Source of the DNA: Olsenella profusa F0195
GTDB lineage: Bacteria > Actinomycetota > Coriobacteriia > Coriobacteriales > Atopobiaceae
Direction: 5' to 3'
Assembly: GCF_000468755.1 (NCBI RefSeq)
Contig: NZ_AWEZ01000050.1
Span: forward strand, 1 to 64,000
Length of the DNA stretch: 64,000 nt
In this document: one piece after another, positions 1 to 64,000 of the stretch
Numbering within the stretch: position 1 is the first letter of the stretch
Layout of the letters: each line of letters opens with the position of its first letter
Notes under the pieces: generated by a model
What the model was told of the DNA's origin: nothing
What the model saw: only the letters and a program-made list of their open reading frames with translations
Databases searched by the model: none
Translations under genes and position numbers: made by a program

Positions 1-91
1 AGAGGGATCGAAACGCCCACGGGCTGGTATACTTGCTGCGTTCCGTTCAGGTCTGTGGTTGCGGGTGGCGCGCTTTGGCAGGTCTCCCTAG
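1..91 (-). ncRNA. ffs: Probable bacterial signal recognition particle RNA (4.5S-like)
   Basis: Read on the minus strand this stretch folds into one long hairpin: AGGGA near the 5' end pairs with TCCCT near the 3' end, AAA(G)CGC(G)CCAC pairs with GTGGGCGTTT, and the tip carries ACAGACCTGAACGGAACGC followed by AGCAAG. That tip resembles the conserved SRP domain (CAGGTCCGGAAGGAAGCAGC in many bacteria), where protein Ffh binds, although the loop is not the classic GGAA tetraloop. The RNA would be the scaffold of the SRP that targets membrane proteins. The other end may lie slightly beyond position 1. A covariance-model search (Rfam small bacterial SRP) would settle it. Confidence 0.65.
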
Positions 92-350
92 TCCATGGCA
101 GACGAGGTCAAAAGGATCCACGTAAGCCGGGCGTGAGCGTGCCGGCGAGCATGGCTCGTCCTAGAAGCAAGTCGTACCGTCCGCGGCTGGGGGCATCTGG
201 CCCCACGGGCGAGAGGGCCGATAGTGGGGGGCCGTAGCCCCGAAGCGAAGGCTCCCGTACGCGAGTGTGGGGTCAAATACCAGGTCAGCTGGAGGGAACA
301 GGGAGGGGACGGACGCCCTTGGTGGGCGGCCTGCCGAAAACGGGGGAGCG
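92..350. other. Intergenic region, no gene recognised
   Basis: About 260 bases separate the putative SRP RNA from the lipoprotein gene. Several short hairpins are possible (for example GGGGGCATCTGGCCCC near 206) and a GGGGGAG ribosome binding site sits at 342-348. I see no convincing protein or RNA gene here. Confidence 0.5.
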
Positions 351-1424
351 ATGGGCATCACAGTCACGAGCATCGGCATGCGGGGTCGCACATGCGTTGG
401 GGCTCTTGCCCTTGTTGGTGCCCTCGTGGTGGGAGGATGCGGCGCGCAGGGGCTGTCGGGCGCCATGCGGTCCACGCCCTCGGTCGACCAGGCGCTTGCC
501 ACGCTGGCCTCGGAGCACGCGCAGAGCGTGCCTGATGGCGCCCTCGTGACTGCGGGCACGCTTACGGTGGGCATCAATACCAAGGTGGAGACCGTCCCTC
601 TCTACTTTGCCAACGCGGACGGTGCCATATCGGGCTTGGACGTGGACCTTGCCTCCGCCCTTGCCGAGCAGATGGGGCTCAAGGTCTCCTTCGTGAGTGT
701 GAGCGACCCCGCCGCTGCGCTGGGTGTCACCTGCGACGTGGTCATGAACTACTCCGGAACGGACGCGGCGGGTACGGTGGCACCTGCCGGCACGGATGTC
801 ACGACGGCCTGCTCCTATGCCGAGACGGCCCCCGCGCTCTTTGGCAAGAAGCTCAGTGGCACCCTCAGCGGCTCCGATCTCACGGGCAAGAGGGTCGGCG
901 TGCAGGCAGGCTCCAAGTCCGCCTCGGCGCTCGAGCGGACCAGCCTTTCCCTGCAGTCCACGGGCTACAACAACCTCAATGACGCCTTCTCGGCACTCGA
1001 GGGCGGTGATGTGGACTATGTGCTCTGCGAGGCCTATCCCGGCGCGTACCTCGCACAGTCGCATGCCGATGTCGCCATGGGCGGCATCCTGGGCGAGCCC
1101 ACCCCCAAGGGCATCGCGGTGCTCGGCACCAACGCCGACCTCAGGCAGGGCGTCTCGGACGCCTTCTCTGCGCTGCGGGAATCAGGCGCATACGATCTGG
1201 TGCGCGCGCACTGGGTGGGGAGCCTCCCCAATCTCGGTGCGGCAGACCAGGTCAAGGGGGTCCCGACCAAGGGGACGCCCGAGGCGGCAGCCAATGCGGC
1301 AGGTGCGCTCGCGGGTGGACAGTCTGCCAGCGCCTCCACGGGCACCATGGGCGCCAACGAGGGAGCGTCGTCTGCGGGCAATGCGGGCGATGGGTCCACG
1401 GCAGGCGCCAATGCCGTTAGCTAG
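351..1424 (+). CDS. Solute-binding lipoprotein, SBP family 3 (amino-acid type)
   Basis: This 357-residue protein starts with a lipoprotein signal: a charged N-terminus, the hydrophobic stretch VGALALVGALVVGGC and a lipobox cysteine near residue 26. The mature part has the family 3 solute-binding fold of polar amino-acid ABC importers: TLTVGINTKVETVPLYF, GLDVDLASALAEQMGLKV and a second lobe GKRVGVQAGSKSASALE. The last ~60 residues are low-complexity Ala/Gly/Ser and look like an unstructured tail. The ATG at 351 is preferred over in-frame codons upstream because GGGGGAG lies 2-8 bases before it and the lipoprotein signal begins there. No permease or ATPase adjoins it, so it may serve a remote importer or be a sensor. 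The ligand is unknown. Confidence 0.8.
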   Translation: MGITVTSIGMRGRTCVGALALVGALVVGGCGAQGLSGAMRSTPSVDQALATLASEHAQSVPDGALVTAGTLTVGINTKVETVPLYFANADGAISGLDVDLASALAEQMGLKVSFVSVSDPAAALGVTCDVVMNYSGTDAAGTVAPAGTDVTTACSYAETAPALFGKKLSGTLSGSDLTGKRVGVQAGSKSASALERTSLSLQSTGYNNLNDAFSALEGGDVDYVLCEAYPGAYLAQSHADVAMGGILGEPTPKGIAVLGTNADLRQGVSDAFSALRESGAYDLVRAHWVGSLPNLGAADQVKGVPTKGTPEAAANAAGALAGGQSASASTGTMGANEGASSAGNAGDGSTAGANAVS

Positions 1425-1546
1425 CCTGTGCGGCGCGCGGATGTGCGTCCGGTCGCCAGGGGATCTGCCTTCCCCGCAAAGTCCCCAAGGGGTACAACTA
1501 GGCTAGTCACCTCTTCCAGAGGATGATCTCTAAGAAGGAGGAACAC

Positions 1547-2140
1547 ATGGTTGACATCAAGATTACGGGTCGGAAGGTCTCCATCACCGACGGCATGCGC
1601 GAGCATGTGACGGACAAGGTCGGCGGGGCCCTCAAGGTGTTCGACATCAGCCCCATGAGCTGTGATGTCGTGCTGCGCGTGGGACGCAATCGCTCCAACC
1701 CGGATCGCAAGACCTGTGAGATCACCGTCTTCGTGCGCGATGCGGTGGTGCGCGTGGAGGCCAGCCAGGAAGACATGTACGTCGCCATCGACGAGGCGGC
1801 CGAGAAGGTCACCCGCCAGCTGCGCAAGTACAAGACGCGCGTCATCGACCATACCCGCCGCTCTGCCGGCGCACGGGGCGATGTGGCACCCGAGGGGATC
1901 GGTGACCTTTCGAGCCTCATCGAGCCCCCCAAGGAGGAGGACAACCTCCTGGTGCGCGAGAAGTACATCGACCTCAAACCCATGAGCGAGGAGCAGGCCC
2001 TGGTCCAGACCGATCTGCTCGGGCATGACTTCTACGTGTTCGAGAATGCCAACACGGGCCTCATCAACGTCATCTACCATCGTAACAACGGCGGCTACGG
2101 CATCATCAAGCCCAAGGTCGAGACGAACGACGAGGCGTAA
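1547..2140 (+). CDS. hpf: Ribosome hibernation-promoting factor, long form
   Basis: A 197-residue protein of the long HPF type. It binds 70S ribosomes in stationary phase and joins them into inactive 100S dimers. The N-terminal domain (MVDIKITGRK, then GMREHVTDKVGGALKVF) is the RaiA/S30AE fold that sits in the decoding channel. After a linker, the C-terminal ~60 residues (IDLKPMSEEQALVQTDLLGHDF ... NVIYHRNNGGYGIIKP) form the dimerisation domain. The start at 1547 follows AAGAAGGAGG at a normal distance; an ATG 24 bases upstream lacks such a site. The DegV gene begins 9 bases after the stop, so the two are probably co-transcribed. Confidence 0.93.
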   Translation: MVDIKITGRKVSITDGMREHVTDKVGGALKVFDISPMSCDVVLRVGRNRSNPDRKTCEITVFVRDAVVRVEASQEDMYVAIDEAAEKVTRQLRKYKTRVIDHTRRSAGARGDVAPEGIGDLSSLIEPPKEEDNLLVREKYIDLKPMSEEQALVQTDLLGHDFYVFENANTGLINVIYHRNNGGYGIIKPKVETNDEA

Positions 2141-2148
2141 GGAAGCAC

Positions 2149-3174
2149 ATGCCCACGGACTCTCCCCTTACCAGCGCGGATGCTCAGGATCCGACCGACG
2201 TCAAGCGCGTCGGCCGAGCCTATCACCAACGGCGTAACGTACGATTCATCGTTGACTCTACGGCGGACTATGCCCCTGGCGTCACGGATGCCCTGGGGGT
2301 GGAGGTCATACCGTTCACCTACATGACCCCCGAGGGGGAGCAGGTGGACGACCTCTGGGCCACGAGCGACCCCCACGAGTTCTACGAGGCCATGCGCAAG
2401 AACCCCACGGTGCACTACACCACCTCTGCCGTCACGCCAGGGCGCTACTATGAGGCCTTCGAGCGCGCGGCACTGGACGGCATGCCCACGGTGTACATCG
2501 GCCTCTCCGGCGGACTCTCCTCCTCGATCGACTCCGCACGTCAGGCGCAGGAGATGATCAAGGAGAGGTATCCCGGATTCGAGCTCTATGTGCTCGACAC
2601 CACCTGCGACTCTGCGGCGGGCGAGCTCCTTGCCATCGAGATGGTGCACCAGGCGAGCCTGGGCCTCTCGGCCGAGGGGCTCTATGCCTGGGCGTGCGAC
2701 GCCCGCTACTTCGTCCATGGGTACTTCACGCTGGATAGCTTTGACAGCCTGGCCGCTGGTGGCCGCATTCCTCCGGCAGCGGCCAATGTGGGCAGCAAGC
2801 TGGACATCAAGCCCGAGCTGTCCTATGACCTCACCGGCGCCCTCACGCTGCGCGGCATGTGCCGTGGTCGCAAGAAGGCGCTCAAGGCCATCATCCAGGA
2901 CTTTCGTGACAACTATGCCCATGATGCGTCGCTTCCCCTGGCCATCGTCTCCACGGACGCCGAGAAGGACGCCGACTGGCTCGAGCGTGAGGTGCGCAAG
3001 GAGGAGGGCTGCGAGGACGTGACCATCATTCGCAGCCAGGTGTCACCCATCCTGGGCAGCCATGTCGGCCCCGGCATGGTGGCGCTCTGCTTCTGGGGCA
3101 CCGATCGCCGCGAGAAGCTCTCGCTGACCGATCGCATCGCACGCAAGGTCCGCAAGGGGAGGCAACCCTCCTGA
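2149..3174 (+). CDS. DegV family fatty-acid-binding protein
   Basis: A 341-residue DegV protein. Family members bind a fatty acid and, in Gram-positive bacteria, present it to fatty-acid kinase FakA (then called FakB). The DegV core starts near residue 30 with RFIVDSTADYAPGVTDALGVEVIPFTY. The binding-pocket motifs GLSGGLSSSIDSA and VLDTTCDSAAGE follow, then FDSLAAGGRIPPAAANVGSKLDIKPEL. It is longer than the usual ~280 residues because of a 30-residue polar N-terminal extension. The AAGGAAGC before ATG 2149 supports that start, so the extension is probably real. It lies directly behind hpf. Which lipid it carries cannot be told from sequence. Confidence 0.88.
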   Translation: MPTDSPLTSADAQDPTDVKRVGRAYHQRRNVRFIVDSTADYAPGVTDALGVEVIPFTYMTPEGEQVDDLWATSDPHEFYEAMRKNPTVHYTTSAVTPGRYYEAFERAALDGMPTVYIGLSGGLSSSIDSARQAQEMIKERYPGFELYVLDTTCDSAAGELLAIEMVHQASLGLSAEGLYAWACDARYFVHGYFTLDSFDSLAAGGRIPPAAANVGSKLDIKPELSYDLTGALTLRGMCRGRKKALKAIIQDFRDNYAHDASLPLAIVSTDAEKDADWLEREVRKEEGCEDVTIIRSQVSPILGSHVGPGMVALCFWGTDRREKLSLTDRIARKVRKGRQPS

Positions 3175-3226
3175 CGGGCGCCCCTCTGGCGCTGTCTGCC
3201 CATCATCCGATACGAAGAGGAGGCCT

Positions 3227-4198
3227 ATGTCATCGACCATCCACAGCGTTGCCTTCATTGGCACCGGCATCATGGGCGCCCCCATTGCGGGCCACCTTCT
3301 GGATGCCGGCTATGGCCTTACGGTCCACAACCGCACCAAGGCCAAGGCGGACGCGCTCGTCGCCCGGGGTGCCATGTGGGCGCCCTCGCCCGGCGAGGCC
3401 GCCTCGCAGGCGGACGTCGTCTTCACCATGTTGGGCTACCCCACCGATGTCGAGGAGGTGTACCTCGACAAGGGCGGCATCATCGCAGCCTCGAGGAAGG
3501 GCGCCTGGCTCGTGGACCTCACCACCAGCTCCTCCCAGCTTGCCCGCGACATCCACGATGCCGCGGAGGTCATGGACAAACATGCGCTCGACTGCCCGGT
3601 GACGGGCGGCGAGCAAGGTGCCATCGACGGCACGCTCACGCTCATGGCGGGTGCCGCGGAGGCGGATGCCGCCCCCATTCTGCCCCTGCTCGAGTGCTTC
3701 TCGGACACGGTCTACTATGTGGGCGCTGCTGGACGCGGCCAGACGGTCAAGCTCTGCAACCAGGTCGCCTTGGCCTCGGCCATGGTTGGCTATGCTGATG
3801 CCCTTGCCCTTGCCGAGACGGCGGGCATCGATGGGGCCCAGATGGTCGACATCGTCTCGCACGGCATGGGCGGCTCGGTCGCCCTGAGCAAGCTTGCCCC
3901 GAGGTCCGTGGTGGGGGACTACAGGCCTGGTTTTCTGGTGGAACATCTGCGCAAGGACCTTGGCCTCGCCCTCATGCAGGCGGATGATGCCGGCATGGCC
4001 CTGCCAGGCGCCCAGAACGCCTTCGACCTGTATGACGCCCTGTGCAAGGTCGGCGGCTCGCGCCTGGGGACGCAGGCCATCACCCTGCTCTACCAGGATC
4101 AGGAGACGGGAGCCTCTGTCGGGCTCGATTGGTCGCTGCTTGAGCAGCCTGCCGAGCACGACCACGGGCATCATCATCGTGATGGGCGCCAGCACTAG
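3227..4198 (+). CDS. NAD(P)-dependent oxidoreductase, 3-hydroxyisobutyrate dehydrogenase family
   Basis: This 323-residue protein belongs to the beta-hydroxyacid dehydrogenases (3-hydroxyisobutyrate / tartronate semialdehyde reductase group), which oxidise a 3-hydroxyacid with NAD(P). The N-terminal Rossmann motif is IGTGIMGAPIAGHLLDAG. The substrate-binding motif is DCPVTGGEQGAIDGTLTLM, and the catalytic lysine is in GRGQTVKLCNQV. The C-terminal helical domain follows (HLRKDLGLALMQADDAG). The last ~12 residues are unusually His-rich (EHDHGHHHRDGRQH), which is not typical of the family. GAGGAGG precedes the ATG. The exact substrate is unknown; neighbours do not form an obvious pathway. Confidence 0.88.
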   Translation: MSSTIHSVAFIGTGIMGAPIAGHLLDAGYGLTVHNRTKAKADALVARGAMWAPSPGEAASQADVVFTMLGYPTDVEEVYLDKGGIIAASRKGAWLVDLTTSSSQLARDIHDAAEVMDKHALDCPVTGGEQGAIDGTLTLMAGAAEADAAPILPLLECFSDTVYYVGAAGRGQTVKLCNQVALASAMVGYADALALAETAGIDGAQMVDIVSHGMGGSVALSKLAPRSVVGDYRPGFLVEHLRKDLGLALMQADDAGMALPGAQNAFDLYDALCKVGGSRLGTQAITLLYQDQETGASVGLDWSLLEQPAEHDHGHHHRDGRQH

Positions 4199-4225
4199 GG
4201 CGTCCCGAAGGGAACCATCGACCAC

Positions 4226-5002
4226 ATGAACGAAGCAGCACAGAGCTCGCTCGCCGTCCTCATCGACTACGAGAACCTCGCCCTAGGGACGGGCAGGCGC
4301 AAGCGCAACGGCCATCAGGAGCCAGGTCCGCGTCCCGACGTCAAGCGCATCCTCGAGCGTCTCGTCGACAAGGGGCGCATCACCGCCAAGCGCGCCTACT
4401 GCGACTGGCAGCGCTTCGATGACGCCATCACGCCCCTGCACGAGCTGGGCATCGAGCTCATCGAGATCCCAGACCGTGCCTATACCGGCAAGAACTCGGC
4501 TGACATCCGCCTTGCCGTGGACGCGATGGAGATGTGCCTCACCAAGGAGCACATCGACACCTTTGCCATCCTCTCCGGCGACTCCGACTTCTCGCCGCTC
4601 GTGGCAAAGCTCAAGGAGTTCGGCAAGACCGTCATCGGCGTGGGCATGAAGGAGTCCACGAGCAGCCTGCTCGCCGAGGTGTGCGACGAGTTCCTCTTCT
4701 ATGAGGACATCGTGAGCAAGGGGGGCACGCCCGACTTCACCGCCACGGTGCCCAAGGAGCGCCATGCCTGCTACGAGCTGCTGTTCGAGACCATCGACGC
4801 GCTGCAGGGCGAGAGCGACAGTGCCATACTTGCCTCGCGCCTCAAGGACACCATGAAGCGCAAGCGTCCGCAGTTCTCGGAGCGCAGCTACGGCTACCGC
4901 TCCTTCAGCAACCTGCTGCGTGAGGCGTCGAAGCTGGGGTTCATCGAACTCCATCAGGATCCGCGCAGCGGCACGATCATGGTGGATGGGTTTAGCGAAT
5001 AG
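4226..5002 (+). CDS. NYN-domain putative ribonuclease with C-terminal LOTUS/OST-HTH domain
   Basis: A 258-residue LabA-like protein. Residues ~8-160 form a PIN-like NYN nuclease domain with its acidic residues in LIDYENL, DIRLAVDAMEM and LSGDSDFSPLV. Residues ~185-258 resemble a LOTUS/OST-HTH RNA-binding domain (FSERSYGYRSFSNLLREASKLGF ... SGTIMVDG). This architecture is common for bacterial proteins thought to process or bind RNA. The gene begins 27 bases after the preceding dehydrogenase and ends 7 bases before the HEAT-repeat gene, which suggests one transcript. The target RNA is unknown. Confidence 0.85.
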   Translation: MNEAAQSSLAVLIDYENLALGTGRRKRNGHQEPGPRPDVKRILERLVDKGRITAKRAYCDWQRFDDAITPLHELGIELIEIPDRAYTGKNSADIRLAVDAMEMCLTKEHIDTFAILSGDSDFSPLVAKLKEFGKTVIGVGMKESTSSLLAEVCDEFLFYEDIVSKGGTPDFTATVPKERHACYELLFETIDALQGESDSAILASRLKDTMKRKRPQFSERSYGYRSFSNLLREASKLGFIELHQDPRSGTIMVDGFSE

Positions 5003-5009
5003 GGGAGAC

Positions 5010-5582
5010 ATGGCAGACAAGGAAACCGAGAAGGATCTAGAGACGCTCGTGGCGGAGCTGGATGGCTCCAACCGTCGCCATAGGCAGGAGTCTGCACGTG
5101 AGTTGGCCCGTCGTGCCAGGGAGGGTGTCAGCGATCTCTTTGAGTACGCTGGCGACGTCATCGACGGCCTCGACCGTCCCGAGGCGCAGACGCGCTGGGA
5201 GCTCTTGGATGTCCTGTCCGAGATGGCCAAGGAGGACCCCGGCTGCGTGGAGGAGGCCTTCGAAGGTGCCGAGGCGTCCCTGTTCGACGAGGAGTCCTCT
5301 GCCGTGCGCCTTGCGGCATTCCGCTTTCTCACGAGCTTTGGTGCCACCGAGCCGGCCCGTTCCGCTCAGGTGTGGCCCATCCTCGATGAGGCGGTACAGT
5401 GCTATCACGGAGATCCGGAATACCGTGACATGCTCGGTTGTCTTCTGGAGTTTGCGGGCGGTTCCATCGCTCCTGATGTGGCAGACGCACTGCATGCGCG
5501 CATCGACTTCGACGCCCAGAACGGCAGGGGCTATATAAAGGCATTTTCGTGTGAGATTGTGGAGGCCCTCAACAAGAGGTAG
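5010..5582 (+). CDS. HEAT-repeat-like helical protein, unknown function
   Basis: A 190-residue soluble acidic protein with repeated helical pairs: QESARELARRAREGVSDLFEY, TRWELLDVLSEMAKEDPGCVEEAFEG, VRLAAFRFLTSFGATEP. These look like HEAT/Armadillo repeats used for protein binding. GGGGAG lies just before the ATG at 5010, inside the 7-base gap after the NYN gene, so it is almost certainly translated from the same mRNA. Upstream in-frame starts would overlap the NYN gene and lack a site. No enzymatic motif is visible. It may be a partner of the NYN protein, but that is inference from position only. Confidence 0.75.
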   Translation: MADKETEKDLETLVAELDGSNRRHRQESARELARRAREGVSDLFEYAGDVIDGLDRPEAQTRWELLDVLSEMAKEDPGCVEEAFEGAEASLFDEESSAVRLAAFRFLTSFGATEPARSAQVWPILDEAVQCYHGDPEYRDMLGCLLEFAGGSIAPDVADALHARIDFDAQNGRGYIKAFSCEIVEALNKR

Positions 5583-5671
5583 TGCCTCGCCTACAATTTC
5601 GAGGATTGGTTGACGATAGGCGGCCATCATGGCCCTGCAATCAGTGCCCCTAGGTGCGTAGGAGGATGAGC

Positions 5672-6913
5672 ATGTCACGTAAGCACAACAAACGCGGCAA
5701 CAAGAACAAGGGCAAGAAGGAAAAGAGGAATGCGCGGGCCTCGAAGGTGGCGACTGACGGGGCTCTGCCTGACATCCAGGATGACGAGGACACGCTCGAG
5801 GACGAGGAGTCCACGACCTCCAGCGAAAAGCCCAAGAGAGGTCGCACGTCCAAGAGGCACAAGGAGTCCACGGACGACCATGAGGACAATGCGCCAAAGC
5901 GGAGCAAGCGATCCAAAAAGTCCGGGAAGTCCGAGGGAGACTCTCAAGACGAAGGGTCCAAGGACAAGGGACGTAAGAACGCTCCTCGCAGCAAGGGCAA
6001 GGGGTCTTCCCAGACCTCCCATAGGGGTTCCGCAGGCACCAGGTCATCCAGGTCGCCCCGTACGATTGGCCGTCGCCAGGGTCTCACGACCACCTCGTGG
6101 GTCTGGATTGCCATTGCCTGCGCACTTGTGGGCATGCTGTTCGGCCGCTTCGTGCTCACGCGCATTACCGGCGGCGTGATTGACGGCTCCCTCTCTGGCA
6201 AGACCACGGTCACCGCCGATCAGCTCAATACGGTCATGGGCACCTACACGTACAAGGGCCAGACCTACAACATCACGGCGCAGGACGTGCTCGATACCAC
6301 TTCCAGCCAGAACCAGGCCAATGCCGATGGCACCTACAACCTGCCCTCCGCCGATGGCGTCCTCGCCGTCGCGCGTACGCAGATTCTCACGAAGGCGGCA
6401 GACGATCAGGGCATCACTGTCTCCGATGACGAGCTGAGCCAGTTTGCCCAGCAACATGCCGGCACCTCCGACTTCGACCAGATCGCCTCCAACTTCGGCA
6501 TCTCGGCCGATAAGGTAAAACAGGAGGTTACTGATACCGCCAAGATAGACAAGCTGCGCGACTCCGTGGTTACTACCACCGTGCCCGATGCGCCCACGGC
6601 CCCCACCGAGCCCTCCGATGGCAACAAGGATGCCACGAGCAAGGAGTATGCGGACTACATCATCAACCTTGCGGGTAGCGAGTGGGATGCGAATGCAGGT
6701 ACCTGGGCCGCTACGGATGGCTCCTACGCCTCGGCCCTGGCCAACTACACCGTCACGCCCGACTCAGCCAGCTATAACGCTGCGCTGGCTGCCTATGTGG
6801 TTGCCTCGCAGAAGTACCAGGCAGCCGCTCAGCAGGCCTCCCAGGGCTGGACGAACTACGTCAACAGCCAGCTGGCGCAGGCCAACCTCCAGCTGGGCAC
6901 CTTGGTGATCTAG
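5672..6913 (+). CDS. Membrane-anchored SurA-N-like (chaperone/foldase-like) protein
   Basis: A 413-residue protein in three parts. Residues 1-135 are a highly charged Lys/Ser/Glu-rich cytoplasmic segment (for example GNKNKGKKEKRNARASK). One membrane segment follows (VWIAIACALVGMLFGRFVL). The external part contains a SurA-N-like helical region (VLAVARTQILTKAADDQGITVSDDELSQFAQQHAGTSDFDQIASNFGISADKVKQEV), as in periplasmic or extracytoplasmic foldases. No parvulin catalytic domain is visible; instead there is a Thr/Pro linker and an Ala/Tyr/Gln-rich helical tail. Start 5672 is chosen because GGAGG lies 6 bases before it. It may be a chaperone for exported proteins; this is inference. Confidence 0.7.
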   Translation: MSRKHNKRGNKNKGKKEKRNARASKVATDGALPDIQDDEDTLEDEESTTSSEKPKRGRTSKRHKESTDDHEDNAPKRSKRSKKSGKSEGDSQDEGSKDKGRKNAPRSKGKGSSQTSHRGSAGTRSSRSPRTIGRRQGLTTTSWVWIAIACALVGMLFGRFVLTRITGGVIDGSLSGKTTVTADQLNTVMGTYTYKGQTYNITAQDVLDTTSSQNQANADGTYNLPSADGVLAVARTQILTKAADDQGITVSDDELSQFAQQHAGTSDFDQIASNFGISADKVKQEVTDTAKIDKLRDSVVTTTVPDAPTAPTEPSDGNKDATSKEYADYIINLAGSEWDANAGTWAATDGSYASALANYTVTPDSASYNAALAAYVVASQKYQAAAQQASQGWTNYVNSQLAQANLQLGTLVI

Positions 6914-6926
6914 TCGCCCTGCCACG

Positions 6927-8141
6927 GTGCCGCGCATGCGCGCGTTGGTGAGCAGATGCCTCTTGGGCAGCGCCTGCCGTTACGATGGTGGGGCGAAGCC
7001 CGTGCCCGAGGTGAAGGAGCTCTGTGGGAAAGTCGACGCCGTGGGAATCTGTCCCGAGCTTGCCTCGGGGCTTCCCATACCCAGGCCTCCCGCCGAGCAG
7101 CGCGGCGGGCGCGTCATGCTCGAAGACGGCAGGGATGTCACGGAGGACTTCGAGCGGGGTGCGCATCTCTCTCTGGAGCGGGCACGCCAAGAGGGCATCT
7201 GCGCCGCGACGGCACCTCTCGCCGTTCTGAAGGCGAAGAGCCCCTCCTGCGGCGTGGATGTGATTTACGATGGTTCCTACACTGGCACGCTGACGCGGGG
7301 AGACGGGCTGCTCGCACGTCTCCTGAGGGAGGAGGGATTCTGCGTGGTCACCGAGGATCTCGTCAAGAGCTGCAAGCCGTCCGTCGAGCATCCCGTCGCC
7401 ATCGTCTTGGGGACGGGCCTTGGGCACCTCAAGAGTCTGGTCAAGCCTGTGCGTCGCATCGACTATCACGATATCGAGGGCTTCCCCACAAACGCCATGC
7501 CCGTGAGCGGTCATTGCTTCGAGGCCACGGTCGGCACGGTGGACGACGTTCCGGTGGTGGTCTATCCGGGGCGCATCCACCTGTATCAGGGCTATAGCGC
7601 CGCGGAGATCACGTCCCTCGTGCGCCATGCGCACCACCTGGGCTGCCGTGACATCATCTTTGCCTGTGCCACGGGAGCCGTCCCGGGCAACGCCAGCCTG
7701 GGCCTGGGCATACTCTCCGACCAGGTCAACCTCACGGGACGCAATCCCCTTGCCGAATGGGAGGGGGAGCGCGACGTGAAGACGCCCTTTGTGGACATGA
7801 AGGATGCCTATACGCCCTATCTGCGCACGCTGGCTCGTGGCGTGGCGGACGACCTGGGCATCGCGGTGGAGGAGGGCGTCTATGCGGGCGTCCTGGGACC
7901 GTGCTTCGAGACGCCGGCCGAGGTGGCCCTGATGCGGCAGCTGGGCGTCTCATATGTGGGCATGTCCACGGTCAACGAGGTCATCATGGCCCATGCCCTG
8001 GACATGCACGTGCTGGGGCTCACGCTCGCAGCCAACGCATCCGGTGCGCCGGGGACATCGCACGAGTCGGTGCGCGCAGGGGCACAGCGCCATGCGGACA
8101 GCTTCGAGCGGCTGGTGCGCGGCGTGCTGCGTCTGCTCTAG
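6927..8141 (+). CDS. DUF523 domain fused to a purine nucleoside phosphorylase domain
   Basis: A 404-residue two-domain protein. Residues ~4-150 match DUF523, a small cysteine-rich family (MRALVSRCLLGSACRYDG, VGICPELASGLPIPRPPAE, AKSPSCGVDVIYDG). Residues ~155-404 are a trimeric-type purine nucleoside phosphorylase, which cleaves purine nucleosides with phosphate. Visible motifs are the phosphate loop VLGTGLGHL, PGRIHLYQGY, LGPCFETPAEV, VGMSTVNEVI and LAANAS, where the purine-binding Asn lies. GTG at 6927 opens the frame; an ATG at 6936 is an equally good start and no strong ribosome binding site decides. The two families are usually separate genes. A role in purine salvage with an unknown accessory function for DUF523 is likely. 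Confidence 0.85.
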   Translation: MPRMRALVSRCLLGSACRYDGGAKPVPEVKELCGKVDAVGICPELASGLPIPRPPAEQRGGRVMLEDGRDVTEDFERGAHLSLERARQEGICAATAPLAVLKAKSPSCGVDVIYDGSYTGTLTRGDGLLARLLREEGFCVVTEDLVKSCKPSVEHPVAIVLGTGLGHLKSLVKPVRRIDYHDIEGFPTNAMPVSGHCFEATVGTVDDVPVVVYPGRIHLYQGYSAAEITSLVRHAHHLGCRDIIFACATGAVPGNASLGLGILSDQVNLTGRNPLAEWEGERDVKTPFVDMKDAYTPYLRTLARGVADDLGIAVEEGVYAGVLGPCFETPAEVALMRQLGVSYVGMSTVNEVIMAHALDMHVLGLTLAANASGAPGTSHESVRAGAQRHADSFERLVRGVLRLL

Positions 8142-8289
8142 GGCGCCCGCGTGAGAAGGATGACACCTCGCTCGCCATCCCTCCCAGAGCGCGTTGGCCG
8201 TTTCCATCTCGTATCGTTGAGTGTGCAATTACCAATTGGTGCTAGGCTAAGGGCGTTACCATCCACCATTCGATGACAGGGGAGCAATC

Positions 8290-9330
8290 ATGTCTGGCGG
8301 CTCTCTGTGCGCTCGCCCTCTTGACCGTCGCTCCCTGCTGGGCGCTGCACTGGGCTTGGGACTTCTCGCACCAGCCCTGGCAGGCTGCAGCAGCCCATTC
8401 GACCAGATCGAGCGTGTTATCGGACCCAAGAGGGCCCCTCTCTACGTGTTGACGGGTTACAAGAGTACATCGAGCGGTTTCTCCGTTGGGATGTCTGATG
8501 TCACCGTCGACCTTACCCTAGATGAGCATGGGAACGTCATGCAACGTACGACCGACTTCACTGATCCAGAGGGGACGGAGGATGACAGTGGTGGCATACA
8601 GCGCATGCTGTCCACCTACACGCGTGACGAGAACGGATGGGTGACCTCCGTGGAGTCGACCTATACGTTGACCACCGCAGGAGGCTCGAGCGGCTCGTCG
8701 ACCTCGAGGAAGGATTCGCAGAGGAGCACCACTGACAGTTCGAGTAGCGATGTGACGTACGAGTTCAACGGCGACGGCCAGCCGTGCAGGCTGACGCACA
8801 CCACATACGGGAACGCTAACGACCAGGATGGCACGTCCTCTGAGACGACCTATGAGTACGACGACGGTGTCATCACGAAGGTGACAAACACGTCAGGATC
8901 CTCGTCCGACGAGAGCGGACAGTCGAGATCTGTCACCGACTACAACGAGCAGGGTTTCCCCACGCGGAGCAAATACACCTTTACGCGGAGGAAGGGATCA
9001 GGAAGCACCTCGTTGAGCACCTATACGTACCAGATGGATGACGATGGTGTGATAACGGGGGCGCACGTGGAGCTAACGTCCGATGCTTCGGGAAGCAGCC
9101 CATCGACGCCGAGCCCCTCCGCCTACGAGGATGCGTACACATACGACGACAACGGCAACCTCGTTCAGTGCGAGAGAACCGCCGAGATGGACGTGGACGT
9201 CTATGGAACCGTTGACACAGGGGCGAAGCGGCGGCCGGTCACAAGGACCACCAGCACGACCTACACATACACGCTCATCGACGACCCCTCACCCGCAGCG
9301 GTGTTTGACTCCTTGCTCGTGACCGTGTAG
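8290..9330 (+). CDS. Lipoprotein with YD/Rhs-like repeats, Tat-like signal
   Basis: A 346-residue exported protein. The N-terminus has the twin arginine segment LDRRSLLGAALGLGLLAPALAGC, which combines a Tat-like motif with a lipobox cysteine near residue 35. The mature part is rich in Ser/Thr/Asp and holds imperfect repeats reminiscent of YD repeats, such as VTYEFNGDGQPCRLTHTTYG, TTYEYDDGVITKVTNTSG and YTYDDNGNLVQCERTAEM. Each ends in the pattern E-Y/F-D-D-x-G. GGGGAGCAATC precedes the ATG. The next gene is a diverged paralogue 35 bases downstream, so both are probably one operon. I recognise no enzyme motif; a beta-sheet-rich surface protein is likely. Confidence 0.75.
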   Translation: MSGGSLCARPLDRRSLLGAALGLGLLAPALAGCSSPFDQIERVIGPKRAPLYVLTGYKSTSSGFSVGMSDVTVDLTLDEHGNVMQRTTDFTDPEGTEDDSGGIQRMLSTYTRDENGWVTSVESTYTLTTAGGSSGSSTSRKDSQRSTTDSSSSDVTYEFNGDGQPCRLTHTTYGNANDQDGTSSETTYEYDDGVITKVTNTSGSSSDESGQSRSVTDYNEQGFPTRSKYTFTRRKGSGSTSLSTYTYQMDDDGVITGAHVELTSDASGSSPSTPSPSAYEDAYTYDDNGNLVQCERTAEMDVDVYGTVDTGAKRRPVTRTTSTTYTYTLIDDPSPAAVFDSLLVTV

Positions 9331-9365
9331 CCATCACATTCGTGTGTCAGCGATTGGAGCAGAGC

Positions 9366-10322
9366 ATGTCCACCAGCAGTCCCGTCCCTCATTTCGGCGC
9401 CCACTCCCTGAGCAGGCGTGCGCTTCTGTCATCGGCTGCAGGCGGCACGCTGGCAGCACTCTCCGCCTGCAGCAATCCCTTGGGATTCACATCCCCTGAC
9501 AGCTCGGGCAATGGGGGGCTCGGGGTTCTGGCACCCAAGCATCAGCCCATCTTTGTGACGGCATCACGCAAGCACACGGACTCCTCGGGACTGGATTCGG
9601 ATGTCACGTACGAGCTGGATGATCATGGCAGTATGATTTCCGCGAGCGGCACACGAAGCGACCACAAACGCGATGAGAATGGCAAGTCAACTCAGGAAGT
9701 AGAGGAATACTCGTTCACAACCACCTTTGCTGTGGACGAGAATGGCTGGACCACCGACTGGGAGACCACGGGCGATACCGACGAGCACTCAGGCAAGGGT
9801 CACTATGACCTCGAGTTCAATGATGATGGGACCCTGGCAAGGCGGGTGGCGACGAATCCCGATGATGGTACGGAAGTATCCACGGTCGAGTACGAGTACG
9901 ATGCCGACGGCAACCTCACCAAGGAGACAACGACGTCCTCATCCAAGGACGGCTCATCCACATACGTATCCACGATGCTGTTCAACACGGATGGTTTCGT
10001 GACCGAGACGGATGACGAGGGGGACGGCTTCACCTCCACGTCCACGTATGAGTATGAGACGGATGATGACGGCGTCGTGACGGCTGCGAACATCTCGAAC
10101 GACTATGGGCAAGGCGACCCGCTGCGCTCTCGCCTCGAGTTCGAGTATGACGACGACGGTAACATCTCCAAGGTGACAACCAAGATGGAGTCCTTTACCG
10201 GTACGTCGAGCGGCGGCAAGACATCGTATCACGCCACGGGGGATTCCGAGTACACCTATCAGTGGATAACCGATCCCTCCGATGCCGCCGTGCTCGGCGC
10301 ATCAACCCGACCCATTCGGTAG
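9366..10322 (+). CDS. Lipoprotein with YD/Rhs-like repeats, paralogue of the preceding gene
   Basis: A 318-residue paralogue of the upstream lipoprotein. The signal is LSRRALLSSAAGGTLAALSAC (twin arginine plus lipobox cysteine near residue 40). The mature part repeats EYEYDADGNLTKETTTSS, YEYETDDDGVVTAANISNDYG and EFEYDDDGNISKVTTKMES, and ends with the same TYQWITDPSDAAV-type tail that the upstream paralogue shows as TYTLIDDPSPAAV. GGAG lies 6 bases before the ATG at 9366; an earlier in-frame start lacks such a site. Function is unknown. The repeats resemble those of the Rhs protein later in the window but there is no shell-forming length here. Confidence 0.75.
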   Translation: MSTSSPVPHFGAHSLSRRALLSSAAGGTLAALSACSNPLGFTSPDSSGNGGLGVLAPKHQPIFVTASRKHTDSSGLDSDVTYELDDHGSMISASGTRSDHKRDENGKSTQEVEEYSFTTTFAVDENGWTTDWETTGDTDEHSGKGHYDLEFNDDGTLARRVATNPDDGTEVSTVEYEYDADGNLTKETTTSSSKDGSSTYVSTMLFNTDGFVTETDDEGDGFTSTSTYEYETDDDGVVTAANISNDYGQGDPLRSRLEFEYDDDGNISKVTTKMESFTGTSSGGKTSYHATGDSEYTYQWITDPSDAAVLGASTRPIR

Positions 10323-10337
10323 ATTCGAGGACGGCGC

Positions 10338-10367
10338 TTGCATTCGTAGCGATGGTTCATATAGAAT
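10338..10367 (+). promoter_or_regulatory. Promoter of tRNA-Thr
   Basis: TTGCAT at 10338-10343 and TATAGAAT at 10360-10367 make a sigma-70-type promoter with 16-18 bases between boxes. The tRNA begins about 30 bases downstream. Confidence 0.55.
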
Positions 10368-10397
10368 CTGTGCCGCATCTGCGGGTGTGCTGGGGAT

Positions 10398-10473
10398 GCC
10401 AGCTTAGCTCAGTTGGTAGAGCATCGCTCTCGTAAAGCGGGGGTCATCAGTTCGAGTCTGATAGCTGGCTCCA
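10398..10473 (+). tRNA. tRNA-Thr (anticodon CGT)
   Basis: A 76-base cloverleaf. The acceptor stem GCCAGCT (10398-10404) pairs with AGCTGGC (10463-10469). The D arm is AGCTCAGTTGGTAGAGC, and the anticodon loop CTCGTAA gives CGT, reading ACG. The T arm contains GTTCGAGTC. The 3' CCA is encoded. A terminator follows directly. Confidence 0.95.
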
Positions 10474-10483
10474 GAAGATGCAG

Positions 10484-10515
10484 AGGCCGGGACACTCATG
10501 GTCCCGGCCTTTCTC
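10484..10515 (+). terminator. Rho-independent terminator after tRNA-Thr
   Basis: AGGCCGGGAC at 10484-10493 pairs perfectly with GTCCCGGCCT at 10501-10510, followed by TTCTC. It ends the tRNA transcript. Confidence 0.8.
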
Positions 10516-10594
10516 ATTGATGGCGTCCGCGAGCTTGTCTCGGGTTATGGGTCTCCTTCGCTGTCGCGTGTGCGAGCACGCCGGGGTTTCCTGT

Positions 10595-10691
10595 CATGTG
10601 GGTACCAATCGTTGCATGTGGGTGTCAATCGATTCATGTGGGTGTCTTTCTCCCGAAAGTCACCCACAAAACCGCACATATGTTCGTCGGC
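10595..10691 (+). repeat. Left arm of a palindromic element: 20-nt-period repeat array
   Basis: The box CATGTGGGT occurs at 10595, 10615 and 10635, exactly 20 bases apart, each followed by an 11-base variable stretch. After the third copy come TTTCTCCCG and finally ATATGTTCGTCGGC at 10678-10691. The same arrangement, inverted and with four boxes, lies at 12305-12422 on the other side of the IS110 element. A 20-base period is not a multiple of three, so it is not coding. It could be a set of phased protein-binding sites or one arm of a large palindromic repeat. Confidence 0.7.
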
Positions 10692-10721
10692 CTGTCAAGT
10701 GAGACATTTTTAGCAGAGCTC

Positions 10722-10754
10722 GCCAGCCCCTAGATAGCTAAGCCAGGGGCTGGC
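10722..10754. repeat. Strong hairpin, possible end or terminator of the IS110 element
   Basis: GCCAGCCCCT at 10722-10731 pairs perfectly with AGGGGCTGGC at 10745-10754. It lies on the 3' side of the minus-strand transposase. The ~290 bases from here to the transposase stop show no gene that I can recognise. Confidence 0.5.
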
Positions 10755-11045
10755 TTCCAAACCCTTTGAGCTCTCATCTTCCTGCGTGTCCTCATAGCGG
10801 ATAAAAAGATCTATCCAGCTTCGGATGCTTCACATGCGATCCACTCACATATTCGCGGGTCTTCGGTTATACACTGAGCCGCACTACGATGCTTTCGGTA
10901 TAGATGGAGCCGCATGACCACCGCATAAGGTGATCTGTCAGGTCTCACACATGACCCTTTTGGCTGCGTGTGCGGTTTTCGCGGGTCATCTTCACGCATC
11001 GATGATAAGAATGCTCGAGGGGATGTGGCTCTGTCAGTGGCAGGC

Positions 11046-12185
11046 CTAGGCCATGGAGCCTATCTCAGACTCCACCTTAAGCCCAATTACCCAAATCCAA
11101 CAAGCAAGCTCGCGCACCACCGCCACTCTTGCGACGTTGGGATGTTTGCCTGCATCAACAAGCTCGTCAAAGCGGGACTTGAGACGTCTGTTGGCCTTAC
11201 GGGCAAGTCGCCCAATCTCAGGCGACACCCCACACGTACGCACATGCCTCTTGGTATAGTCCTTCCCTCTGCAGATGGATGCAGGACCCTCAATAAGCAA
11301 GCGGCGCAGAAGGGTTGGCCCTTCCCTGGGGATGTGCCCGGGGCTGCATCTTGGGCCACTTGAGCGATCGGTTGCAGAACATCCTATCCACCGAGAGACC
11401 TTCCTGCCTGAGCCAAAGCGAGAAAAGCTTCCAAACTCAGCTGCCGCAAGAAGAGCAGTGGCACTACCTATACCCAAGGGCAAAGAAATCGCATCAACAT
11501 AAGGTGCCCAGCGCAAAGACTGACGGAGTCCCTCTACACTCTCTTTGAAGGCAGCACGGCTCTCTTCTAAGGCGCAGAGCCCTCCAGGCATGGGTCTCAG
11601 TGTGAGATTTGCGCCCTCACATCCCAGATCACAGCTTGCGACCCAGGCTCTGTAGGTCGCAGTATGAGTTGACCTCAGTCTTCCTGAGGAGGTCCTCTCG
11701 TTCCAAACGCAGCCATGTCTAAGAAGAAAGGCTGCTATCCTGCGCCTCTGTGAGCTTACAAGAGTAGCCGGGGATGTGTACGCTCTCACGAGGTCACGTG
11801 CCCCTTCGGTCTCACGATCAGGAATCCAGATGTAGGAAATGTCACTTGCAGGACTGGGCATCTCTCTCAAGAGTATCGATGCGTCATTGCGATCGTTTTT
11901 GTGCCGGTTGTTCTTCGGGGACTTAGGAATGCTTGTTGCCGCAGCAATGTCACAGCTAAAGCCTGCAGCCTTCAGTGTGCGAGCAAGCTCATGGCCCGTA
12001 CAGCCCGACTCGTACGCAAGGCGCACGGGCTGAGGTAGCTTCCCCAGCCACTCAAGAAGGTCCAAGACCATAGTAGAACCACGAAGGCAGTGCTCCTTTA
12101 CCTCTCCCGAAGTGACAACAGGCGCCTTGCACACAATACTCCTGGCGTGAACGTCCATTCCTACCTGCGTGGTATACTCCCTCAT
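11046..12185 (-). CDS. IS110-family transposase (DEDD type)
   Basis: A 379-residue recombinase. The N-terminal RuvC-like DEDD domain shows GMDVHARSIV, LAYESGCTGHELARTL and KNDRNDASILL. The C-terminal Transposase_20 part shows LPLGIGSATALLAAAEFGSFSRF, then DRSSG with the serine position and LLRRLLIEG. IS110 enzymes use both domains and, as shown for IS621, a bridge RNA encoded in the non-coding end. The frame is intact and of normal length. Some usually conserved positions look changed (LPLGIG for the common LPGIG; GHIPREGPTLL for GHITREGNTHL), so activity is uncertain. ATG 12185 is the first start in the frame. Confidence 0.88.
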   Translation of the reverse strand: MREYTTQVGMDVHARSIVCKAPVVTSGEVKEHCLRGSTMVLDLLEWLGKLPQPVRLAYESGCTGHELARTLKAAGFSCDIAAATSIPKSPKNNRHKNDRNDASILLREMPSPASDISYIWIPDRETEGARDLVRAYTSPATLVSSQRRRIAAFLLRHGCVWNERTSSGRLRSTHTATYRAWVASCDLGCEGANLTLRPMPGGLCALEESRAAFKESVEGLRQSLRWAPYVDAISLPLGIGSATALLAAAEFGSFSRFGSGRKVSRWIGCSATDRSSGPRCSPGHIPREGPTLLRRLLIEGPASICRGKDYTKRHVRTCGVSPEIGRLARKANRRLKSRFDELVDAGKHPNVARVAVVRELACWIWVIGLKVESEIGSMA

Positions 12186-12304
12186 GAAGGCCCCCTTTCT
12201 TCTCTTTGTGACCCTGGCTGAGGTTTGATGGTTTCATGCTAGCTCACGACTCAGGAGACAAGGGGGCTGTCTTGCTTTGGAGGAGACAGCCCACCAGCCT
12301 CTAA
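12186..12304 (-). ncRNA. Candidate bridge RNA region of the IS110 element
   Basis: This is the non-coding end upstream of the transposase. On the minus strand it contains the hairpin GGGCTGTCT ... AGACAGCCC (9 pairs, 12263-12292 region). In IS621-type IS110 elements a structured bridge RNA of ~180 nt from this position guides donor and target choice. Here the space is short and I could not assign the two binding loops, so this is position-based inference. Confidence 0.3.
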
Positions 12305-12422
12305 GCCGATGAACATATCGTCAGGTCGCCGGGAGCTCGCCCGGGAGAAAGGCACCCACACGCGGCAAATGGCACCCACACGCGGCGGATCGCACCCACA
12401 CGAATCGATCGGGACCCACACG
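12305..12422 (-). repeat. Right arm of the palindromic element: four 20-nt-period boxes
   Basis: Plus-strand ACCCACACG at 12354, 12374, 12394 and 12414 is the reverse complement of CGTGTGGGT, with a strict 20-base period. CGGGAGAAA (12342-12350) and GCCGATGAACATAT (12305-12318) complete the mirror image of the left arm at 10595-10691. The following 12423-12660 holds no gene I can support, only the leader of the solute-binding gene. Confidence 0.7.
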
Positions 12423-12660
12423 GCGCCACAGGGGAGCTCCTGTCGCCACAAGATGCCAACGTGGCCCGCACGCGGTGCGCTGCCCTGTCTTCTCTGGGCC
12501 CCGCTCCTCCTCATGATCCTTCGTGCCCGCGGTCGCGCTCACCCACGGCTAACCCCGCGCTCGTCGAATACTGCCCAAAAGCTCCCACTTTATTGCGAGA
12601 CTGTGTCTGGGCATGCACGACGTGTGCATCGCATCTCGTTGGGCAATGAAGGGATATGAC

Positions 12661-13797
12661 ATGGCCATGAATCTGTCTCGTAGGAACTTCCTGGGCGCTG
12701 CCGCCGTCTCGGCCACCACACTTGGCCTTGCTGCCTGTGGCGGCTCCAATGCCGGCGACTCTGGCTCGGGTGGTTCTGGCACCGACGCCGTCGGCGCGGA
12801 CGAGAGCCTCAGGTCTGCCGCGCAGAACGAGGGCAGCCTCGTGGTCTATGGCTCCTGCGAGGAGGAGTACCTGGCCGCCGCCTGCGAGCACTTCCAGGAG
12901 CTCTATGGCATCCAGACGCAGTACCAGCGTCTTTCCACGGGCGAGGTCCAGGCCAAGGTCGAGGAGGAGAACGGCAACCCCTCCGGTGACGTCTGGTTCG
13001 GGGGCACCACCGACCCATACAACGTTGCGTCCGGCAAGGGCCTGCTCGAGAAGTACGAGCCCACAAACGCCTCGCACCTCATCGCGGACACCTTCAGGTC
13101 CACCGAGGGCGACTGGTACGGCATCTACAAGGGCATCCTGGGCATCATGTACAACAAGGAGGAGATCGACCGTCTGGGCATAGACGTCCCTGCCGACTAC
13201 GCCGATCTCACGGATGCCACGTACAAGGGTCTCATCTGGTCATCCAACTACAACACGTCTGGTACGGCCAAGCTGCTCATCAACACCATCATCCAGAAGT
13301 ACGGCCACGATGCGGGCATCCAGTACCTGGTGGACCTCGACAAGAACATCGCCCAGTACACCAAGAGCGGCTCCGGTCCCTCCAAGTCCATCGGCATCGG
13401 TGAGTGCACCATCGGCATCGGCATGCTGCATGACGGCATCTACCAGATCGCCGACAAGGGCTATGACAACATCGGCCTCGTCATCCCATCCTCTGGCGCC
13501 TCCTATGAGGTGGGCGCCACGGCCATCTTCAGGGGTGCCCAGCATGAGAGCGCGGCCAAGCTCTGGGTGGAGTATGCGCTCTCGCCCGCATGCGTCAACC
13601 TGGCGGCGCAGAATGGCTCCTACCAGTTCCTGGTCATTGACAATGCCACGCAGCCCAAGCTTGCCGGCGAGTACGGTCTCGACCCCGACAACGTGATGGA
13701 CTACGATTTCGATGACGCCAAGGACAACACCGAGCAGTACGTCTCTGACGTCATGGTCGCCCTCGGCGGCGGTGACGACCGCTTCAAGACCGAGTAA
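12661..13797 (+). CDS. Iron-type ABC transporter substrate-binding lipoprotein
   Basis: A 378-residue family 1 solute-binding protein like the ferric-iron binders FbpA/FutA. The signal NLSRRNFLGAAAVSATTLGLAAC combines a Tat-like twin arginine with a lipobox (C near residue 22). The mature protein begins with LVVYGSCEEEYLAAACEHFQEL and contains GEVQAKVEEENGNPSGDVWFGG, LLEKYEP and WYGIYKGILGIMYNKEEI, all typical of the family. AAGGG precedes ATG 12661. It is the first gene of a three-gene importer operon. The ligand is probably Fe(III) or a related metal complex; polyamine or phosphonate-type compounds cannot be excluded. Confidence 0.85.
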   Translation: MAMNLSRRNFLGAAAVSATTLGLAACGGSNAGDSGSGGSGTDAVGADESLRSAAQNEGSLVVYGSCEEEYLAAACEHFQELYGIQTQYQRLSTGEVQAKVEEENGNPSGDVWFGGTTDPYNVASGKGLLEKYEPTNASHLIADTFRSTEGDWYGIYKGILGIMYNKEEIDRLGIDVPADYADLTDATYKGLIWSSNYNTSGTAKLLINTIIQKYGHDAGIQYLVDLDKNIAQYTKSGSGPSKSIGIGECTIGIGMLHDGIYQIADKGYDNIGLVIPSSGASYEVGATAIFRGAQHESAAKLWVEYALSPACVNLAAQNGSYQFLVIDNATQPKLAGEYGLDPDNVMDYDFDDAKDNTEQYVSDVMVALGGGDDRFKTE

Positions 13798-13835
13798 CGC
13801 CACCGCTCGCATACGCACCCCGGGAGCATGTCAGG

Positions 13836-13858
13836 GCGGACGGGCACGTCCCGTCCGC
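13836..13858 (+). promoter_or_regulatory. Intercistronic stem-loop between binding protein and permease
   Basis: GCGGACGGG (13836-13844) and CCCGTCCGC (13850-13858) form a perfect 9-pair stem with no T run. Such hairpins often stabilise the upstream mRNA so that the binding protein is made in excess over the membrane parts. Confidence 0.5.
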
Positions 13859-13897
13859 TCGTTCGTTGCAGGGCGTGATCGCAGGAAGGATCGCCGC

Positions 13898-15610
13898 ATG
13901 GCCACAAACCAAGGAGCCAGGCTCGATCGCAGGAAGCTGATGGCCGACCCCATCATGGTCACCACCATCGTCGTCCTCATCGCCTTCCTGACGCTGTTCA
14001 TCCTCTATCCGCTGGCCATCCTGCTGGTGGACTCGTTCGTCACCGACAGGGGCATCACCCTCGACGTGTTCGCGCGGGTGCTCGCCCTGCCATCGTTCGA
14101 CACGGCCATCACCAACACGCTGTCGGTGGGCTTCTGCGTGAGCGTCGTCTCGGCGCTGGTGGGACTGCTCTTTGCCTACGTCGAGGTGTACGTGCGACTC
14201 GGGGGCAGGTTCATGGCAGGACTCTTCAGGGTGGTCTCCATCCTGCCGGTGGTCTCCCCTCCCTTCGTGCTCTCGCTTTCCATGATCCTGCTCTTTGGCA
14301 AGTCGGGCCTCATCACCCGCGGCCTTTTGGGCATCCCCGACAACAACATCTATGGTTTCTGGGGCATCTTCGTGGTGCAGAGCCTCACGTTCTTCCCGGT
14401 GTGCTACATGATGCTCAAGGGCCTGCTCAAGAACATCGATCCCTCCCTCGAGGAGGCCGCCCGCGACATGGGGGCCTCGCGCTGGAAGGTCTTCACCTCC
14501 GTCACCCTGCCGCTCATCCTGCCCGGTCTGGGCAACGCGTTTCTGGTGACCTTCATCGAGTCCATCGCCGACTTCGCCAACCCCATGATCATCGGTGGCT
14601 CCTACGACACGCTGGCGACCACCATCTACCTGCAGATCACGGGAGCCTACGACAAGGAGGGCGCCGCGGCCATGGCCGTCGTCCTCCTGTGCATCACCCT
14701 GCTCATGTTCGTCGTCCAGAAGTACGTGCTCGAGGCCAGGAGCACCTCCACGCTCTCCGGCAAGGCCTCGCGCGCCCGCATGCTCATCACGGACGCCTCC
14801 GTGCGGCTGCCACTCTCCATCCTCTGTGGCGCCGTGGCCCTGTTCGTGGTGGTCATGTATGCCTGCGTGCCGCTTGGGGCCCTCTTCAAGACCTGGGGAC
14901 GCGACTACTCGCTCACCACCAAGTGGTTTGGCCTCGTGTTCTCGCGCTACCATGGCCTGCAGGCGTTCCGTGACTCCTTCCTGCTCTCGTTCGTGTCGGC
15001 ACCCATCACCGCCCTGCTCTCCATGATCATCTCCTACCTGGTGGTCAAGCGAAGCTTCCGCTCCAAGGGCTTCATCGAGGCGGTGTCGATGCTCGCGATG
15101 GCCGTACCCGGCACCGTGCTGGGCGTGGGCTACATCCGCGGCTTCTCGGGAGGCCTCTTCCATACGGGGGTCATGCAGGGACTCTATGGCTCGGCGGCCA
15201 TCCTGGTCATCGTCTTCATCGTGCGCTCGCTGCCCACCGGCACGCGCTCGGGCATCTCGGCCCTGCGCCAGATCGACAAGTCCATCGAGGAGTCCGCCTA
15301 CGACATGGGCGCCGACAGCTTCACGATGTTCATGACCGTCACCCTGCCGCTCATCAAGGACTCGTTCCTCTCCGGCCTCGTGACCGCCTTCGTGCGCTCC
15401 ATCACGGCCATCTCGGCCATCATCCTGCTCGTGACGCCCCAGTTCCTGCTCATCACGGTGCAGATCAACGAGTTCGCCGGCAAGGGGGACTACGGTGTCG
15501 CCTGCGCCTTCTCCACCATCCTGATCATCATCACCTATGCCGCCGTCCTGCTCATGAACCTCATCATCGGGCGCTTTGGCACCAGTACCGCAACCTCCAA
15601 GGAGGAATAG
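13898..15610 (+). CDS. ABC transporter permease, iron type, two fused TM units
   Basis: A 570-residue inner-membrane permease with about 12 hydrophobic segments. It has two copies of the binding-protein-dependent permease domain, as in FbpB-type iron permeases. The first unit runs from VTTIVVLIAFLTLFILYPLAI and carries the coupling (EAA) loop EEAARDMGASRWKVFTSVTLPLILPG. The second has EESAYDMGADSFTMFMTVTLPLIKDSF. The ATG at 13898 follows GCAGGAAGGA; longer frames upstream overlap the binding protein and lack hydrophobic signal. It is 100 bases behind the binding protein and 4 bases ahead of the ATPase. Confidence 0.9.
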   Translation: MATNQGARLDRRKLMADPIMVTTIVVLIAFLTLFILYPLAILLVDSFVTDRGITLDVFARVLALPSFDTAITNTLSVGFCVSVVSALVGLLFAYVEVYVRLGGRFMAGLFRVVSILPVVSPPFVLSLSMILLFGKSGLITRGLLGIPDNNIYGFWGIFVVQSLTFFPVCYMMLKGLLKNIDPSLEEAARDMGASRWKVFTSVTLPLILPGLGNAFLVTFIESIADFANPMIIGGSYDTLATTIYLQITGAYDKEGAAAMAVVLLCITLLMFVVQKYVLEARSTSTLSGKASRARMLITDASVRLPLSILCGAVALFVVVMYACVPLGALFKTWGRDYSLTTKWFGLVFSRYHGLQAFRDSFLLSFVSAPITALLSMIISYLVVKRSFRSKGFIEAVSMLAMAVPGTVLGVGYIRGFSGGLFHTGVMQGLYGSAAILVIVFIVRSLPTGTRSGISALRQIDKSIEESAYDMGADSFTMFMTVTLPLIKDSFLSGLVTAFVRSITAISAIILLVTPQFLLITVQINEFAGKGDYGVACAFSTILIIITYAAVLLMNLIIGRFGTSTATSKEE

Positions 15611-15614
15611 TTCC

Positions 15615-16706
15615 ATGGCCAAGGAGAAGAAGAGCGTGCGTCTGGAGCACGTGTCCAAGATCTACCAGGATCCCAAGACCGGCAAGGACTTCTATGCGGT
15701 CCACGACGCCACCATCACCATCGAGCCGGGCTCGTTCGTGTGCCTGCTGGGTCCCTCGGGCTGTGGCAAGACCACGATCCTGCGCATGATCGCCGGCTTC
15801 GAATCGCCGGACGAGGGCGAGATCTACATGGACAGCGAGCCCATCAACGGCCTGACGCCCAACAAGCGCGACACGGCCATGGTGTTCCAGAGCTATGCCC
15901 TGCTGCCTCAATACAACATCTTCGACAACGTCGCCTATGGCCTCAAGCTGCGCAAGATGCCCAAGGACGTCATCCGCGAGAAGGTTGCCGACATCCTGCA
16001 CCTCGTGGGACTGGACGGCATGGAGGACCGCATGACCAACCAGCTCTCAGGGGGCCAGCAACAGCGCGTGGCCCTCGCCCGCGCGCTGGTGATCGAGCCG
16101 GGCGTGCTCCTGTTCGACGAGCCGCTCTCCAACCTCGACGCCAAGCTGCGCGTGAGCATGCGTACCGAGGTCCGCCGCATCCAGCAGGAGGCGGGCATCA
16201 CGGCCATCTATGTCACGCACGACCAGTCGGAGGCCATGGCCATCTCCGACGACATCATCATCATGAGGGGCGGCGTCGTGGAGCAGGTCGGCGATCCCCA
16301 CGCGGTGTATGACCGTCCCGCCAACGAGTTCGTGGCCGACTTCATCGGCGAGTCCAACTTCCTGCGGGGCAGGGTTTCGGCGGCAGAGGGCACAGGCGGT
16401 GTGGTTGCCGTGGAGGATCAGGCCATCGAGGTGGCCGACCTCAATGGTGCCCAGGAGGGTCAGGACGTGACGCTGGTGCTGCGCCCCGAGGCCGCACACT
16501 TGGCCGACGAGGGTGTGCTGCCAGGCACGGTGACGCTCTCGCGCTTCATGGGCGCCTACCAGAACTATCAGGTCACGTGCGGCGACCACCTCGTGAGGGT
16601 GACGGAGTACGACACCAAGAGCAAGCACATCTACGGGGTGGGAGATGCGGCCTGCGTCACGTTTGGCCCGAGCGACGTGCACGTGCTCCCCGTCACCACC
16701 TCGTAG
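15615..16706 (+). CDS. ABC transporter ATP-binding protein, FbpC/PotA-like
   Basis: A 363-residue ATPase that powers the preceding permease. It shows Walker A GPSGCGKTT, Q-loop VFQSYALLP, signature [15 protein letters not shown], Walker B VLLFDEPLSNLD and the H-loop TAIYVTHDQSEAM. Residues ~240-363 are the TOBE regulatory domain of iron, polyamine and sugar importers. The GGAGGAATAG that ends the permease gene serves as ribosome binding site for ATG 15615, so translation is coupled. Together the three genes form a complete importer. Confidence 0.93.
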   Translation: MAKEKKSVRLEHVSKIYQDPKTGKDFYAVHDATITIEPGSFVCLLGPSGCGKTTILRMIAGFESPDEGEIYMDSEPINGLTPNKRDTAMVFQSYALLPQYNIFDNVAYGLKLRKMPKDVIREKVADILHLVGLDGMEDRMTNQLSGGQQQRVALARALVIEPGVLLFDEPLSNLDAKLRVSMRTEVRRIQQEAGITAIYVTHDQSEAMAISDDIIIMRGGVVEQVGDPHAVYDRPANEFVADFIGESNFLRGRVSAAEGTGGVVAVEDQAIEVADLNGAQEGQDVTLVLRPEAAHLADEGVLPGTVTLSRFMGAYQNYQVTCGDHLVRVTEYDTKSKHIYGVGDAACVTFGPSDVHVLPVTTS

Positions 16707-16877
16707 TCGCCTCGCCGGGGGGGTGTGCCAGGGCCGAGAGCCCGCCATGGGTGTCTTGGGCAGCGGCGGGAGCGCATGACCCCTTGGAAGCCGCCCCCAG
16801 CACCTCGGATCGCGCCGTGCACATGCGATGCCATCATCGGGGTATGCTGGCGGGAAGACGGGGAAGGGAGTGCGGTG

Positions 16878-19070
16878 ATGCAGGAAGAGGGCATCGAGGG
16901 CGTTGCGCGGCGCTCGCATGTGATGGGCAGCCGTGCCACGGAATCCGTGCTGGCCAGGTTGCTTGCGCTCATGTCCGATGCCGCGGTGCTGTTTGATGAC
17001 GCGGGACGCATAGCCCTCACCAACGATGCCGCGGAGCATCTCTTCGTGCATGGCGGCGGGTCGGAAAGCCTGATTGGCACCGATGTGCGGGCCATCTTCC
17101 CCCCTGCGGTGGGCGTTGCTCCCCGGACTCCCTTTCACCTCTCCGAGCTGCCCTTCACGGTGGATGGACAGCGCAACGCCCTCACGTGCCTAGGGAGGGA
17201 TGGCACCTCGGTCGACTTTGACATCCGCTGTGAGCACCTGAACGCGGGCGCCTTCCTGCTCGTGGCACACGTGGCCGATGCCCTGCAGGCAGCCCAGGCA
17301 GAGCATGACCGCTTGGTGGGCGAGCTCTCCCGGGCAAACCAACGCCTTGCGGGCACGCTCGGCATCGTCTTGGACACCCTTGGGGCCCAGGACATCCCCA
17401 CGCTCTTCGGACACGTGCTCGAGGAGATCACCCAGACCATGGAGGCCACGGGCACCATCCTCTACGTGGTGGGAAGGGAGGGCTATCACCTGCGCGGCCG
17501 TAGCTCGTCGCTCGAGGGCGTCCCGGTGTCTCCCTATGTGCCGCTCGGCCGTTCCATCGAAACGCTGTCCGTACGGGTGGGCACGGCCCTCATGCTACGG
17601 GTGCTCGCGCCTCATCGGGACGACCTCAGGCAGGGGAGCGTTGCCTATCGGGACGTGGTGGATGAGACCACGCGCGAGACACATCGCGTGCGTGCCGCGA
17701 CCCTGCCGCCATTCACGAGCCTCATGGCGGTTCCCATCTGGTTCGGCGGTCATGTCATCGCCCTGTTCGAGGTCGGTTGGGAGCGTGTGCACCCTATGCG
17801 TCGCGAGGATGCCGAGCTGCTCGATGCCGTGGCACAGTATCTCTCCGTGCAGTTGGCGGGGGCGCTCCAGACCATGCGTACGCGTCGCGAGATGCATCTC
17901 GACAGCGTCGCCTCGTCTATCCGCGAGATGCTCATGGAGGATGAGGGCACGTCGGAGCGGGAAGTCCTCTCCTGTCTCGCCCATGCGTGCGAGGAGCTGG
18001 GGGGCACCATCCTTCAGCCCCTTGTGGAAGGTGAGGACGGTCTGCTTTCCGCGGACCTTTCCGAACTGGGGGTCGTGCACGTCGATGGCGCGCTGCTGGG
18101 GGAGGCGGCTCCTGCCGTCATGGTCGTGGAGCCCGAGAGCCCCCTTGGAGAGCAGGTGAATGTGGCCGACATGCCAACGGCCCTCATTGATCTTGGTGTG
18201 CTCTGGGGCGCACGCAGGGTGTTCCTGCTTGCAAGGCCCCAGGGCAGCGAGCCCTTCATGGAGGTGGAGCGGGCATTTCTTGGGACGGTTGCCCACGACA
18301 TCCACGAGCTGGTGCTGGGCGGCGAGGCGCAGCGTCAGAACAGGCACATCGCGCAGGCCCTGCAGACGGGCATGCGCAACGAGCTCCAACAGGTGGATGG
18401 CATCACGGCGCAGGGCATCTACAGCTCTGCGACGGCGACGGCCGTCATTGGCGGGGACTTCTACGACCTCATCCGCCTGCCCGACCAGCGTGCCTGCGTG
18501 ATCATGGGCGACGTGTCTGGCAAGGGTGTGGAGGCGGCTTCGGTCTCTGCCGCCGTGAAGACCGCGCTCGGCGCCTACGCCTGGCAGGGCCTCTCGCCAG
18601 CGCATATGGTGAGGCTGCTCAATGAGTTTCTGCTGGGCTTCTCGCGCGTCGAGACGTTTGCGACGCTCTTTGTGGGCATCATCGACCTCAAGGGGGCGGC
18701 GCTCGCGTACTGCTCGGCGGGGCATCCCCCGGCGCTGCTCGTGCGCGGCGACTCGGGTGAGCTGGAAGGTCTGGACGTGCAGTCAGGCGTGGTGGGGGCG
18801 TTCCACGACATGGTGTATCGGGACGGCCAGATGAGCCTGCGACCGGGTGATGCGCTGCTGCTCTATACCGATGGCACCACAGAGGCGCGCGCCCCGAGCG
18901 GCGCGTTCTTCGGGGAGGATGGCCTGCGCGATGCCGTCATGACCCAGGAGCCCAAGGGATTCGATGGCCTGCTCGACCGCCTGCTTGCCACGCTTGACGA
19001 CTTCACGGGGCGCACCTTGGATGACGACGTCGCCATGGTCGCCCTGCGCTTTGATGACGTGGGGGGATAG
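16878..19070 (+). CDS. PAS-GAF-SpoIIE serine phosphatase
   Basis: A 730-residue signalling protein. A PAS domain occupies ~20-120 (MSDAAVLFDDAGRIALTNDA). A short coiled coil follows (AQAEHDRLVGELSRANQRLAG). GAF-like sensor regions span ~165-480. The PP2C-type SpoIIE phosphatase domain spans ~500-728, with its metal-binding acids in GGDFYDLIRLPDQ, MGDVSGKGVEAA, LLYTDGTTEA and LDDDVAMVAL. Such enzymes remove phosphate from STAS-domain antagonists and so release a sigma factor. GGAAGGGAG precedes ATG 16878. The next gene encodes a STAS domain fused to a kinase domain, the expected partner. No membrane segment is visible, so it is cytoplasmic. Confidence 0.9.
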   Translation: MQEEGIEGVARRSHVMGSRATESVLARLLALMSDAAVLFDDAGRIALTNDAAEHLFVHGGGSESLIGTDVRAIFPPAVGVAPRTPFHLSELPFTVDGQRNALTCLGRDGTSVDFDIRCEHLNAGAFLLVAHVADALQAAQAEHDRLVGELSRANQRLAGTLGIVLDTLGAQDIPTLFGHVLEEITQTMEATGTILYVVGREGYHLRGRSSSLEGVPVSPYVPLGRSIETLSVRVGTALMLRVLAPHRDDLRQGSVAYRDVVDETTRETHRVRAATLPPFTSLMAVPIWFGGHVIALFEVGWERVHPMRREDAELLDAVAQYLSVQLAGALQTMRTRREMHLDSVASSIREMLMEDEGTSEREVLSCLAHACEELGGTILQPLVEGEDGLLSADLSELGVVHVDGALLGEAAPAVMVVEPESPLGEQVNVADMPTALIDLGVLWGARRVFLLARPQGSEPFMEVERAFLGTVAHDIHELVLGGEAQRQNRHIAQALQTGMRNELQQVDGITAQGIYSSATATAVIGGDFYDLIRLPDQRACVIMGDVSGKGVEAASVSAAVKTALGAYAWQGLSPAHMVRLLNEFLLGFSRVETFATLFVGIIDLKGAALAYCSAGHPPALLVRGDSGELEGLDVQSGVVGAFHDMVYRDGQMSLRPGDALLLYTDGTTEARAPSGAFFGEDGLRDAVMTQEPKGFDGLLDRLLATLDDFTGRTLDDDVAMVALRFDDVGG

Positions 19071-19128
19071 CCGTCGTGACGGGGCGGACGCCAGACGCAT
19101 TCCGCCTGGCTCACACGTTCTCTGATAG

Positions 19129-19899
19129 ATGCTCTCCATGATGGGGAACAAGCACCGTATGGAACGTTCCACCAACATCGCACTCGTTCCCGTGGAGGGG
19201 GACGTTGACGTCACGACCGCCCCGTGCCTGCGCCGCATGGTGGATGCCCTTGTAGCGGGGGGGTGTCGACGCATCGTGCTCAACATGGCCGACGTGGGCT
19301 ATATCGACTCCGCGGGCGTGGGGCTGCTTTTGGGGGAGATGCGCGCCATCCGCTCGCTGGGGGGGCTACTCTCCATCGTCAATGCGAGTCCCTGCGTGAT
19401 GCATACGCTGCGCATCTGTCGTCTGGTTGACCTCATGCCCGTCTCATGGGTGGGGGAGCGTCGCACGATCGAGGAGCTTGATCCCTCTGCCGAGCCCCTC
19501 TGGCGCTGCTCCCTGCGCGTCAACCCCATGGACATGCTCGCAACGCGTGCGGGTGTCAGACGGCGCCTCTCCCATGTTGGCCTTACGTCCGATGAGCTCT
19601 TTGACCTTACGCTTGCGGTGGGAGAGGCCATGGGCAATGCCGTTGACCATGCCTGTTGCGAGTGCTCCGCCATCTCCATGGCATGCTACTCGGATCGTGT
19701 GGTGGTGGACGTCACGGACTGCGGCTGTGGGTTTGACGCGCGGGAGGTGGCCGCCCGTCCCCACGACGACGTCGAGCGGGGTCGTGGCATCAGGCTCATG
19801 CGCCTGCTGACCGATTCGGTGACCATCGCGCGGCGGCCCAGTGGCACGGGGACCATCGTGCGCCTGGTCAAGCTGCTGGGGCAGACGTCCCTGCGGTAA
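19129..19899 (+). CDS. STAS antagonist domain fused to an RsbW-type HATPase kinase domain
   Basis: A 256-residue fusion. Residues ~15-110 are a STAS domain (ALVPVEGDVDVTTAPCLR) with the phosphorylatable serine in DVGYIDSAGVGLLL. Residues ~135-255 are a GHKL/HATPase_c domain like anti-sigma kinases RsbW/SpoIIAB: the N-box LAVGEAMGNAVDHA, then DVTDCGCGFDAREVA and GRGIRLMRLLTDSV. Usually antagonist and kinase are separate proteins that bind each other. Starts at 19129, 19141 and 19159 are all possible; ribosome binding sites do not decide. The adjacent SpoIIE phosphatase probably acts on its serine. No sigma factor lies nearby. Confidence 0.88.
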   Translation: MLSMMGNKHRMERSTNIALVPVEGDVDVTTAPCLRRMVDALVAGGCRRIVLNMADVGYIDSAGVGLLLGEMRAIRSLGGLLSIVNASPCVMHTLRICRLVDLMPVSWVGERRTIEELDPSAEPLWRCSLRVNPMDMLATRAGVRRRLSHVGLTSDELFDLTLAVGEAMGNAVDHACCECSAISMACYSDRVVVDVTDCGCGFDAREVAARPHDDVERGRGIRLMRLLTDSVTIARRPSGTGTIVRLVKLLGQTSLR

Positions 19900-19999
19900 G
19901 GGATGCCTTGCATGCGGCACACTGACGGGAGGCTGGCTGCCGACGATGGGACGGGAGATGAGAGAGGGCGACTGCTCACGCAGCCGCCCGACACGTTCT

Positions 20000-20073
20000 T
20001 GGAGGCGAGACCCGGATTCGAACCGGGGATAAAGGCTTTGCAGGCCTCTGCCTTACCACTTGGCCATCTCGCC
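20000..20073 (-). tRNA. tRNA-Cys (anticodon GCA)
   Basis: A 74-base cloverleaf on the minus strand. It starts GGCGAGATGGCCAAGTGGTA, the anticodon loop CTGCAAA gives GCA, the T loop is GTTCGAATC, and TCTCGCC closes the acceptor. CCA is encoded at 20002-20000. Confidence 0.95.
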
Positions 20074-20084
20074 ATGTAACCATA

Positions 20085-20110
20085 TGAAAAAGGCCGAATG
20101 AATCCGGCCG
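20085..20110 (-). terminator. Rho-independent terminator after tRNA-Gly
   Basis: On the minus strand GGCCGGATTCATTCGGCC is followed by TTTTT. It lies between tRNA-Gly (upstream) and tRNA-Cys, so the two tRNAs may be only partly co-transcribed. Confidence 0.65.
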
Positions 20111-20120
20111 GTGCATCGCA

Positions 20121-20196
20121 TGGAGCGGGCTACGGGGTTCGAACCCGCGACCTCCACCTTGGCAAGGTGGCGCGCTACCAACTGCGCCAAGCCCGC
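20121..20196 (-). tRNA. tRNA-Gly (anticodon GCC)
   Basis: A 76-base cloverleaf on the minus strand. It starts GCGGGCTTGGCGCAGTTGGT, the anticodon loop TTGCCAA gives GCC, the T loop is GTTCGAACC, and the acceptor closes with GCCCGC before the encoded CCA. Confidence 0.95.
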
Positions 20197-20409
20197 GAAT
20201 GCGAGGAATAATATACGTGAGCCACGATGGCGATGCAAGCCTGAATTGCAAAAAGTTGGGAAACATTTCGTCCCATGCTGTCGAACATGCCACTGTACCT
20301 GGCCGGATGGTATGAGAAATTACTATGGGAGCGGGAGGGTGCCCCAGGGCATGGGCTATGCTGGAATCGAGAGAAATGCATACATCCCTGCGAGTATTTC
20401 CGGAGGCCC

Positions 20410-21288
20410 ATGCTTACCAGCATCCTGACCCTTCTTGCCCTCATGCTCATCGTGCGTCTCGTGGCCTTTGCCATCCACTGGCTGTGGGCATGGCTCGGAC
20501 GCGGCAAGGACCTGGCCCATGCGGTTGACCACAAGCGTCTCTCCGAGGAGGCGGTTGCCACCCATCTGAACGGTGAGCGCCTGGCGCGCAGCCAAATCCA
20601 AGAAGTGTGGCGCGCGGTCGTCGCGGAGCGCGAGTACTATCTGGACTCCCTGTACTTCGGATGGTATCAGGTGGTGTATCTCTTTCTGATCGGTTCCGTG
20701 AGCGGCCTTGTGCTCGAGGAGGCCTGGATGTATGTGACGGCCGGCCTCACGCAGAGCCGTGTGGGGCTGGTGTGGGGGCCGTTCTCGCCGCTGTATGGGG
20801 TGGGGACGGTACTGCTGACCCTCGTCGCCTTCCACCTGCGTCGTCGGCATGCCAACCTGGCCACGATCTTTCTCGTGTGCATGGTGGTTGGTGGTGTGCT
20901 GGAGCAGGTCACGGGCTGGGGCATGGACCACTTCTTCCATGCGCAGTCGTGGACGTACCTTGCCGAGCCCGACCATATCACACAGTGGGTTGCCTGGCGC
21001 TTCCTCTTCTTCTGGGGGGCGTTGGGACTCATCTGGACGAAGCTGATCATGCCCGAGATGCTGTTTCGCATCGGCGAGCCCACCACCGTCAGGCAAGTCG
21101 TCTTCGTCAGCCTGCTTGCGCTCTACCTTGCGCTGGACATCTTCATGACGCTCATGGCCTTTCAGCAGCGTGCGGCACGCTATGAGGGCAGGGAGCCACG
21201 CAACCAGCTTGAGGAGTGGGTGAGCGACCACTACACGGATTCGTGGATGGCGAGCCGCTTCCAGAATATGGTGATGAGCGGTGACTAG
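20410..21288 (+). CDS. Membrane protein of the CmpB-type putative ABC permease family
   Basis: A 292-residue integral membrane protein. It begins with a hydrophobic segment (MLTSILTLLALMLIVRLVAFAIHW). A charged cytoplasmic loop follows. Then come five or six further membrane segments with the family motifs GSVSGLVLEEAWMY, GLVWGPFSPLYGVGTVLL and GVLEQVTGW (PF06541-like). The family is annotated as a putative ABC permease but its substrate is unknown. GGAGG lies 3 bases before ATG 20410, a short but usable distance. The stop overlaps the start of the cysteine desulfurase gene by 8 bases, so translation is coupled. Confidence 0.8.
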   Translation: MLTSILTLLALMLIVRLVAFAIHWLWAWLGRGKDLAHAVDHKRLSEEAVATHLNGERLARSQIQEVWRAVVAEREYYLDSLYFGWYQVVYLFLIGSVSGLVLEEAWMYVTAGLTQSRVGLVWGPFSPLYGVGTVLLTLVAFHLRRRHANLATIFLVCMVVGGVLEQVTGWGMDHFFHAQSWTYLAEPDHITQWVAWRFLFFWGALGLIWTKLIMPEMLFRIGEPTTVRQVVFVSLLALYLALDIFMTLMAFQQRAARYEGREPRNQLEEWVSDHYTDSWMASRFQNMVMSGD

Positions 21289-22519
21289 TCAGGCGGCTGG
21301 TGCGGATGTTGGTGCCGTGGGCGCATCCGTGCATGGGGCATACCTGGACTATGCCGCGGCGACACCCATGGACCCTGCCGTTGTCGAGGCCATGCTGCCG
21401 TGGCTTACGGAGCGATTCTGGAACCCCTCGGCACCGTATGCCCATGCGCGTGAGGCCAAGCGCGCGCTCGAGGAGGCGCGCACGACGCTTGCCCGGGCCA
21501 TTGGTGCGCGTGCGGATGGGCTGACCCTCACCGCAGGCGCCACCGAGGCCAACAACCTTGCCGTGGCTGCAGCCGATGGGGTCGTGGTCACGGATGCGGC
21601 AGAGCATGAGAGCGTGCTGGCGTGCGCCGGTGCACGGCCCCATACGCTTGTGGGCGTGGATGCGCGCTGCCGTGTGGACATGGGTGCCGTCGAGCGCGCC
21701 ATCACGCCCGAGGTGGGGCTTGTCTCGGTGGGGCTTGCCAATGGCGAAGTGGGCACGGTGCAGCCCATACGGGAGCTCTCCCAGATGGTCGGCCGCGAGC
21801 GCGCGCGTCGGCTTGCGGCGGGGGAGCGGCGTCCCATCTGGTTGCATGTGGATGCGTCCCAGGCAGCGGGCCATCTCTCGGTGAACGTGGGCTCGCTCGG
21901 TGCGGATCTCATGACCCTCTCGGCAGCCAAGGCCTATGGACCAAAGCAGGTCGGCCTGCTGTGGAGCAGTGACGACGTGCGCCTGCGCCCACTTGTGCTG
22001 GGCGGCGGCCAGGAGGGTGGCGTGCGCTCCGGTACGGAGAACGTGGCGGGCGTCGTGGCCTTTGCGCGAGCCCTCGAGCTTGCCGAGGAGATGCGAGGCG
22101 TGGAGTCCCGTCGTCTGGCGGGCCTGCGCGATGGGCTGGAGAGCACGCTGATGCGGGCGTTTCCCTGGGCGTGGGTGGCCGGCCCGCGCAGGGGCAAGGG
22201 CCGCCTGCCGGGGCTGCTGCACATCAGCTTCCCCCGCCTGGATGCGCGCCGCCTGGTCATCCTGCTCGAGCGTCGGGGCGTGAGCGTGGGGACGGGCTCT
22301 GCCTGCGCCGCCAGCAGGATGCGCGTGAGCCACGTGCTCGCGGCCATGGGCGTGCCTGAGGAGGTCGCCGCAGGGAGCTTGCGCATCACTCTCGGTCGGC
22401 CCACCACCGAGGCCGAGGTGGCCTATGCCGCCCAGTGCATCACTGAGGTCGTGCGGGATGAGGCGGGACGTCTGGGGCGCTCCGAGAGCGGGCTGCCATG
22501 TGGAGGAGGGCACCGGTGA
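21281..22519 (+). CDS. Cysteine desulfurase, IscS/NifS class
   Basis: A 412-residue PLP enzyme that removes sulfur from cysteine as enzyme-bound persulfide. Motifs: AYLDYAAATPMDPAVVEAM at the N-terminus, the PLP lysine in SAAKAYGPKQVG near residue 219, and the catalytic loop cysteine in VSVGTGSACAAS near residue 343. The GTG start at 21281 overlaps the previous gene. Its stop overlaps the mnmA start (GTGA), so it is coupled to mnmA. That pairing matches Gram-positive YrvO-MnmA, where a dedicated desulfurase supplies sulfur for tRNA 2-thiouridine. It differs from the SufS at 41852-43120, which serves Fe-S assembly. Confidence 0.92.
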   Translation: MTSQAAGADVGAVGASVHGAYLDYAAATPMDPAVVEAMLPWLTERFWNPSAPYAHAREAKRALEEARTTLARAIGARADGLTLTAGATEANNLAVAAADGVVVTDAAEHESVLACAGARPHTLVGVDARCRVDMGAVERAITPEVGLVSVGLANGEVGTVQPIRELSQMVGRERARRLAAGERRPIWLHVDASQAAGHLSVNVGSLGADLMTLSAAKAYGPKQVGLLWSSDDVRLRPLVLGGGQEGGVRSGTENVAGVVAFARALELAEEMRGVESRRLAGLRDGLESTLMRAFPWAWVAGPRRGKGRLPGLLHISFPRLDARRLVILLERRGVSVGTGSACAASRMRVSHVLAAMGVPEEVAAGSLRITLGRPTTEAEVAYAAQCITEVVRDEAGRLGRSESGLPCGGGHR

Positions 22520-23586
22520 GTGGAGGACAGAAGGTCTACCTGGGCATGAGCGGTGGTGTTGACTCCGCGCTGGCAGCGGCCCTGCTGCAGGAGCGGGGGT
22601 ACGACGTGCGTGCCGTCTACATGCGCAACTGGAGCCGGGACCTGCCGGGCTTCAGGTGTCGTTGGGCCGACGACCTGGCTGACGCCGAGCGCGTGGCCGT
22701 CACGCTGGGCATCCCGCTCGACGTGTGGGACTGCGAGGCAGAGTACAGGGCCACGGTGGTGGACTATCTTGTGGATGCCTATGCGCGGGGCTACACGCCC
22801 AACCCCGACGTCATGTGCAACCGGACGGTCAAGTTTGGGACGTTTGCCGATCGGGCCTTCGCCGAGGGGGCAGACCTTGTGGCCATGGGACACTATGCCC
22901 AGGTGGTTACGGACGCGGGTGGAACGCGGCTGATGCGTGCGGTGGACGAGCGCAAGGACCAGACGTACTTCCTGTGGCGCGTGGGCGCCTCGGTGCTTGC
23001 GCGGACCCTCTTCCCCGTGGGGGACATCGCCAGCAAGGCGGAGGTGCGCCGCAGGTGCGCCGAGCGCGGTCTGGGCGTGGAGGACAAGCCCGACTCGGAC
23101 GGCATCTGCTTCGTGGGCGAGGTGGGCATCCGCACGTTCCTGCTCGATGCGCTGGAGCGCCGTCCCGGTGACGTCGTGGAGCTGGAGACGGGCCGCGTGC
23201 TCGGGCGCCACGAGGGGGCGTTCCTGTTCACCGTGGGCCAGCGCAAGGGGCTCGACCTGGGTGGGGGACCCAGACGCTACGTCGCCTCCACGGACGTGGG
23301 GAGCAACGTCGTCTACGTGACGGCGGATCGCGACAGCCCGGCCCTGCTTGCCGATGAGCTGGAGCTGGAGGACACGCGCTGGATTGCGGGGACGCCACCT
23401 GTGGCGGGGGCGTATCGGGTACGTTGCCGCCACACGGGTGCGCTCATGGATGCATGGGTTGAGTGTCCCGAGGACGGACATGCGCACGTCCGCTTCGCCC
23501 GGACCCAGCGTCGCGTGGCCCCGGGCCAGAGCGTGGTGGTGTACGACGGCCTCACCTGCCTCGGCGGTGGCCTTGTCGCCCGCTAG
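22516..23586 (+). CDS. mnmA: tRNA-specific 2-thiouridylase MnmA
   Basis: A 356-residue enzyme that adds sulfur to uridine 34 of Lys, Glu and Gln tRNAs. The ATP-binding loop is LGMSGGVDSALAA. The two catalytic cysteines lie in NPDVMCNRTVKFG (near residue 101) and SDGICFVGEVG (near residue 198). The substrate segment ERKDQTYFLWRV and the C-terminal beta-barrel (VGQRKGLDLGGG) are typical. GTG at 22516 is chosen over an earlier ATG because GGAGGAGGG lies 5 bases before it and it overlaps the upstream stop as GTGA. Upstream neighbour is its probable sulfur donor. Confidence 0.95.
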   Translation: MSGGQKVYLGMSGGVDSALAAALLQERGYDVRAVYMRNWSRDLPGFRCRWADDLADAERVAVTLGIPLDVWDCEAEYRATVVDYLVDAYARGYTPNPDVMCNRTVKFGTFADRAFAEGADLVAMGHYAQVVTDAGGTRLMRAVDERKDQTYFLWRVGASVLARTLFPVGDIASKAEVRRRCAERGLGVEDKPDSDGICFVGEVGIRTFLLDALERRPGDVVELETGRVLGRHEGAFLFTVGQRKGLDLGGGPRRYVASTDVGSNVVYVTADRDSPALLADELELEDTRWIAGTPPVAGAYRVRCRHTGALMDAWVECPEDGHAHVRFARTQRRVAPGQSVVVYDGLTCLGGGLVAR

Positions 23587-23606
23587 CCAGCCCGCGGCAC
23601 CCTGTC

Positions 23607-23775
23607 GAGTCGTATGCAATCGCGACTCATGTGCCTGCGAGTCGTTCGCAATTTTGTCAGATGGGTCGTTTAAGGAATTGCAGGTAGATTGCGCGCTGTT
23701 CCTTTCTCGGTACGAATGAGGAGTGATAATTTGCGAACGACTCGGCAGGGTGACATTGGAAATCGCATACGACTC
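23607..23775. repeat. Palindromic element A of the GAGTCGT family
   Basis: A 169-base non-coding element with ~48-base imperfect inverted ends. The left end (23607-23655) begins GAGTCGTATGCAAT and ends GAGTCGTTCGCAATTT. The reverse complement of the right end (23728-23775) begins GAGTCGTATGCGAT and ends GAGTCGTTCGCAAATT. So each arm holds two GAGTCGTNYGCAA boxes. A second member lies at 24979-25149. Confidence 0.75.
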
Positions 23776-23820
23776 AGAATCACGACTCGAAACTATGACT
23801 CGGAACCACGACTCAAGACG
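23769..23820. repeat. Four tandem 13-base repeats
   Basis: ACGACTCAGAATC, ACGACTCGAAACT, ATGACTCGGAACC and ACGACTCAAGACG follow each other without gaps. They grow out of the right end of palindromic element A and just reach the 3' end of the minus-strand gene at 23813. Confidence 0.7.
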
Positions 23821-24889
23821 CTGGGGATAGGAGCTCGCGACGGGCGGCATAGATGGCGTTCCAGAACTCGTGATCACTAGGCGGGGGCTTGACACCCAGC
23901 CGGGGCGCGACGCGATGGCGTACCAGCTCGTCGAAACGATGGGGATCCATGAAGCGCTTGGTACGCAAGGATATGACCGTAAAGCCCAGTTCCTCAAGCG
24001 CGCATCGGCGGTCGTCATCGCGGTCACGTTCCTGCTCGAGGCTGTGATACCTCTTGCTGTCATACTCCATCGCGAGCTTCTTGCAGGGCCAGCAGAGGTC
24101 TGGAAGTATATAGGGGGTGTTGAGCAGCGCGTCCCATTGGGTGGGGAGCGAGAACGGTATGTTGAGCTCCGGCTTCGTCAGACCATAGCCGCCTTGCCTG
24201 GGCGGGGCGCAGAGCAAGAGGTAGAGCTCGGTCTCTGCCGGGGAGCGCGAGCCCTCACGCGCCAACTCGACCGCACGGCGCATGTGGCCTTTGACGAGAG
24301 GCCACCTGAGCTGGGAATAGAAGTGCCGTAACTGAGCTTGCGTCGTTATGGGCTGCACGGCAGACAGATGCCCATCTGGACCCAGAGAGTAGGCTCCCAT
24401 GAGCTCCATCGCATAGGCAGCTCTCTGCAGCGGCGAGAGCGTGAGCGAGAGCTGCGCAAGCGTGAGCTCGGGAGAGGTTACGTACAGGCCCTCTCCCAGC
24501 CGCAGGATCTGCTCGTCCGTGGTCTCATCGGAAAGCAGATGCCCACGGACGTCCTTCCCGCGCATGAGTGCCTCGCGGCTGTGTGAACAGACGTGGAGTG
24601 GACGACTGAGCGAACCGACGATGGCCTCTGCTTGGGACAGGTGATCGAGCACGTGCCGCTGCAACCGACACGGGTCCGGCACCTCGTCGATGGCGCATGA
24701 GGGCATGGCGGAGAGGGAGCCCTTACGCAAAAGACCCCAGAGCTCGCGTGCGGATGAGTGTGACAGGCAGATGGTTGGCACGGGCGTCCCTATCCTTACG
24801 ATGTCCCTGCCCGACAGTGTGCAGGGGCTATCTGGCAGAAATGCCCGCAAGACCTGCAGCGTTCTGCACTGACCCGGCGAGCGCACCAT
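23813..24889 (-). CDS. DUF559-like endonuclease-fold protein
   Basis: A 358-residue protein. The C-terminal ~120 residues look like the very-short-patch-repair/DUF559 fold. PDLCWPCKKLAMEYDSKRYH supplies the acidic E-x-D, then RDRDDDRRCALEELGFTVISL and a basic end. The N-terminal part (RELWGLLRKGSL, LHVCSHSREALMRGKDVRGHLL, LYVTSPELTLAQLSLTLSP) resembles the regulator-like region found in actinobacterial DUF559/AbiEi-type proteins. No strong ribosome binding site precedes the ATG at 24889. No partner gene is seen; it stands alone between two copies of a palindromic element. A defence role or simple nuclease function is possible but unproven. Confidence 0.7.
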   Translation of the reverse strand: MVRSPGQCRTLQVLRAFLPDSPCTLSGRDIVRIGTPVPTICLSHSSARELWGLLRKGSLSAMPSCAIDEVPDPCRLQRHVLDHLSQAEAIVGSLSRPLHVCSHSREALMRGKDVRGHLLSDETTDEQILRLGEGLYVTSPELTLAQLSLTLSPLQRAAYAMELMGAYSLGPDGHLSAVQPITTQAQLRHFYSQLRWPLVKGHMRRAVELAREGSRSPAETELYLLLCAPPRQGGYGLTKPELNIPFSLPTQWDALLNTPYILPDLCWPCKKLAMEYDSKRYHSLEQERDRDDDRRCALEELGFTVISLRTKRFMDPHRFDELVRHRVAPRLGVKPPPSDHEFWNAIYAARRELLSPAS

Positions 24890-24978
24890 GAGCGTCCGAG
24901 TTCATCGTGTCTTTGTGGCCATCGTCGTCGAGCCCTGCCCCATTTTTGGCATCTGCCCGCTCCATGCCCTTTTCACAT

Positions 24979-25149
24979 GGAGTTGTATGCAATTTCGCCC
25001 CACGTACTTGGGAGTCGTTCGCAAATTATCGGGGGACTTCTTGGGATTCAAGGAAGAGGCAACTCGTGTACCTGCGGCGCTGCAAAAAGGGAGTCGCCCG
25101 CAATTGCGAACGACTCCCCCGGAGAGATGCGAGGATTGCGAATGACCCC
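24979..25149. repeat. Palindromic element B of the GAGTCGT family
   Basis: A 171-base element built like element A. The left end runs GGAGTTGTATGCAATTT ... GGGAGTCGTTCGCAAATT. The right end (25101-25149), reverse-complemented, runs GTCATTCGCAATCC ... GGGGGAGTCGTTCGCAATTG. The inner part differs from element A, while the boxes are kept. Its right end touches the stop of the PTS gene at 25149. Confidence 0.72.
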
Positions 25150-27128
25150 TACGCCAGGCCGGCCTCCTCGGCGGGCAGCCCCCTCTTCCACACGGAGAGG
25201 ATCAGCGCGCCAACGATGGAACCAACCACCAGTGCCACAAAGTACATGAGCGGGTGGCCGATGACGGCGATGACCCAGATGCCGCCGTGCGGGGCGGGCA
25301 GCGTGCAGCCGAAGGCCGCGGAGAGCGCGCCGGCGACGGCGGAACCCACGATGCAGGAGGGCAGCACGTGGCCGGGATCGGCCGCCGCGTAGGGGATGGC
25401 GCCCTCGGAGATGAAGGACAGACCCATGATGTAGTTCACCAGGCCGGCGTCGCGGTCGGCACGGGTCCACCTGTTCTTGAAGAACGTGGTGGACAGGGCG
25501 ATGACCAGCGGGGGAACCATGCCGCCCGCCATGACGGAGGCCATGATCATCTGGCCGGTGGACCCACCGGGCGAGACGAGTGCCGCCGTGCCAAAGACGT
25601 AGGCAGCCTTGTTGAACGGACCGCCCATGTCGATGGACATCATGCCGCCGACGATGGCGCCCAAGAGCACGATGTTGCCCGTGCCCATGCCGTTCAGGAA
25701 GTTGGAGAGGCCGGTGTTGATCGCACCAAAGAGTGGATCGAGGATGAGCATGATGACGCCGATGCCCAACACGCCCAAAAGCGGGTAGAGCAGGATGGGC
25801 TTGATGCCTTCGAGCGAGGCAGGCAGGTGGTCGCACAGGCGTTCGATGCCCAGTGTGAGGTAGCCTGCCGCAAAGCCCGCGAACAGCGCCGCGATGAAGC
25901 CGCCAGAAATGGTGGTCGGTGGGGTCGCCGCATTGATGTTGGCGAGATAGGCCAGGTCATAGCCGGTCTTGGCAAAGAGGCCACCCACGAAGCCGGGCGC
26001 GAGGCCGGGCCTGTCGGCGATGGACTCGGCGATGAAGGCCGCAAGGATGGGCAGCATGAGGCCGAAGGCCTCGCCGCCTATCGTCTTGAACAGCGCGGCC
26101 GCCGGGATGGTGGAACCATAGGTTCCCGTGCCGGCGGCGCCGATGTCCACGAGGAACGCGATGGCCGTGAGGATGCCGCCGCCGATGACGAAGGGCAGCA
26201 TGTGGCTCACGCCGTTCATCAGGTGCTTGTAGATCACGTGCCAGGCGGAGTCCTTCTCGCCCGCCGCATCCGTGGAGCCCGCCGACGTGGCCTGGCCCTC
26301 CTGCACGGGGGCCTCGTTGTCGAGGATGATCCTGAGGAGCCTCTCGGGCTCCTGGATGCCGGCGGAGACGTTGGTGGAGTACACCCGCTTGCCGGCGAAG
26401 CGCGTGCGGTCGACGTTCTTGTCTGCGGCAATGATGATGCCCTTGGCGTGCGCGATCTCCTCGGACGTGAGGACGTTCTTGGCCCCCGCGGAGCCCTGGG
26501 TCTCCACCTTCACCTTGACGCCCAGCTCGGCACCCTTCTTCCCCAGGGCCTCGGCGGCCATGTAGGTGTGGGCGATGCCGGTGGGGCAGGCGGTGATGGC
26601 CAGGATCTCCGGCAGGTCGGACTCGCCTCTGGGGGCGGCGGCCTGGGTCCTTGCGGCATCCATCTCGTCGCGCTTGGCCTCCGCCGAGTCGATCGTGGCA
26701 AGGAGCTCCTGGGGGGTCTTGGCGGTGCGCAGGGCGTCGGCGAACTCGGGGTGCATGAGCAGCTGAGAGAGCTTTGCCAGAATCTGCAGGTGCGTGTTGG
26801 CCTCGCCCTCGGGTGCCGCGATCATGAACGCCAACGTTGCCGGCGCCCCGTCCGGGGCGTTCCAGTCCACGCCCTTGGGCATGGTTATGGCGGCAAGGCC
26901 GGGCTGCCTGACGGCTGCCGTCTTGGCATGCGGGATGGCAATGCCGTCCCCCACGGCCGTGGAGAACTCCTTCTCGCGTGCGAGGATGGCCTCCTTGTAC
27001 GCGATCGTGTCGTTGATGTTGCCCGATGCATCCTGCAGGGCGATCAACTGGTCGATCGCGTCCATCTGGTCAGACGGTTCCACCCCAATCCTGATTCCCT
27101 CTGGTCTGAGTAGGTCGGTGATCTTCAT
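25149..27128 (-). CDS. PTS fructose-type transporter, fused IIABC
   Basis: A 659-residue phosphotransferase permease that imports and phosphorylates a fructose-type sugar. EIIA (1-150) has its phospho-histidine in GDGIAIPHAKT (His67). EIIB (~172-275) has its phospho-cysteine in ITACPTGIAHTYMAAEAL (Cys181). EIIC (~305-650) is the membrane channel with about ten segments and GGFIAALFAGFAAGYL. ATG 27128 is chosen because GGGAAGG lies 7 bases upstream; earlier in-frame starts have none. No fruK kinase or fruR regulator adjoins it, which is unusual for fructose systems. A large palindrome lies about 40 bases upstream. Confidence 0.93.
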   Translation of the reverse strand: MKITDLLRPEGIRIGVEPSDQMDAIDQLIALQDASGNINDTIAYKEAILAREKEFSTAVGDGIAIPHAKTAAVRQPGLAAITMPKGVDWNAPDGAPATLAFMIAAPEGEANTHLQILAKLSQLLMHPEFADALRTAKTPQELLATIDSAEAKRDEMDAARTQAAAPRGESDLPEILAITACPTGIAHTYMAAEALGKKGAELGVKVKVETQGSAGAKNVLTSEEIAHAKGIIIAADKNVDRTRFAGKRVYSTNVSAGIQEPERLLRIILDNEAPVQEGQATSAGSTDAAGEKDSAWHVIYKHLMNGVSHMLPFVIGGGILTAIAFLVDIGAAGTGTYGSTIPAAALFKTIGGEAFGLMLPILAAFIAESIADRPGLAPGFVGGLFAKTGYDLAYLANINAATPPTTISGGFIAALFAGFAAGYLTLGIERLCDHLPASLEGIKPILLYPLLGVLGIGVIMLILDPLFGAINTGLSNFLNGMGTGNIVLLGAIVGGMMSIDMGGPFNKAAYVFGTAALVSPGGSTGQMIMASVMAGGMVPPLVIALSTTFFKNRWTRADRDAGLVNYIMGLSFISEGAIPYAAADPGHVLPSCIVGSAVAGALSAAFGCTLPAPHGGIWVIAVIGHPLMYFVALVVGSIVGALILSVWKRGLPAEEAGLA

Positions 27129-27169
27129 GCGTATGCCTTCCCTCATTACCTGGCGCGTGGCCAAAGGAC

Positions 27170-27203
27170 AGAAGCGGTTGCCTGGATGCAGGAAACCGCT
27201 TCT
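27170..27203 (-). promoter_or_regulatory. Palindrome upstream of the fructose PTS gene
   Basis: AGAAGCGGTT (27170-27179) and AACCGCTTCT (27194-27203) are perfect inverted repeats, with CCT/AGG pairing inside. It sits ~42 bases before the PTS start. It could be an operator for a sugar regulator or an mRNA leader hairpin; no T run follows on either strand. Confidence 0.5.
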
Positions 27204-27334
27204 AGTATGACGCTTTTGAGGAGAGGTGCGCATTCCATCTTGGCATAAGGTGACTCTATGGCGGTAATCGTGGTGTTCGAAGCCTGCATATCCGTTCATT
27301 TCGTGCATATTTTCTTTCAGGTTATCTTATAAAG

Positions 27335-27361
27335 TTGATTACGCATCAGCTACGCTAGAAT
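27335..27361 (+). promoter_or_regulatory. Possible promoter of the proline-rich membrane protein gene
   Basis: TTGATT (27335-27340) and TAGAAT (27356-27361) lie 15 bases apart in an AT-rich gap, which is short for a sigma-70 promoter. The gene starts 41 bases further on. Confidence 0.35.
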
Positions 27362-27401
27362 AAGATGGCCAGTCCGTTCCTCATACAAGGAGATGTATGC
27401 C

Positions 27402-28814
27402 ATGGCAGATCAGCCAACCCCCATGGGAGCGCCCGATGCGCCCCAGCAGCCACAGGATGCGCCCCAGCAGCCAGTGCCTCAGCCCGCCCAGCCACCGGCA
27501 GGGCAGCCTGGAGGGCAGCCCGCCACGCAGACGGATCAGTCCCAGGATGCGCCCCAGCAGCCCGCCCAGCCCCAAGAGGCGGCCCCTCAGGAACCCATGG
27601 ACGCCACGACGGTGCAACCCCAACCCACAGGGGTGCCCGGTGCTGCCCCGGCGGACGCTGCACCCGCACAGCCCCAGCCCACAGGGATACCCGACCCTGC
27701 CCCCATGGATGCCACGCAGGTGGCGTCTGGTATTGGTGCGCCCTCCCCAGGTGGTTCCGGTGCTCCCGCTGACGCACAAGCTGCTGCTCCCGGTGTTCCC
27801 AACGGTCCGGCCGTACCGGACGCATATGCTGCCCCCGGTGCTCCCGCACCCAAGAAGCCGATGAGCAAGGGGCTCCTCGCTGCCATCATTGCAGTGGTCG
27901 TGGTGCTCGTGGGCGGTGGCATCTTCCTGCTCGTGCGGAACAACGTCGCACAGCAGGCAGAGGCAAAGATCAAGGACACCGCCAGCTCCATCGTTGAGGC
28001 GGATGACAGCCTGCATGGCCTTGATGCCTACGCAAAGATTGACAGCGGCTTTGACACCGACCTTGACACCGATGGCGACCGCAACAAGGTCTCCGATGCT
28101 ACCTCGGCTCTTGACACTGCCGAGGCAAGCCTGAACGAGGCCAAGCAGTCCGAGTGGGCGTTGAGCGACGCGGACAAGTCGACCATCACTGCGCTTGAGG
28201 CGGGCATCCAGTCTCGTAGAGACGCCACGGATACCGTTGGCAAACTCATGGATGCGACTGACCAGGCAAAGACCGTCTCTGATGACGCCAGCACCTTTTT
28301 GAATGATTTTGCTGCCGCATATGTTTACCTAGGCTTGGCCGATGACGCCCGTGGACAGGCCATATCCTCAGCAAACAATGGCGGCGGTATGGATACAAGC
28401 GCAATAAGCACCTACCTTGACAAGTGCTCAAGCGCGCTTGAGCAGGCAAAGAAGGATTTGGATGCGCTGGAGCAGGATGCGCCGGATGCGGATTTCTCAA
28501 GCTATGATGACGTGTGCGGCGCTCTGAGCACAACTGTCGACGATCTCAGCGCGGCCATTGACAAGATGAACCAGGGGGATGTCGATGGGACCAATGCGGC
28601 CTTGGGTACCTATTATTCCCAGCGGGATGATCTGGTGAAAAAGGCGAAGGGCATGGAAGGCACCTCGGCCGTGCTCAAAAAGCTGGTCACCGATGGTGAC
28701 AAGCAAAACGCAAAGAATCTCAAGTCTAACTTTAGCGACATCAAGGGCAACGTGAGTGATCTTATCGATGACGAGCTTGTGGGTGACACCATGGACACCT
28801 CGACGTTCGCGTAG
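27402..28814 (+). CDS. Proline/glutamine-rich single-pass membrane protein, unknown function
   Basis: A 470-residue protein. Residues 1-145 are a low-complexity Pro/Gln/Ala segment with repeats such as DAPQQPQ and QPQPTG. One membrane segment follows (GLLAAIIAVVVVLVGGGIFLLV). The remaining ~300 residues are an external alpha-helical region with coiled-coil character (KIDSGFDTDLDTDGDRNKVSDATSALDTAEASLNEAK). AAGGAG lies 9 bases before ATG 27402; ATG 27393 is too close to it. The Pro/Gln N-terminus faces the cytoplasm and may be a protein-binding tail. The CPBP protease at 36549 has a similar tail on an unrelated membrane domain. Confidence 0.75.
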   Translation: MADQPTPMGAPDAPQQPQDAPQQPVPQPAQPPAGQPGGQPATQTDQSQDAPQQPAQPQEAAPQEPMDATTVQPQPTGVPGAAPADAAPAQPQPTGIPDPAPMDATQVASGIGAPSPGGSGAPADAQAAAPGVPNGPAVPDAYAAPGAPAPKKPMSKGLLAAIIAVVVVLVGGGIFLLVRNNVAQQAEAKIKDTASSIVEADDSLHGLDAYAKIDSGFDTDLDTDGDRNKVSDATSALDTAEASLNEAKQSEWALSDADKSTITALEAGIQSRRDATDTVGKLMDATDQAKTVSDDASTFLNDFAAAYVYLGLADDARGQAISSANNGGGMDTSAISTYLDKCSSALEQAKKDLDALEQDAPDADFSSYDDVCGALSTTVDDLSAAIDKMNQGDVDGTNAALGTYYSQRDDLVKKAKGMEGTSAVLKKLVTDGDKQNAKNLKSNFSDIKGNVSDLIDDELVGDTMDTSTFA

Positions 28815-28829
28815 ACCAAGCTGCCCGAG

Positions 28830-29322
28830 CGCAACACACGTCAGACAGGGGGAGGCCGTCCACCAGCAGGTGGGCGGCCTCCTTTCCCATGTCCTGCAAT
28901 CGCGGCGAGTCGCTCGCTGCATGCAGGCTCCCACGAACTGGCGCATGAGTGCGCGCTGCCTTCCGTTGGTTACCCACATGAAGCTCGGGGTGCCATTGCA
29001 CGGCACAGAGGTAGCGCCTGTTGGGCATCTCGAGCACCAGGCGCACGAGCGCGAGCTCGAAGTCGTCGAGGTTCCTGAAGACGGGGTGCGTCGCGGGAAG
29101 GCACCTCTCGCCATAGCGCGCAGGGTCGACGTCCGCGCCACCCGTGAGCAGTAACCTGTCTATACCCTTCAGCAGCTGGCCAAGGTCAGAGGGGCCATCG
29201 GTCATGGGGTGTATGACCGACAGCCCGCCCACATGTTGGAGCGCAGGAAAGTAGGCGGGACGAACGCCAATCGTTCCCTCGGTGCTCTCGTAGTGTGGCG
29301 TGACTCCTATCAGTGGCTTCAT
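28830..29322 (-). pseudogene. Decayed gamma-glutamyl-GABA hydrolase-like class I amidotransferase
   Basis: The N-terminal 100 residues are a good match to the peptidase C26 family (MKPLIGVTPHYE, LLKGIDRLLLTGGADVDPARYGE, LDDFELALVRLVLEMP). The next residues jump straight to NRRYLCAVQWHPE, which normally lies ~90 residues later. The deleted part held the catalytic Cys (GICRG). After HPE one extra base shifts the frame: the expected FMWVTNGRQRALMRQFV continues in another frame. Two lesions and loss of the nucleophile mean it cannot be a working hydrolase. The 3' limit is approximate. Confidence 0.75.
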
Positions 29323-29447
29323 GGCATGTCCCGACTGCCCTTCACGGGGATCGCTCTATTCCACTGCGGCGGGCCGCCCCCGCATGTGCAGGCGGCGCCA
29401 CTCGAGTAAAATCCCCCCTGGGACCATGATTCCATGGAGGTGGCGGC

Positions 29448-30098
29448 ATGTCAGACCGACTGACGGAACGGCAGATAACCGACGCGGGCAATCCTGCCAA
29501 GCCTACGGGCGTCTACGGCGCACGAATGCTGCACCGCATGAACCGCAGCCATGCGGACGTCACCAACTGGGCGCTTGACTTCATCGACTTCTCGAATGTG
29601 GCCCATGCCCTCGATATCGGCTGCGGTGGGGGAGCCACCATGGCTCGCCTGCTTGCGCGCATGGGTGGACGGGATGGCACCGTGTGTGGCGTCGACCATT
29701 CCGAGATCTCGTGCGAGGAGTCGCGTGCCCTCAATGCCGAGGCGATTGCCGCTGGAAGGGCTGAGGTCCTGCAGGCGGACGTCGAGAGCCTCCCCTTTGC
29801 GGACGGGAGCTTTGACGTTGCCGTGACGGTGGAGAGCTTCTACTTCTGGCCTCGTCCCCAGGAGGACCTTGTCGAGGTCGCACGTGTGCTTGCGCCAGGA
29901 GCGCACTTCCTGTTGGTGGCAGACGTGTACCAGAAGGATGGTCTTCCCGCGGAGACGCTGGAGAACATTCGCAAGCGCAACCTGACGGTGCTCGCACCCG
30001 ATGAGTACGAGGCGTCGCTGACTAGGGCGGGGCTCTCGAGTGTCACGGTGCACCTTAGGGACGGTACCACCTGGATTGCCGTCGAGGGCGTGCGCTGA
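29448..30098 (+). CDS. Class I SAM-dependent methyltransferase
   Basis: A 216-residue methyltransferase. The SAM-binding loop is VAHALDIGCGGGATMARLLAR, motif II is in LQADVESLPFADGSFDVAVT, and post-motif residues include LVEVARVLAPGAHFLLV. It resembles the UbiE/small-molecule methyltransferase group. GGAGGTGGCGGC precedes ATG 29448. The acceptor is unknown. It stands alone between the decayed amidotransferase and htpG. Confidence 0.87.
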   Translation: MSDRLTERQITDAGNPAKPTGVYGARMLHRMNRSHADVTNWALDFIDFSNVAHALDIGCGGGATMARLLARMGGRDGTVCGVDHSEISCEESRALNAEAIAAGRAEVLQADVESLPFADGSFDVAVTVESFYFWPRPQEDLVEVARVLAPGAHFLLVADVYQKDGLPAETLENIRKRNLTVLAPDEYEASLTRAGLSSVTVHLRDGTTWIAVEGVR

Positions 30099-30421
30099 GC
30101 GGGGACATCGGTCACCCTTTTGCGGCCCCATCCCCTGTATGGGATGAGAGTTCGCATCCTGACGTGTCCGAGAGCTGCAGGGGGCGCTGCCGTGGGTGCC
30201 CTTGGGCGTTGACGCCGACGGGCGCCGCACTCGGGATACGAGATTCTATTCCAGACCTTGCTCCATCGGTGTCGTTTGACGACGGTCACGCCTGGGGCGT
30301 CCTAGACTTAAGTGTCATCGCATGAGGTTTTATGCCTCATACCGGTATATGGTGTGCACTTAGGGGTAGGAACACAGGGTGCCGTGTCATATCCACCTCG
30401 AGAGAAGGGATTTCGCCAACC
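30099..30421. other. Intergenic region upstream of htpG
   Basis: About 320 bases without a gene. A perfect palindrome ATGAGG-N7-CCTCAT lies at 30322-30340, roughly 80 bases before the htpG start, and could be a heat-shock operator. It does not match CIRCE (TTAGCACTC) or the HspR site as I know them. No clear promoter could be fixed. Confidence 0.4.
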
Positions 30422-32392
30422 GTGAAGCAGTTCAAGACAGAGAGCAAGAAGCTGCTCGACCTCATGATCAACTCGGTCTATACCAACAAGGAGATCTTCC
30501 TGCGCGAGTTGATCTCCAATGCGTCTGATGCGCTCGACAAGCTCGCCTTCGAGGCCATCAAGAACCCCGACTTGGGCATCGACCAGTCCGATCTGGCCAT
30601 TCGCCTGTCGTTTGACAAGGATGCCCGCACCATCACCGTGAGTGACAACGGCGTCGGCATGGGCAAGGACGACCTGGACAAGAACCTGGGCACCATCGCG
30701 CACTCCGGCTCCAAGGCCTTCAAGGAGGAGAACGCCGAGCATCAGGGTGATGACATCGACATCATCGGCCAGTTTGGCGTGGGCTTCTACTCGAGCTTCA
30801 TGGTTGCCGACAAGGTGCGCGTCGTGAGCCGTGCGCTGGGGGCGGATGCCGCCTATGCCTGGGAGTCCGATGGCATCAAGGGCTACACGCTTACCGAGGC
30901 CAAGCCCGACGAGCGTGGAGGGGCGAACGACCACGGCACCGACGTGACCCTCTGGCTGCGTGACTCCACCGAGGACGAGGACACGGATCGCTACCTCTCC
31001 GAGTGGGGCCTGCGTGACCTCGTGAAGCGCTACTCGAACTATGTGCGCCACCCGGTGCGGATGATGGTCACCAAGAGCCGCGAGAAGCCCAGGCCCGCCG
31101 ACGCCGGGGACGACTACAAACCCGAGTACGAGAGCTACGAGGAGCTCGAGACCATCAACTCGATGACTCCCATTTGGAAGAAGCGTCAGAACGAGGTCAA
31201 GCAGGAGGACTACAACGAGTTCTATCAGTCTACCTTCCATGACTTCGCCGATCCCGCACGCACCATCAGCTTCCACGCCGAGGGTGCCCTCAGCTATGAT
31301 GCGCTGCTGTTCATCCCCAGCCGGCAGCCCTTCGACCTCTACAGCAAGGACTACGAGAAGGGTCTGGCGCTCTACACTTCCAACGTGCTTATCCAGGAGA
31401 AGTGCGCCGACCTTCTGCCCGACTACTACAACTTCGTGCGCGGCGTGGTGGACAGCCCAGACGTCTCGCTCAACATCTCCCGTGAGACCCTGCAGCAGAA
31501 CTCGCAACTGCGTGCCATCGCCCGCCGTGTGGAGAAGAAGATTCGCTCCGAGCTCGAGGACATGCGCGACAACGACCGCAAGGCCTACGAAAAGTTCTTC
31601 GAGAACTTTGGCCGTGGCCTCAAGTTTGGCATCTACAACAGCTATGGGTCGAAGGCGTCCGACCTTGCCGACCTGCTGCTCTTCTGGTCGGCCAAGGAGG
31701 GCGGGCAGGTGACCTTCGCCGAATACGCTGCCGCCATGCCCGAGGGGCAGAACAAGGTCTACTTTGCCTCCGGCGACTCCCGCGAGCGCCTGGAGCAGGT
31801 GCCCGCCGTGCGCTCTGCCCTCGACCATGGCTTTGACGTGCTGCTCTGTACGCAGGACGTGGACGAGTTCATGTTCCAGGTGATGCATGTCTATCACCAG
31901 GCCGCCGTTGCCGGTGACTCCGAGCACAAGGGCACCGACGAACGTGACCTCGAGCTTGCGAACGTCGCCAGCGCCGACCTCGACCTCGCGACCGAGGACG
32001 AGAAGAGGGAGGCCGAGAAGGCCACCGAGGACAACAGGGGCCTCTTTGATCAGCTTAAGGAGGACCTGGGCGACAAGGTGTCCGCCGTACGCGTGGCCGC
32101 GGGTCTAGGCGATGCTCCGGCAGCGATCGCCGCCGAGGGTCCCGTCTCCCTCGAGATGGAGCGCGTCATCAGTCAGGGGCCCGAGGCGCAGAGCGCTCCC
32201 AAGGCGCAGCGCGTGCTGCAGCTCAACGCAGCCCACCCCGTCTTCGGGAAGCTCAAGGCCGCCCAGGACGCCGGCGACAAGGACCGCCTCAAGCTGCTGG
32301 GTTCCATCCTCTACGATCAGGCGCTGCTTGTCGAGGGGCTGCCCATCGACGACCCGGTCGCATTTGCCCGCAACGTCACCGAGCTGATGTAA
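30422..32392 (+). CDS. htpG: Molecular chaperone HtpG (Hsp90)
   Basis: A 656-residue Hsp90, an ATP-driven dimeric chaperone. The N-terminal ATPase domain shows FLRELISNASDALDKL, DNGVGMGKDDL, IAHSGSKAF and GQFGVGFYSSFMVADKV. The middle domain shows LLFIPSRQPFDLY, SNVLIQEKCADLLPDYYNFV and DVSLNISRETLQQN, with the catalytic Arg. The C-terminal dimerisation domain follows. GTG at 30422 (VKQFKTESKKLLDLMINSVY) matches the usual N-terminus of the family, and AAGGGA lies 11 bases upstream. Longer in-frame starts would add a non-homologous tail. Confidence 0.96.
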   Translation: MKQFKTESKKLLDLMINSVYTNKEIFLRELISNASDALDKLAFEAIKNPDLGIDQSDLAIRLSFDKDARTITVSDNGVGMGKDDLDKNLGTIAHSGSKAFKEENAEHQGDDIDIIGQFGVGFYSSFMVADKVRVVSRALGADAAYAWESDGIKGYTLTEAKPDERGGANDHGTDVTLWLRDSTEDEDTDRYLSEWGLRDLVKRYSNYVRHPVRMMVTKSREKPRPADAGDDYKPEYESYEELETINSMTPIWKKRQNEVKQEDYNEFYQSTFHDFADPARTISFHAEGALSYDALLFIPSRQPFDLYSKDYEKGLALYTSNVLIQEKCADLLPDYYNFVRGVVDSPDVSLNISRETLQQNSQLRAIARRVEKKIRSELEDMRDNDRKAYEKFFENFGRGLKFGIYNSYGSKASDLADLLLFWSAKEGGQVTFAEYAAAMPEGQNKVYFASGDSRERLEQVPAVRSALDHGFDVLLCTQDVDEFMFQVMHVYHQAAVAGDSEHKGTDERDLELANVASADLDLATEDEKREAEKATEDNRGLFDQLKEDLGDKVSAVRVAAGLGDAPAAIAAEGPVSLEMERVISQGPEAQSAPKAQRVLQLNAAHPVFGKLKAAQDAGDKDRLKLLGSILYDQALLVEGLPIDDPVAFARNVTELM

Positions 32393-32417
32393 GCCATCGA
32401 CACGTTCCACCGAGTCA

Positions 32418-32449
32418 CATGGCCGCCCATCCCTGGATGGTCGGCCATG
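32418..32449 (+). terminator. Hairpin after htpG
   Basis: CATGGCCG (32418-32425) pairs with CGGCCATG (32442-32449), with CCATCC/GGATGG inside. It is a strong stem but has no T run, so it may be a terminator-like or stabilising hairpin. The following ~290 bases up to 32737 hold no gene I recognise. Confidence 0.5.
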
Positions 32450-32737
32450 TTCGATCGTCTCCCGGGCCGTCACATGTGTGGATACCTTGCATGTCCCTGT
32501 CTATATGGGGAGGCATGCGCGATGGGATGTCGAGAAAGGTGCGGTGACATCGGCGGGCTTTAGATATGCCGAGACACGTCATTCAATGTGGTTTCTTGCA
32601 TTTGTGTTGCAAGGCAGCATTACCCGCGAAATTTGATACCATAGGAGAAAATAATCCTCTAGACGGTTTATTTTTCCGGCGAAGGCTTGTTTTGTCCGTA
32701 AACGTGAGTGCAGTCAACTGAGGGATTGGAAGGTATC

Positions 32738-32974
32738 ATGCGCAAGGTTAAGACGTTCCAGGGCAAGCGCCACACGTACGACACGGCCACCTCTACCGAG
32801 GTCGCCAGCCGCAGCTTTGGCGAGTTTGGCGATCCGGCAGGTTATGAGGAGACCCTCTACAAGACCAAGCAGGGCCTGTACTTCGTCGTTGGCGCCGGTG
32901 GCGCCGACTCTCCGTATCCCACGGAGGACGTCAAGCCTCTTGCCAAGAAGGAGGCCGAGGCCTTCGAGGCCTAG
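32738..32974 (+). CDS. Small conserved-looking protein of unknown function
   Basis: A 78-residue protein beginning MRKVKTFQGKRHTYDTATST and ending KPLAKKEAEAFEA. It has no membrane segment or signal peptide. The pattern GGYEETLYKTKQGLYFVVGAGG-like (YEETLYKTKQGLYFVV) suggests a compact alpha/beta fold. GGAAGG precedes ATG 32738, and codon use matches neighbouring genes. I do not recognise the family. It sits alone in a long intergenic space, in its own transcription unit. Confidence 0.7.
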   Translation: MRKVKTFQGKRHTYDTATSTEVASRSFGEFGDPAGYEETLYKTKQGLYFVVGAGGADSPYPTEDVKPLAKKEAEAFEA

Positions 32975-33047
32975 GCTACGCACATGCTCGTACGAGGGGG
33001 CGGACGGGGTGCTTTCCTTCCGCCCCCTCCGTGCCCTGCGACCAGCA

Positions 33048-34013
33048 CTACGCAAACATGTTGCGTTCCATGAACTCTGCCTGTACCGTGCGGAACATGA
33101 GGTCGACGTCCTCGAGGCCCAGATGGGTCTCCTGCTGGTTGGCATCCAGGGTGCCGCGGCGGCGCGCCCAGCTCTCCAAGGCGGCAGGGCGCGAGTCGCG
33201 GGGGAGCATGCGGTACTCAGGGTCGATGCGCCGGCAGATGTCGCGTGTGTCTATGGGCACGATCTTGCCGGCCTTGCGTGCCTCGGCGTAGCCGTCGATG
33301 GTGAGTATGAACCATGAGTCCTCGAATGCGGCATTGTGTGCCATGAACGGATAGGTCTCAAGCGTGGTCAGGAGGGCCCGCTGCATCTTCCCATTGGAGC
33401 GCAGGGGCTTCTTGTCGGCAATGTCATCCCAGGTGATGTGGTGCACAAACGAGAGGGGGATGCCCGTCTTCCTGTACATCTCGGGAATGCCGCAGTAGGC
33501 GCTGAAGGGGTGCTCGGGCCTTGCCCGTGCCGAGAGCTCCATGAACTCCAGGCCGACATTGAGCACATAGCCGCGGCCGGGGTCGCGCTCGGTCGTCTCG
33601 ATGTCGATGCCGCACACCATGCCCGAAACGGGAGCCTCCACATAGGCGATGCCCAAGTCCACACAGTTGGGGCCTGCCGTCTTGGCCACCTCGTCCTCGC
33701 TGCGGTGCTGCATCCGTGCAACGGCACGAATGAGGTCCTCGTCCGAGAGGCGTTTGGAGAGCATGGCAGGGGAGACGTTGCGCAGGCGATCGATGCCGTA
33801 GCTGTCACAGGCGGTGCGGTTGCGATCGGCAAGGCCTCTCACGAGGTCATACGAGAAGGGCTCCTGCCCGAGTGGCGCTTCCCACCAGGCGGCCGAGAGA
33901 AGCTCCATGGCCTCCTCGTTGCGCTCGCGCTCGGCCGTGAGCGTGGCGTCATCCGCCACGAATCCTGGAAAGACGAAAGCGCTCGCATGCTCCAGTGCCT
34001 GACTCAGGTTCAT
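33048..34013 (-). CDS. DEDDh-type 3'-5' exonuclease with N-terminal extension
   Basis: A ~321-residue protein. The second half is an exonuclease domain of the DnaQ/RNase T type: GIDIETTERDPGRGYVLNVG gives the first acids, YPFMAHNAAFEDSWFILTI the second, and THLGLEDVDLM the His and last Asp. The first ~130 residues (ELLSAAWWEAPLGQEPFSYDLVRGLADRNR, LSKRLSDEDLIRAVARM) are a helical extension I do not recognise. Two starts are possible, 34019 and 34013; GGGGG fits the second better. It may trim DNA or RNA ends; it has no polymerase partner here. Confidence 0.82.
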   Translation of the reverse strand: MNLSQALEHASAFVFPGFVADDATLTAERERNEEAMELLSAAWWEAPLGQEPFSYDLVRGLADRNRTACDSYGIDRLRNVSPAMLSKRLSDEDLIRAVARMQHRSEDEVAKTAGPNCVDLGIAYVEAPVSGMVCGIDIETTERDPGRGYVLNVGLEFMELSARARPEHPFSAYCGIPEMYRKTGIPLSFVHHITWDDIADKKPLRSNGKMQRALLTTLETYPFMAHNAAFEDSWFILTIDGYAEARKAGKIVPIDTRDICRRIDPEYRMLPRDSRPAALESWARRRGTLDANQQETHLGLEDVDLMFRTVQAEFMERNMFA

Positions 34014-34097
34014 ATGCATCCCCCGTCGTTCGAAGACCCGCCAATCACATCAAGTGTAGCCTGTGCGACAGGGAAGCGCTTGGCAAGTGGACGCCCC

Positions 34098-34937
34098 TTA
34101 GGCACTCAGGGCCTGGGGGGCCTCCTGTGGGTTCCAGAGACTGCCCGTGAGCGCCTTCCGTGCCTCGAGGAGCGCCTCGCAGAACACGTTGCCATGCGGC
34201 ACGCTTGCGCGCACGAGCCGGCCATTGCGATAGGCAAGGAGCCGGTAGCGCGGAACCGGCTTCCACAGGGCCTTCTCATCGTCGGTGCCCAGGGGTGTGG
34301 TGGCAAAGAGGAGCGTGTCATCCTTGGGCTGGAAGCAGTAGAGCGTCGTGCTCGATGTGTTGGTGTGCACGTAGGTATAGCTGCCGTCGTCCAAGACGAG
34401 GTTAAGCTTGTTGAGGTTTCCCAGCTGTGTGATGGAGCCTGCCAAAGCCGAGAAGGTCTGGTCAAAGCCCAGGTTGCCACCTGCGCGCAGCACGGCCTCG
34501 TTGATGATGTCCATCAGGAACAACGACATGCGCTCGGAATCCGTCTGGCCGGCCGTGCGCTCCTCATATCCCCAGAGCATGCCCTCATTGAACAGGATGC
34601 CATTGTGGATGAGCGTCCAGTCGCGCCCCATGATGTCCGTCTGCAGGAAGGGGTGGCAGTTGGGCTCGGAAAGGGCTCCGCAGGTGGCATTGCGGATGTG
34701 CGCCTGCATATGGCGCGCCACGATGGGCTCTCTGAGCAGTGTGGGAAGCAGGGACGATGCGTATGCGGGAACGGGCTCGCGCCAGAGCCGCACGTTGTCC
34801 TGTGAGGCGGGGACGGCGTCGTCACGATAGGTGAGGCCCCATCCATGGGGATGCTGGCGGCTGTGGGTGTAGAACTCAGCGAGATAGGGGCTGGCATTTA
34901 TGGGTGAGGCCGCATTGACGGCAAACAGCTCGCACAT
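34098..34937 (-). CDS. Class II glutamine amidotransferase
   Basis: A 279-residue Ntn-hydrolase that would free ammonia from glutamine. The start MCELFAVNAASP puts the nucleophile Cys at position 2, exposed after Met removal. Other family residues are HPHGWGLTYRDD, AHIRNATCGALSEPNCHPF and WTLIHNGIL. AAGGA lies 7 bases before the ATG at 34937. No synthase domain is attached, as in the EgtC/YafJ group. A Cys-rich ORF (34876-35025) overlaps its start in another frame. The gene is divergent from cysK, so a link to sulfur metabolites is possible but unproven. Confidence 0.87.
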   Translation of the reverse strand: MCELFAVNAASPINASPYLAEFYTHSRQHPHGWGLTYRDDAVPASQDNVRLWREPVPAYASSLLPTLLREPIVARHMQAHIRNATCGALSEPNCHPFLQTDIMGRDWTLIHNGILFNEGMLWGYEERTAGQTDSERMSLFLMDIINEAVLRAGGNLGFDQTFSALAGSITQLGNLNKLNLVLDDGSYTYVHTNTSSTTLYCFQPKDDTLLFATTPLGTDDEKALWKPVPRYRLLAYRNGRLVRASVPHGNVFCEALLEARKALTGSLWNPQEAPQALSA

Positions 34938-35025
34938 GAGAGGAATCCTTCTTGGACGGTACGTACGGACGGTGGTGGATGGCTGACAGGCAACACGTGC
35001 AACAGATACGGCGGTGCATGCCCAT
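34876..35025 (-). CDS. Short Cys-rich leader ORF overlapping the amidotransferase start
   Basis: A 49-codon frame, MGMHRRICCTCCLSAI..., with GGGAGGAG six bases before its ATG at 35025. It has four Cys codons within five positions and three more later. It overlaps the first ~62 bases of the amidotransferase gene in another frame. Polycysteine leader ORFs that sense Cys supply by ribosome stalling are known from other actinobacteria. Here the reading frame runs into the gene it would control, so coupling or interference of translation is the likely mode. Not proven to be translated. Confidence 0.5.
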   Translation of the reverse strand: MGMHRRICCTCCLSAIHHRPYVPSKKDSSHVRAVCRQCGLTHKCQPLSR

Positions 35026-35180
35026 GACCGTCTCCTCCCGTATGCATTCGGCATTCCTGCTCAGTGTACCCCATGCGTCAGGATATGCCGTTACGTCTTT
35101 GTTGCGCCGCATCGACGTTTCCTATCACAGGCGTACGCATATGACTATACCCCTGCGACGAGTAATTCCTACCATTTTGC

Positions 35181-35209
35181 TTGACATTGCAGGGGTCGGG
35201 TCATAGATT
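35181..35209 (+). promoter_or_regulatory. Promoter of the cysK leader
   Basis: TTGACA (35181-35186) and TAGATT (35204-35209) are separated by exactly 17 bases. Transcription would start near 35216, giving a leader of about 260 bases before cysK. Confidence 0.75.
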
Positions 35210-35253
35210 GTCTTCCAGGAGCATAGGACATCGATCGACAAGGGGAGAGGAGC

Positions 35254-35340
35254 ATGCCCGTGCGTCAGTGCATCGCACCATGTTGTTGTACGCCCGCGCT
35301 CCCTTCGCCGTGTCGCACGGATGTTCGTAGCATACGCTAG
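35254..35340 (+). CDS. Cysteine leader peptide of cysK
   Basis: A 28-residue peptide, MPVRQCIAPCCCTPALPSPC..., read from ATG 35254 after the strong site GGGGAGAGGAG. It has five Cys, three as consecutive TGT codons (35281-35289). It lies between the promoter and a perfect terminator upstream of cysK. The bases just behind the TGT run (35296-35306, GCGCTCCCTTC) can pair with 35385-35395 (GAACGGGACGC), which includes the 5' arm of the terminator. That is the layout of a ribosome-mediated attenuator: stalling at Cys codons would free the antiterminator. The translation and the mechanism are inferred. Confidence 0.7.
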   Translation: MPVRQCIAPCCCTPALPSPCRTDVRSIR

Positions 35341-35388
35341 CCTGCATCCGGTCGGGCGCCATGCCCCTCACTCAGACACAGGTTGAAC

Positions 35389-35412
35389 GGGACGCCGTAG
35401 CGTCCCTTTTTT
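35389..35412 (+). terminator. Attenuator terminator in the cysK leader
   Basis: GGGACGC (35389-35395), loop CGTA, GCGTCCC (35400-35406), then six T. It is a perfect rho-independent terminator 66 bases before the cysK start. Its 5' arm has an alternative partner in the leader ORF (35296-35306), so it is probably conditional. Confidence 0.85.
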
Positions 35413-35477
35413 GTGGGCGTCCTGCTCGGCTGGTCATAGGTTCAAGTTGGGAACGCATGTCATTTGGAGGAAGCACC

Positions 35478-36389
35478 ATGAAGTATGCAAGCAAGGTAGA
35501 GTCCGTCATTGGTTCCACGCCCCTCATCGATCTCTCGGTCCTCGCAGATGGCGCGGCCACCGTCCTGGGCAAGTACGAGGCAACGAACCCCGGTGGATCC
35601 GTGAAGGATCGTATCGCCAAGGCCATGGTCGACGCTGCCGAGGGGGACGGCAGCCTCAGGCCCGGCGGCACCATCATCGAGCCTACGAGCGGCAACACCG
35701 GTGTCGGGCTGGCGATGATCGCGGCCGAGCGCGGCTACAGGATGGTGCTCGTCATGCCCGAGACCATGTCCATCGAGCGGCGCAAGCTTGCTGCCAGCTA
35801 CGGTGCGCAGATCGTGCTCACGCCGGGTCCCGAAGGCATGACCGGTGCCGTCAGGCGGGCCGACGAGCTCAAGGACGAGACCCCCGGCGCCATCGTCGCT
35901 GGCCAGTTTGTGAACCCCGCGAACCCCGAGGCCCACTACAAGACCACGGGCCCCGAGGTCTGGACCGACACCGATGGCACGGTCGATGCCTTCGTGGCCG
36001 GTGTCGGCACGGGCGGTACCGTGAGCGGTGCCGGTAGGTACCTCAAGGAACGGAGGTCCTCGGTGAGGGTCGTTGCCGTCGAGCCGGCGGAGAGCCAGGT
36101 GCTTGCCGGCAAGCCCTCTGGATCCCATCGCATCCAGGGAATCGGTGCCGGCTTCGTGCCCAAGACCTACGATGCGTCCGTGGTCGACGAGGTCGTCCCC
36201 ATCTCCTCCGATGATGCGATTGACGTCAAGAAGCGCCTGGCGAGCGAAGTGGGGCTGCTGGTGGGCATCAGCTCCGGCGCTGCGGTGGCCGCAGCGGTGG
36301 TGCTGGCACGTCGTCCCGAGTGCGCGGGCAAGACCATCGTGGCCATCCTGCCCGATACGGGCGAGCGCTACCTGTCCATGGATCTGTAG
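35478..36389 (+). CDS. cysK: Cysteine synthase A (O-acetylserine sulfhydrylase)
   Basis: A 303-residue PLP enzyme that makes cysteine from O-acetylserine and sulfide. The PLP lysine is in TNPGGSVKDRIAK (Lys43). The substrate loop is EPTSGNTGVGLAMIAAERGY, the phosphate loop is GVGTGGTVSGAGRYLKE, and GKPSGSHRIQGIGAGF plus the late SSGAAVAA motif are typical. GGAGGAAGCACC precedes ATG 35478. No serine acetyltransferase gene is present here. The gene is preceded by a Cys leader peptide and an attenuator-like terminator, so cysteine supply probably controls it. Confidence 0.95.
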   Translation: MKYASKVESVIGSTPLIDLSVLADGAATVLGKYEATNPGGSVKDRIAKAMVDAAEGDGSLRPGGTIIEPTSGNTGVGLAMIAAERGYRMVLVMPETMSIERRKLAASYGAQIVLTPGPEGMTGAVRRADELKDETPGAIVAGQFVNPANPEAHYKTTGPEVWTDTDGTVDAFVAGVGTGGTVSGAGRYLKERRSSVRVVAVEPAESQVLAGKPSGSHRIQGIGAGFVPKTYDASVVDEVVPISSDDAIDVKKRLASEVGLLVGISSGAAVAAAVVLARRPECAGKTIVAILPDTGERYLSMDL

Positions 36390-36548
36390 GCGTGTCCGGC
36401 CGCGGACGGCGGTCGCATCACCGTGGGGCACGCCCGCATTCGACTCGCGGGAAGGGACGCGGGCGCGCCCCATTCCATTTCGTTCGATTTTCCCAGTCGA
36501 CGGATTGGTCAACAACGGGTATCCTAGCCGCAGGTGAAAGGAGCATGT

Positions 36549-37883
36549 GTGGATACCCAGTCTCAACCTCAGCCACAGCCAGACGCACGACAGCCCGTTG
36601 GCATGGGCATGCAGCAAGGCGCGCCCGTCCTGCAGCAACCCCCACAGTGGTATGTCGGGCCTCAGGCTCAGCCCCCCCGGGAATGGCTCGCTGCACAGAC
36701 GTGCCAGGTACAACCCCAACCCCAACCCCAACCCCAACCGGGATGCCCATCTCAAGCCCAGCCACAGCCCGGCTGCCAGGCGCCCGTTTCTCCTCCGCAA
36801 CAGCCTATGCCGCAGCAGACGATGGCGTATCAGGCACCCGTCCCGTTGCAGCAGAACCAACAGGTTCCCTGCCAACAGGCCTATTGGCAGCCACAGCAAG
36901 CGTACCAGCAGCCCATTCCACAGGCCCAGTCCTGCCAGCAAGCCGCCTACCCGCAGCCCTACCAGCAGGCTCCTGGCCCCTACCAGGCGTATCAGCCGGT
37001 CTATCAGCAGCAGGTGCCCGTAGCCATTCCCATTGCACCACGCAAGCCAAGGTCAGGCTGGGGTAGGCTCATCGGCGGCCTGCTCCTGGGCTTTGTCGCC
37101 TATCTCGGCGGCGCTCTCGTCGGTCTCCTCATCTCGTGGGCGACAGGGGCTGACTACCTGCTTACGATCGAGGTGTCCTGTGCCGTCGTCGCCTCCCTCT
37201 GCTGTCTGATGCTTGGCGGCAGGCAGCTGCTCACGTGGGACAGGGCGACCTTCAGGGAGTGCTTCTCTAGGCTGTGGTGGATGTTCATCCCCATTCTGTT
37301 CTTCGTTCAGTTGATGCTTATTTCCTCTCTGGCAGAGGGCAGCACCCTTGATCCAAACTGGCCCCTCAATATTCTCTACCTGCTTGTCTTCACGACAGCC
37401 GTTGGACTCTTCGAGGAGGCGCTCTTCAGGGGACTCCTGCTCCATGGCCTTCTTGCGCGCATGGGCACCAACCAGCGAGGCGTCATCGGCGCCCTGGTCA
37501 TCTCGTCACTGCTCTTTGGCATGGCACACATCTCGCCGGGCAATGTCGACTTTGGCGATGGCCTGCAGGTTGCCCAGGCAATCCTCAAGATCTGTCAGGC
37601 CGGGTTGCTGGGCTTTGTGTTCGCTGCGTTTTCGGCCAGGCAGAATAGGATTTATGGCGTTGGCCTCATGCACGCGCTAACCGACTTCCTCATCATGTTT
37701 GTGCCTGATGCCCTCATGGGCCCCATGGTGGAGACCAGCTATGTGTCAGATGGCAGCGATGGTGGCGTCATCATCGTCATGTACCTTGTGTACATTGCCC
37801 TGTACCTGCCAGCCGCCATCATGGCCTGGCGTTCGCTCAAGGGATCCCCGCAACCGTTGAGGGGGGCATTCTATCATGCCTAG
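36549..37883 (+). CDS. CPBP-family intramembrane metalloprotease with Pro/Gln-rich tail
   Basis: A 444-residue protein. Residues 1-160 are a Gln/Pro-rich low-complexity tail with short repeats (PQPQPQPQPG-like). The rest is a membrane domain with about eight segments and the CPBP (Abi, CAAX protease-like) motifs. These are EEALFRGLLLHGLL with the Glu-Glu and Arg, LLFGMAHI with the His, and a late MHALTDFL. Family members process or bind lipidated peptides. AAAGGAG lies 5 bases before GTG 36549, which is preferred over GTG 36534. The tail resembles that of the unrelated membrane protein at 27402. Substrate unknown. Confidence 0.87.
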   Translation: MDTQSQPQPQPDARQPVGMGMQQGAPVLQQPPQWYVGPQAQPPREWLAAQTCQVQPQPQPQPQPGCPSQAQPQPGCQAPVSPPQQPMPQQTMAYQAPVPLQQNQQVPCQQAYWQPQQAYQQPIPQAQSCQQAAYPQPYQQAPGPYQAYQPVYQQQVPVAIPIAPRKPRSGWGRLIGGLLLGFVAYLGGALVGLLISWATGADYLLTIEVSCAVVASLCCLMLGGRQLLTWDRATFRECFSRLWWMFIPILFFVQLMLISSLAEGSTLDPNWPLNILYLLVFTTAVGLFEEALFRGLLLHGLLARMGTNQRGVIGALVISSLLFGMAHISPGNVDFGDGLQVAQAILKICQAGLLGFVFAAFSARQNRIYGVGLMHALTDFLIMFVPDALMGPMVETSYVSDGSDGGVIIVMYLVYIALYLPAAIMAWRSLKGSPQPLRGAFYHA

Positions 37884-38040
37884 GGCCTGTACCTGCCAGA
37901 CGCCTGGATTACGGGGGTCACCCCTAACGTGTAGGCTTTTTGGTAGGAGTACAGATTTCTAGCAATTATGCGGTGAAAGGGTAGTGGATTTGTGTATAGT
38001 TGAGATGTCAGTGTCAAAATAGGAGCGCGAGGAACATATT

Positions 38041-38499
38041 ATGACCGACAAGTTCGAGAATTTCGTGGGCACCATTTCACGGGCCAGTAAGGCAATCAAC
38101 CGCATCAAGGGTCAAGAGATGGGCCAGTTTGGTCTCAAGGGCACTGACTCCATGTGCCTGTACTATCTTGGCAAGAACAATGGGGGTGCCACATCCGCCG
38201 AGCTGTCCCGCCAGATCGGCGTTGATCGTGCGGCGGTCTCCCGTATGGTGACGCGCTTGGAGAACAGTGGGTTTGTGAAGACGGTGCTCAGCCCCCAGGG
38301 GAAGAACTACCGCAGCCCCATCGTGCTTACCAAGAAGGGGGAGGCGGCAACCGAGCGCATAAACAGCATCGTGCGCGTCGTGGTGGAGCGTGCGATCGAC
38401 AACATTCCTGAGGACGAGCGCGCGGCCATGTACGCCTCCCTCAATGGCATCATTGCCAACTTGGAGAAGCTCGCGAACGAGTACAGGGCGAGGACATAG
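38041..38499 (+). CDS. MarR-family transcriptional regulator
   Basis: A 152-residue winged-helix regulator. The recognition region is GGATSAELSRQIGVDRAAVSRMVTRLENSGFV, followed by the wing (SPQGKNYRSPIVLTKKGEAAT) and a dimerisation helix. Such proteins usually repress transport or stress genes and respond to small aromatic compounds or oxidants. The gene has its own ~155-base AT-rich upstream region, and a palindromic repeat lies just behind its stop. Its target may be itself; no obvious efflux partner adjoins it. Confidence 0.88.
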   Translation: MTDKFENFVGTISRASKAINRIKGQEMGQFGLKGTDSMCLYYLGKNNGGATSAELSRQIGVDRAAVSRMVTRLENSGFVKTVLSPQGKNYRSPIVLTKKGEAATERINSIVRVVVERAIDNIPEDERAAMYASLNGIIANLEKLANEYRART

Positions 38500-38527
38500 G
38501 TCCCGTGCATGCCGCACGGTGGCAGGT

Positions 38528-38700
38528 GAGCGAAAAGGCCCCAAGTGCGTGCCGATATCGAGGCGCAAGGCGGGTTCGTTGGGAAATCGGGAGTCATCTG
38601 ACGCCTTCGCAAATCTCATTCCTGGGCTTTTCTTCGTCCATGGATGCCACTGGCGTGTCGTGCACACACAATCGAGCACGCACTTGGGGCCTTTTCGCTC
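38528..38700. repeat. Palindromic MITE-like element, copy 1
   Basis: A 173-base element whose first 25 bases (GAGCGAAAAGGCCCCAAGTG...) are the perfect reverse complement of its last 25 (ending CACTTGGGGCCTTTTCGCTC). A second copy lies at 46401-46574 with ~75-80% similarity inside, including GACGCCTT and AATCTCA(T/-)TCCTGGGCTTTT. No ORF is shared. It lies between the MarR and nucleoid-protein genes; the rest of 38500-38871 holds no gene. Confidence 0.82.
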
Positions 38701-38871
38701 CGCCAAGAATCATGCCCACCCGCATAGCGGGTGGCCTTGGGTATCGCGCAAAGAATGTACGGCACAGGGTTGAAGGCTCTGTCGTTCATCGCCCCGCTTG
38801 TGCGTCGCGCCGTCTGCGGGGCATGCGGTATCCTGTGGCGCCGCTGCTCACGAGGGGGATGATGAATCGCC

Positions 38872-39969
38872 ATGATGCACGTAGATCATGCCATCCTGCA
38901 CGCATTTGACGTTGATACGGGCTCTGCCTATCTGAGTGACCGGGAACTCGATCTGGGCGAGCGCCAGGTGAAGTCATACGTGCAGCGCAGCATGCGCCGG
39001 ATCGTCTCGTCCGCCGAGAGCCGCCATGGGGTGTTCGAGGGGGAGAACCCCCTGGCTGACGCATTGGAGTCGTATGCCGGCGGCTCGTCCGGCTTCATCG
39101 AGGTCTCCCGACAGCTGGCACAGGTGTTCTGGGAGGAGCTGCGTCGCTGCGATGAGCTCGAGCAGGCCGACCTCCTGCTCGCCGACTTCACGGACACCCA
39201 GGGTCTAGGGGAGCATGCCAAGGAGATGGGGGAGGGCCAGGTGGCGCAGGCCATGGCCGCTGCCTTAGTCCCTGCGGATGTGGAGGATCTTTCCGTGCGG
39301 TACGTTGGGGCCATCTTGCTGCCACGCAAGCTGGCCTTCGTGCATGACCTGGGGTCTGATGGCTCGGGCATTGCGGACAACGAGATTCTGCGCCAAGATG
39401 CCACACTGCCCAATCCCACGCAGAAGTTCGATACCTATCTGCTTGTCAACCTGGCTGATGGGTCCATCGACTTCCATGACCGCGAGCGCGCGCAGGGTGG
39501 CCGCGCGCTGAGCATCATCGCAGAGTGCATCCTGCGGTGTAGCCCCCAGGCGTCAAGCAGGGAGGTCGTGCAGCATGTGGAGCGTATCGTGGAGGAGGTT
39601 GCCCAGGCGTATGGCACCAATGCGGTCGAAGCCGTGGCACAGGCCAAGCACATGGTTGCCTCGAGTGCCGAGCGCGAGGAGTCCTTCTCGCCGGCCGAGG
39701 TGGGGCGCGCCGTCTTCGAGGGCCAGCCACAGCTGCGCGAGCGCTACGAGCAGGCCACGCGCGAGGAACGCCTGCCCGAGGAGGTACCCGTGCGACGCTC
39801 GGCCGCGAGGCGCATCACGAAGAGCCATCGCATCAAGACCGACACGGGCATAGAGATCAGCTTCCCCAGCGAGTACGCGGCCGATGCCAACTTCATCGAG
39901 TTCACGAGCGATGCCGAGGGCATGGTGTCCATCCTCATCAAGAACGTGACGCATATCGAGAACAGGTAG
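38872..39969 (+). CDS. Nucleoid-associated protein, NdpA/YejK family
   Basis: A 365-residue protein of the 37-kDa nucleoid-associated family. It begins VDHAILHAFDVDTGSAYLSDREL and contains LLLADFTDTQG..., RYVGAILLPRKLAFVHDL, ILRQDATLPNPTQKFDTYLLVNL and a Val/Lys-rich C-terminal end with SFPSEYAADANFIEF. The family binds the bacterial nucleoid; the detailed role is not known. Two ATG codons, 38872 and 38875, are available. The gene ends 8 bases before the convergent yaaA gene. Confidence 0.85.
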   Translation: MMHVDHAILHAFDVDTGSAYLSDRELDLGERQVKSYVQRSMRRIVSSAESRHGVFEGENPLADALESYAGGSSGFIEVSRQLAQVFWEELRRCDELEQADLLLADFTDTQGLGEHAKEMGEGQVAQAMAAALVPADVEDLSVRYVGAILLPRKLAFVHDLGSDGSGIADNEILRQDATLPNPTQKFDTYLLVNLADGSIDFHDRERAQGGRALSIIAECILRCSPQASSREVVQHVERIVEEVAQAYGTNAVEAVAQAKHMVASSAEREESFSPAEVGRAVFEGQPQLRERYEQATREERLPEEVPVRRSAARRITKSHRIKTDTGIEISFPSEYAADANFIEFTSDAEGMVSILIKNVTHIENR

Positions 39970-39976
39970 GGCCGCG

Positions 39977-40756
39977 CTATGCACGTCCGAAGACCCAAAC
40001 ATCATCGGTCGAGCGCTGGGGACTGAAGGCGTAGCCACGCTCGGAGAAGCTCCTGAGCTCGCGGACATCCCCCAGCTGGCGCTCTGCCGCCCACCGCACC
40101 AGGCTGCCGCGTGCGGCCTTTGCCTCGGTGGACCCTTGCAACAGCCTGCCATCGCGCGGGCGGATGGTGCCGAAGAAGCAGGTGAGCAGCTGGGGCCCAT
40201 CGGGCAGGACATGCGGCACGATGGTCCTGGCATATTCGACTGACGCAACATTGACGATGGTCGTCACCTGTGGCTCGCAGGCGATGGCGTCGTACAGGCG
40301 GCCGCCCCAGAACTCATAGAGGTCGCGCGCGCCTCCGACGGGCAGCTTGGCCTGCATCTCCAGACGATAGGGAGCGACGCCATCGAGGGGCCGCAGGATG
40401 CCATACAGCCCTGAGAGGATGCGCAGATGATGCTCGAGCCAGCCGAGCTGGACGGTGTCCATGACACCTGCGGCAAGGTGCGTGTATTGGATGCCCTGGT
40501 ACGCGCAGGCTGCCGGCGTGAGGGCGGCGGGATCTCGGTGCAGCTCGTCGGGCAGCGCCTGGGTGCGTGCCCATGCCTCGTCGGCGAGCCTGTCCGAGCA
40601 CCTCCAGATGCGTTGTGCCTCGGCGCGCCCCAGGGAGCGGAGCTCCCCTGCGAGCACGAGCGCCTCGCCCAGCAGCCGCGGGCGCTGGGTGGCGCACGGC
40701 TCGTCCCCACTGACGAGCATCCTCTTTGCGGGGGAGACGATGATGCGGAATCCCAT
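39977..40756 (-). CDS. yaaA: Peroxide stress protein YaaA (UPF0246)
   Basis: A 259-residue member of the YaaA family, which lowers free iron and protects DNA under peroxide stress. The N-terminus IIVSPAKRMLV is the family signature. Further matches are AAGVMDTVQLGWLEHHLRILSGLYGILRPLDGVAPYRLEM, ARDLYEFWGGRL, INVASVEYARTI and FFGTIRPRDG, with KAARGSLVRWA late. It is convergent with the nucleoid-protein gene. The context of iron-sulfur genes nearby fits an oxidative-stress role. Confidence 0.92.
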   Translation of the reverse strand: MGFRIIVSPAKRMLVSGDEPCATQRPRLLGEALVLAGELRSLGRAEAQRIWRCSDRLADEAWARTQALPDELHRDPAALTPAACAYQGIQYTHLAAGVMDTVQLGWLEHHLRILSGLYGILRPLDGVAPYRLEMQAKLPVGGARDLYEFWGGRLYDAIACEPQVTTIVNVASVEYARTIVPHVLPDGPQLLTCFFGTIRPRDGRLLQGSTEAKAARGSLVRWAAERQLGDVRELRSFSERGYAFSPQRSTDDVWVFGRA

Positions 40757-40951
40757 GGCCCCTCCCTATGCCGCCTCGTCTGTTTCGATGTTGGTTTCTG
40801 GAACGGAATCTCGTATCGTGAGGCTCTTGCATCTCAGAATACGAGAGGCTGTCCCAGAGGCGCGAACGTGTGACTCTCTTCCCTAGTGTATGGGCCTTGC
40901 CATCGGATGGCACGCTTGGAGGCTCTACGAAGGCGACTGACCCACCACGCG

Positions 40952-41374
40952 TCAGTCACCTTCGCTCTGCGGCCGTGTGATGTCGGCAAGTGTTCGGCTG
41001 TCCAAGAACTCTGCGGTCATCGCGCCCAGATCGCGCCACATGCCCACGGTGAGACAGGTGGTCACCTGTGGGCATATCTCGTCATTGGTGCAATCCAGGC
41101 ACGCCACGGGAGCAAGCGAACCCTCGGCGGCGCGCAAGATCTGTCCCAGAGTGTACTCCTCGGGCCTGCGTGTCAGACGATAGCCGCCGCCCTTGCCGCG
41201 TGCGCTTTCCACGAGCTTTGCCCTATGCAGCAGCGAGACCACCTGTTCGAGGTACTTGCGCGAGATGCCCTGCCGCTTCGAGACGTCCCCGAGCGATACC
41301 CAGCCTGGGTGCGTCGCAAGGTCGCTCATGATGCGCAGGGCATAGCGTCCCTTTGTGGAGAACATGCCGGCCAT
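40952..41374 (-). CDS. Rrf2-family Fe-S regulator (IscR/SufR-like)
   Basis: A 140-residue winged-helix protein. The start MFSTKGRYALRIMSDLA and the recognition segment VSLGDVSKRQGISRKYLEQVVSLLHRA are typical of Rrf2. A cysteine cluster VACLDCTNDEICPQVTTC probably binds an Fe-S cluster, as in IscR. ATG 41374 follows GGAGG at 7 bases; ATG 41365 is another possibility. It is the last gene of sufS-sufU-rrf2. It likely represses this operon and sufCBD, whose promoters share a motif. Confidence 0.9.
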   Translation of the reverse strand: MAGMFSTKGRYALRIMSDLATHPGWVSLGDVSKRQGISRKYLEQVVSLLHRAKLVESARGKGGGYRLTRRPEEYTLGQILRAAEGSLAPVACLDCTNDEICPQVTTCLTVGMWRDLGAMTAEFLDSRTLADITRPQSEGD

Positions 41375-41376
41375 GG

Positions 41377-41859
41377 CTAGGCCTCCATGACCCTCTCGCT
41401 TGTGCCGCCATCTTCGAGCATCTCCTCAAGGGTGTGCCATGCCAGCTCGGCGCATTTCACGCGTGCGGGCATATGGGAGATGTCGCGCAGCATGGCAGCG
41501 TCCTCGAGCCGGTCGTCCAAGAGGTCCTCGTCGGTCTCCTCGCCTCGTACCATGCGCCCGAAGAGCCTGCAGAGCTCTATGGCCTCCTCGGGAGTCTTGC
41601 CCACCATGAGATCGCTCATCATGTCTGCGGACGCCTGGCTGATGGCACAGCCATGGCCCTGGTAGGAGGCCTCGTCGATGGTTCCGTCATCCGCCATGCG
41701 TACGTAGAACGTGAGCTCGTCGCCACAGGAGGGGTTCACGCCCTCATGGCTGCAGGTGGCGTCCTCCATGGGATACTTGTAGTCTGGATGCTGCACGTGG
41801 TCCATGAACTCGGCATTGTAGAGACCGGTCACACCCGCGGCGCGCTCCCTGTTATCCAT
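41377..41859 (-). CDS. sufU: SUF system sulfur-transfer protein SufU
   Basis: A 160-residue zinc-dependent sulfur acceptor that takes persulfide sulfur from SufS. The three conserved cysteines are in GVNPSCGDELTFY, YQGHGCAISQASADMM and MPARVKCAELAWHTLEE. The SufU-specific insertion (LFGRMVRGEETDEDLLDD) is present, so it is SufU rather than IscU. The start MDNRERAAGVTGLYNAEF at 41859 overlaps the sufS end by 8 bases, indicating translational coupling. The rrf2 gene begins 2 bases after its stop. Confidence 0.93.
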   Translation of the reverse strand: MDNRERAAGVTGLYNAEFMDHVQHPDYKYPMEDATCSHEGVNPSCGDELTFYVRMADDGTIDEASYQGHGCAISQASADMMSDLMVGKTPEEAIELCRLFGRMVRGEETDEDLLDDRLEDAAMLRDISHMPARVKCAELAWHTLEEMLEDGGTSERVMEA

Positions 41860-43120
41860 TGCTGAACACCGTCCAAACCTGCTCGAGCCCGCCAACGAGG
41901 CGGTCAATGTCGTGCTTGTCATTATAGAGGGCCACACTGGCGCGGCAGGTGCTGCCCATCTGAACGTTCAGGTAGGAGAGCAGGGGCTGCGCACAGTGAT
42001 GACCGGCACGGATGCAGATGTCAAAGCCATCCAGGATGGACGCGACATCGTGAGGGTGGATGTGGCTAAGGTTGAATGCGACGGCACCCACATGGCGGCT
42101 GCCGTCCACAGGGCCAATCACCCGAACGAAGTCGAGCGCTGCCAGCTGTTCGGTGAGGTAGGCGGCGAGTGCGCGCTCGCGCCGCTCGACCTGCTCCATG
42201 CCCAGACTCTCGAGGTAGGAGAGCGCGGCGTCAAAGGCATAGATGCCCGCTGCGTCCTGCGTGCCCGCCTCGAACTTCTGGGGTACCGGCGCCCACACGG
42301 CATCGGTCTCGGTGACGGCATCGATCATCTCACCGCCGGTGAGGAAGGGCGGCATCCTGTCCAGTACCTCTGCCGTGCCCCAGAGCGCGCCAATGCCCAT
42401 GGGGCCCATCATCTTGTGCGCGCTGAAGGCAAAGAGGTCGCATCCCAGCTTACGCACGTCGACGGCGATGTGAGGGGCGCTCTGTGCGCCGTCGACCACC
42501 AGGTAGGCACCCACCTCGTGCGCACGGGCCGCGATGGCGGCGACGTCGTTCTCTATGCCGAGCACGTTGGATATCTGCGTGACGGAGACGATCTTTGTCC
42601 TCGGGCCAATCTTGGCCCCAAGCTCCTCGGGCGTGATGCGATAGTCATCATCCAGGCGCAGGTACACGAGCCTGGCACCCGTGGCGGCGCACACCTGCTG
42701 CCAGGGGATGAGGTTGGAGTGGTGCTCCATGATGGAGATGACCACCTCGTCGCCGGGCCCCAGTACGGTGCGGCCCAGCGAGCTTGCCACCAGGTTGAGG
42801 GATTCGCTCGTGTTGCGGGTGAACACGATCTGGTGGGCCTGAGGGCGTCCCTGCTCGTCGAGCGCGCCGATGAAGCGTGCGACATGCGCACGGGCCTTGT
42901 CGATTGCCGAGGTGGCATTGACGGAGAGCCTGTAGAGGCCACGCAGGGGATTTGCGTTCATGGTCTCATAGAAGCGGCGCTGTGCGTCCAGCACCGTGGT
43001 GGGGCGCTGCGAGGTGGCGGCGCTGTCGAGGAACACGAGCCGCTCGTTGGACGCGAGCAGCGGGAAGTCCTGCCTATGGGGGTTGTCCTCGATCAGGGAG
43101 AGCTGAGTCTCGGTCAGCAT
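41852..43120 (-). CDS. sufS: Cysteine desulfurase SufS
   Basis: A 422-residue group II cysteine desulfurase, the sulfur source for SUF Fe-S assembly. Motifs: FPLLASNERLVFLDSAATSQRP, the PLP lysine in FAFSAHKMMGPMG, and the catalytic cysteine in CIRAGHHCAQPLLSYL. ATG 43120 is chosen because AAGGAG lies 10 bases before it; the ATG at 43129 is only one base from the site. A hairpin (CCACGG-TGTT-CCGTGG, 43140-43155) sits just before the ribosome binding site. It heads the sufS-sufU-rrf2 operon. Confidence 0.95.
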   Translation of the reverse strand: MLTETQLSLIEDNPHRQDFPLLASNERLVFLDSAATSQRPTTVLDAQRRFYETMNANPLRGLYRLSVNATSAIDKARAHVARFIGALDEQGRPQAHQIVFTRNTSESLNLVASSLGRTVLGPGDEVVISIMEHHSNLIPWQQVCAATGARLVYLRLDDDYRITPEELGAKIGPRTKIVSVTQISNVLGIENDVAAIAARAHEVGAYLVVDGAQSAPHIAVDVRKLGCDLFAFSAHKMMGPMGIGALWGTAEVLDRMPPFLTGGEMIDAVTETDAVWAPVPQKFEAGTQDAAGIYAFDAALSYLESLGMEQVERRERALAAYLTEQLAALDFVRVIGPVDGSRHVGAVAFNLSHIHPHDVASILDGFDICIRAGHHCAQPLLSYLNVQMGSTCRASVALYNDKHDIDRLVGGLEQVWTVFSNG

Positions 43121-43164
43121 GGGGCACATGCTCCTTACCCACGGAACACCGTGGAACATAATCT

Positions 43165-43192
43165 CTACTTACGGGGTAGGATTTTACCCCTT
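43165..43192 (-). promoter_or_regulatory. Putative Rrf2/SufR site in the sufS promoter
   Basis: The plus strand reads CTACTTACGGGGTAGGATTT then TACCCCTT. A nearly identical block lies at 52102-52130 in front of sufC. On the minus strand it contains TAAAAT, a likely -10 box at 43186-43181. The inner part GGGGTA-N6-TACCCC is an inverted repeat. A repressor here would block the promoter. Confidence 0.6.
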
Positions 43193-43338
43193 CGCCCCGC
43201 CGTCAATCATTTTTCCATGGGCGTTCGGATGGCCTTTGAACACGAGTTCCCTCTACCCCACATCATGTGTTCTTTACCTAACGAACCTAGCCGCCCGCTG
43301 GGCAGGTGGCCAGGTTTCAACACATAATCGCCTTGGGC

Positions 43339-43749
43339 CTAGCTGGCACTCGCAATCTCGCGCCGGTACGTCAAGACAAGAACGAGGAGGAAGCCTAGCT
43401 CTATGAATAGGGCGATAAACCATACGACGGCCGGCGTTCCTGGTAGTGAAAGAAGGCCAGAGAACATGGTTCCCACCATTATAAAGAGCCATGTGGTTGC
43501 AGCTGCTGCCAGCAGGCGTCGCGGCAGGGGAAGCTCTTTTAACACAACCAGAACGACGAAGAAGAGGTACGCACAGATGAGGCGCTGCATGAACTCGCAG
43601 AAGGGCAAGGCAAGCGCCGATCCATTCCACGAAACAAAAGTCAGTTGATCGTGAATGAGTGAATGGCCCCCAAACTCATCTGTCCCAAGGGCCCAGCAGT
43701 GGATCATGACGGCGACAGCCAGTGGGAGCGAAGCCTTGAGCCAGCGCAT
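43339..43749 (-). CDS. Small four-segment membrane protein, unknown function
   Basis: A 136-residue hydrophobic protein starting MRWLKASLPLAVAVMIHCWA. It has about four membrane segments, including LICAYLFFVVLVVLKEL, LLAAAATTWLFIMVGTMFSG and VVWFIALFIELGFLLVLVL. It ends with a basic tail (TYRREIASAS). GGAGGAGG precedes ATG 43749. It lies 48 bases behind the interrupted exported-protein gene, in the same direction, and the two may form a pair. No family recognised. Confidence 0.65.
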   Translation of the reverse strand: MRWLKASLPLAVAVMIHCWALGTDEFGGHSLIHDQLTFVSWNGSALALPFCEFMQRLICAYLFFVVLVVLKELPLPRRLLAAAATTWLFIMVGTMFSGLLSLPGTPAVVWFIALFIELGFLLVLVLTYRREIASAS

Positions 43750-43797
43750 GATGCCTCCTCCGGAAAATGGCGCATACCGCGAGGGAAATCGCAGCAT

Positions 43798-44415
43798 TTA
43801 CCAGTTACTTTGAACGGTAAAGGAGCTTCCGGATGAGGTGGTGACGTCAAGTTGGGAGGTGACATAGTATGCGACAACCAGTCCAGCGTAAGAGTCGCTC
43901 TTACTCATCTGGACGGTGCGGGAATTGTATGAGGTGTTGCTGAGTGTACGTGTGTATGCAAGGCTAAGTCCACCAGAGGTGGTTGCTCCATAAGCCTGGA
44001 CCTTGGCAGATGCAGTCATGCTCCTTGGGGTTGATCCTGACAGTATTCTGCCGGTAAGGGTTGCTCCCCATTGGTACGTGAACGTGCCACTATGCCAAAC
44101 GTTCCCGCTCAACTTGGCGGTAACACCGTACATGGTTCGGCTTGCATTAACATTCTTTGATCCACTGCTTGCACGGGTGCCTGGATTGGGAGTCGCTTCC
44201 GGGCGCGTGGCATACCGTCTAACAAAGGCTGCATCCTGTTCGGAGAGTTCCTCACCAGGGGAGTATGTCTGACCGATTTGCTGGAATCGCATATCTATCT
44301 TATGCTAGGACAACTCTGCCGCAAATGCAGGATGGGGCAGCAGGATGAGTGCAAGCGTAACAAAGCACAGGGAAAGGAAGATGGGCCCTATGTGGCGAAC
44401 GCGGTTGGAAATCAT
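43798..44415 (-). pseudogene. Exported protein gene interrupted by an in-frame TAG
   Basis: From ATG 44415, which follows GGGAGG at 5 bases, the frame codes for MISNRVRHIGPIFLSLCFVT... ending LPHPAFAAELS. That is a complete signal peptide with an AFA-A cleavage site. Codon 37 is TAG. The same frame then continues without a break to 43798 as HKIDMRFQQIGQTYSPGEELSEQ... and 150 more residues of a Ser/Thr/Tyr-rich, beta-type sequence. Without the TAG it would be a 205-residue secreted protein. Translation restarting at ATG 44292 would give a version without signal. The family is not recognised. Confidence 0.75.
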
Positions 44416-44536
44416 GTCAGCCTCCCGGATGGATTGGGAGAATCACACGGTCACACAAAACATCGGAGACGTTGTATCGCCCTGTAAACAATATAGAGCA
44501 AGGCACCCATTACGGAATCTTTCTTTAGGTGGACTA

Positions 44537-44565
44537 TATATAACATATTTTGTTCAGTGATGCAA
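44537..44565 (-). promoter_or_regulatory. Promoter of the interrupted exported-protein gene
   Basis: On the minus strand TTGCAT (44565-44560) and TATATA (44542-44537) are 17 bases apart in an AT-rich stretch. It points toward the gene at 44415. The remaining 44566-44791 holds no gene that I can support. Confidence 0.6.
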
Positions 44566-44791
44566 ACCCTTTACCTCTTTATATGAGAGTATCGCCTTCC
44601 ATCTTTTGTCTTGAATCGTTGATTGCCAAAGCTGGTGCAGGAAAGCCTGCAGCAGGTCTGTCATAGGGTCTCGATACTGGCGGACGACCTCGTGAAGTCG
44701 CCTTGACGTCGAGGGATCCGCACCTGGGAACGGATTGCGCCCCAAGCTGTTGGTCCCTGCTCTGCACGCCGCCCAGAAAGGCGGTGAGACC

Positions 44792-46104
44792 ATGGCGACA
44801 GCAAGGCATCACGTCCACCTCACCCTCGAGACGCGCAGGGAGATCGAGAACGGGGCCGTCGAGGGCAGGAGCCTCGCCCGGATGGCGGAGAGGTTCGGTG
44901 TCGACACGACGAGCATCTCCCGGGAGCTCAGGCGCAACCGCTGCGCCCAGGGAAGGAACCGCAACGGCTTCCTCAGGAACGACTGCGCCCGGCGCAAGAC
45001 CTGCGGAAGGCGAGGGATGTGCGACCCCGACTGCAGGAGGAGGTGCCTCTCCTGCGCGAAGGGAGATGCGCGGGCTACGAGCGCCAGTGGTGTGCTCGTA
45101 CGCACCGGGCGCCCTGGGTCTGCAACGGCTGCGGCAGGCGCCCGACCTGCCCCCTGGGGCACTTCACCCACTCGGCCAGGGTGGCACAGGCCAAGGCCGA
45201 CGAGCGCCTCGTCGAGCCGAGGCGGGGGCTGGACATGACCGGCCGCGAGATGGCGTTCCTGGCCCAGGAGGTCAAGGCGGGGCTGGCGAGGGGCCAGTCG
45301 GTCCATCACGTCTTCGCCTTGAGGGACGACCTCCCCTGCTCCGAGCGCTCCTCCTGCCGCCACGTCGAGAACGAGGGCATCGACGTGGCCGAGATGGGCC
45401 CGCGCAAGAAGGCCAGATACAAGAGGCGCTACAGGAGGAAGGCCAACCGCCACGAGAAGGAGTTCTACCGGGGCCGCGAGTACGCGGACTACCTCGCCCT
45501 TCCCGAGGTGCAACGCATGCGCACGGTCGAGATGGACTGCGTGGAGGGTGCCGAGGGAGACTCCCAGGCCCTGCTCACGCCCCGCTTCGTCCAGATCAGA
45601 TCCCAGATCTACATCCTGCTCAAGGGGCACGGCTGCGCCCACGTCGTGGCGGCCCCGGGCTGGCTGGAGGGCCCCTTGGGCGGACCCGAGGCCTTCCGCA
45701 GGGCCTTCGGGCTCATCCTGACCGACCGGGGCAGCGAGTTCGACGACGTGGGCGGCATCGAGCGGGGCGGGCGCTGCCGCGCCTTCTACGCCGACCCCCA
45801 GCGCTCTGGCCAGAAGGGAGCCTGCGAGAAGAACCACGTCGAGCTCAGGAAGGTAATCCCGAAGGGTACCTCGATCGACGGGCTTGGGCTCGATGCGTGA
45901 GCCCTTGCCGGCATCTGCCCCAACGTGGACTCCAGCCTCAGGCTGGCCGTCGGCGACGCCTCGCCGATGGCCCTCGCGAGGGCGGCGCTGCCGGCGTCGC
46001 TTCTCGAAGGCCTCGGCCTTGCCCCCGTCCCGCCAGACGAGGTCGAGATGCGGCCGGAGCTCGTCGAACGACTCAGGAAGGAGCACGACAGCACCAACGG
46101 CTAG
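44792..46104 (+). pseudogene. Broken IS30-family transposase
   Basis: The N-terminus (MATARHHVHLTLETRREIEN, RMAERFGVDTTSISRELRRN) is an IS30 helix-turn-helix. Near 45063 the frame must shift to continue in RCAGYERQWCARTHRAPWVCNGC. The catalytic region follows in the new frame: VEMDCVEGAEGDSQALL, LILTDRGSEFDDVGGIERG and KNHVELRKVIPKGTSIDGL give the D-D-E triad. A TGA at 45898-45900 interrupts it. The same frame then runs on (ALAGICPNVDSSLRLAV...) to the TAG at 46102. Two lesions make it inactive. I could not identify the terminal repeats. Confidence 0.85.
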
Positions 46105-46400
46105 CCAGAGAGTAAGCCACGCGGGACGGAGGTCGCGGGCACGGACAGGGACGGGGCAAGGCGGAGGGCCGCGCTAAGTCTGACACAGGCTGGCGCAATC
46201 ACCGTGAGCCATGCAGTGGCCATGTGCCATTTGGTCGGTTCCCTACGCTTACTCCGCCAAACATGCAAGTGGCAAGCCCTCGGGAACCCCTCGCGACCTG
46301 CAGTTGCTCTGGCGGATGCGCTAAGCCCGCCAAAGTTGCACTAGCTTTGGCAATCAACCGCAATATCGTGACGTCGTTGTAGCCACGCGATGGCGGCAAA
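46105..46400. other. Intergenic region behind the dead transposase
   Basis: About 300 bases between the IS30 remnant and the palindromic element. I see no ORF with coding character, no tRNA and no clear repeat. It may contain the lost right end of the insertion sequence. Confidence 0.4.
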
Positions 46401-46574
46401 GGAACGAAATGGCCCCAAGTGCGTGCCGACATCAAGGCGCAGGGCGGACTCATCGAGGAATCGAGAGCCATTTGACGCCTTTACGAATCTCAATCCTGGG
46501 CTTTTGTCATCCGTGGGCGCCGTCGATGCACCGTAAGCACACGCTCGAGCACGCACTTGGGGCCATTTCGTTCC
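46401..46574. repeat. Palindromic MITE-like element, copy 2
   Basis: A 174-base relative of 38528-38700. Its first 26 bases (GGAACGAAATGGCCCCAAGT...) are the perfect reverse complement of its last 26 (ending ACTTGGGGCCATTTCGTTCC). Where it differs from copy 1 in the arm (AAAAGG to AAATGG, AGCG to AACG), both arms have changed together. Confidence 0.82.
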
Positions 46575-46644
46575 CTCAAGGACAATCGGATGGGAGGTCC
46601 GCTCGGCCGCTGACCACTTGACAGCTCATCTCGCTCCCTTATGA

Positions 46645-46673
46645 TTGAGTATATGAGCACTTACTCATATAAA
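46645..46673 (+). promoter_or_regulatory. Promoter with ArsR/SmtB-type operator before the metal ATPase
   Basis: TTGAGT (46645-46650) and TATAAA (46668-46673) are 17 bases apart. The spacer contains the perfect inverted repeat TATATGAG-CACTTA-CTCATATA (46650-46671), which has the form of ArsR/SmtB (CadC/CzrA) metal-sensor operators. A bound repressor would block RNA polymerase. Confidence 0.75.
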
Positions 46674-46755
46674 GAGAAAAAGCGGTCGCGCCCACGACGC
46701 AGGTGGGCGGGCTGCACCCAAGACACGGCGAGGCCTGCGCCAGAGAGGGGAAGCG

Positions 46756-48669
<1,914 letters not shown>

Positions 48670-48687
48670 GAACATCATTCATGGGAC

Positions 48688-48722
48688 ACAGGGGGTCACT
48701 CGCGGCGTGAGCGGCCCCCTGT
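48688..48722. terminator. Hairpin between convergent genes
   Basis: ACAGGGGGTC (48688-48697) pairs with GGCCCCCTGT (48713-48722). It lies between the ATPase stop and the convergent sufD stop. No T run follows, so it is terminator-like only. Confidence 0.5.
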
Positions 48723-48744
48723 CGTACGGGAAATATGATGATCG

Positions 48745-49821
48745 TTAGAGCTCCAACGCCTCCGCGAGGTCGCCGGCGATCTCGTCGCCGAGCACCGCTC
48801 GGGCACGGGTGAGCACGGCGTCGCGTCCCGTGTCGCAGCGCGCGTGAATGACGGCATCGTCGAAGATGGCGCGCGCATGCAGGGCATACGCCTCGTCCTC
48901 GGCAAGGCCGCGGTTGGCAAGGTAACCCAGCTGCTCGGGGCCAACCGAACCGATGGAGGCGCCGTGGTTGCCCTGGACGTCGTCCTCGTCGCAGAGGATG
49001 ATGGGCAGGGTCTTGTTGACCACGTCGTCACCAAGGACGAGCACGGTCTCGGTCTCGTTGCCCCGGGAGCCCTTGGCGCCGTGGGCGAGGTCGATGGTCT
49101 CGCGCATGGTCTTGTGGGCGCCGTCGTCCAAGAGGCCACGTGCATGCAGGTCGGCGCGGGTGTCATGGCCACGCTGGCGCACGACGTGGTTGACGTCGAG
49201 GCGCTCCTGCCCCCTGGCAAAGTAGCGGGTCTCCAGCTCGAGACGGGCACCGTCCCCCAGGAGGCTCACGCCGAGCCCCAGGGCGACGTTGCGGCCACCG
49301 AGGGCATACTGACGAAGCTTGACGGTGGTGTGCGCGCCGGCTGCGATGCCGAGCCCCTCGAGGTGCGTGCCGCCCTCCCCGAGGGCGACGATCTCCACCA
49401 CCGTGAGCCTGACGTTGCCCTCGCACACGATGCGCGCCAGGTTGGCAGAGGTGGTCTCGGCGTCGTTCGTGCCACGGCTCACGAGCACGACGGTGGCCTC
49501 AGAGCCCTCGCGCAGCATGACGCCCGTGTCGCGCACGGCACCCCTGGCGGCTTCGGCCTCCAGGACGATGGGACGCTCGCGCACGGCGTTGCGAGGGACC
49601 TCGATGTAGTGGGAGTCACCGGCGGAGCGCTCCACCCACTGTGTGGCCTCGGGCCCAATGCCGTCCTCCACCGTGCCAAAGAGCTGGGGCAGGCGCGCGG
49701 GCACCTCTCCCGTGCTCGTGGGGACGGGCAGCCTGAGCGTGGCCTCGTCGATCTTGAGGTAGTTCCAGGTCTGTGCCGGTGGGGTGTTGACGCGTTCGAG
49801 CGTGGCATAGGCGGTGTCCAT
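48745..49821 (-). CDS. sufD: Fe-S cluster assembly protein SufD
   Basis: A 358-residue SufD, a beta-helix scaffold partner of SufB in the SufBC2D complex. The family pattern is seen in SHYIEVPRNAVRERPIVLEAEAARGA, LDVNHVVRQRGHDTRADLHARGLLDDGAHKTMRETIDL and NHGASIGSVGPEQLGYLANRGLAEDEA. The late HGASIG His is conserved. Its start shares one base with the sufB stop (TGATG), so the genes are coupled. It is the last gene of sufCBD. Confidence 0.93.
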   Translation of the reverse strand: MDTAYATLERVNTPPAQTWNYLKIDEATLRLPVPTSTGEVPARLPQLFGTVEDGIGPEATQWVERSAGDSHYIEVPRNAVRERPIVLEAEAARGAVRDTGVMLREGSEATVVLVSRGTNDAETTSANLARIVCEGNVRLTVVEIVALGEGGTHLEGLGIAAGAHTTVKLRQYALGGRNVALGLGVSLLGDGARLELETRYFARGQERLDVNHVVRQRGHDTRADLHARGLLDDGAHKTMRETIDLAHGAKGSRGNETETVLVLGDDVVNKTLPIILCDEDDVQGNHGASIGSVGPEQLGYLANRGLAEDEAYALHARAIFDDAVIHARCDTGRDAVLTRARAVLGDEIAGDLAEALEL

Positions 49822-51266
49822 CAGCCGATCGCCCCTTCCATCTCGAGCTTGATCAGGTTGTTCATCTCGACGGCGTACTCGAGCGGCAGCTCCTTCGAGA
49901 CGGGGTTGGCAAAGCCGTTGACCACCATGGAGCGCGCCTCGGCCTCGGAGCAGCCGCGGCTCATGAGGTAGAGGATCGTGTCGTCCGAGATGCGGCCGAT
50001 GGTGGCCTCATGACCCACCGAGGCCGTGCTGTTGCGCACATCCATGGCAGGTATGGTGTCGGAGCGGCTGATGTCATCCAGCATGAGCGACTGGCAGCTG
50101 ACCGTTGCGCGCGCGTTGTCCGCATGGCGCCCCACCACGACGGAACTCCTGAAGGTGTTGAGACCGCCGTCCTTGGAGATGGACTTGGTGTCCACGGAGG
50201 CGGTGGTGTTGGCACCATTGAGGATGACCTTGCAGCCGGTGTCCAGGTCCTGCGTGGCGCCGGCGAACGTGATGCCCGTGAACTCGCAGGTGGAGTTGGC
50301 TCCCTCGAGGATGGTGGTGGGGTAGAGGTAGCTCACGTGGCTGCCAAACGAGCCGGAGACCCACTCCATCTTGGCCCCGGCGCCCACCTTGGCACGCTTG
50401 GTGTTGAGGTTGTACATGTTCTTGGACCAGTTCTCGATCGTGGAGTAGCGCAGGCGCGCGCCGTCCCTCACGAAGAGTTCCACCGCACCGGCGTGGAGGT
50501 TCGCCTCATAGTACTTGGGCGCAGAGCACCCCTCGATGAAGTGGAGGTCGGCGCCCTCCTCCACGACGATGAGCGTGTGCTCGAACTGCCCCGCGCCGGA
50601 GGCATTGAGGCGGAAGTAGCTCTGCAGCGGGTAGTCCACGCGCACGCCGGCGGGCACGTACACGAAGGAGCCACCGGACCACACGGCATAGTGCAGCGCG
50701 GCGAACTTGTGGTCACACAGGGGGATGAGCGTGCCGAAGTACTCCCTCACGACGGGCTCCCACTCAGGATCGTGCAGGGCGTCCTCGATCGTGGTGTAGA
50801 TGACGCCCGACTTGGCGACCTCCTCGCGCATGTTGTGGTAGACGATCTCTGAGTCATACTGGGCGCCCACGCCGGCGAGGCTCTCACGCTCCGCCTCGGG
50901 GATGCCCAGCCGCTCGAAGGTGTCCTTGATGTCCTTGGGAACGTCGTCCCAGTCGCGCGCCTGCTTCGTGCCGGCGCTCACGTAGGTGGAGATGTGGTCC
51001 ATGTCCAGGCCCGAGATGTCGGGCCCCCAGTTGGTTGCCATGGCGCGGTCGTGATACACCTCGAGGGCCTTCAGGCGCAGGTCGAGCATCCACTGGGGCT
51101 CGTCCTTCTTGTGGCTGATGGAGCGCACGATGTCAGGGGTGAGGCCGTCGGCGTAGCGCTCGTAGCCTTCCTCGGACATCCTGAAGTCGTAAAGCGAGCG
51201 GTCGACGTCGGTCACCTTGGTACGGCCCTTCTCGTCGAGCTCGGGCCTTTGGATGATGTCGCTCAT
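49821..51266 (-). CDS. sufB: Fe-S cluster assembly protein SufB
   Basis: A 481-residue SufB, the scaffold subunit on which Fe-S clusters are built. The order of motifs is normal: GLTPDIVRSISHKKDEPQWM, LDMDHISTYVSAGTKQARDWDDVP, FVYVPAGVRVDYPLQSYFRLNA, FIEGCSAPKYY, and late QSLMLDDISRSDTIPAMDVRNSTASVGHEATIGRI. The Cys in CSAP and the Glu/His scaffold residues are present. It begins 2 bases after sufC stops. Confidence 0.96.
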   Translation of the reverse strand: MSDIIQRPELDEKGRTKVTDVDRSLYDFRMSEEGYERYADGLTPDIVRSISHKKDEPQWMLDLRLKALEVYHDRAMATNWGPDISGLDMDHISTYVSAGTKQARDWDDVPKDIKDTFERLGIPEAERESLAGVGAQYDSEIVYHNMREEVAKSGVIYTTIEDALHDPEWEPVVREYFGTLIPLCDHKFAALHYAVWSGGSFVYVPAGVRVDYPLQSYFRLNASGAGQFEHTLIVVEEGADLHFIEGCSAPKYYEANLHAGAVELFVRDGARLRYSTIENWSKNMYNLNTKRAKVGAGAKMEWVSGSFGSHVSYLYPTTILEGANSTCEFTGITFAGATQDLDTGCKVILNGANTTASVDTKSISKDGGLNTFRSSVVVGRHADNARATVSCQSLMLDDISRSDTIPAMDVRNSTASVGHEATIGRISDDTILYLMSRGCSEAEARSMVVNGFANPVSKELPLEYAVEMNNLIKLEMEGAIG

Positions 51267-51268
51267 GG

Positions 51269-52042
51269 CTATGCCTCGGCCTCCTCGGCCTGGGCCTCTT
51301 CGCCCTCGAAGCGGGCGAAGCCGTTGACGTCGATGTCACCGATGAGGGAGGCCGGGCCATCGGCCACCAGGCGGCCCTTCACCATCACGTGCGTGCGATC
51401 GACGTCGAGCCTCTCGAGGATGCGCGTGTTGTGCGTGATCATGAGCAGTGCGCCATCGCACGTGCGGCGATAGGCCTCGATGCCGTGGGACACCACGGAG
51501 AGCGCATCCACGTCCAGGCCGGAGTCGGTCTCGTCGAGGATGGCGAGACGAGGCTTGAGCAGCAGGAGCTGCAGCATCTCGACCTTCTTCTTCTCGCCCC
51601 CGGAGAAGCCCACGTTGAGCTCGCGGGTGAGGAAGCTCTCCGGAATGTCCAGCTGCTCCGAGATCTCTGCGATGCGCTTGCGGAACGTGCGGGCACCCGT
51701 CTTGAGCTCGGGGCGCATTTGGGTGATGGTGCGCAGGAAGCTGTACAGCGGCACGCCCGGCACCTCCACGGGTGCCTGGTAGGAGAGGAAGACGCCCGCG
51801 AGCGAGCGCTTGTCGGCAGAGAGGTCCGTGATGTCCTCGCCACCAAAGGTGATGGTGCCGGATGAGACCTTGTAGATGGGGTCACCCATGATCACATGGC
51901 CGAGCGTGGACTTGCCGGCGCCGTTGGGGCCCATGAGCACGTGGGTCTCGCCCGCGCCAACGCCGAGGTTGATGTCGTGAAGGATGGGCTTGGTCTCGGT
52001 TCCTGCCGAGAGCCCCGTCACATCGAGCAGCTTTTCGGACAT
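51269..52042 (-). CDS. sufC: Fe-S cluster assembly ATPase SufC
   Basis: A 257-residue ABC-type ATPase that drives SufBD conformational change. Walker A is MGPNGAGKSTLGHVIMG, the signature is VGFSGGEKKKVEMLQL, Walker B is LAILDETDSGLDVDAL, and the H-loop is ALLMITHNTRIL. The E-T-D replacement after Walker B is characteristic of SufC. ATG 52042 follows AAAGGGG. The C-terminal acidic tail (FEGEEAQAEEAEA) is a local addition. It heads the sufCBD operon. Confidence 0.96.
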   Translation of the reverse strand: MSEKLLDVTGLSAGTETKPILHDINLGVGAGETHVLMGPNGAGKSTLGHVIMGDPIYKVSSGTITFGGEDITDLSADKRSLAGVFLSYQAPVEVPGVPLYSFLRTITQMRPELKTGARTFRKRIAEISEQLDIPESFLTRELNVGFSGGEKKKVEMLQLLLLKPRLAILDETDSGLDVDALSVVSHGIEAYRRTCDGALLMITHNTRILERLDVDRTHVMVKGRLVADGPASLIGDIDVNGFARFEGEEAQAEEAEA

Positions 52043-52101
52043 GATGCCCCTTTCCACAAGGCAGCGAGCCGCCCCCGGGAGAGCGGCATATGAGGTAATT
52101 C

Positions 52102-52147
52102 CTACTTACGCTGTGGGAGTTTACCCCCTTGCGTGCGCTTCATTCAA
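52102..52147 (-). promoter_or_regulatory. sufC promoter with putative Rrf2/SufR site
   Basis: On the minus strand TTGAAT (52147-52142) and TAAACT (52123-52118) are 18 bases apart. The block at 52102-52130 (plus strand CTACTTACGCTGTGGGAGTT then TACCCCCTT) matches 43165-43192 in front of sufS at about 23 of 28 positions, over the -10 box in both. Confidence 0.65.
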
Positions 52148-52172
52148 GCCACAAGCGTGACGGGCAGGAGGC

Positions 52173-52997
52173 TCATGCGCTGGCACAGAAGTGCTCCCAT
52201 ACCTCGGCGATGACACCGTCGTCACAGGTGGCCGTGGCGCGGTAGTCCGCCTGCGCCCTTGTGGCATCGTTTGCGTTGGCGACGGCCACGCCCACGCCGG
52301 CTGCCCTGAGCATGGCGATGTCGTTGTCGGCGTCACCGCAGGCTATCGTCTCGGACAGGGGGACTCCCACAAGGTCTGCCAGGCGCGCGAGGCCCGTTCC
52401 CTTGTCCACTCCCGCCGGGTTGAACTCCAGGTAGCGCTCGGACGAGAAGGTGGGTGCTATGCCCTCGAGGAGTCCCGCTGGCATCGTGGCCAGGATGTCG
52501 CGCAGCCGGTCGATCCCGCCGGGGAGACAGTAGAGGATCTTGGCGCAGGGGCTGGCTGCGAGGGGGCTGACGCTGGGCTTTGCGAGTGGTCTGGTGTCCA
52601 TGTGGCCACGCAGGTACGCCGTCTCCTCCTCGTCGATGTTCCAGGTGCGCACCGTGCCCGAGAGCTCGTAGACATGGATGCCCACGTCCAGCGTGGTGCC
52701 GTAGTCGAAGAGGGCCTTGAGCTTGGCAAAGGGCAGGGAGGCCGAGACGATGGGATCATCGTCACCCACCCGCGTGATGCAGCCGCCGTTGAAGGAGATG
52801 ACATAGGAGCCTTCAAGCAGGTTGCGGGGCATGCCGTCGAGGGACGCGAGGATGGAGTCGTACGGCCTGCCCGATGCCGGGACAAAGAGCATCCCCTGCT
52901 CCCTCATGCGTGCGATGGCATCGATGTTGGCTGGGGGGATGGCGTGGCCCCTGTCCAGGAAGGTCTCGTCCATGTCGCTGGCGATTACGCGGTACAT
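52173..52997 (-). CDS. HAD-family phosphatase, Cof type
   Basis: A 274-residue phosphohydrolase. The nucleophile motif is SDMDETFLD near residue 10, motif II is FVPASGRPYDSI, and motif IV is CGDADNDIAMLRAAGVGVAVAN. The C2B cap between 80 and 200 places it with Cof/YidA sugar-phosphate phosphatases. The lysine is in NPAGVDKGTGLARLA. GGAG lies 6 bases before ATG 52997; the longer frame lacks a site. Substrate unknown. Confidence 0.9.
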   Translation of the reverse strand: MYRVIASDMDETFLDRGHAIPPANIDAIARMREQGMLFVPASGRPYDSILASLDGMPRNLLEGSYVISFNGGCITRVGDDDPIVSASLPFAKLKALFDYGTTLDVGIHVYELSGTVRTWNIDEEETAYLRGHMDTRPLAKPSVSPLAASPCAKILYCLPGGIDRLRDILATMPAGLLEGIAPTFSSERYLEFNPAGVDKGTGLARLADLVGVPLSETIACGDADNDIAMLRAAGVGVAVANANDATRAQADYRATATCDDGVIAEVWEHFCASA

Positions 52998-53097
52998 GTG
53001 AAGCTCCTCTGGACTGACGGGTGGCGGGTGGGCATGTATGCCTATGATACCTGGTGCATTGCACATCTGGTACCGCGTGGCTCAGGGACGGAGGAAC

Positions 53098-54096
53098 ATG
53101 GCGGTGGCAGGGAACCTATGGAGGCGTCTGGGGTCGCTCATTGCGCGCCACATGATCATCGTGATGCCCTGCTGCCTGGCGCTGGGTATCCTTCGACCCG
53201 AGTGGTTCGTGCCGTTGCGTCCCCTCGTGGGGCCCCTGTTCATGGTCATGGCGTTCCAGGGGGCACTGGGCAACAGCGTCGCGCGGGTGCGCGAGACGTT
53301 TGCCCATCCGCTGCCGCTCGTGCTCATCCTGCTGTTCTCCCACGTGGGCATGCCACTCATCGCGTTTGGGGTGGGGCATGCGCTCTTTGGCGCGAGCCCG
53401 GCTGTCGTCTCGGGTCTCACGCTGGAGTATGCGGTACCGGTGGCAACCTCCAGCATCCTCTGGATCAGCCTGTACGGGGGCGACATCTCGCTGGGCCTCT
53501 CGGCGGTGCTGCTCTCGGCGCTCGTCAGTCCCGTCACCATCCCCCTTGCCATGCAGCTGCTGGTGGGGACCTCCGTGCAGATTGACGTGGCGGGCATGGT
53601 GCGCGAGCTCGCGGTGCTCGTCGCCGTGCCCGCGGTGGCAGGCACGACGCTCAATGACGCCACGCATGGCTGGGGAGCCCGCACGCTTGCGCCCGCGTTG
53701 GCACCGCTCGCACGCATCCTGCTCGTGCTCATCGTGACCACCAACACCACGGGCATCTCGTCACTCATGCTGCATCTGACGCCCCTGCTCGTGGGGGTCC
53801 TGGCGTTCTCGGGCGTGCTCTGTACGCTGGGGTACCTGTTGGGCCTGCTGCTCGCGCGAGGTACCCACCAGCCGCGCGACCGCTTCGTGAGCATGACGTT
53901 TGCGAGTGCGATGAAGAACATCTCCGCCGGTGCCGTCATCGCAGTGGGCAGCCTGCCCGCAGACGCCCTCTTTCCCGTGATGGCGGGCACGCTCTTCCAG
54001 CAGTTCCTTGCCGCGGCGTTTGGCTCCAGGATGGGAAGGGCGCTGGAGGGTGGCGGCAACGTCGGCGAGGAATGCCTCGTGCACCGTGCGCTGTAG
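53098..54096 (+). CDS. BASS-family (bile acid:sodium symporter-like) transporter
   Basis: A 332-residue integral membrane protein with about nine to ten segments, such as LPLVLILLFSHVGMPLIAFGV, LTLEYAVPVATSSILWISL and IPLAMQLLVG. The motif FVSMTFASAMKNISAGAVIA resembles the Asn/Ser-rich crossing region of BASS transporters. GGAGG lies 3 bases before ATG 53098, and the frame upstream has no hydrophobic character. It probably imports an organic anion with sodium. Substrate unknown. Confidence 0.8.
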   Translation: MAVAGNLWRRLGSLIARHMIIVMPCCLALGILRPEWFVPLRPLVGPLFMVMAFQGALGNSVARVRETFAHPLPLVLILLFSHVGMPLIAFGVGHALFGASPAVVSGLTLEYAVPVATSSILWISLYGGDISLGLSAVLLSALVSPVTIPLAMQLLVGTSVQIDVAGMVRELAVLVAVPAVAGTTLNDATHGWGARTLAPALAPLARILLVLIVTTNTTGISSLMLHLTPLLVGVLAFSGVLCTLGYLLGLLLARGTHQPRDRFVSMTFASAMKNISAGAVIAVGSLPADALFPVMAGTLFQQFLAAAFGSRMGRALEGGGNVGEECLVHRAL

Positions 54097-54234
54097 GGCA
54101 TGTGGTCATGGGGTTCCGGCATCCGACACCCGGGAGGCTTCCATCCGATTCCCATAAGGGGCGCCATCTGTTTCTGCTATAATGCTGACCAATCCAGAAC
54201 CATGTACGGGCCATCGATTCGAGCGGAGACCACC

Positions 54235-57200
54235 ATGAGGGTTGACCCGTCCCAGCTCCAGTCCATCCTGGACTCCGACAAGACCAAGGCGCGACAGCAG
54301 GCCTATGCCTGCCAGGCACAGATCGATGCGGTGTACGACGTCGTCAAGTCGGATTCCAGGACCCAGGGGGCGGCGTATGACAGCGCCCGAGCCTACCTCT
54401 TGCGCGTGAAGCTTCCCGCCCTCCAATGCCAGTTCGTCTTTCTCGACACCCTCGTCGGAGACCTCGACTCGGACATCGCGGCGCTTGATGCGTTCGGTGG
54501 GGAGACGCTCGACTCCGAGGAGCTCGAGGCAAATATATCCCTGTACGATGGGCTCATCGACAGATTGTATAAGCAGCAACAGGAGCAGCAGAGCCTGCAG
54601 CGGGAGCAGTCCGCCGCGGGTCAGTCGACCGACGCGAGCCAGCGGTCGATCGAGTCGATCGAGCACCTTGCCCAAGTCTATGAGGGGGCCAGGGCCGAGC
54701 TGCAGAGGAAGCTCAAGGTTCTGTACGACTATACGGGCAACGGCTCCATCTACTCGGCATCCCAAGGCGAGGCGTCCCGCCTGAAGGAGGCGGGCGAGGC
54801 GCTGGGCCAGGTGGCCTATGACCCCCAGTCGCACACGTACGACCTCAGCAACGTGTCCGATGGCTCATGGAACAGCCAGGACATGCAGAGCAAGTACTGG
54901 CGGTCGGTCATCAACCTCATCCTCGACAACAAGGACGCACCGGCCTCCGTTCGCAAGTACGTCCTCAACGAGCTCAAGGGAACCAACGACAGCGCTCTCT
55001 TCGGGGGCGACCCCGTCAACCTCTCCACGGGAAACTTCATCCACCAGCGCGTCTTCCTGCGCATGGGTGGCCTGTTTCCGCTCTCGTTCTCGCTCTTCTA
55101 CAACTCGGTGGACGAGGGGGACGCAACGATAGGAAAGGGGTGGAGCCAGAACCTTGGTCTGCACGTGCTGCGCCATGACTCGGGCATGGTGAGCGTCCGT
55201 ATGGCGGATGGGCACGAGGCCCTCTTCTTTCCCGAGGGCGGCCAGTATGTCGGTGCCACCGTCGAGGGGTCGCTCACGCCTCGCGCGGAGGGCGGTTGGA
55301 GCTACACCGATGCGTTGGCAACGGAGTTCCTCTTTGACGCCGAGGGCACCCTCGTGCGGATGGTCGACGTGGACGGATCCGGGGCCGACCTTGCCTATGA
55401 CGAGAGCGGTCTGCTCGAGCGCGTCGTGAGCGTGTCGGGCGAGCGGCTCGACTTCCACCATGAGGGAGGCCTCCTTGTGCGCGTCAGCGACGCCACGGGC
55501 AGATCCATTGGCCTGGAGCATGAGGGCGCCCTGCTCGTGGCCCTTACCGACGAGCTGGGACACACCAGGCGGTACGGCTATGACCATCTGGGAAGGATGG
55601 CCAGCCTCACGAACCCAAGGGGCGAGGTGACCCTCAGGAACGCGTATGACGAGCATGGACGCGTGGCGCGCCAGGCGTTCGCCAACGGTGCCGAGATCAC
55701 CTATCGCTTCGACGAGTTGGGGCATGAGCTCACGCTCGTCGACCAGGAGGGCCACGAGAGCAGCTACGAGAGCGATGGGCTGTACCGGACGGTCGCGTAC
55801 ACCCGTCCCGACGGCACGGAGCGCTTCGAGTATGACCGGCGCAACCTCAAGACCGCCCACACGAGTAGGCTGGGGCACACGACACGCTTCCGGTATGACA
55901 GGGCCGGTCGGGTCCGCTCCATCACCAACGCTGCTGGTCAGACGCTTGCGTTCGAACGCAACGAGATGGGCCGTCCCCTGGAGGTCAGGCTCGACGGCAA
56001 GATGCTCGTACGGAACACCTTCGACGGACAGGGTCACCTCACCGTACGCGAGGACGCCCTGGGGAGGGCGGTGAGGCTCTCGTACGACGCGACGGGACGG
56101 CCCATCAGGCTGACCCAGCCGGACGGCAGCGTCGTGGTGCTGACGAGGGACGCGCGGGGCAACGTCACGCGCATCGAGGGAGACCCCGGCATCAGGGTCG
56201 ACTATGCCTACGACGAGCTGGGCAGGGTGGTGGCGCGGACGAACGCCGACGGAGGCGTCACGCGCTACGAGTATGACGCGCGCGGCAAGGTCGTCCGGGT
56301 GACCAACGCGGTGGGCGACAGCCGTCACTACCGCTATGACGCCTGTGGCAACATGGTCGAGATGCGCGACTACGACGGGCTCTCCCTGAAGCGCTCCTAC
56401 GACGCGTTCGGCCTGCTGCGCACCGCTACGGACAAGCAGGGTGGGACCTGCACCTTCGAGTACGACAGGCTCTGGCGGCTTGCCAGGGTCACCGACCCGC
56501 TCGGGGCATCGACCACCTATGCGTACGACCGGTTTGGACGGCTTGAGAGCGTGACGGACGCGCTCGGGGGATCCGTGCGCTACGAGTACGACGCGGATGA
56601 CCGCTGCACGCAGGTGACCTATCAGAACGGGGCGCAGGCCCACTTCGATTACGATGGCCTGGGACGCGTGATACGGGTGAGGGACTGCTCCGATGCGGTG
56701 ACGCACCTCACCTACAATCGCTTCGGCAGGTGGCGCAGGTCGTTGACCCCGTCGGCCATAGGCGTACGGCGGAGTTCGATGAGGTGGGGCAGCTCGTCGC
56801 CCTCACGGACGAGCTGGGGGCACGGACGCTCCTCGACTATGACGCCATGGGGCACGTGAGCGCCATCACCAACCCGCATGGCATGCGACAGGCCTATGAG
56901 TACCTGCCGGGCGGCCTCCTCGCCCGCACGCGCACCATGCGGGGCGTCACCTGGTCGTTCGCCTATGACGGGTGCGGTCGCCTGACAGGGCTGCGCCAGG
57001 AGGAGGGGGCGTCATGGTCCCTGACGCATGACCTGCTCGGGCGCGTGATCACGTCAACCGATGCCGTGGGCAACGAGACGTCCTACGCCTACGATGCGCT
57101 TGGGCACCCCGTCCGCGTCATGGACGCGGACGGATACGCGACCTCGTATGGCTACACGCCCACGGGCGCATTGCAGACCATCGGATATGCTGACGGCCGG

Positions 57201-59363
57201 ACGGTCGACTTCGGCTATGACACGCTGGGTCGGCTGATTGATGTCGAGGACTGGCGTGGCTCCACGTCGATCGAGCGCGACGCGGTTGGGCGCATGGTCT
57301 CGGTGGAGGACTGCTCCGGCAGCGTGGTGCGCTACGAGCGGGATGTGGCCGGAGAGCTGACGGGCCTCGTGTACCCCGATGGGGGACGCGTGGGATACGA
57401 GTACGACGACCAGGGCAGGCTCACGCGCCTGAGCGCACGGCACGGCTCGGTCTCGTACGAGTACGACAACCTGTCACGTCTCGTGCGTTCCTGCACGTCC
57501 GATGGCCTCGAGACGCGCTATGCGCGCGACGCCGTGGGGCGCATGACGTCCATGGCGCACCTCGATGCCATCGGCGAGCTCATGCACCTGGGCCTTGGCT
57601 ATGACGCCGAGGGAAACAAGGTGCGCAGGAGCGTACGGCACAGGAACCTGCCCGAGGGCGACGGCGAGCTTACCTATGCCTATGACGCCCTGAATCGCCT
57701 CGTTGGGGTCAATCGCGATGGCAGCCCCCTGCGCTCATATGGGTACGACGCGTTTGGTAACCGTGTATGGGACGAGCAGTTGGGTGAACATACCGACTAC
57801 GTCTATGATGCGGCCGATCGTCTGCTTCACATGACGAGGGACGGCAGGACGACCGACTTCTCGTATGACGGGCGCGGCAACCTGCGTGTGGTCTCTGGGG
57901 GCGGGCATGACGAGCGCAGCTATGACTATGACGCCACCAACCGCCTCGTACGGGCGACCTCCCAGGGGGACGGCACACGCACCGTGCGGTACGCCTATGA
58001 CGGTCTGGGCCAGCGCATCATGCAGAGCCTGGTTGATGAGCGTGATCCCGAGGGTGCACAGACGACAAGGTACGTGCACGACCTGTCGCGCGTGGGCAGG
58101 AACCTCTTGCAGAGGAGCGATGACTCTGGGTGCGAGTCCCTGGTGTGGAACGGCGCCCCCGTCGTCGCGTTCTCGGACTCCCGGACAAAGTGGTTCGCGT
58201 GCGACGAGCTAGGAAGCCCGCTCGAAGCGCTCTCGGCGGATGGTGGTTCGGTGGGTGCCGTTGGCTATGACGAGTTCGGCCAGGTGACGGGCGGTGATCC
58301 CTCGGCGCTCTCGGGCATCGGCTTCGCGGCCTATGGGCTGGATCCCGTAGCGGGCACGCTCTTTGCAGAGGCGCGCGAATACAGTCCACAGATGGGGCGA
58401 TTTGTGTCGCGTGACCGGCATGCAAGCATGGGTGGGGTGCCGCAGACGCTGAACAAATATAGCTATTGCTGGAACTCCCCGCTGGGGTACGTGGATGTCA
58501 ACGGCCTCTGGCCCACATGGCAGGATGTCTGTGATGGGGTTGAGTCAGTGACAGAGAGTGTCTTTGAGGGTGCCAATGAGGCATGGAATAACGTTTCGGA
58601 GCCTGTCAGGCAGGTCGTATCTGGTGTGTGCGCGAACGCCTTGCATGGATTGCGTGAGGTAGGGGAGTATGACTTCAAGGATGCGGCCGCTGATGTGGCT
58701 GCAAAGGTCGCACCCTTCTCTCCATGGGCTGCAGCGGGAATCTACGCTGCGGGCAATATGCCTTCTGCTGTCTTTGGCGTGAACGACATCAGTGACGTCG
58801 CTGCGGCCTTCACGCAATCACCCTTGGGCGAGCAGGCCCTCGATCTGGCCTCATTCAGCCGAGATGAGTATGGTGTCTATCATGCCAGGCAAGACTGTTG
58901 GCAGGCGCCCTTTGGCTACAATGATTTGTATGATGATGCGTTCAAGCAACTCACGTCGGCTCGACCAAAAAAGTTCGGTTTTACTGTTGATGGCACCAAC
59001 TACACCCTCTGGCTCTGGAAGGGTGACTACTTCAACCTGGGGGCGGGGGCGGAGTCCGGCATCTACAGGGGTAACGGCTTCCACCAGCAGTCTGCCACCG
59101 ACACGAACCTCTCCATGACGCTGAACCTGTATGACAAGGATGGCAACGTCATCTTCGTCTATGACCCAGGGCAGCCCAACTGGTGGACGACGGGCTTCAA
59201 CCCGGATGTGCAGGATGCCCACCAGGAGGACCTCATCGCCTATGGCTCGGTGGACTTCTCTGCCAATCCGGAGCTGTGGGATGCGTTCTATGCGGAGCAC
59301 TCTGGTGATCCTGGCTGGTGCTTCGACGAGGAGCGGAAGGTGGCGTACTATGCGTGGCAGTAG
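54235..59363 (+). pseudogene. LXG-Rhs polymorphic toxin-like protein with one frameshift
   Basis: The complete gene would code for ~1709 residues. Residues 1-200 look like an LXG-type T7SSb export domain (MRVDPSQLQSILDSDK, TQGAAYDSARAYLLRVKLPA, helices). A DUF6531-like start of the Rhs shell follows near 258 (GGDPVNLSTGNFIHQRVF), then ~40 YD repeats. The core ends near 1388 (AREYSPQMGRFVSRDRH ... YVDVNGLW). The C-terminal ~150 residues resemble DUF4474 (YNDLYDDAFKQL, LWLWKGDYFNLGAGAESGIY, WWTTGFNPDVQDAHQEDL). At 56725-56730 (GGCAGG before TGGCG) one base is missing: reading GGCAGGG would restore the frame. As it stands translation stops at 56859; a restart at GTG 56730 could give the second half. 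Confidence 0.8.
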
Positions 59364-59376
59364 AAGGAAACGAGCT

Positions 59377-59943
59377 ATGTCTTTACTCACCCTTGCCTTC
59401 TCGTCCCTACTCGTCCTCGCGGGCTGCAGGTCGCCCGAGGGCTACGGCCCGCGCTCCACGATGTCGGACGAGGACGCGTCGGCCACCTGCCTGGACGAGC
59501 TGTCCTCCCTCGTCGCCGACTCGGACGCCGACGGCCTCGTGGCGGCCTTCTCAGAGGGGGTGAGGTCAGCCAACCCGGGCCTCGCCGAACGGGCCAGCGA
59601 GCTCATGTCCACCATCGGCGGGGGCACGGTAGAGGACGGGCACCTCAACCAAAGCGAAGGCAGCATCGGCAGCGGGAGCATCTACGTCGTCAGCATCGCC
59701 ACGGTGACGGCGCCGGATGGCTCGGTGTGGCAGCTGCGCGCCACGGACTGCACGTTCAACAAGGACGACCCCGCGAGGGTCGGCCTGCGCACGGTGGAGG
59801 TCATACCGAACTCGGTCCTAGAAGCCCCGCGGGGATTCTCCTGGTACGGCACGGACGACGAGCGGTGGCCGACCGGCATCCGCCTCATCACGAGCTGGGA
59901 CGGCTGGGACCCCCACACCAGCCCGTACAGTCCTGACTGGTAG
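59377..59943 (+). CDS. Lipoprotein, candidate immunity protein, copy 1
   Basis: A 188-residue lipoprotein. The signal is MSLLTLAFSSLLVLAGC, with the lipobox Cys at 17. The mature part has CLDELSSLVADSDADGLVAAFSE and WYGTDDERWPTGIRLITSWDGWDPHTSPYSPDW, resembling DUF5104-type lipoproteins. AAGGA precedes the ATG. It begins 13 bases after the Rhs toxin gene, so it is co-transcribed. Its position directly behind the toxin and its surface location suggest immunity against an extracytoplasmic effect; this is inference. It shares a near-identical first 60 residues with the next gene. Confidence 0.7.
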   Translation: MSLLTLAFSSLLVLAGCRSPEGYGPRSTMSDEDASATCLDELSSLVADSDADGLVAAFSEGVRSANPGLAERASELMSTIGGGTVEDGHLNQSEGSIGSGSIYVVSIATVTAPDGSVWQLRATDCTFNKDDPARVGLRTVEVIPNSVLEAPRGFSWYGTDDERWPTGIRLITSWDGWDPHTSPYSPDW

Positions 59944-59955
59944 GGGGGTGACACC

Positions 59956-60534
59956 ATGGCAATCGTCGTCCCCCGCAGGTCCCTCCTCTCTCTCCTCGTC
60001 CCGCTCGTCCTCGCGGGCTGCAGGTCGCCCGAGGGCTACGGCCCGCGCTCCACGATGTCGGACGAGGACGCGTCGGCCGCCTGCCTGGACGAGCTCTCCT
60101 CCCTCGTCGCCGACTCGGACGCGGACGGCCTCGTGGCGGCCTTCTCGGAGGAGGCGAGGTCGGCCGATTCCGACTTGGCAGCTAAGGCGACTGAGGTGAT
60201 GTCGCTCATGGGCGGGGGCACCTTGGGCGATGGGGACTTCTGGTCGAGCCAGGGTAATGTGCGCACGGGGAGCATCTACATTATCAGCACGGCTACCGTG
60301 ACGGCGCCGGATGGCACAAGGTGGCAGATGCACGTTACCGACTGCACCTTGAACCGCGATGACCCCTCGAAGGTCGGTCTGAAGTCCATCGAGGTTATAC
60401 CGAACTCGGACTGGGATGCGCCTAAGGGGTTCGGTTGGTACAACGAAAGCGATGACTTCCCCGCCGGCATCCGCCTCATCACGAGCTGGGAGGGCTGGGA
60501 CCCCCACACCAGCCCGTACGATCCCAACTGGTAG
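59956..60534 (+). CDS. Lipoprotein, candidate immunity protein, copy 2
   Basis: A 192-residue paralogue of the preceding lipoprotein. The signal is MAIVVPRRSLLSLLVPLVLAGC. From the Cys on, ~48 residues (RSPEGYGPRSTMSDEDAS...) are almost identical to copy 1, then the two diverge (about 60% similar). GGGGGTGACACC precedes the ATG, 12 bases after copy 1. A recent tandem duplication with partial gene conversion explains the pattern. A second immunity allele or decoy is possible. Confidence 0.7.
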   Translation: MAIVVPRRSLLSLLVPLVLAGCRSPEGYGPRSTMSDEDASAACLDELSSLVADSDADGLVAAFSEEARSADSDLAAKATEVMSLMGGGTLGDGDFWSSQGNVRTGSIYIISTATVTAPDGTRWQMHVTDCTLNRDDPSKVGLKSIEVIPNSDWDAPKGFGWYNESDDFPAGIRLITSWEGWDPHTSPYDPNW

Positions 60535-60627
60535 GAAGCCCTGTTCGTCAGGGGCAACGGAGCGAAGCATGGTACAGTCTAGCCATACGGGAGGGCTGTT
60601 CCTGATGCGCGACGAGAGGAGAGCGTG

Positions 60628-60912
60628 ATGTCATCTTCGACCATAGCATCAAGCACGGATGCGGCTGGGGAGGCTGCTGACAGCCTCAAGGCTGGGCTTG
60701 ATGCCTACCGTTCGTTCAAGCTCGGGTCTGCGACAGGCGTCGCGGACGGCACCCCGCCAACCACCCATGACTCGATCTCCGATGCGGCATCCTCGTACTG
60801 CACGGCCTATGCCAGCGCGATGGAACGTGATGCGGAGGCATTCAGGCAGGTGGGCATCTCGCTCAACGAGGCGGACGCTATGGCCGCCTCAGACATACAG
60901 AACGCCTCATGA
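60628..60912 (+). CDS. Small helical protein, candidate LXG-effector helper
   Basis: A 94-residue mostly helical protein, MSSSTIASSTDAAGEAADSL ... AYASAMERDAEAFRQVGISL. Its size and two-helix, WXG100/TIGR04197-like pattern match the small proteins (Lap1 type) that bind LXG domains and take them to the type VII secretion system. AGGAG lies 6 bases before ATG 60628. Its stop overlaps the next start (ATGA). Position in the LXG-Rhs locus supports the role; no secretion machinery is in the window. Confidence 0.6.
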   Translation: MSSSTIASSTDAAGEAADSLKAGLDAYRSFKLGSATGVADGTPPTTHDSISDAASSYCTAYASAMERDAEAFRQVGISLNEADAMAASDIQNAS

Positions 60913-61298
60913 CGGCATACGATGCCTGGGATGGCGGGAGTTTCCACTCCCAGGGACCAACGTCACAGGCGGAGCCCAGGTTATCAGCCTCGATCGACAG
61001 GCGGCTGATGCGTCTGGAGGACGAGGAGTACTCCCTGAAAGGCAGGATACGGACCCTAGAGGACACCATGGAAGACGTCGATGCCTCGGTGAGGACGGTT
61101 GCCGAAAGGGTCTATGCCGGTGAGGACATGGGGCTGGATGCTTGGGGCGTGGACGAGATACAGCGCCTGCGCGCCTCCATCCTTGCGCACTGTGACGAAC
61201 AGCGGGAGCTGTCCTACCAACGCCTGCGTGCCATCGACCATGAGCGCGAGGCGCTGTACGACCAAAGGCGCAACGCCTGTCTGCGGGAGCGCCCCTGA
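60909..61298 (+). CDS. Coiled-coil protein, candidate second LXG helper
   Basis: A 129-residue charged helical protein with coiled-coil character (LMRLEDEEYSLKGRIRTLEDTMEDVDASVRTVAERVY, ELSYQRLRAIDHEREALYDQRR). It starts at 60909 inside the stop of the previous gene (ATGA), so translation is coupled. Two-gene pairs of this size (Lap1/Lap2) accompany LXG effectors in Streptococcus, normally upstream of the effector; here they are downstream of the lipoproteins. The function is inferred from this context only. Confidence 0.55.
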   Translation: MTAYDAWDGGSFHSQGPTSQAEPRLSASIDRRLMRLEDEEYSLKGRIRTLEDTMEDVDASVRTVAERVYAGEDMGLDAWGVDEIQRLRASILAHCDEQRELSYQRLRAIDHEREALYDQRRNACLRERP

Positions 61299-61316
61299 GA
61301 CGCCCTCGCCCGTCTC
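61297..61316. terminator. Hairpin between convergent genes
   Basis: GAGACG (61297-61302) pairs with CGTCTC (61311-61316), overlapping the stop codons of the convergent genes. It is short and has no T run. Confidence 0.35.
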
Positions 61317-61317
61317 G

Positions 61318-62151
61318 CTAGTCCGCGGACCTCGAGAGGAAGGCCTGCGTGCGCTCGTCCTGCGGGTGCCCGATGACCTGCTCGGGCGTGCCCTGCTCCA
61401 CGATCTGCCCGTCGATGAGGAAGCACACGCGGTCGGACACCTCGCGTGCGAAGCCCATCTCGTGCGTCACGATGCCCACGGCCATGCCGTCCGCCGCAAG
61501 CTCGCGGATGAGGGCGTGCATGTCCTCTGTGAGCTTGGGGTCGAGTGCCGAGGTGGCCTCGTCGAAGTAGATGATCTGCGGACTCATGCAGAGGGCGCGC
61601 GCGATGGCGACGCGCTGCTGCTGGCCGCCCGAGAGCTGGTCGGGAACCTTGTCCGCATGCTCCGTGAGACCCAGGCGCTCGAGCAGCCGACGTGCCTGGT
61701 CCTCCACCTCCTCCTGGGGGCGTCCCTGTACGGTGACGGGAGCATCCATGACGTTGCGCAGCACCGTCCAGTGGGGGAAGAGGTTGAAGCTCTGGAAGAC
61801 GATACCAAAGCGCATGCGCGCGTCGCGCATGGCGGCCTTGCTGTAGATGGCCCTGCCGCTCGCCTCTCCCTCGGGTTGCGCCACCGTGATGCTGCCATAG
61901 GTGAGCTGCCCCTCGTCAAAGCGGTCGAGCAGGGTGAGGCAGCGCAGCAGCGTGGACTTGCCGGCACCGGAGGGGCCGATGATGGACACCACCTCGCCCT
62001 TGTCGATGAGCAGGTCGATGCCTGTGAGCACCTCCCTCGCGCCGAACGACTTTCGTGCCTTGCGCAGGTAGACGGCGGGAAGTCCCATGAAGGTGGCGTA
62101 GCTCGTGTCGGGGCGCGGAAGGTTGAGCGGCGATTTGGCGTGCTTAGTCAT
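61318..62151 (-). CDS. Polar amino-acid ABC transporter ATP-binding protein
   Basis: A 277-residue ATPase of the GlnQ/HisP class. Walker A is [15 protein letters not shown]-loop [15 protein letters not shown], signature [15 protein letters not shown], Walker [14 protein letters not shown] and H-loop [16 protein letters not shown]. The first ~20 residues are an extension; a start at MGLPAVYL (near 62085) is another option. The gene overlaps the permease end by 8 bases. It is the last of three importer genes. Confidence 0.92.
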
Positions 62152-62797
62152 GGTAGTAGCTCATTCTCTTCTCGATGAGGTACATGACGAGCTCGATGAG
62201 CAGACAGGTCACCCAGTAGATGACGGCGGCGATGGCGAAGGGCACCATGGAACGCTGTGACGAGACGAGAGCCTTGCTCTGGGCGAACATCTCGGCGATG
62301 CCGATGGAGAAGGCAAGTGACGTGTCCTTGACGAGGGTGACGATCTCGTTGCCCATGGCGGGGAGCACGCGCTTGACCACCTGGGGCAGGATGATGCGGA
62401 AGAAGGTCTGCCTCGGCGTGTAGCCAAGGACCTCTGCGGCCTCGTACTGTCCCGTGGGCATGCTCTGGATGCCGGAGCGATAGATCTCGGCAAAGTAGGC
62501 GGCATAGTTGATCACAAAGGCTATGAGCACGGCCGTGAGGATATAGCCGTTGCCCAGCTGCAGGCCCATCATGGTGGTGGGGATGAAGAACACCGCAAAC
62601 ATCTGCAGCATGAGCGGCGTGCCACGCAGCAGTGAGATGACGAGCCGGCAGACGAGCGAGAGGGGACGGAAGCGCGAGAGCCTGCCCACCGCGATGAGCA
62701 CGCCCAGAGGGATGGATCCCACGAGGGTGACGGCAAAGATCTGGAGTGACGTGAGGTAGCTCGAGAGGAGCATGCCCAACATGGTGGAGAAGTCCAC
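62144..62797 (-). CDS. Polar amino-acid ABC transporter permease
   Basis: A 217-residue permease of the HisM/GlnP family. It has five segments, starting MLLSSYLTSLQIFAVTLVGSIPLGVLI, and the coupling loop EAAEVLGYTPRQTFFRIILPQVVKRVLPAMGNE. FIGRGTPLMLQMFAVFF-type residues (LLRGTPLMLQMFAVFFIP) are typical. The GTG start at 62797 follows AAGGAGGGG at 5 bases. It lies between the binding protein and ATPase genes. Confidence 0.93.
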   Translation of the reverse strand: MDFSTMLGMLLSSYLTSLQIFAVTLVGSIPLGVLIAVGRLSRFRPLSLVCRLVISLLRGTPLMLQMFAVFFIPTTMMGLQLGNGYILTAVLIAFVINYAAYFAEIYRSGIQSMPTGQYEAAEVLGYTPRQTFFRIILPQVVKRVLPAMGNEIVTLVKDTSLAFSIGIAEMFAQSKALVSSQRSMVPFAIAAVIYWVTCLLIELVMYLIEKRMSYYHD

Positions 62798-62844
62798 GAG
62801 CCCCCTCCTTGGGATGACGGGTCGCTTGAGGCGGGAATGGCGGG

Positions 62845-63711
62845 CTATGCCTTAGGGAGCACCCACAGGTCATACGAGATGCCCTGGTCGGCATACGTGT
62901 CACAGAGCTGCTTGACGGTACCGTCCGCATCGAGGGCCTGGAGGTCCCTCTCGACGGCGGCGGCCAGCGCCTTGCCGGTGTCCGTCTTGGCGAAGCCCAC
63001 GCCAAAGTGCTCGGAGCTGAGGTACTCGTCCAGGATGCGATAGGAGTCACCCTTGCCACCCATGTTGTACAGGGCCACGGGGTAGTCCACGGCGATGGCA
63101 TCCACGGAGCCGTTGTCCAGCATCATGAAGGCGGTGTTGTACTCGCCGATGGTCTGGAGCTGGGCGAACGAGGCACCGAGCTCCGCCTGAGCCCCATCGG
63201 TGGTGAGCAGGTCGTAGGCGGCGGAGTCGGCCTGGGTGATGACGTTCCTTCCGGCGAGGTCCGAGAGGGCGTCGATGTCGGAGTCGGCACGCACCACGAT
63301 GACCTGGCGGTTCTCCATATAAGGGTTCGTGAAGGTGTAGCCGTCCTTGCGTCCCTCGATGGTGAAGCCGTTCCAGATGCAGGTGATCTGCCCGCCGCTG
63401 AGCAGGGCGTCCTTGGCATCCCAGGAAATGGCGCTGGGCGTGTAGGTCCATCCCTCCCTCTGGCAGACCGCCTGGGCGAGGTTGAGGTCGAAGCCCGTGT
63501 ACTGCCCATCGTCCCCCACGTAGCCATAGGGTGGGAAGTCCTGGTCGAAGCCGACGATGAAGGTGCCGTCGAAGCCGTCGACACTGGAGGAGCCCGTCGT
63601 GTTGGCCTGCTGGGCGCCGCCGCAGGCCGTGAGGCTCATGAGGGCTGGGGCGACAGCGGCGAGTGCGGACGCCTTGACGAGCTGCCTGCGGCTCAGGATG
63701 CGAATGGACAC
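62845..63711 (-). CDS. Amino-acid ABC transporter substrate-binding lipoprotein
   Basis: A 288-residue family 3 solute-binding protein. The signal has a Tat-like motif and lipobox, LSRRQLVKASALAAVAP ... SLTACG. The mature protein contains GTFIVGFDQDFPPYGYVGDD, YTGFDLNLAQAVCQREGW, CIWNGFTIEGRKDGYTFTNPY and QADSAAYDLL, and ends with a lobe typical of polar amino-acid binders. GTG 63711 (VSIRILSRR) follows AGGGAG; longer frames add a non-homologous tail. It heads the three-gene operon. The amino acid is unknown. Confidence 0.9.
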   Translation of the reverse strand: MSIRILSRRQLVKASALAAVAPALMSLTACGGAQQANTTGSSSVDGFDGTFIVGFDQDFPPYGYVGDDGQYTGFDLNLAQAVCQREGWTYTPSAISWDAKDALLSGGQITCIWNGFTIEGRKDGYTFTNPYMENRQVIVVRADSDIDALSDLAGRNVITQADSAAYDLLTTDGAQAELGASFAQLQTIGEYNTAFMMLDNGSVDAIAVDYPVALYNMGGKGDSYRILDEYLSSEHFGVGFAKTDTGKALAAAVERDLQALDADGTVKQLCDTYADQGISYDLWVLPKA

Positions 63712-63832
63712 GGTCGTCTCCCTTGGTTGTCGTGCTCGATGGTGGCGTGGCCCGGCATGATGACGGGCCGGATGCTTTAGCGCGCTACAGTGAGGGTAGA
63801 CGGTACGTGCTGACCCATCAAGGCCCCTGGGG

Positions 63833-64000
63833 TTACGTGTTGATTTCCCCGCAGGTGGATGAGGTGTCCTCCACAAACAGGACGAGCGTGCGCCAGCCCT
63901 GTCCCGGGAGGTCCGAGCTGCAGGTGACGAGCGTGAGGCAGCGCGTCGCACCGCGTGCCACGCGTTCCCAGTCCGGCACCGCGGCAGAGGATCGCTGCGC
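63833..64000 (-). CDS. C-terminal end of a sortase-like transpeptidase (partial)
   Basis: The minus strand is open from the window edge to TAA at 63835-63833 and codes for 55 residues ending ...STCGEINT. The stretch RCLTLVTCSSDLPGQGWRT contains the sortase signature TLxTC, whose Cys is the nucleophile, followed by an Arg and a beta strand (TLVLFVED). Sortases attach proteins to the cell wall or build pili. The rest of the gene lies beyond 64000. Confidence 0.6.
   Translation of the reverse strand, partial: AQRSSAAVPDWERVARGATRCLTLVTCSSDLPGQGWRTLVLFVEDTSSTCGEINT

Follow-up and report, generated by a model that had tools for sequence, protein, structure and literature searches.

The window analysed here is a 64,000-nucleotide stretch of the 2.72 Mb genome of Olsenella profusa F0195, a member of the Atopobiaceae. 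It carries two divergently oriented genes, cysK on the plus strand and a class II glutamine amidotransferase gene on the minus strand, and a short Cys-rich open reading frame (ORF) lies at the start of each (Table 1). The plus-strand ORF reads MPVRQCIAPCCCTPALPSPCRTDVRSIR up to its stop codon, and an intrinsic terminator separates it from cysK. The minus-strand ORF, which reads MGMHRRICCTCCLSAIHHRPYVPSKKDSSHVRAVCRQCGLTHKCQPLSR up to its stop codon, shares 62 nt with the beginning of the amidotransferase gene (ATG at 34937). The original prediction had described the latter as a Cys-rich ORF with a strong ribosome binding site running into the amidotransferase, and the frame, its GGGAGGAG site and the overlap are all confirmed. 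In addition, the GGGAGGA of this Shine-Dalgarno site is complementary, with one G-U pair, to the UCCUCUC immediately before the amidotransferase ATG.

Table 1. Features of the region between and including the amidotransferase and cysK genes
Feature	Position	Strand	Remarks
Class II glutamine amidotransferase, 279 aa	34098..34937	-	GATase_4, PF13230; EgtC/YafJ-like
Leader ORF of amidotransferase	34876..35025	-	Start MGMHRRICCTCC...; equivalents in 5 other species
Amidotransferase binding site region	34938..34950	-	AAGGA at 34950-34946, then UUCCUCUC
Cys run TGT TGC ACG TGT TGC	34990..35004	-	First codon 67 nt 5' of amidotransferase start
Shine-Dalgarno site of minus-strand leader ORF	35032..35039	-	GGGAGGAG, 6 nt upstream of ATG
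Promoter-like site TTGACA-17-TAGATT, 5' of cysK leader	35181..35209	+	Consensus match only
Leader ORF of cysK	35254..35340	+	Start MPVRQCIAPCCC...; CCC codons at 35281-35289
Intrinsic terminator, between leader and cysK	35389..35412	+	GGGACGC-CGTA-GCGTCCC TTTTTT
cysK, cysteine synthase A, 303 aa	35478..36389	+	TIGR01139 above cut-off

A poly-Cys leader followed by an intrinsic terminator precedes cysK in every case among the window genome (G000) and G039, G038, G040 and G036 (g19), which span four species and two genera; the same scan returned a terminator-like site in 6 of the 45 remaining cysK upstream regions. When a ribosome was modelled on the G000 leader, the terminator probability was near zero with the ribosome at codons 3-7, 0.24 at codon 9, 0.59 at the first CCC codon and near 1 beyond the run, these values depending on the footprint assumed. 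For cysK, the arrangement reads most naturally as a classical attenuator, in which ribosomes slowed at the Cys codons would let the leader RNA refold so that the terminator is not formed, and transcription would then run through into cysK. The modelled G000 leader agrees with this in part, and the leaders of G038, G040 and G036 do not behave uniformly.

Poly-Cys leaders are also frequent in genus g35, where they occur in 14 of the 15 cysK upstream regions looked at and fall into two or more peptide types, including MANIFRCCCTCAVPG and M..MCCQMCCHNAWLSPARRA; an intrinsic terminator is missing from both g35 leader regions scanned. The Cys codons of these leaders differ synonymously (TGC TGT TGT, TGC TGT TGC or TGT TGT TGC) and the residues stay constant, a pattern indicative of selection at the level of the peptide residue. 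A -10-like TAGGAT, read by eye, ends about 7 nt 5' of the ATG in some of them, so that some g35 cysK leaders may be leaderless, as in mycobacteria. Several g35 upstream regions (L169, L167 and L255-L257) carry TTGACA together with the inverted repeat ATCCTA..TAGGAT, possibly belonging to a leaderless transcript or an operator.

The amidotransferase leader recurs in relatives as well. With a leader defined as a frame that opens with a Shine-Dalgarno site and ATG and has three or more Cys in five codons, no more than 170 nt upstream of the gene, poly-Cys leaders were found at 7 of the family's 50 amidotransferase orthologues, against 0.087 expected from dinucleotide shuffles. Once a same-species copy is removed, the seven genes represent six species in four genera. 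Their peptides, such as MARLAMCCRCTHAFVY (O. porci), MSIATNRMCCCRAFC, MAFVHTCCCPCSRASR, MQFAMISSDTCCCRMCERAYVL and MTCTCCSRASRRD... (Parafannyhessea umbonata), have the Cys run alone in common. The core common to these leaders spans their first 12-16 codons; the overlap with the gene comes from a tail peculiar to the window species. The Cys run begins 61-67 nt 5' of the amidotransferase in five of the six species, a clustering with P about 0.0008 under a uniform model; in the sixth, P. umbonata, it lies at -105.

The distribution of the amidotransferase leader is patchy. On the amidotransferase tree it requires at least six changes, all inside one supported clade of 24 sequences. None of the family orthologues in the Tractidigestivibacter group (g34), g30 or g35 has it, and no poly-Cys leader was found at amidotransferase homologues from other families of the order. 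The comparison of the Cys run across homologous loci, proposed with the original prediction, came out divided: the run recurs in six species, but it is absent from the same-genus relatives G038 and G041, which keep the gene, an outcome that the prediction itself had named as counting against it. In G041 (L004 / L119), tandem repeats of about 30 nt (gagacaatggggacggagctctttgtctct) occupy the leader site just upstream of the amidotransferase, and in G055 (L024 / L125) the position at which the sister P. umbonata genome G054 has the leader, just upstream of the amidotransferase, holds the end of a transposase-like gene. Judging from these arrangements, some of the absences look like losses by insertion. 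On the cysK side, the run is kept in the four species named above and in the g35 genomes. The recurrence of poly-Cys leaders at both genes with diverged peptides, together with the synonymous changes in the g35 Cys codons, supports the earlier suggestion that both genes answer to cysteine supply, a response that we infer from these patterns.

The two leaders appear to differ in their mechanism. No intrinsic terminator was found on the minus strand between the amidotransferase leader and the gene, and the leader RNA is predicted to be no more stable than shuffled sequences. In folding predictions of the free RNA, the amidotransferase binding site is paired, with the leader start region as its partner; masking this region opened the site in most leader species, with a mean gain of 3.2 kcal/mol vs 0.5 in the rest (p 0.009 in a post hoc comparison uncorrected for kinship). 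A ribosome modelled as stalled at the Cys run opened the amidotransferase binding site in two of the six leader species. Translational control of the amidotransferase is favoured, with no single structure named because the stall modelling is mixed.

We consider it likely, on balance, that both short ORFs serve as leader peptides sensing charged tRNA-Cys, that the cysK leader acts through its terminator and the amidotransferase leader through a terminator-less, translational route, and that the amidotransferase is a gamma-glutamyl hydrolase. The ribosome binding site of the amidotransferase would be held in structure by the start region of its own leader, and, when cysteine is short, ribosomes held at the Cys run would leave this site open. 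Alternatively, in the window species, leader ribosomes that read through may run over the amidotransferase start and binding site. In either case, reasoning by analogy, more of the amidotransferase would presumably be made in cysteine shortage, and the enzyme would return cysteine from stores of the gamma-glutamyl-cysteine type.

The opposite direction of control would result if the amidotransferase leader were a device for translational coupling or reinitiation, in which translation of the leader feeds or blocks the gene and is slowed by the Cys codons, so that the enzyme level falls when cysteine is short. The leader stop lies 22-40 nt 5' of the gene in the five other leader-bearing species, the two frames overlap in the window, and the binding site of the amidotransferase is either weak or, by prediction, paired, all of which would suit such coupling. 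However, simple coupling needs no fixed distance of the Cys run, and the adjoining cysK has an attenuator of the terminator type, a kind that usually increases expression under shortage. We regard this alternative as unlikely, although it is the best of those considered.

Somewhat less probable still is control of the amidotransferase by Rho-dependent transcription termination. This was proposed for the Mycobacterium cys leaders that have no terminator (PMC1262725), the nearest known leaders, and it would agree with the lack of a detectable intrinsic terminator on the minus strand, but the stretch from leader to gene is short.

The Cys run on the minus strand might instead be a chance ORF in a GC-rich intergenic region, without any role, leaving the cysK leader alone as real. 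The original prediction held that two Cys-rich ORFs within 330 bases were unlikely to arise by chance, and the window gives this argument modest backing. The CCxCC codon pattern occurs twice, against 0.13 expected, and 3 of 100 shuffles reach two; TGYTGYTGY (CCC) occurs 6 times against 5.0 expected, that is, without enrichment. Furthermore, five other places in the window combine a Shine-Dalgarno site, an ATG and at least three Cys in five codons, one of them inside a coding gene. With statistics this modest, the window by itself is weak evidence, and the decision falls to the orthologues. There, the absence of the leader from G038 and G041 would fit a chance origin, whereas the recurrence far above expectation and the near-constant spacing of the Cys run to the gene make such an origin improbable. 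That the ORF encodes a functional micropeptide, binding metal or thiols through its dense Cys pairs (CCxCC), is the least probable reading by a wide margin, as the 15-26 residue peptides of the relatives share nothing other than the Cys run and the leader peptides are found directly upstream of the amidotransferase.

Poly-Cys leader peptides are already known in actinobacteria, from the cys operons of Mycobacterium and P. acnes and from cbs of B. longum (Seliverstov et al. 2005, PMC1262725). Those leaders resemble ours in being short ORFs with a Cys run upstream of a cysteine-metabolism gene, and, like the amidotransferase leader, they have no obvious terminator. In contrast, the present leaders belong to the Atopobiaceae, one of them has the amidotransferase as its target, and the cysK leader has an intrinsic terminator; these three features are new. 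Cysteine attenuation is thereby extended to the Atopobiaceae, in a terminator-based form that is missing from the earlier actinobacterial examples. A second parallel is found in mycobacteria, where leaderless poly-Cys ORFs ahead of cysteine genes are reported to be cysteine-responsive (Canestrari et al. 2020, as cited in PMC13236596). Some g35 leaders look leaderless too, whereas both leaders of the window have Shine-Dalgarno sites. Our literature search found no paper on Olsenella leaders.

We also searched up to nine related genomes for Shine-Dalgarno-ATG-Cys-run patterns, in a narrow form that required GGRG and either CCC or CCxC. Matches were numerous, yet no more so than in a backwards control. 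The in-frame matches that were fetched, other than the cysK and amidotransferase leaders, overlap coding frames, and no third gene under a poly-Cys leader was thus found with these patterns in these genomes. A comparison with Rfam gave a single microRNA match, far under threshold.

The amidotransferase itself belongs to the stand-alone YafJ/EgtC-like class II enzymes, for most of which we know of no substrate. C2, R82, N112-G113 and D133 are invariant in an alignment of 11 sequences; from what is known of the GlmS family, we take Cys2 to be the nucleophile and Arg82, Asn112-Gly113 and Asp133 to complete the class II active site and glutamine site. The AlphaFold model (pLDDT 85.5) has its best structural match in EgtC (4zfj, 4zfk, 4zfl; Z 24.6, 2.3 Å over 209 residues), the gamma-glutamyl hydrolase of ergothioneine synthesis, which hydrolyses a gamma-glutamyl amide and has the same stand-alone class II amidotransferase fold. 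Sequence identity to EgtC is 22%, and the YafJ-like structure 1te5, the closest one other than EgtC and named only as a predicted amidotransferase, ties with it (Z 24.2). Membership of the ergothioneine pathway was considered and is unlikely, because EgtD (PF10017) was not found in the window genome. The same search did not find EgtD in G039, G040, G048, G049, G054, G061 or G128, and gave a marginal partial match in G042.

Gene neighbourhoods are informative about a possible substrate. Genomes G000, G039, G040, G048 and G049 carry a glutamate-cysteine ligase-like gene (PF04107), which was not found in G042 and G054, two species with the amidotransferase leader. The gene that comes after the amidotransferase on the same strand in G061 encodes a 787-residue protein combining glutamate-cysteine ligase and serine acetyltransferase (TIGR01172) parts. 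Glutamate-cysteine ligase is the convergent neighbour of the amidotransferase in G128 and G124, and a similar long ligase protein is encoded after cysK in G068 and G069 (L265:1902-4166 and L266); the scan for the acetyltransferase part covered the G061 protein only. In the G061 fusion locus (L263:2612-4975), directly after the amidotransferase, the acetyltransferase (CysE) part is C-terminal. These neighbourhoods tie the amidotransferase to gamma-glutamyl-cysteine chemistry, but they do so in genera without the amidotransferase leader. Together with the EgtC-like fold, the neighbouring ligase in some relatives lends support to the earlier idea that the amidotransferase acts in thiol or gamma-glutamyl metabolism.

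A comparable activity may be that of Dug3, a component of the yeast glutathione degradation complex that is needed for the use of glutathione as sole sulfur source (PMC12653102), and which is alike by description, being a glutamine amidotransferase-like protein with a gamma-glutamyl thiol as its substrate. We put forward, as a tentative proposal with somewhat less than even prospects, that the stand-alone YafJ/EgtC-like amidotransferase of the Atopobiaceae is a cysteine-starvation gene, a bacterial counterpart of the yeast Dug route that would free cysteine from gamma-glutamyl-cysteine-type stores and be controlled jointly with cysK by poly-Cys leaders, through a terminator at one gene and through translation at the other. 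The main value of the locus would lie in this lead to the substrate of an uncharacterised enzyme, since the putative cysteine-sensing leader, taken with the glutamate-cysteine ligase and serine acetyltransferase that adjoin the gene in relatives, gives one branch of amidotransferases a testable substrate class.

Just downstream of the amidotransferase, the window holds a further minus-strand gene (33048-34019), which encodes a 323-aa protein beginning MHMNLSQALEHASAFVFPGF... and gave no Pfam or NCBIfam match. Proteins similar to its product are encoded near the amidotransferase or cysK in G041 and G036.

Follow-up and report, generated by a model that had tools for sequence, protein, structure and literature searches.

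A candidate cysteine-codon attenuator in front of cysK and related leaders in the Atopobiaceae

Attenuators of the trp and his type combine a leader open reading frame (ORF) carrying a run of regulatory codons with an alternative antiterminator and an intrinsic terminator, and the gene that they control acts in the corresponding pathway. Actinobacterial examples of the trp attenuator are given in PMC1262725. For cysteine, Cys-codon leader peptides have been described before cys and cbs operons of Mycobacterium, P. acnes and B. longum, without recognizable terminators (Seliverstov et al. 2005, PMC1262725); owing to this lack of visible terminators, the mechanism of Cys leaders in Actinomycetota was left open there. 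Mycobacterial polycysteine leaderless ORFs (Canestrari et al. 2020) are cysteine-responsive attenuators according to the passages of PMC13236596 and PMC9031893 that cite them. The uORFC-8-2 motif, located upstream of cysS in Rhodobacterales, contains tandem Cys codons, two stems and an intrinsic terminator (PMC8632094).

Here we analyse the leader of cysK in the window, the whole 64-kb stretch of DNA studied, whose host belongs to the Atopobiaceae and has Olsenella massiliensis and Parafannyhessea umbonata as close named relatives by CysK. Like the classical trp and his attenuators, the locus has a codon-run leader ORF, an antiterminator/terminator pair and a gene of the matching pathway; unlike them, it would sense cysteine and act on cysK, and its predicted off state depends on a leader hairpin, not on region 2 being blocked by a ribosome at the stop codon. 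It shares with the leaders of Mycobacterium, P. acnes and B. longum a short Cys-run ORF before a cysteine gene in Actinomycetota, but differs from them in having an intrinsic terminator. In contrast to the mycobacterial leaderless ORFs, as these are portrayed in the citing passages, its ORF has a Shine–Dalgarno (SD) sequence and an ATG away from the transcript 5' end. The locus has the features listed above for uORFC-8-2, although that motif belongs to Alphaproteobacteria and precedes cysS, whereas the window target is cysK in Actinomycetota. The window element is a textbook kind of switch, here in a family, and a class (Coriobacteriia), for which the open-access literature searched yielded no earlier report of a Cys attenuator.

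Organization of the cysK leader region

The initial annotation had placed a promoter, a leader ORF with a Cys run and a terminator in front of cysK, and every coordinate that we checked agrees with the sequence (Table 1). To these we add a longer antiterminator of 17 pairs, a protector hairpin and an Rrf2-type operator. The promoter is the sole promoter-like site between positions 34000 and 37500 (0.6 expected from shuffles). The leader ATG lies 44 bases 3' of the −10 box, with the transcription start inferred, and GGGGAGAGGAGC stands 5' of the ORF. The product, MPVRQCIAPCCCTPALPSPCRTDVRSIR, has Cys at codons 6, 10, 11, 12 and 20; four of these five codons are TGT, whereas TGC outnumbers TGT by 44 to 14 in the window genes counted. 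The terminator sits between the leader ORF and cysK, about 65 bases before the latter. A terminator scan found one such site versus 1.4 in shuffles, so its occurrence alone is not significant. CysK scores above the TIGR01139 cut-off, as expected for an enzyme of cysteine synthesis, the pathway that matches the leader codons.

Table 1 Features of the cysK leader and of associated loci in the window
Feature	Positions	Strand	Basis or remark
Rrf2/IscR-type operator-like palindrome ATTCCTACCATTTTGCTTGACAT	35165-35187	+	3 mismatches to ATTCCTASYNNNNNRSTAGGAAT; overlaps −35 box
Sigma-70-type promoter TTGACA-N17-TAGATT	35181-35209	+	Sequence scan
Leader ribosome-binding site AGGGGAGAGGAG	35241-35252	+	Sequence; counterpart in G041 is GAGGGGAGGGAATCATG
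Region 1:2 protector hairpin, covering leader SD and antiterminator strand	about 35236-35317	+	Predicted fold
Leader peptide ORF, 28 codons, 5 Cys codons	35254-35340	+	TGC 35269, TGT 35281/84/87, TGT 35311
Region 2, antiterminator 5' strand GCGCTCCCTTCGCCGTGTC	35296-35314	+	Pairs with 35375-35395
Region 3, antiterminator 3' strand GACACAGGTTGAACGGGACGC, containing terminator 5' arm	35375-35395	+	Folding, G041 comparison
Intrinsic terminator GGGACGC-CGTA-GCGTCCC-TTTTTT	35389-35412	+	Sequence scan; hairpin −12.4 kcal/mol
cysK, cysteine synthase A, 303 aa	35478-36389	+	TIGR01139, 416.7 bits (cut-off 350.95)
sufS-sufU-rrf2 (IscR-like) operon	40952-43120	-	Operator-like palindrome 43161-43183 in front
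Rrf2 protein, IscR-like	40955-41374	-	Below IscR equivalog cut-off, above Rrf2 cut-off
sufC-sufB operon	49821-52042	-	Operator-like palindrome 52098-52120 in front

The leader matched no Rfam family at the gathering threshold, and relaxing the limit to E values of 5 brought in only eukaryotic families, which are implausible; having no match to a known RNA family, it does not group with T-boxes or riboswitches. A raiA RNA (RF03072, 159.5 bits) lies at positions 42–297 of the window.

Predicted folding of the leader and proposed switch

To judge from sequence, folding and relatives, this region is very probably a ribosome-mediated transcription attenuator that responds to Cys-tRNA(Cys) and governs cysK. 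Transcription would start near 35216 and a ribosome would begin the leader ORF. With Cys-tRNA scarce, the ribosome would stall at the early Cys codons (35269, 35281), leaving 35296–35314 free to pair with 35375–35395 once the latter is transcribed; this pairing would consume the terminator 5' arm, and cysK would be read through. With Cys-tRNA plentiful, the ribosome would clear the Cys run and the leader would refold into the 35236–35317 hairpin, so that 35375–35395 would remain unpaired and the terminator would end transcription. A further layer of control, at the DNA level, is probably provided by the Rrf2/IscR-type operator that overlaps the promoter.

In the predicted folds, antiterminator and terminator are mutually exclusive, and the antiterminator is exposed in the modelled stalled state. 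The initial annotation had paired the strand behind the Cys run with the terminator 5' arm through ten base pairs; all ten exist and all are standard, but the predicted duplex is longer, extending to 35314:35375 with 17 pairs in total. When the ribosome edge is set to 35295 and transcription has proceeded only through the terminator 5' arm, the ten pairs form with P of 0.95–0.99, compared with about 0.1 without a ribosome and with ≤0.01 when a ribosome occupies the stop codon. In these last two states, a hairpin of about −37 kcal/mol hides the antiterminator strand (the MFE of 35217–35320 is −36.8 kcal/mol) and the terminator forms with P of 0.99–1.0. By folding, the off state rests on this leader hairpin and not on the stop-codon ribosome.

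The antiterminator duplex reaches −23.9 kcal/mol versus −12.4 kcal/mol for the terminator hairpin, and shuffles reach it at 0.012 and 0.036. When the full leader is folded at equilibrium in the stalled state, the terminator is still favoured by 1.7 kcal/mol; because the terminator wins slightly at equilibrium, the switch would have to work kinetically, with the antiterminator forming first. A stall on the last (third) TGT leaves the antiterminator strand partly free (P 0.54), and the whole strand is freed only by a stall at the early Cys codons. The switch under Cys starvation proposed in the initial annotation is supported by these folds, and is amended in its antiterminator length, its off state (leader hairpin), its stall site (early Cys codons only) and its kinetic choice.

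Distribution and conservation of Cys-run leaders

Three consecutive Cys codons within an ORF of 8–50 codons occur on the plus strand of the 64-kb window in this leader alone, and once on the minus strand. Searching the host genome with the leader DNA revealed no second copy; a weak match on contig C45 lies inside an apparent sulfhydrylase-like gene and was set aside. Other GGAG-ATG-Cys3 matches in the genome were not enriched over a control pattern.

For comparison, we gathered 150 cysK upstream regions from the order. A region scored positive when a short ORF no more than 350 bases from cysK had three or more Cys, two of them adjacent, in seven codons. Such ORFs are present in 24 of the 150 regions (reverse strand, 2; dinucleotide shuffles, mean 3.05). 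Two of the 24 hits (L138 and L163) look like chance and were removed. The remaining 22 credible leaders all fall in five Atopobiaceae genera: g1 (the window species twice, G038 and G040), g19 (G036), g22 (G043), g31 (G078 and G080) and g35, where 14 of the 15 regions examined carry one. None of 40 cysK regions from other families of the order has a Cys-run leader. Two further leaders are below the strict criterion and visible by eye, CACWCIC in G077 (g31) and CRIC...C in G041 (g1).

The leader is identical in another genome of this species, where the 330 bases 5' of cysK differ at one position, upstream of the promoter. The initial annotation had named a lack of conservation of the ORF or the pairings in relatives as grounds for rejecting the switch, and the comparison gave no such grounds. 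In G041, a member of the same genus with 81% identical CysK, the leader, the antiterminator strand and the terminator are kept, but the Cys triplet is not. There, 16 of the 17 window antiterminator pairs are standard and one is broken: 12 are unchanged, three have turned from C–G to U–G, and one from T–A to C–G with both sides changed (35305:35386). All seven terminator pairs (7/7) are unchanged, and the G041 antiterminator duplex reaches −27.5 kcal/mol in its own best register. The TGT at 35311, which lies inside the antiterminator strand, is kept in G041, probably for pairing rather than meaning.

Analogous leaders followed by a terminator are found in G038 and G040 (same genus) and in other genera (G036, G043 and genus g31), with complementary strands behind the Cys codons. 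For G036 and three g31 species, the leader's strongest complement of the terminator arm is the strand close behind the Cys codons; for G038, G040 and G043, the complementary strands are not clearly distinguishable from other GC-rich pairings. A region 2 shuffle test was applied across leaders. L001, L103, L148 and L160 passed it, L110 was borderline, and L099, L126, L141 and L144 gave a negative result; given this mixed outcome, pairing energy alone is not taken as proof. Besides the equilibrium energies and the partial release by a stall on the last TGT, several points count against the attenuator: GC-rich leaders pair easily, G041 is without the CCC run, and L099, L110 and L238 show no stronger pairing behind the Cys codons than elsewhere in the leader, with the stalled-state shuffle test not significant.

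RNA outputs and an operator-like palindrome in the Atopobiaceae

Three RNA layouts lie behind the Cys leader: the direct terminator/antiterminator of the window, a predicted his-like five-segment arrangement, and a leaderless-looking ORF with a hairpin. Five g35 genomes (L126, L141, L144, L233 and L234) have a leader with two Cys groups, for example MCCQMCC or CCCVACC. In their predicted folds, pairing of ORF strand A with B and of C with the terminator arm is favoured under stalling, and pairing of B with C together with the terminator is favoured when the ribosome is at the stop codon. As modelled, these leaders resemble the his attenuator; several completed stalled-state folds still show the terminator.

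Nine further g35 genomes (L119, L122, L125, L128, L132-L135 and L139) have type III leaders, which are MKTMANIFRCCCTCAVPGS-like with a conserved MANIFRCCCTCAVPG. Their ATG lies about 7 bases 3' of the −10 box, which suggests a leaderless ORF. A GCCCGGG...CTCGGGC hairpin and a GGCTCGGGCGTAAAGCC element are conserved in them, and none has a U-tract terminator; alignment folding of this type gave no clear link of the leader to the cysK SD. Type III leaders are closer to the mycobacterial Cys leaders, as described in the passages citing them, than the window leader is.

The absence of a U-tract terminator in type III leaders speaks for a different reading of the window, namely translation-dependent control without termination in the mycobacterial poly-Cys style, whereby a stalled ribosome alters the cysK ribosome-binding site or Rho access and the hairpin at 35389 is incidental. 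The known mycobacterial Cys leaders also are without terminators (PMC1262725) and are termed translation attenuators where PMC13236596 and PMC9031893 cite them. For the window we consider this unlikely: its terminator is strong, with six T, 65 bases before cysK, is kept in G041 and is present behind the Cys leader in other genera, and the cysK ribosome-binding site is outside the predicted switch. The Atopobiaceae hold complete antiterminator/terminator versions beside apparently leaderless, terminator-free ones, and these close relatives would allow transcriptional and translational cysteine attenuation to be compared. Such diversity of outputs in one family is unusual, and is a more interesting part than the window element itself.

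When at most four mismatches are allowed, the palindrome ATTCCTAG-N-CTAGGAAT occurs before 100 of the 110 cysK genes of the Atopobiaceae, compared with 1 of 150 shuffled regions. At three mismatches, the pattern has four sites genome-wide, which is not above control, so the support for the operator is its conservation upstream of cysK. Three of the four sites are in the window, at cysK and upstream of sufS-sufU-rrf2 and sufC-sufB (Table 1); by its sequence, the operator is apparently common to the cysK promoter and these suf operons. The Rrf2 protein contains a C-X5-C-X5-C motif, as does IscR, and this protein may bind at cysK.

With the operator far commoner than the 22 credible Cys leaders, and with the IscR-like gene 4.6 kb from cysK, the terminator and leader might be constitutive dampers, cysteine or Fe–S control being exerted solely by an Rrf2-type repressor at the operator. 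This we hold to be very unlikely, as it leaves unexplained the repeated Cys-codon leaders, their enrichment and the conservation of the antiterminator strand. It is extremely improbable that the leader ORF specifies a small Cys-rich peptide with a function of its own, such as metal or thiol binding, and stands before cysK by chance: close relatives in g35 do keep the sequence of the peptide MKTMANIFRCCCTCAVPGS, but across genera the peptides have little common sequence outside Cys and vary in length from 20 residues upward, and the features kept are position and pairing with the terminator.

For the ribosome-mediated attenuator, the elements, their conservation and their pairing possibilities are established by sequence and comparison, and stalling, termination, the cysteine response and the identity of the operator's protein are what we infer. 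We give about even credence to a wider arrangement, in which one Cys-tRNA sensor under an Rrf2/IscR-type operator is wired to at least three RNA outputs in one family; cysK would then integrate Fe–S status at the promoter and Cys-tRNA charging in the leader. If so, the Atopobiaceae would offer a natural series in which to follow the turnover of attenuator circuits. The cysK locus also suggests a link between cysteine supply and the control of Fe–S assembly in this family.

In another genome (G135:C9, about 51300–51600, minus strand; L258/L263), a similar operator and a Cys-rich, apparently leaderless ORF, MERVATCQTAVCVRFCRRQFDISRVCGTCSSG..., stand in front of a polar amino-acid ABC transporter gene, possibly for cystine. 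This leader is not clearly conserved in other genomes; operator-like sites are present in several g35 relatives.

Follow-up and report, generated by a model that had tools for sequence, protein, structure and literature searches.

The analysed DNA (hereafter the window) was a stretch of 64,000 nucleotides from Olsenella profusa F0195. Its positions 54,235 to 61,298 displayed the architecture of a very large Rhs polymorphic toxin, i.e. DUF6531, RHS repeats, a Rhs-associated core and a variable C-terminal tip, followed by two lipoprotein genes and two small helper genes. The features are given below; their originally predicted coordinates were correct to within a few bases, and a promoter and terminator scan yielded nothing above chance.

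54235..56859, + strand: ORF A, with an LXG-like domain, DUF6531 and the initial portion of the Rhs shell; frame lost near 56,727
54235..54930, + strand: helical LXG-like export domain at the start of ORF A (hhalign against an LXG set; alignment A1 with nine relatives)
55006..55227, + strand: DUF6531 (PF20148), entry of the Rhs shell (E=4.2e-17; residues 258-331 of the ORF A protein, P0001)
56720..56735, + strand: single-base frameshift (one-column gap at 56,727 against the intact same-species orthologue)
56730..59363, + strand: ORF B, with the second part of the Rhs shell, the Rhs-associated core, a linker and the DUF4474 tip
58266..58508, + strand: Rhs_assc_core, closing the shell (TIGR03696 at residues 513-593 of the ORF B protein, P0002; E=1.9e-13)
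58866..59360, + strand: DUF4474 (PF14751) tip, predicted toxin (42.7 bits, cut-off 23, E=6e-11)
59377..59943, + strand: proximal lipoprotein, DUF5104-like, separated from the tip gene by 13 bp (23.1 bits with PF17117, under its cut-off of 27)
59956..60534, + strand: distal DUF5104 lipoprotein (PF17117, 27.2 bits, above the cut-off of 27)
60628..60912, + strand: helper 1, TIGR04197/WXG-related Lap candidate (TIGR04197 over residues 7-89)
60909..61298, + strand: helper 2, coiled-coil Lap candidate (4-base overlap with helper 1)

The Rhs shell announced by the original prediction was recovered in full, DUF6531, 14+13 RHS repeat stretches (profile search) and the Rhs-associated core all being matched. 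The single Rhs gene of that prediction, in contrast, had overlooked the frameshift: ORF A and ORF B lie in different frames, and the gene is split in the F0195 assembly. The two pieces were analysed separately, without rebuilding the frame, and the uninterrupted Rhs gene (1,800 aa) of the complete same-species genome G151 was used for comparison. One continuous reading frame, as expected of a Rhs toxin, was found in G151 and not in the F0195 assembly. As split there, the effector is probably not exportable, the immunity and helper genes being intact.

It is possible, albeit on the unlikely side, that the F0195 locus is a disarmed remnant, in which the effector decayed while the lipoproteins (perhaps also the helpers) were retained as an orphan immunity island against toxin-bearing relatives. 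The frameshift does separate the export domain from the tip, orphan DUF5104 genes were encountered in several relatives, and other Rhs genes of the group were broken as well (the orthologue of the one on contig C61 is split in G151, and that of genome G026 carries an in-frame TAG). Nucleotide identity to the intact orthologue was however 98.9 % up to 57,048, so the break must be either very recent or an assembly error, and apart from it the rest of the module was intact.

The N-terminal domain had been proposed to be an LXG-like export domain, which held only as a distant relationship. The Pfam LXG profile (PF04740) did not match the protein of the window and matched weakly in two of 10 relatives (best E=0.007), whereas profile-profile comparison with the LXG set by hhalign gave 96.8 % (E=2.3e-10) over 181 columns, just one member of this set lying itself above the LXG cut-off. 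The L-x-G motif was absent from the domain, the equivalent stretch being SRTQGAAYDSARAYL, with TQG in its place. LXG kinship extended over the whole domain and was visible only by profile-profile comparison. The domain was found in 7 of the 140 genomes of the family, all seven belonging to the 35 that have an EssC homologue (P=4e-5, assuming independent genomes).

Type VII secretion genes, on whose presence the original prediction depended, were found outside the window. The F0195 genome (G000) encodes TsdA, TsdC, TsdD, TsdH and TsdI, the five core genes of T7SSd, a secretion subtype defined in PMC11217815: an EssC/TsdC with FHA and FtsK domains, the WXG100 protein TsdA, the kinase TsdD, TsdH and the Ig-like TsdI. 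These genes were contiguous in G151, where the TsdC gene is whole; in F0195 it is cut by a contig end. Searches of the genome for EssB/YukC (PF10140) and YukD (PF08817) returned no credible match, and a T7SSb was ruled out on these grounds. The Rhs module was not adjacent to the T7SSd genes, being on another contig in F0195 and about 0.7 Mb away in G151 (1.64 Mb versus 0.93 Mb). Many, but not all, T7SS substrates have their genes at the secretion locus itself. Export of the Rhs effector by the predicted route would fit T7SSd. The presumed rarity of such LXG-led Rhs proteins was not supported: LXG/WXG-type Rhs substrates of type VII systems were already published for Listeria (LrhA, PMC10327511) and O. 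uli (PMC11217815). The F0195 genome itself displayed at least three more, one on contig C61 and two on contig C18.

Of the two small helical proteins, which had been taken for Lap-type helpers, helper 1 gained support as a Lap candidate from a match under the profile cut-off. Its entire length aligned with TIGR04197 (19.4 bits, cut-off 26), and seven of the eight members of its family matched this profile too (best E=1e-5). Helper 2 lacked a family match, DUF3958 reaching only a partial E=0.08 in one member of seven; a small protein resembling it accompanied helper 1 in further modules. Their position behind the effector, already considered atypical, is indeed unlike published LXG clusters, in which Laps come first (5') and immunity last (3') (PMC10730906). 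The helper genes might therefore be relics of a different type VII substrate, or work for one, being located behind the immunity genes and far from the N-domain; we regard this as unlikely, as the order effector, immunity, helper 1, helper 2 recurred at three unrelated chromosomal sites (the window, C61/L027 and G026/L029), where no second effector was noticed next to the helper pairs.

The match of PF14751 to the C-terminus, well above its cut-off, bore out the proposed DUF4474-like tip. Invariant columns (alignment A3) comprised Q, D and WLWKGDYxNLGAGAExGxY...WWxTG. The structure model of the tip was beta-rich, most blocks having a pLDDT of about 90 or more. It had no significant fold match among PDB and viral structures, nor its sequence among PDB sequences, and no catalytic fold was recognised.

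The two lipoproteins, likewise foreseen as immunity candidates, were adjacent, displayed a lipobox each and shared 68 % identity. The distal one gave an NTF2-like model and a profile match to PDB 4r1k (E=1.8e-14); on this modelling evidence DUF5104 is assigned an NTF2 fold, a known immunity fold (Imm-NTF2, PMC3482391). Protection by a lipoprotein is also known from the type VII lipase TslA (PMC10730906). The cognate immunity protein is best sought in the proximal lipoprotein, the distal one probably representing an extra or orphan immunity gene. DUF5104 occurs also without DUF4474 and may therefore have roles other than immunity in some settings.

Linkage between tip and lipoprotein was evaluated in 12 loci collected by the DUF4474 tip alone. 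A DUF5104 gene lay directly downstream of the tip in 11 of them (E 1e-8 to 4e-36 where tested), with a lipobox in 10, and two more DUF5104 genes were read by eye beside tip remnants (L058, L059). Tip carriers were diverse, including Rhs, WXG/LXG, eCIS-core and Sec/VWA proteins; L035 and L036 displayed similar tips and lipoproteins (similarity 0.58/0.55) on unrelated carriers. Similarities of tips and lipoproteins were correlated (Mantel r=0.73; 0.61 without G151). Between strains, tip (76 % identity) and proximal lipoprotein (62 %) diverged together, identities elsewhere being 99.6 % for the N-domain, 94-99 % for the shell, 92 % for the distal lipoprotein and 94-97 % for the helpers. A single lipoprotein family for all DUF4474 effectors was rejected, the divergent shell-less coriobacterial forms (L030, L032-L034, L009, L010) being followed by a different one.

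A beta-rich tip without known enzyme fold, carried in some cases by Sec-exported proteins of surface type (VWA/TSP3), could also be a surface-binding or adhesive domain and no toxin, DUF5104 then being a co-exported anchor or partner and not an immunity protein. This seems quite improbable: tip and lipoprotein are exchanged together across unrelated carriers, lipoproteins occur in tandem and as orphans, and divergence among strains is centred on the tip and the proximal lipoprotein, which is the pattern of polymorphic toxins.

Domain matches, gene order, the T7SSd of the genome, linkage and co-divergence of tip and DUF5104, and the NTF2 fold together make it probable that the locus encodes a polymorphic toxin module directed at bacteria and relying on this T7SSd, with an envelope-acting tip and lipoprotein immunity; its toxicity, target, export and immunity we infer from sequence. 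Targeting of the effector to the TsdC/EssC ATPase would be the task of its LXG-like N-domain, probably assisted by the two helpers in co-targeting, and the Rhs shell would serve as vehicle for the DUF4474 tip. Once exported, the tip would work on a neighbouring cell from the envelope side (the membrane's outer face, or the wall). The proximal NTF2-fold lipoprotein, anchored outside the membrane, would bind the tip and protect the producer; the distal one would protect against a related tip.

Points counted against the toxin-module reading were the frameshifted effector, the distance from the T7SSd genes, a distant LXG match without L-x-G, a tip without recognised catalytic fold, DUF5104 occurring also without DUF4474, and shell-less DUF4474 effectors followed by another lipoprotein family.

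New here is the tip/DUF5104 pairing, the T7SS-exported Rhs cocoon being of a kind already known. No paper in the searched library mentioned DUF4474 or DUF5104, and tip and protector apparently constitute an undescribed pair recurring on four or more distinct delivery proteins. It is moderately probable that they form a toxin-immunity cassette that moves between type VII (LXG/WXG), Rhs, eCIS-core and Sec carriers, with an envelope-acting tip whose fold has no solved relatives and which a lipid-anchored NTF2-fold protein blocks. For two Pfam domains without assigned function this would provide a joint, testable role as exported toxin tip and lipoprotein antidote, common to different phyla and delivery proteins. 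Natural pairs in which one export domain is followed by a Rhs shell or lacks it occur in the same group, and from them the role of the shell in type VII export could be approached. Likely T7SSd effectors of the group are dispersed over the chromosome and not confined to the secretion locus.

TelC is an LXG toxin not known to carry a Rhs shell. This T7SSb-exported lipid II phosphatase has the wall-zone action and LXG-type export that are predicted for the module (PMC6193138). Imm-NTF2 proteins (PMC3482391) share the NTF2 fold and are immunity factors of polymorphic toxins, but are paired with Tox-NucA and Tox-JAB-2, whereas DUF5104 proteins accompany DUF4474 and carry a lipid anchor. As predicted for the module, TslA-TilA of S. 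aureus, with TlaA1/TlaA2 (PMC10730906), combines an extracytoplasmic type VII toxin with lipoprotein immunity, and two helper genes lie 3' of the toxin; TslA however is a lipase with a C-terminal targeting domain, and TilA belongs to DUF576, not DUF5104. Listeria LrhA/LrhI with LxpABC (PMC10327511) shares the helical N-domain, DUF6531, Rhs repeats and variable tip, the small helical partners and an immunity protein predicted outside the membrane; it differs in using T7SSb and not T7SSd, in adjoining essC, in having partner genes ahead of the toxin, and in that LrhI is a transmembrane protein without family. Secretion subtype (T7SSd) and phylum (Actinomycetota) agree with those of two cases described in PMC11217815, a T7SSd-linked Rhs in O. 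uli and an LXG-like toxin in Olsenella sp. HMSC062G07, i.e. Rhs or LXG-like substrates with Lap-like neighbours. Both are encoded at the T7SSd locus, whereas the F0195 module is located elsewhere, and the O. uli Rhs combines an unknown tip with a predicted cytoplasmic immunity protein, in contrast to the lipoprotein candidates of F0195.

The Rhs gene of the window, in a genome of 2.72 Mb (73 contigs, about 65% G+C), lay in two pieces recognised by their domain matches and was followed by four small genes:

54235-59363, + strand, Rhs gene in two pieces
54235-56859, + strand, ORF A: helical N-domain, DUF6531 (E=4e-17) and 14 RHS stretches
56730-59363, + strand, ORF B: 13 RHS stretches, Rhs-associated core (E=2e-13) and DUF4474 (E=6e-11)
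59377-59943, proximal lipoprotein: DUF5104, 23.1 bits (cut-off 27)
59956-60534, distal lipoprotein: DUF5104, 27.2 bits (cut-off 27)
60628-60912, helper 1, small helical protein: TIGR04197, weak match spanning the full length
60909-61298, helper 2, small helical protein

The Rhs shell with a DUF4474 C-terminus ("tip"), the two lipoproteins and the two small helical proteins behind it were thus all present as originally predicted. The lipoproteins were 68% identical to each other. TIGR04197 was matched by seven of eight helper 1 family members (best 1e-5), while a family profile search placed helper 2 in no family.

ORFs A and B occupied different reading frames, and the complete same-species genome G151 encoded at this position a single 1,800-aa Rhs protein, one alignment column apart from the window at 56,727; a one-base frameshift therefore breaks the window gene. 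It is either real or assembly-derived, and intact copies of the gene exist. One broken Rhs effector was encountered per genome in G151 (L026 5788-11011), in the relative G026 (L029 5943-10925) and in the window (56727), each with its frameshift or stop at another place; decay, phase variation or assembly error may account for them. Near 57041, the G151 shell was longer by 264 bases (88 codons) in frame, judging from the alignment likely a strain change in RHS repeat number.

The tip alone, searched in 84,980 species (one genome each), was found at 12 loci, two of them (L040 and L044) from a single strain, and a DUF5104 gene was adjacent downstream in 11; spirochaetal L046 was the sole exception. 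DUF5104 was recovered with Pfam E-values of 1e-8 to 4e-36 in the ten downstream genes tested, the eleventh (L044) being counted as a near copy of L040. At the loci measured, the start of this gene ranged from 47 bases within the tip gene to 109 bases past its end. Its product displayed a lipobox cysteine in 10 of 11 cases and a TM-like anchor in the other (L041). Carriers were of Rhs type (L037, L041), WXG/LXG-type with weak matches (L036), an eCIS-core protein (L035), or VWA/TSP3 or repeat proteins, of which three seemed to carry a Sec signal (L039, L042, L043) and one was truncated by the contig end (L040); L035 and L036 shared tip and lipoprotein on unrelated carriers. Among 151 relatives, DUF5104 occurred in 12 genomes and DUF4474 in six. 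Where DUF4474 was not called, two DUF5104 genes adjoined tip remnants (L058, L059) and others stood alone. The tip hence predicts the lipoprotein and not the reverse, the same one-way pattern as for orphan immunity genes. Solitary DUF5104 lipoprotein genes of genus g4 (L049, L051-L054) lay beside a conserved ATPase/helicase cluster resembling a defence island.

Tip and lipoprotein similarities were correlated (Mantel r=0.73 with 11 pairs and 0.61 with 10). Between window and G151, identity was 99.6% for the N-domain, 99.3% and then 94.3% along the shell, 75.8% for the tip, 62.3% and 92.2% for the proximal and distal lipoproteins, and 96.8% and 93.8% for the helpers. Since this divergence centred on the tip and the adjoining gene, the proximal lipoprotein is likely the cognate immunity protein. 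The DUF5104 model was NTF2-like, in agreement with a fold search and with the family profile (PDB 4r1k, E=1.8e-14); NTF2 folds are already known as immunity folds (PMC3482391). The tip was modelled as a beta-rich domain (pLDDT about 90 or more in most blocks) behind a poorly predicted helical linker, and gave no significant match among PDB and viral structures. Its near-invariant residues included Q, D, a WLWKGDYxNLGAGAExGxY run and WWxTG. The tip would be toxic and act at the envelope, the lipoprotein conferring immunity by binding it.

The export domain had been predicted to be LXG-like. This stood as a profile-profile relation and not as a direct Pfam LXG match, which the N-domain lacked: aligned with nine relatives, it matched a set of coriobacterial and clostridial LXG-type domains (hhalign 96.8%, E=2.3e-10). 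Only one member of that set itself passed the LXG cut-off, so that "LXG-like" is the best designation. Type VII secretion genes were present, and the system is of the T7SSd subtype in the sense of Garrett et al. 2024 (PMC11217815). The N-domain was found in seven of 140 genomes of the family, all among the 35 having an EssC homologue (chance value 4e-5, shared ancestry ignored), and the effector is presumably exported through T7SSd. The T7SSd locus also encoded a DUF6382+FHA protein (L004 12294-13739 on contig C30; L090 7352-8797 in G151) similar to TsxJ, which is reported for Bacillota T7SSe/T7SSf. A conserved 93-aa protein preceding it displayed no YukD profile match and occupied the place of ubiquitin-like TsxB, which T7SSd is said to lack. 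Two Mbeg1-like lipase-type proteins of the T7SSd locus (L004 2903-4564, 14414-15970; L090 5122-6678, 17759-19438), with helical-looking C-termini and adjoining lipoproteins, looked like TslA-type effectors of a "reverse" kind whose immunity proteins would be the lipoproteins, here in an actinomycete.

Behind EssC were two more type VII-type Rhs proteins (L005 5697-10451, 12859-17598; L091 5707-10563, 12212-16942), whose N-domains were WXG-like in one and LXG-like in the other; in front of the latter lay two helpers, one TIGR04197-like and one coiled-coil. Shell-less effectors (L030 6990-8615, L032 4650-6281, L033 5497-7179, L034 5565-7208, L009 1087-2742, L010 502-2166), natural counterparts without the Rhs shell, fused the same N-domain straight to a divergent DUF4474 tip and were followed by a lipoprotein of another family.

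Helpers behind the effector had rightly been called atypical: Laps in LXG clusters are reported to lie at the 5' end (PMC10730906), and helpers preceded the effector in other modules, while the order effector, immunity, helper 1, helper 2 recurred at three unrelated sites (window, contig C61, G026). The LXG-led Rhs shell, predicted to be uncommon, proved otherwise. Rhs substrates of LXG or WXG type are already known for type VII secretion: Listeria has LrhA with LrhI and LxpABC (PMC10327511), O. uli has an Rhs protein beside T7SSd (PMC11217815), domain surveys record toxins that combine RHS repeats with LXG/WXG export (PMC3482391), and the same genome encoded at least three further type VII-type Rhs proteins (one on C61, two on C18). 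Taken by itself, then, the architecture is an ordinary one in this group, the gene order less so. The DUF4474-DUF5104 pair, of which no description was found in the openly licensed literature searched, appears undescribed within it; the whole system belongs to a kind already known.
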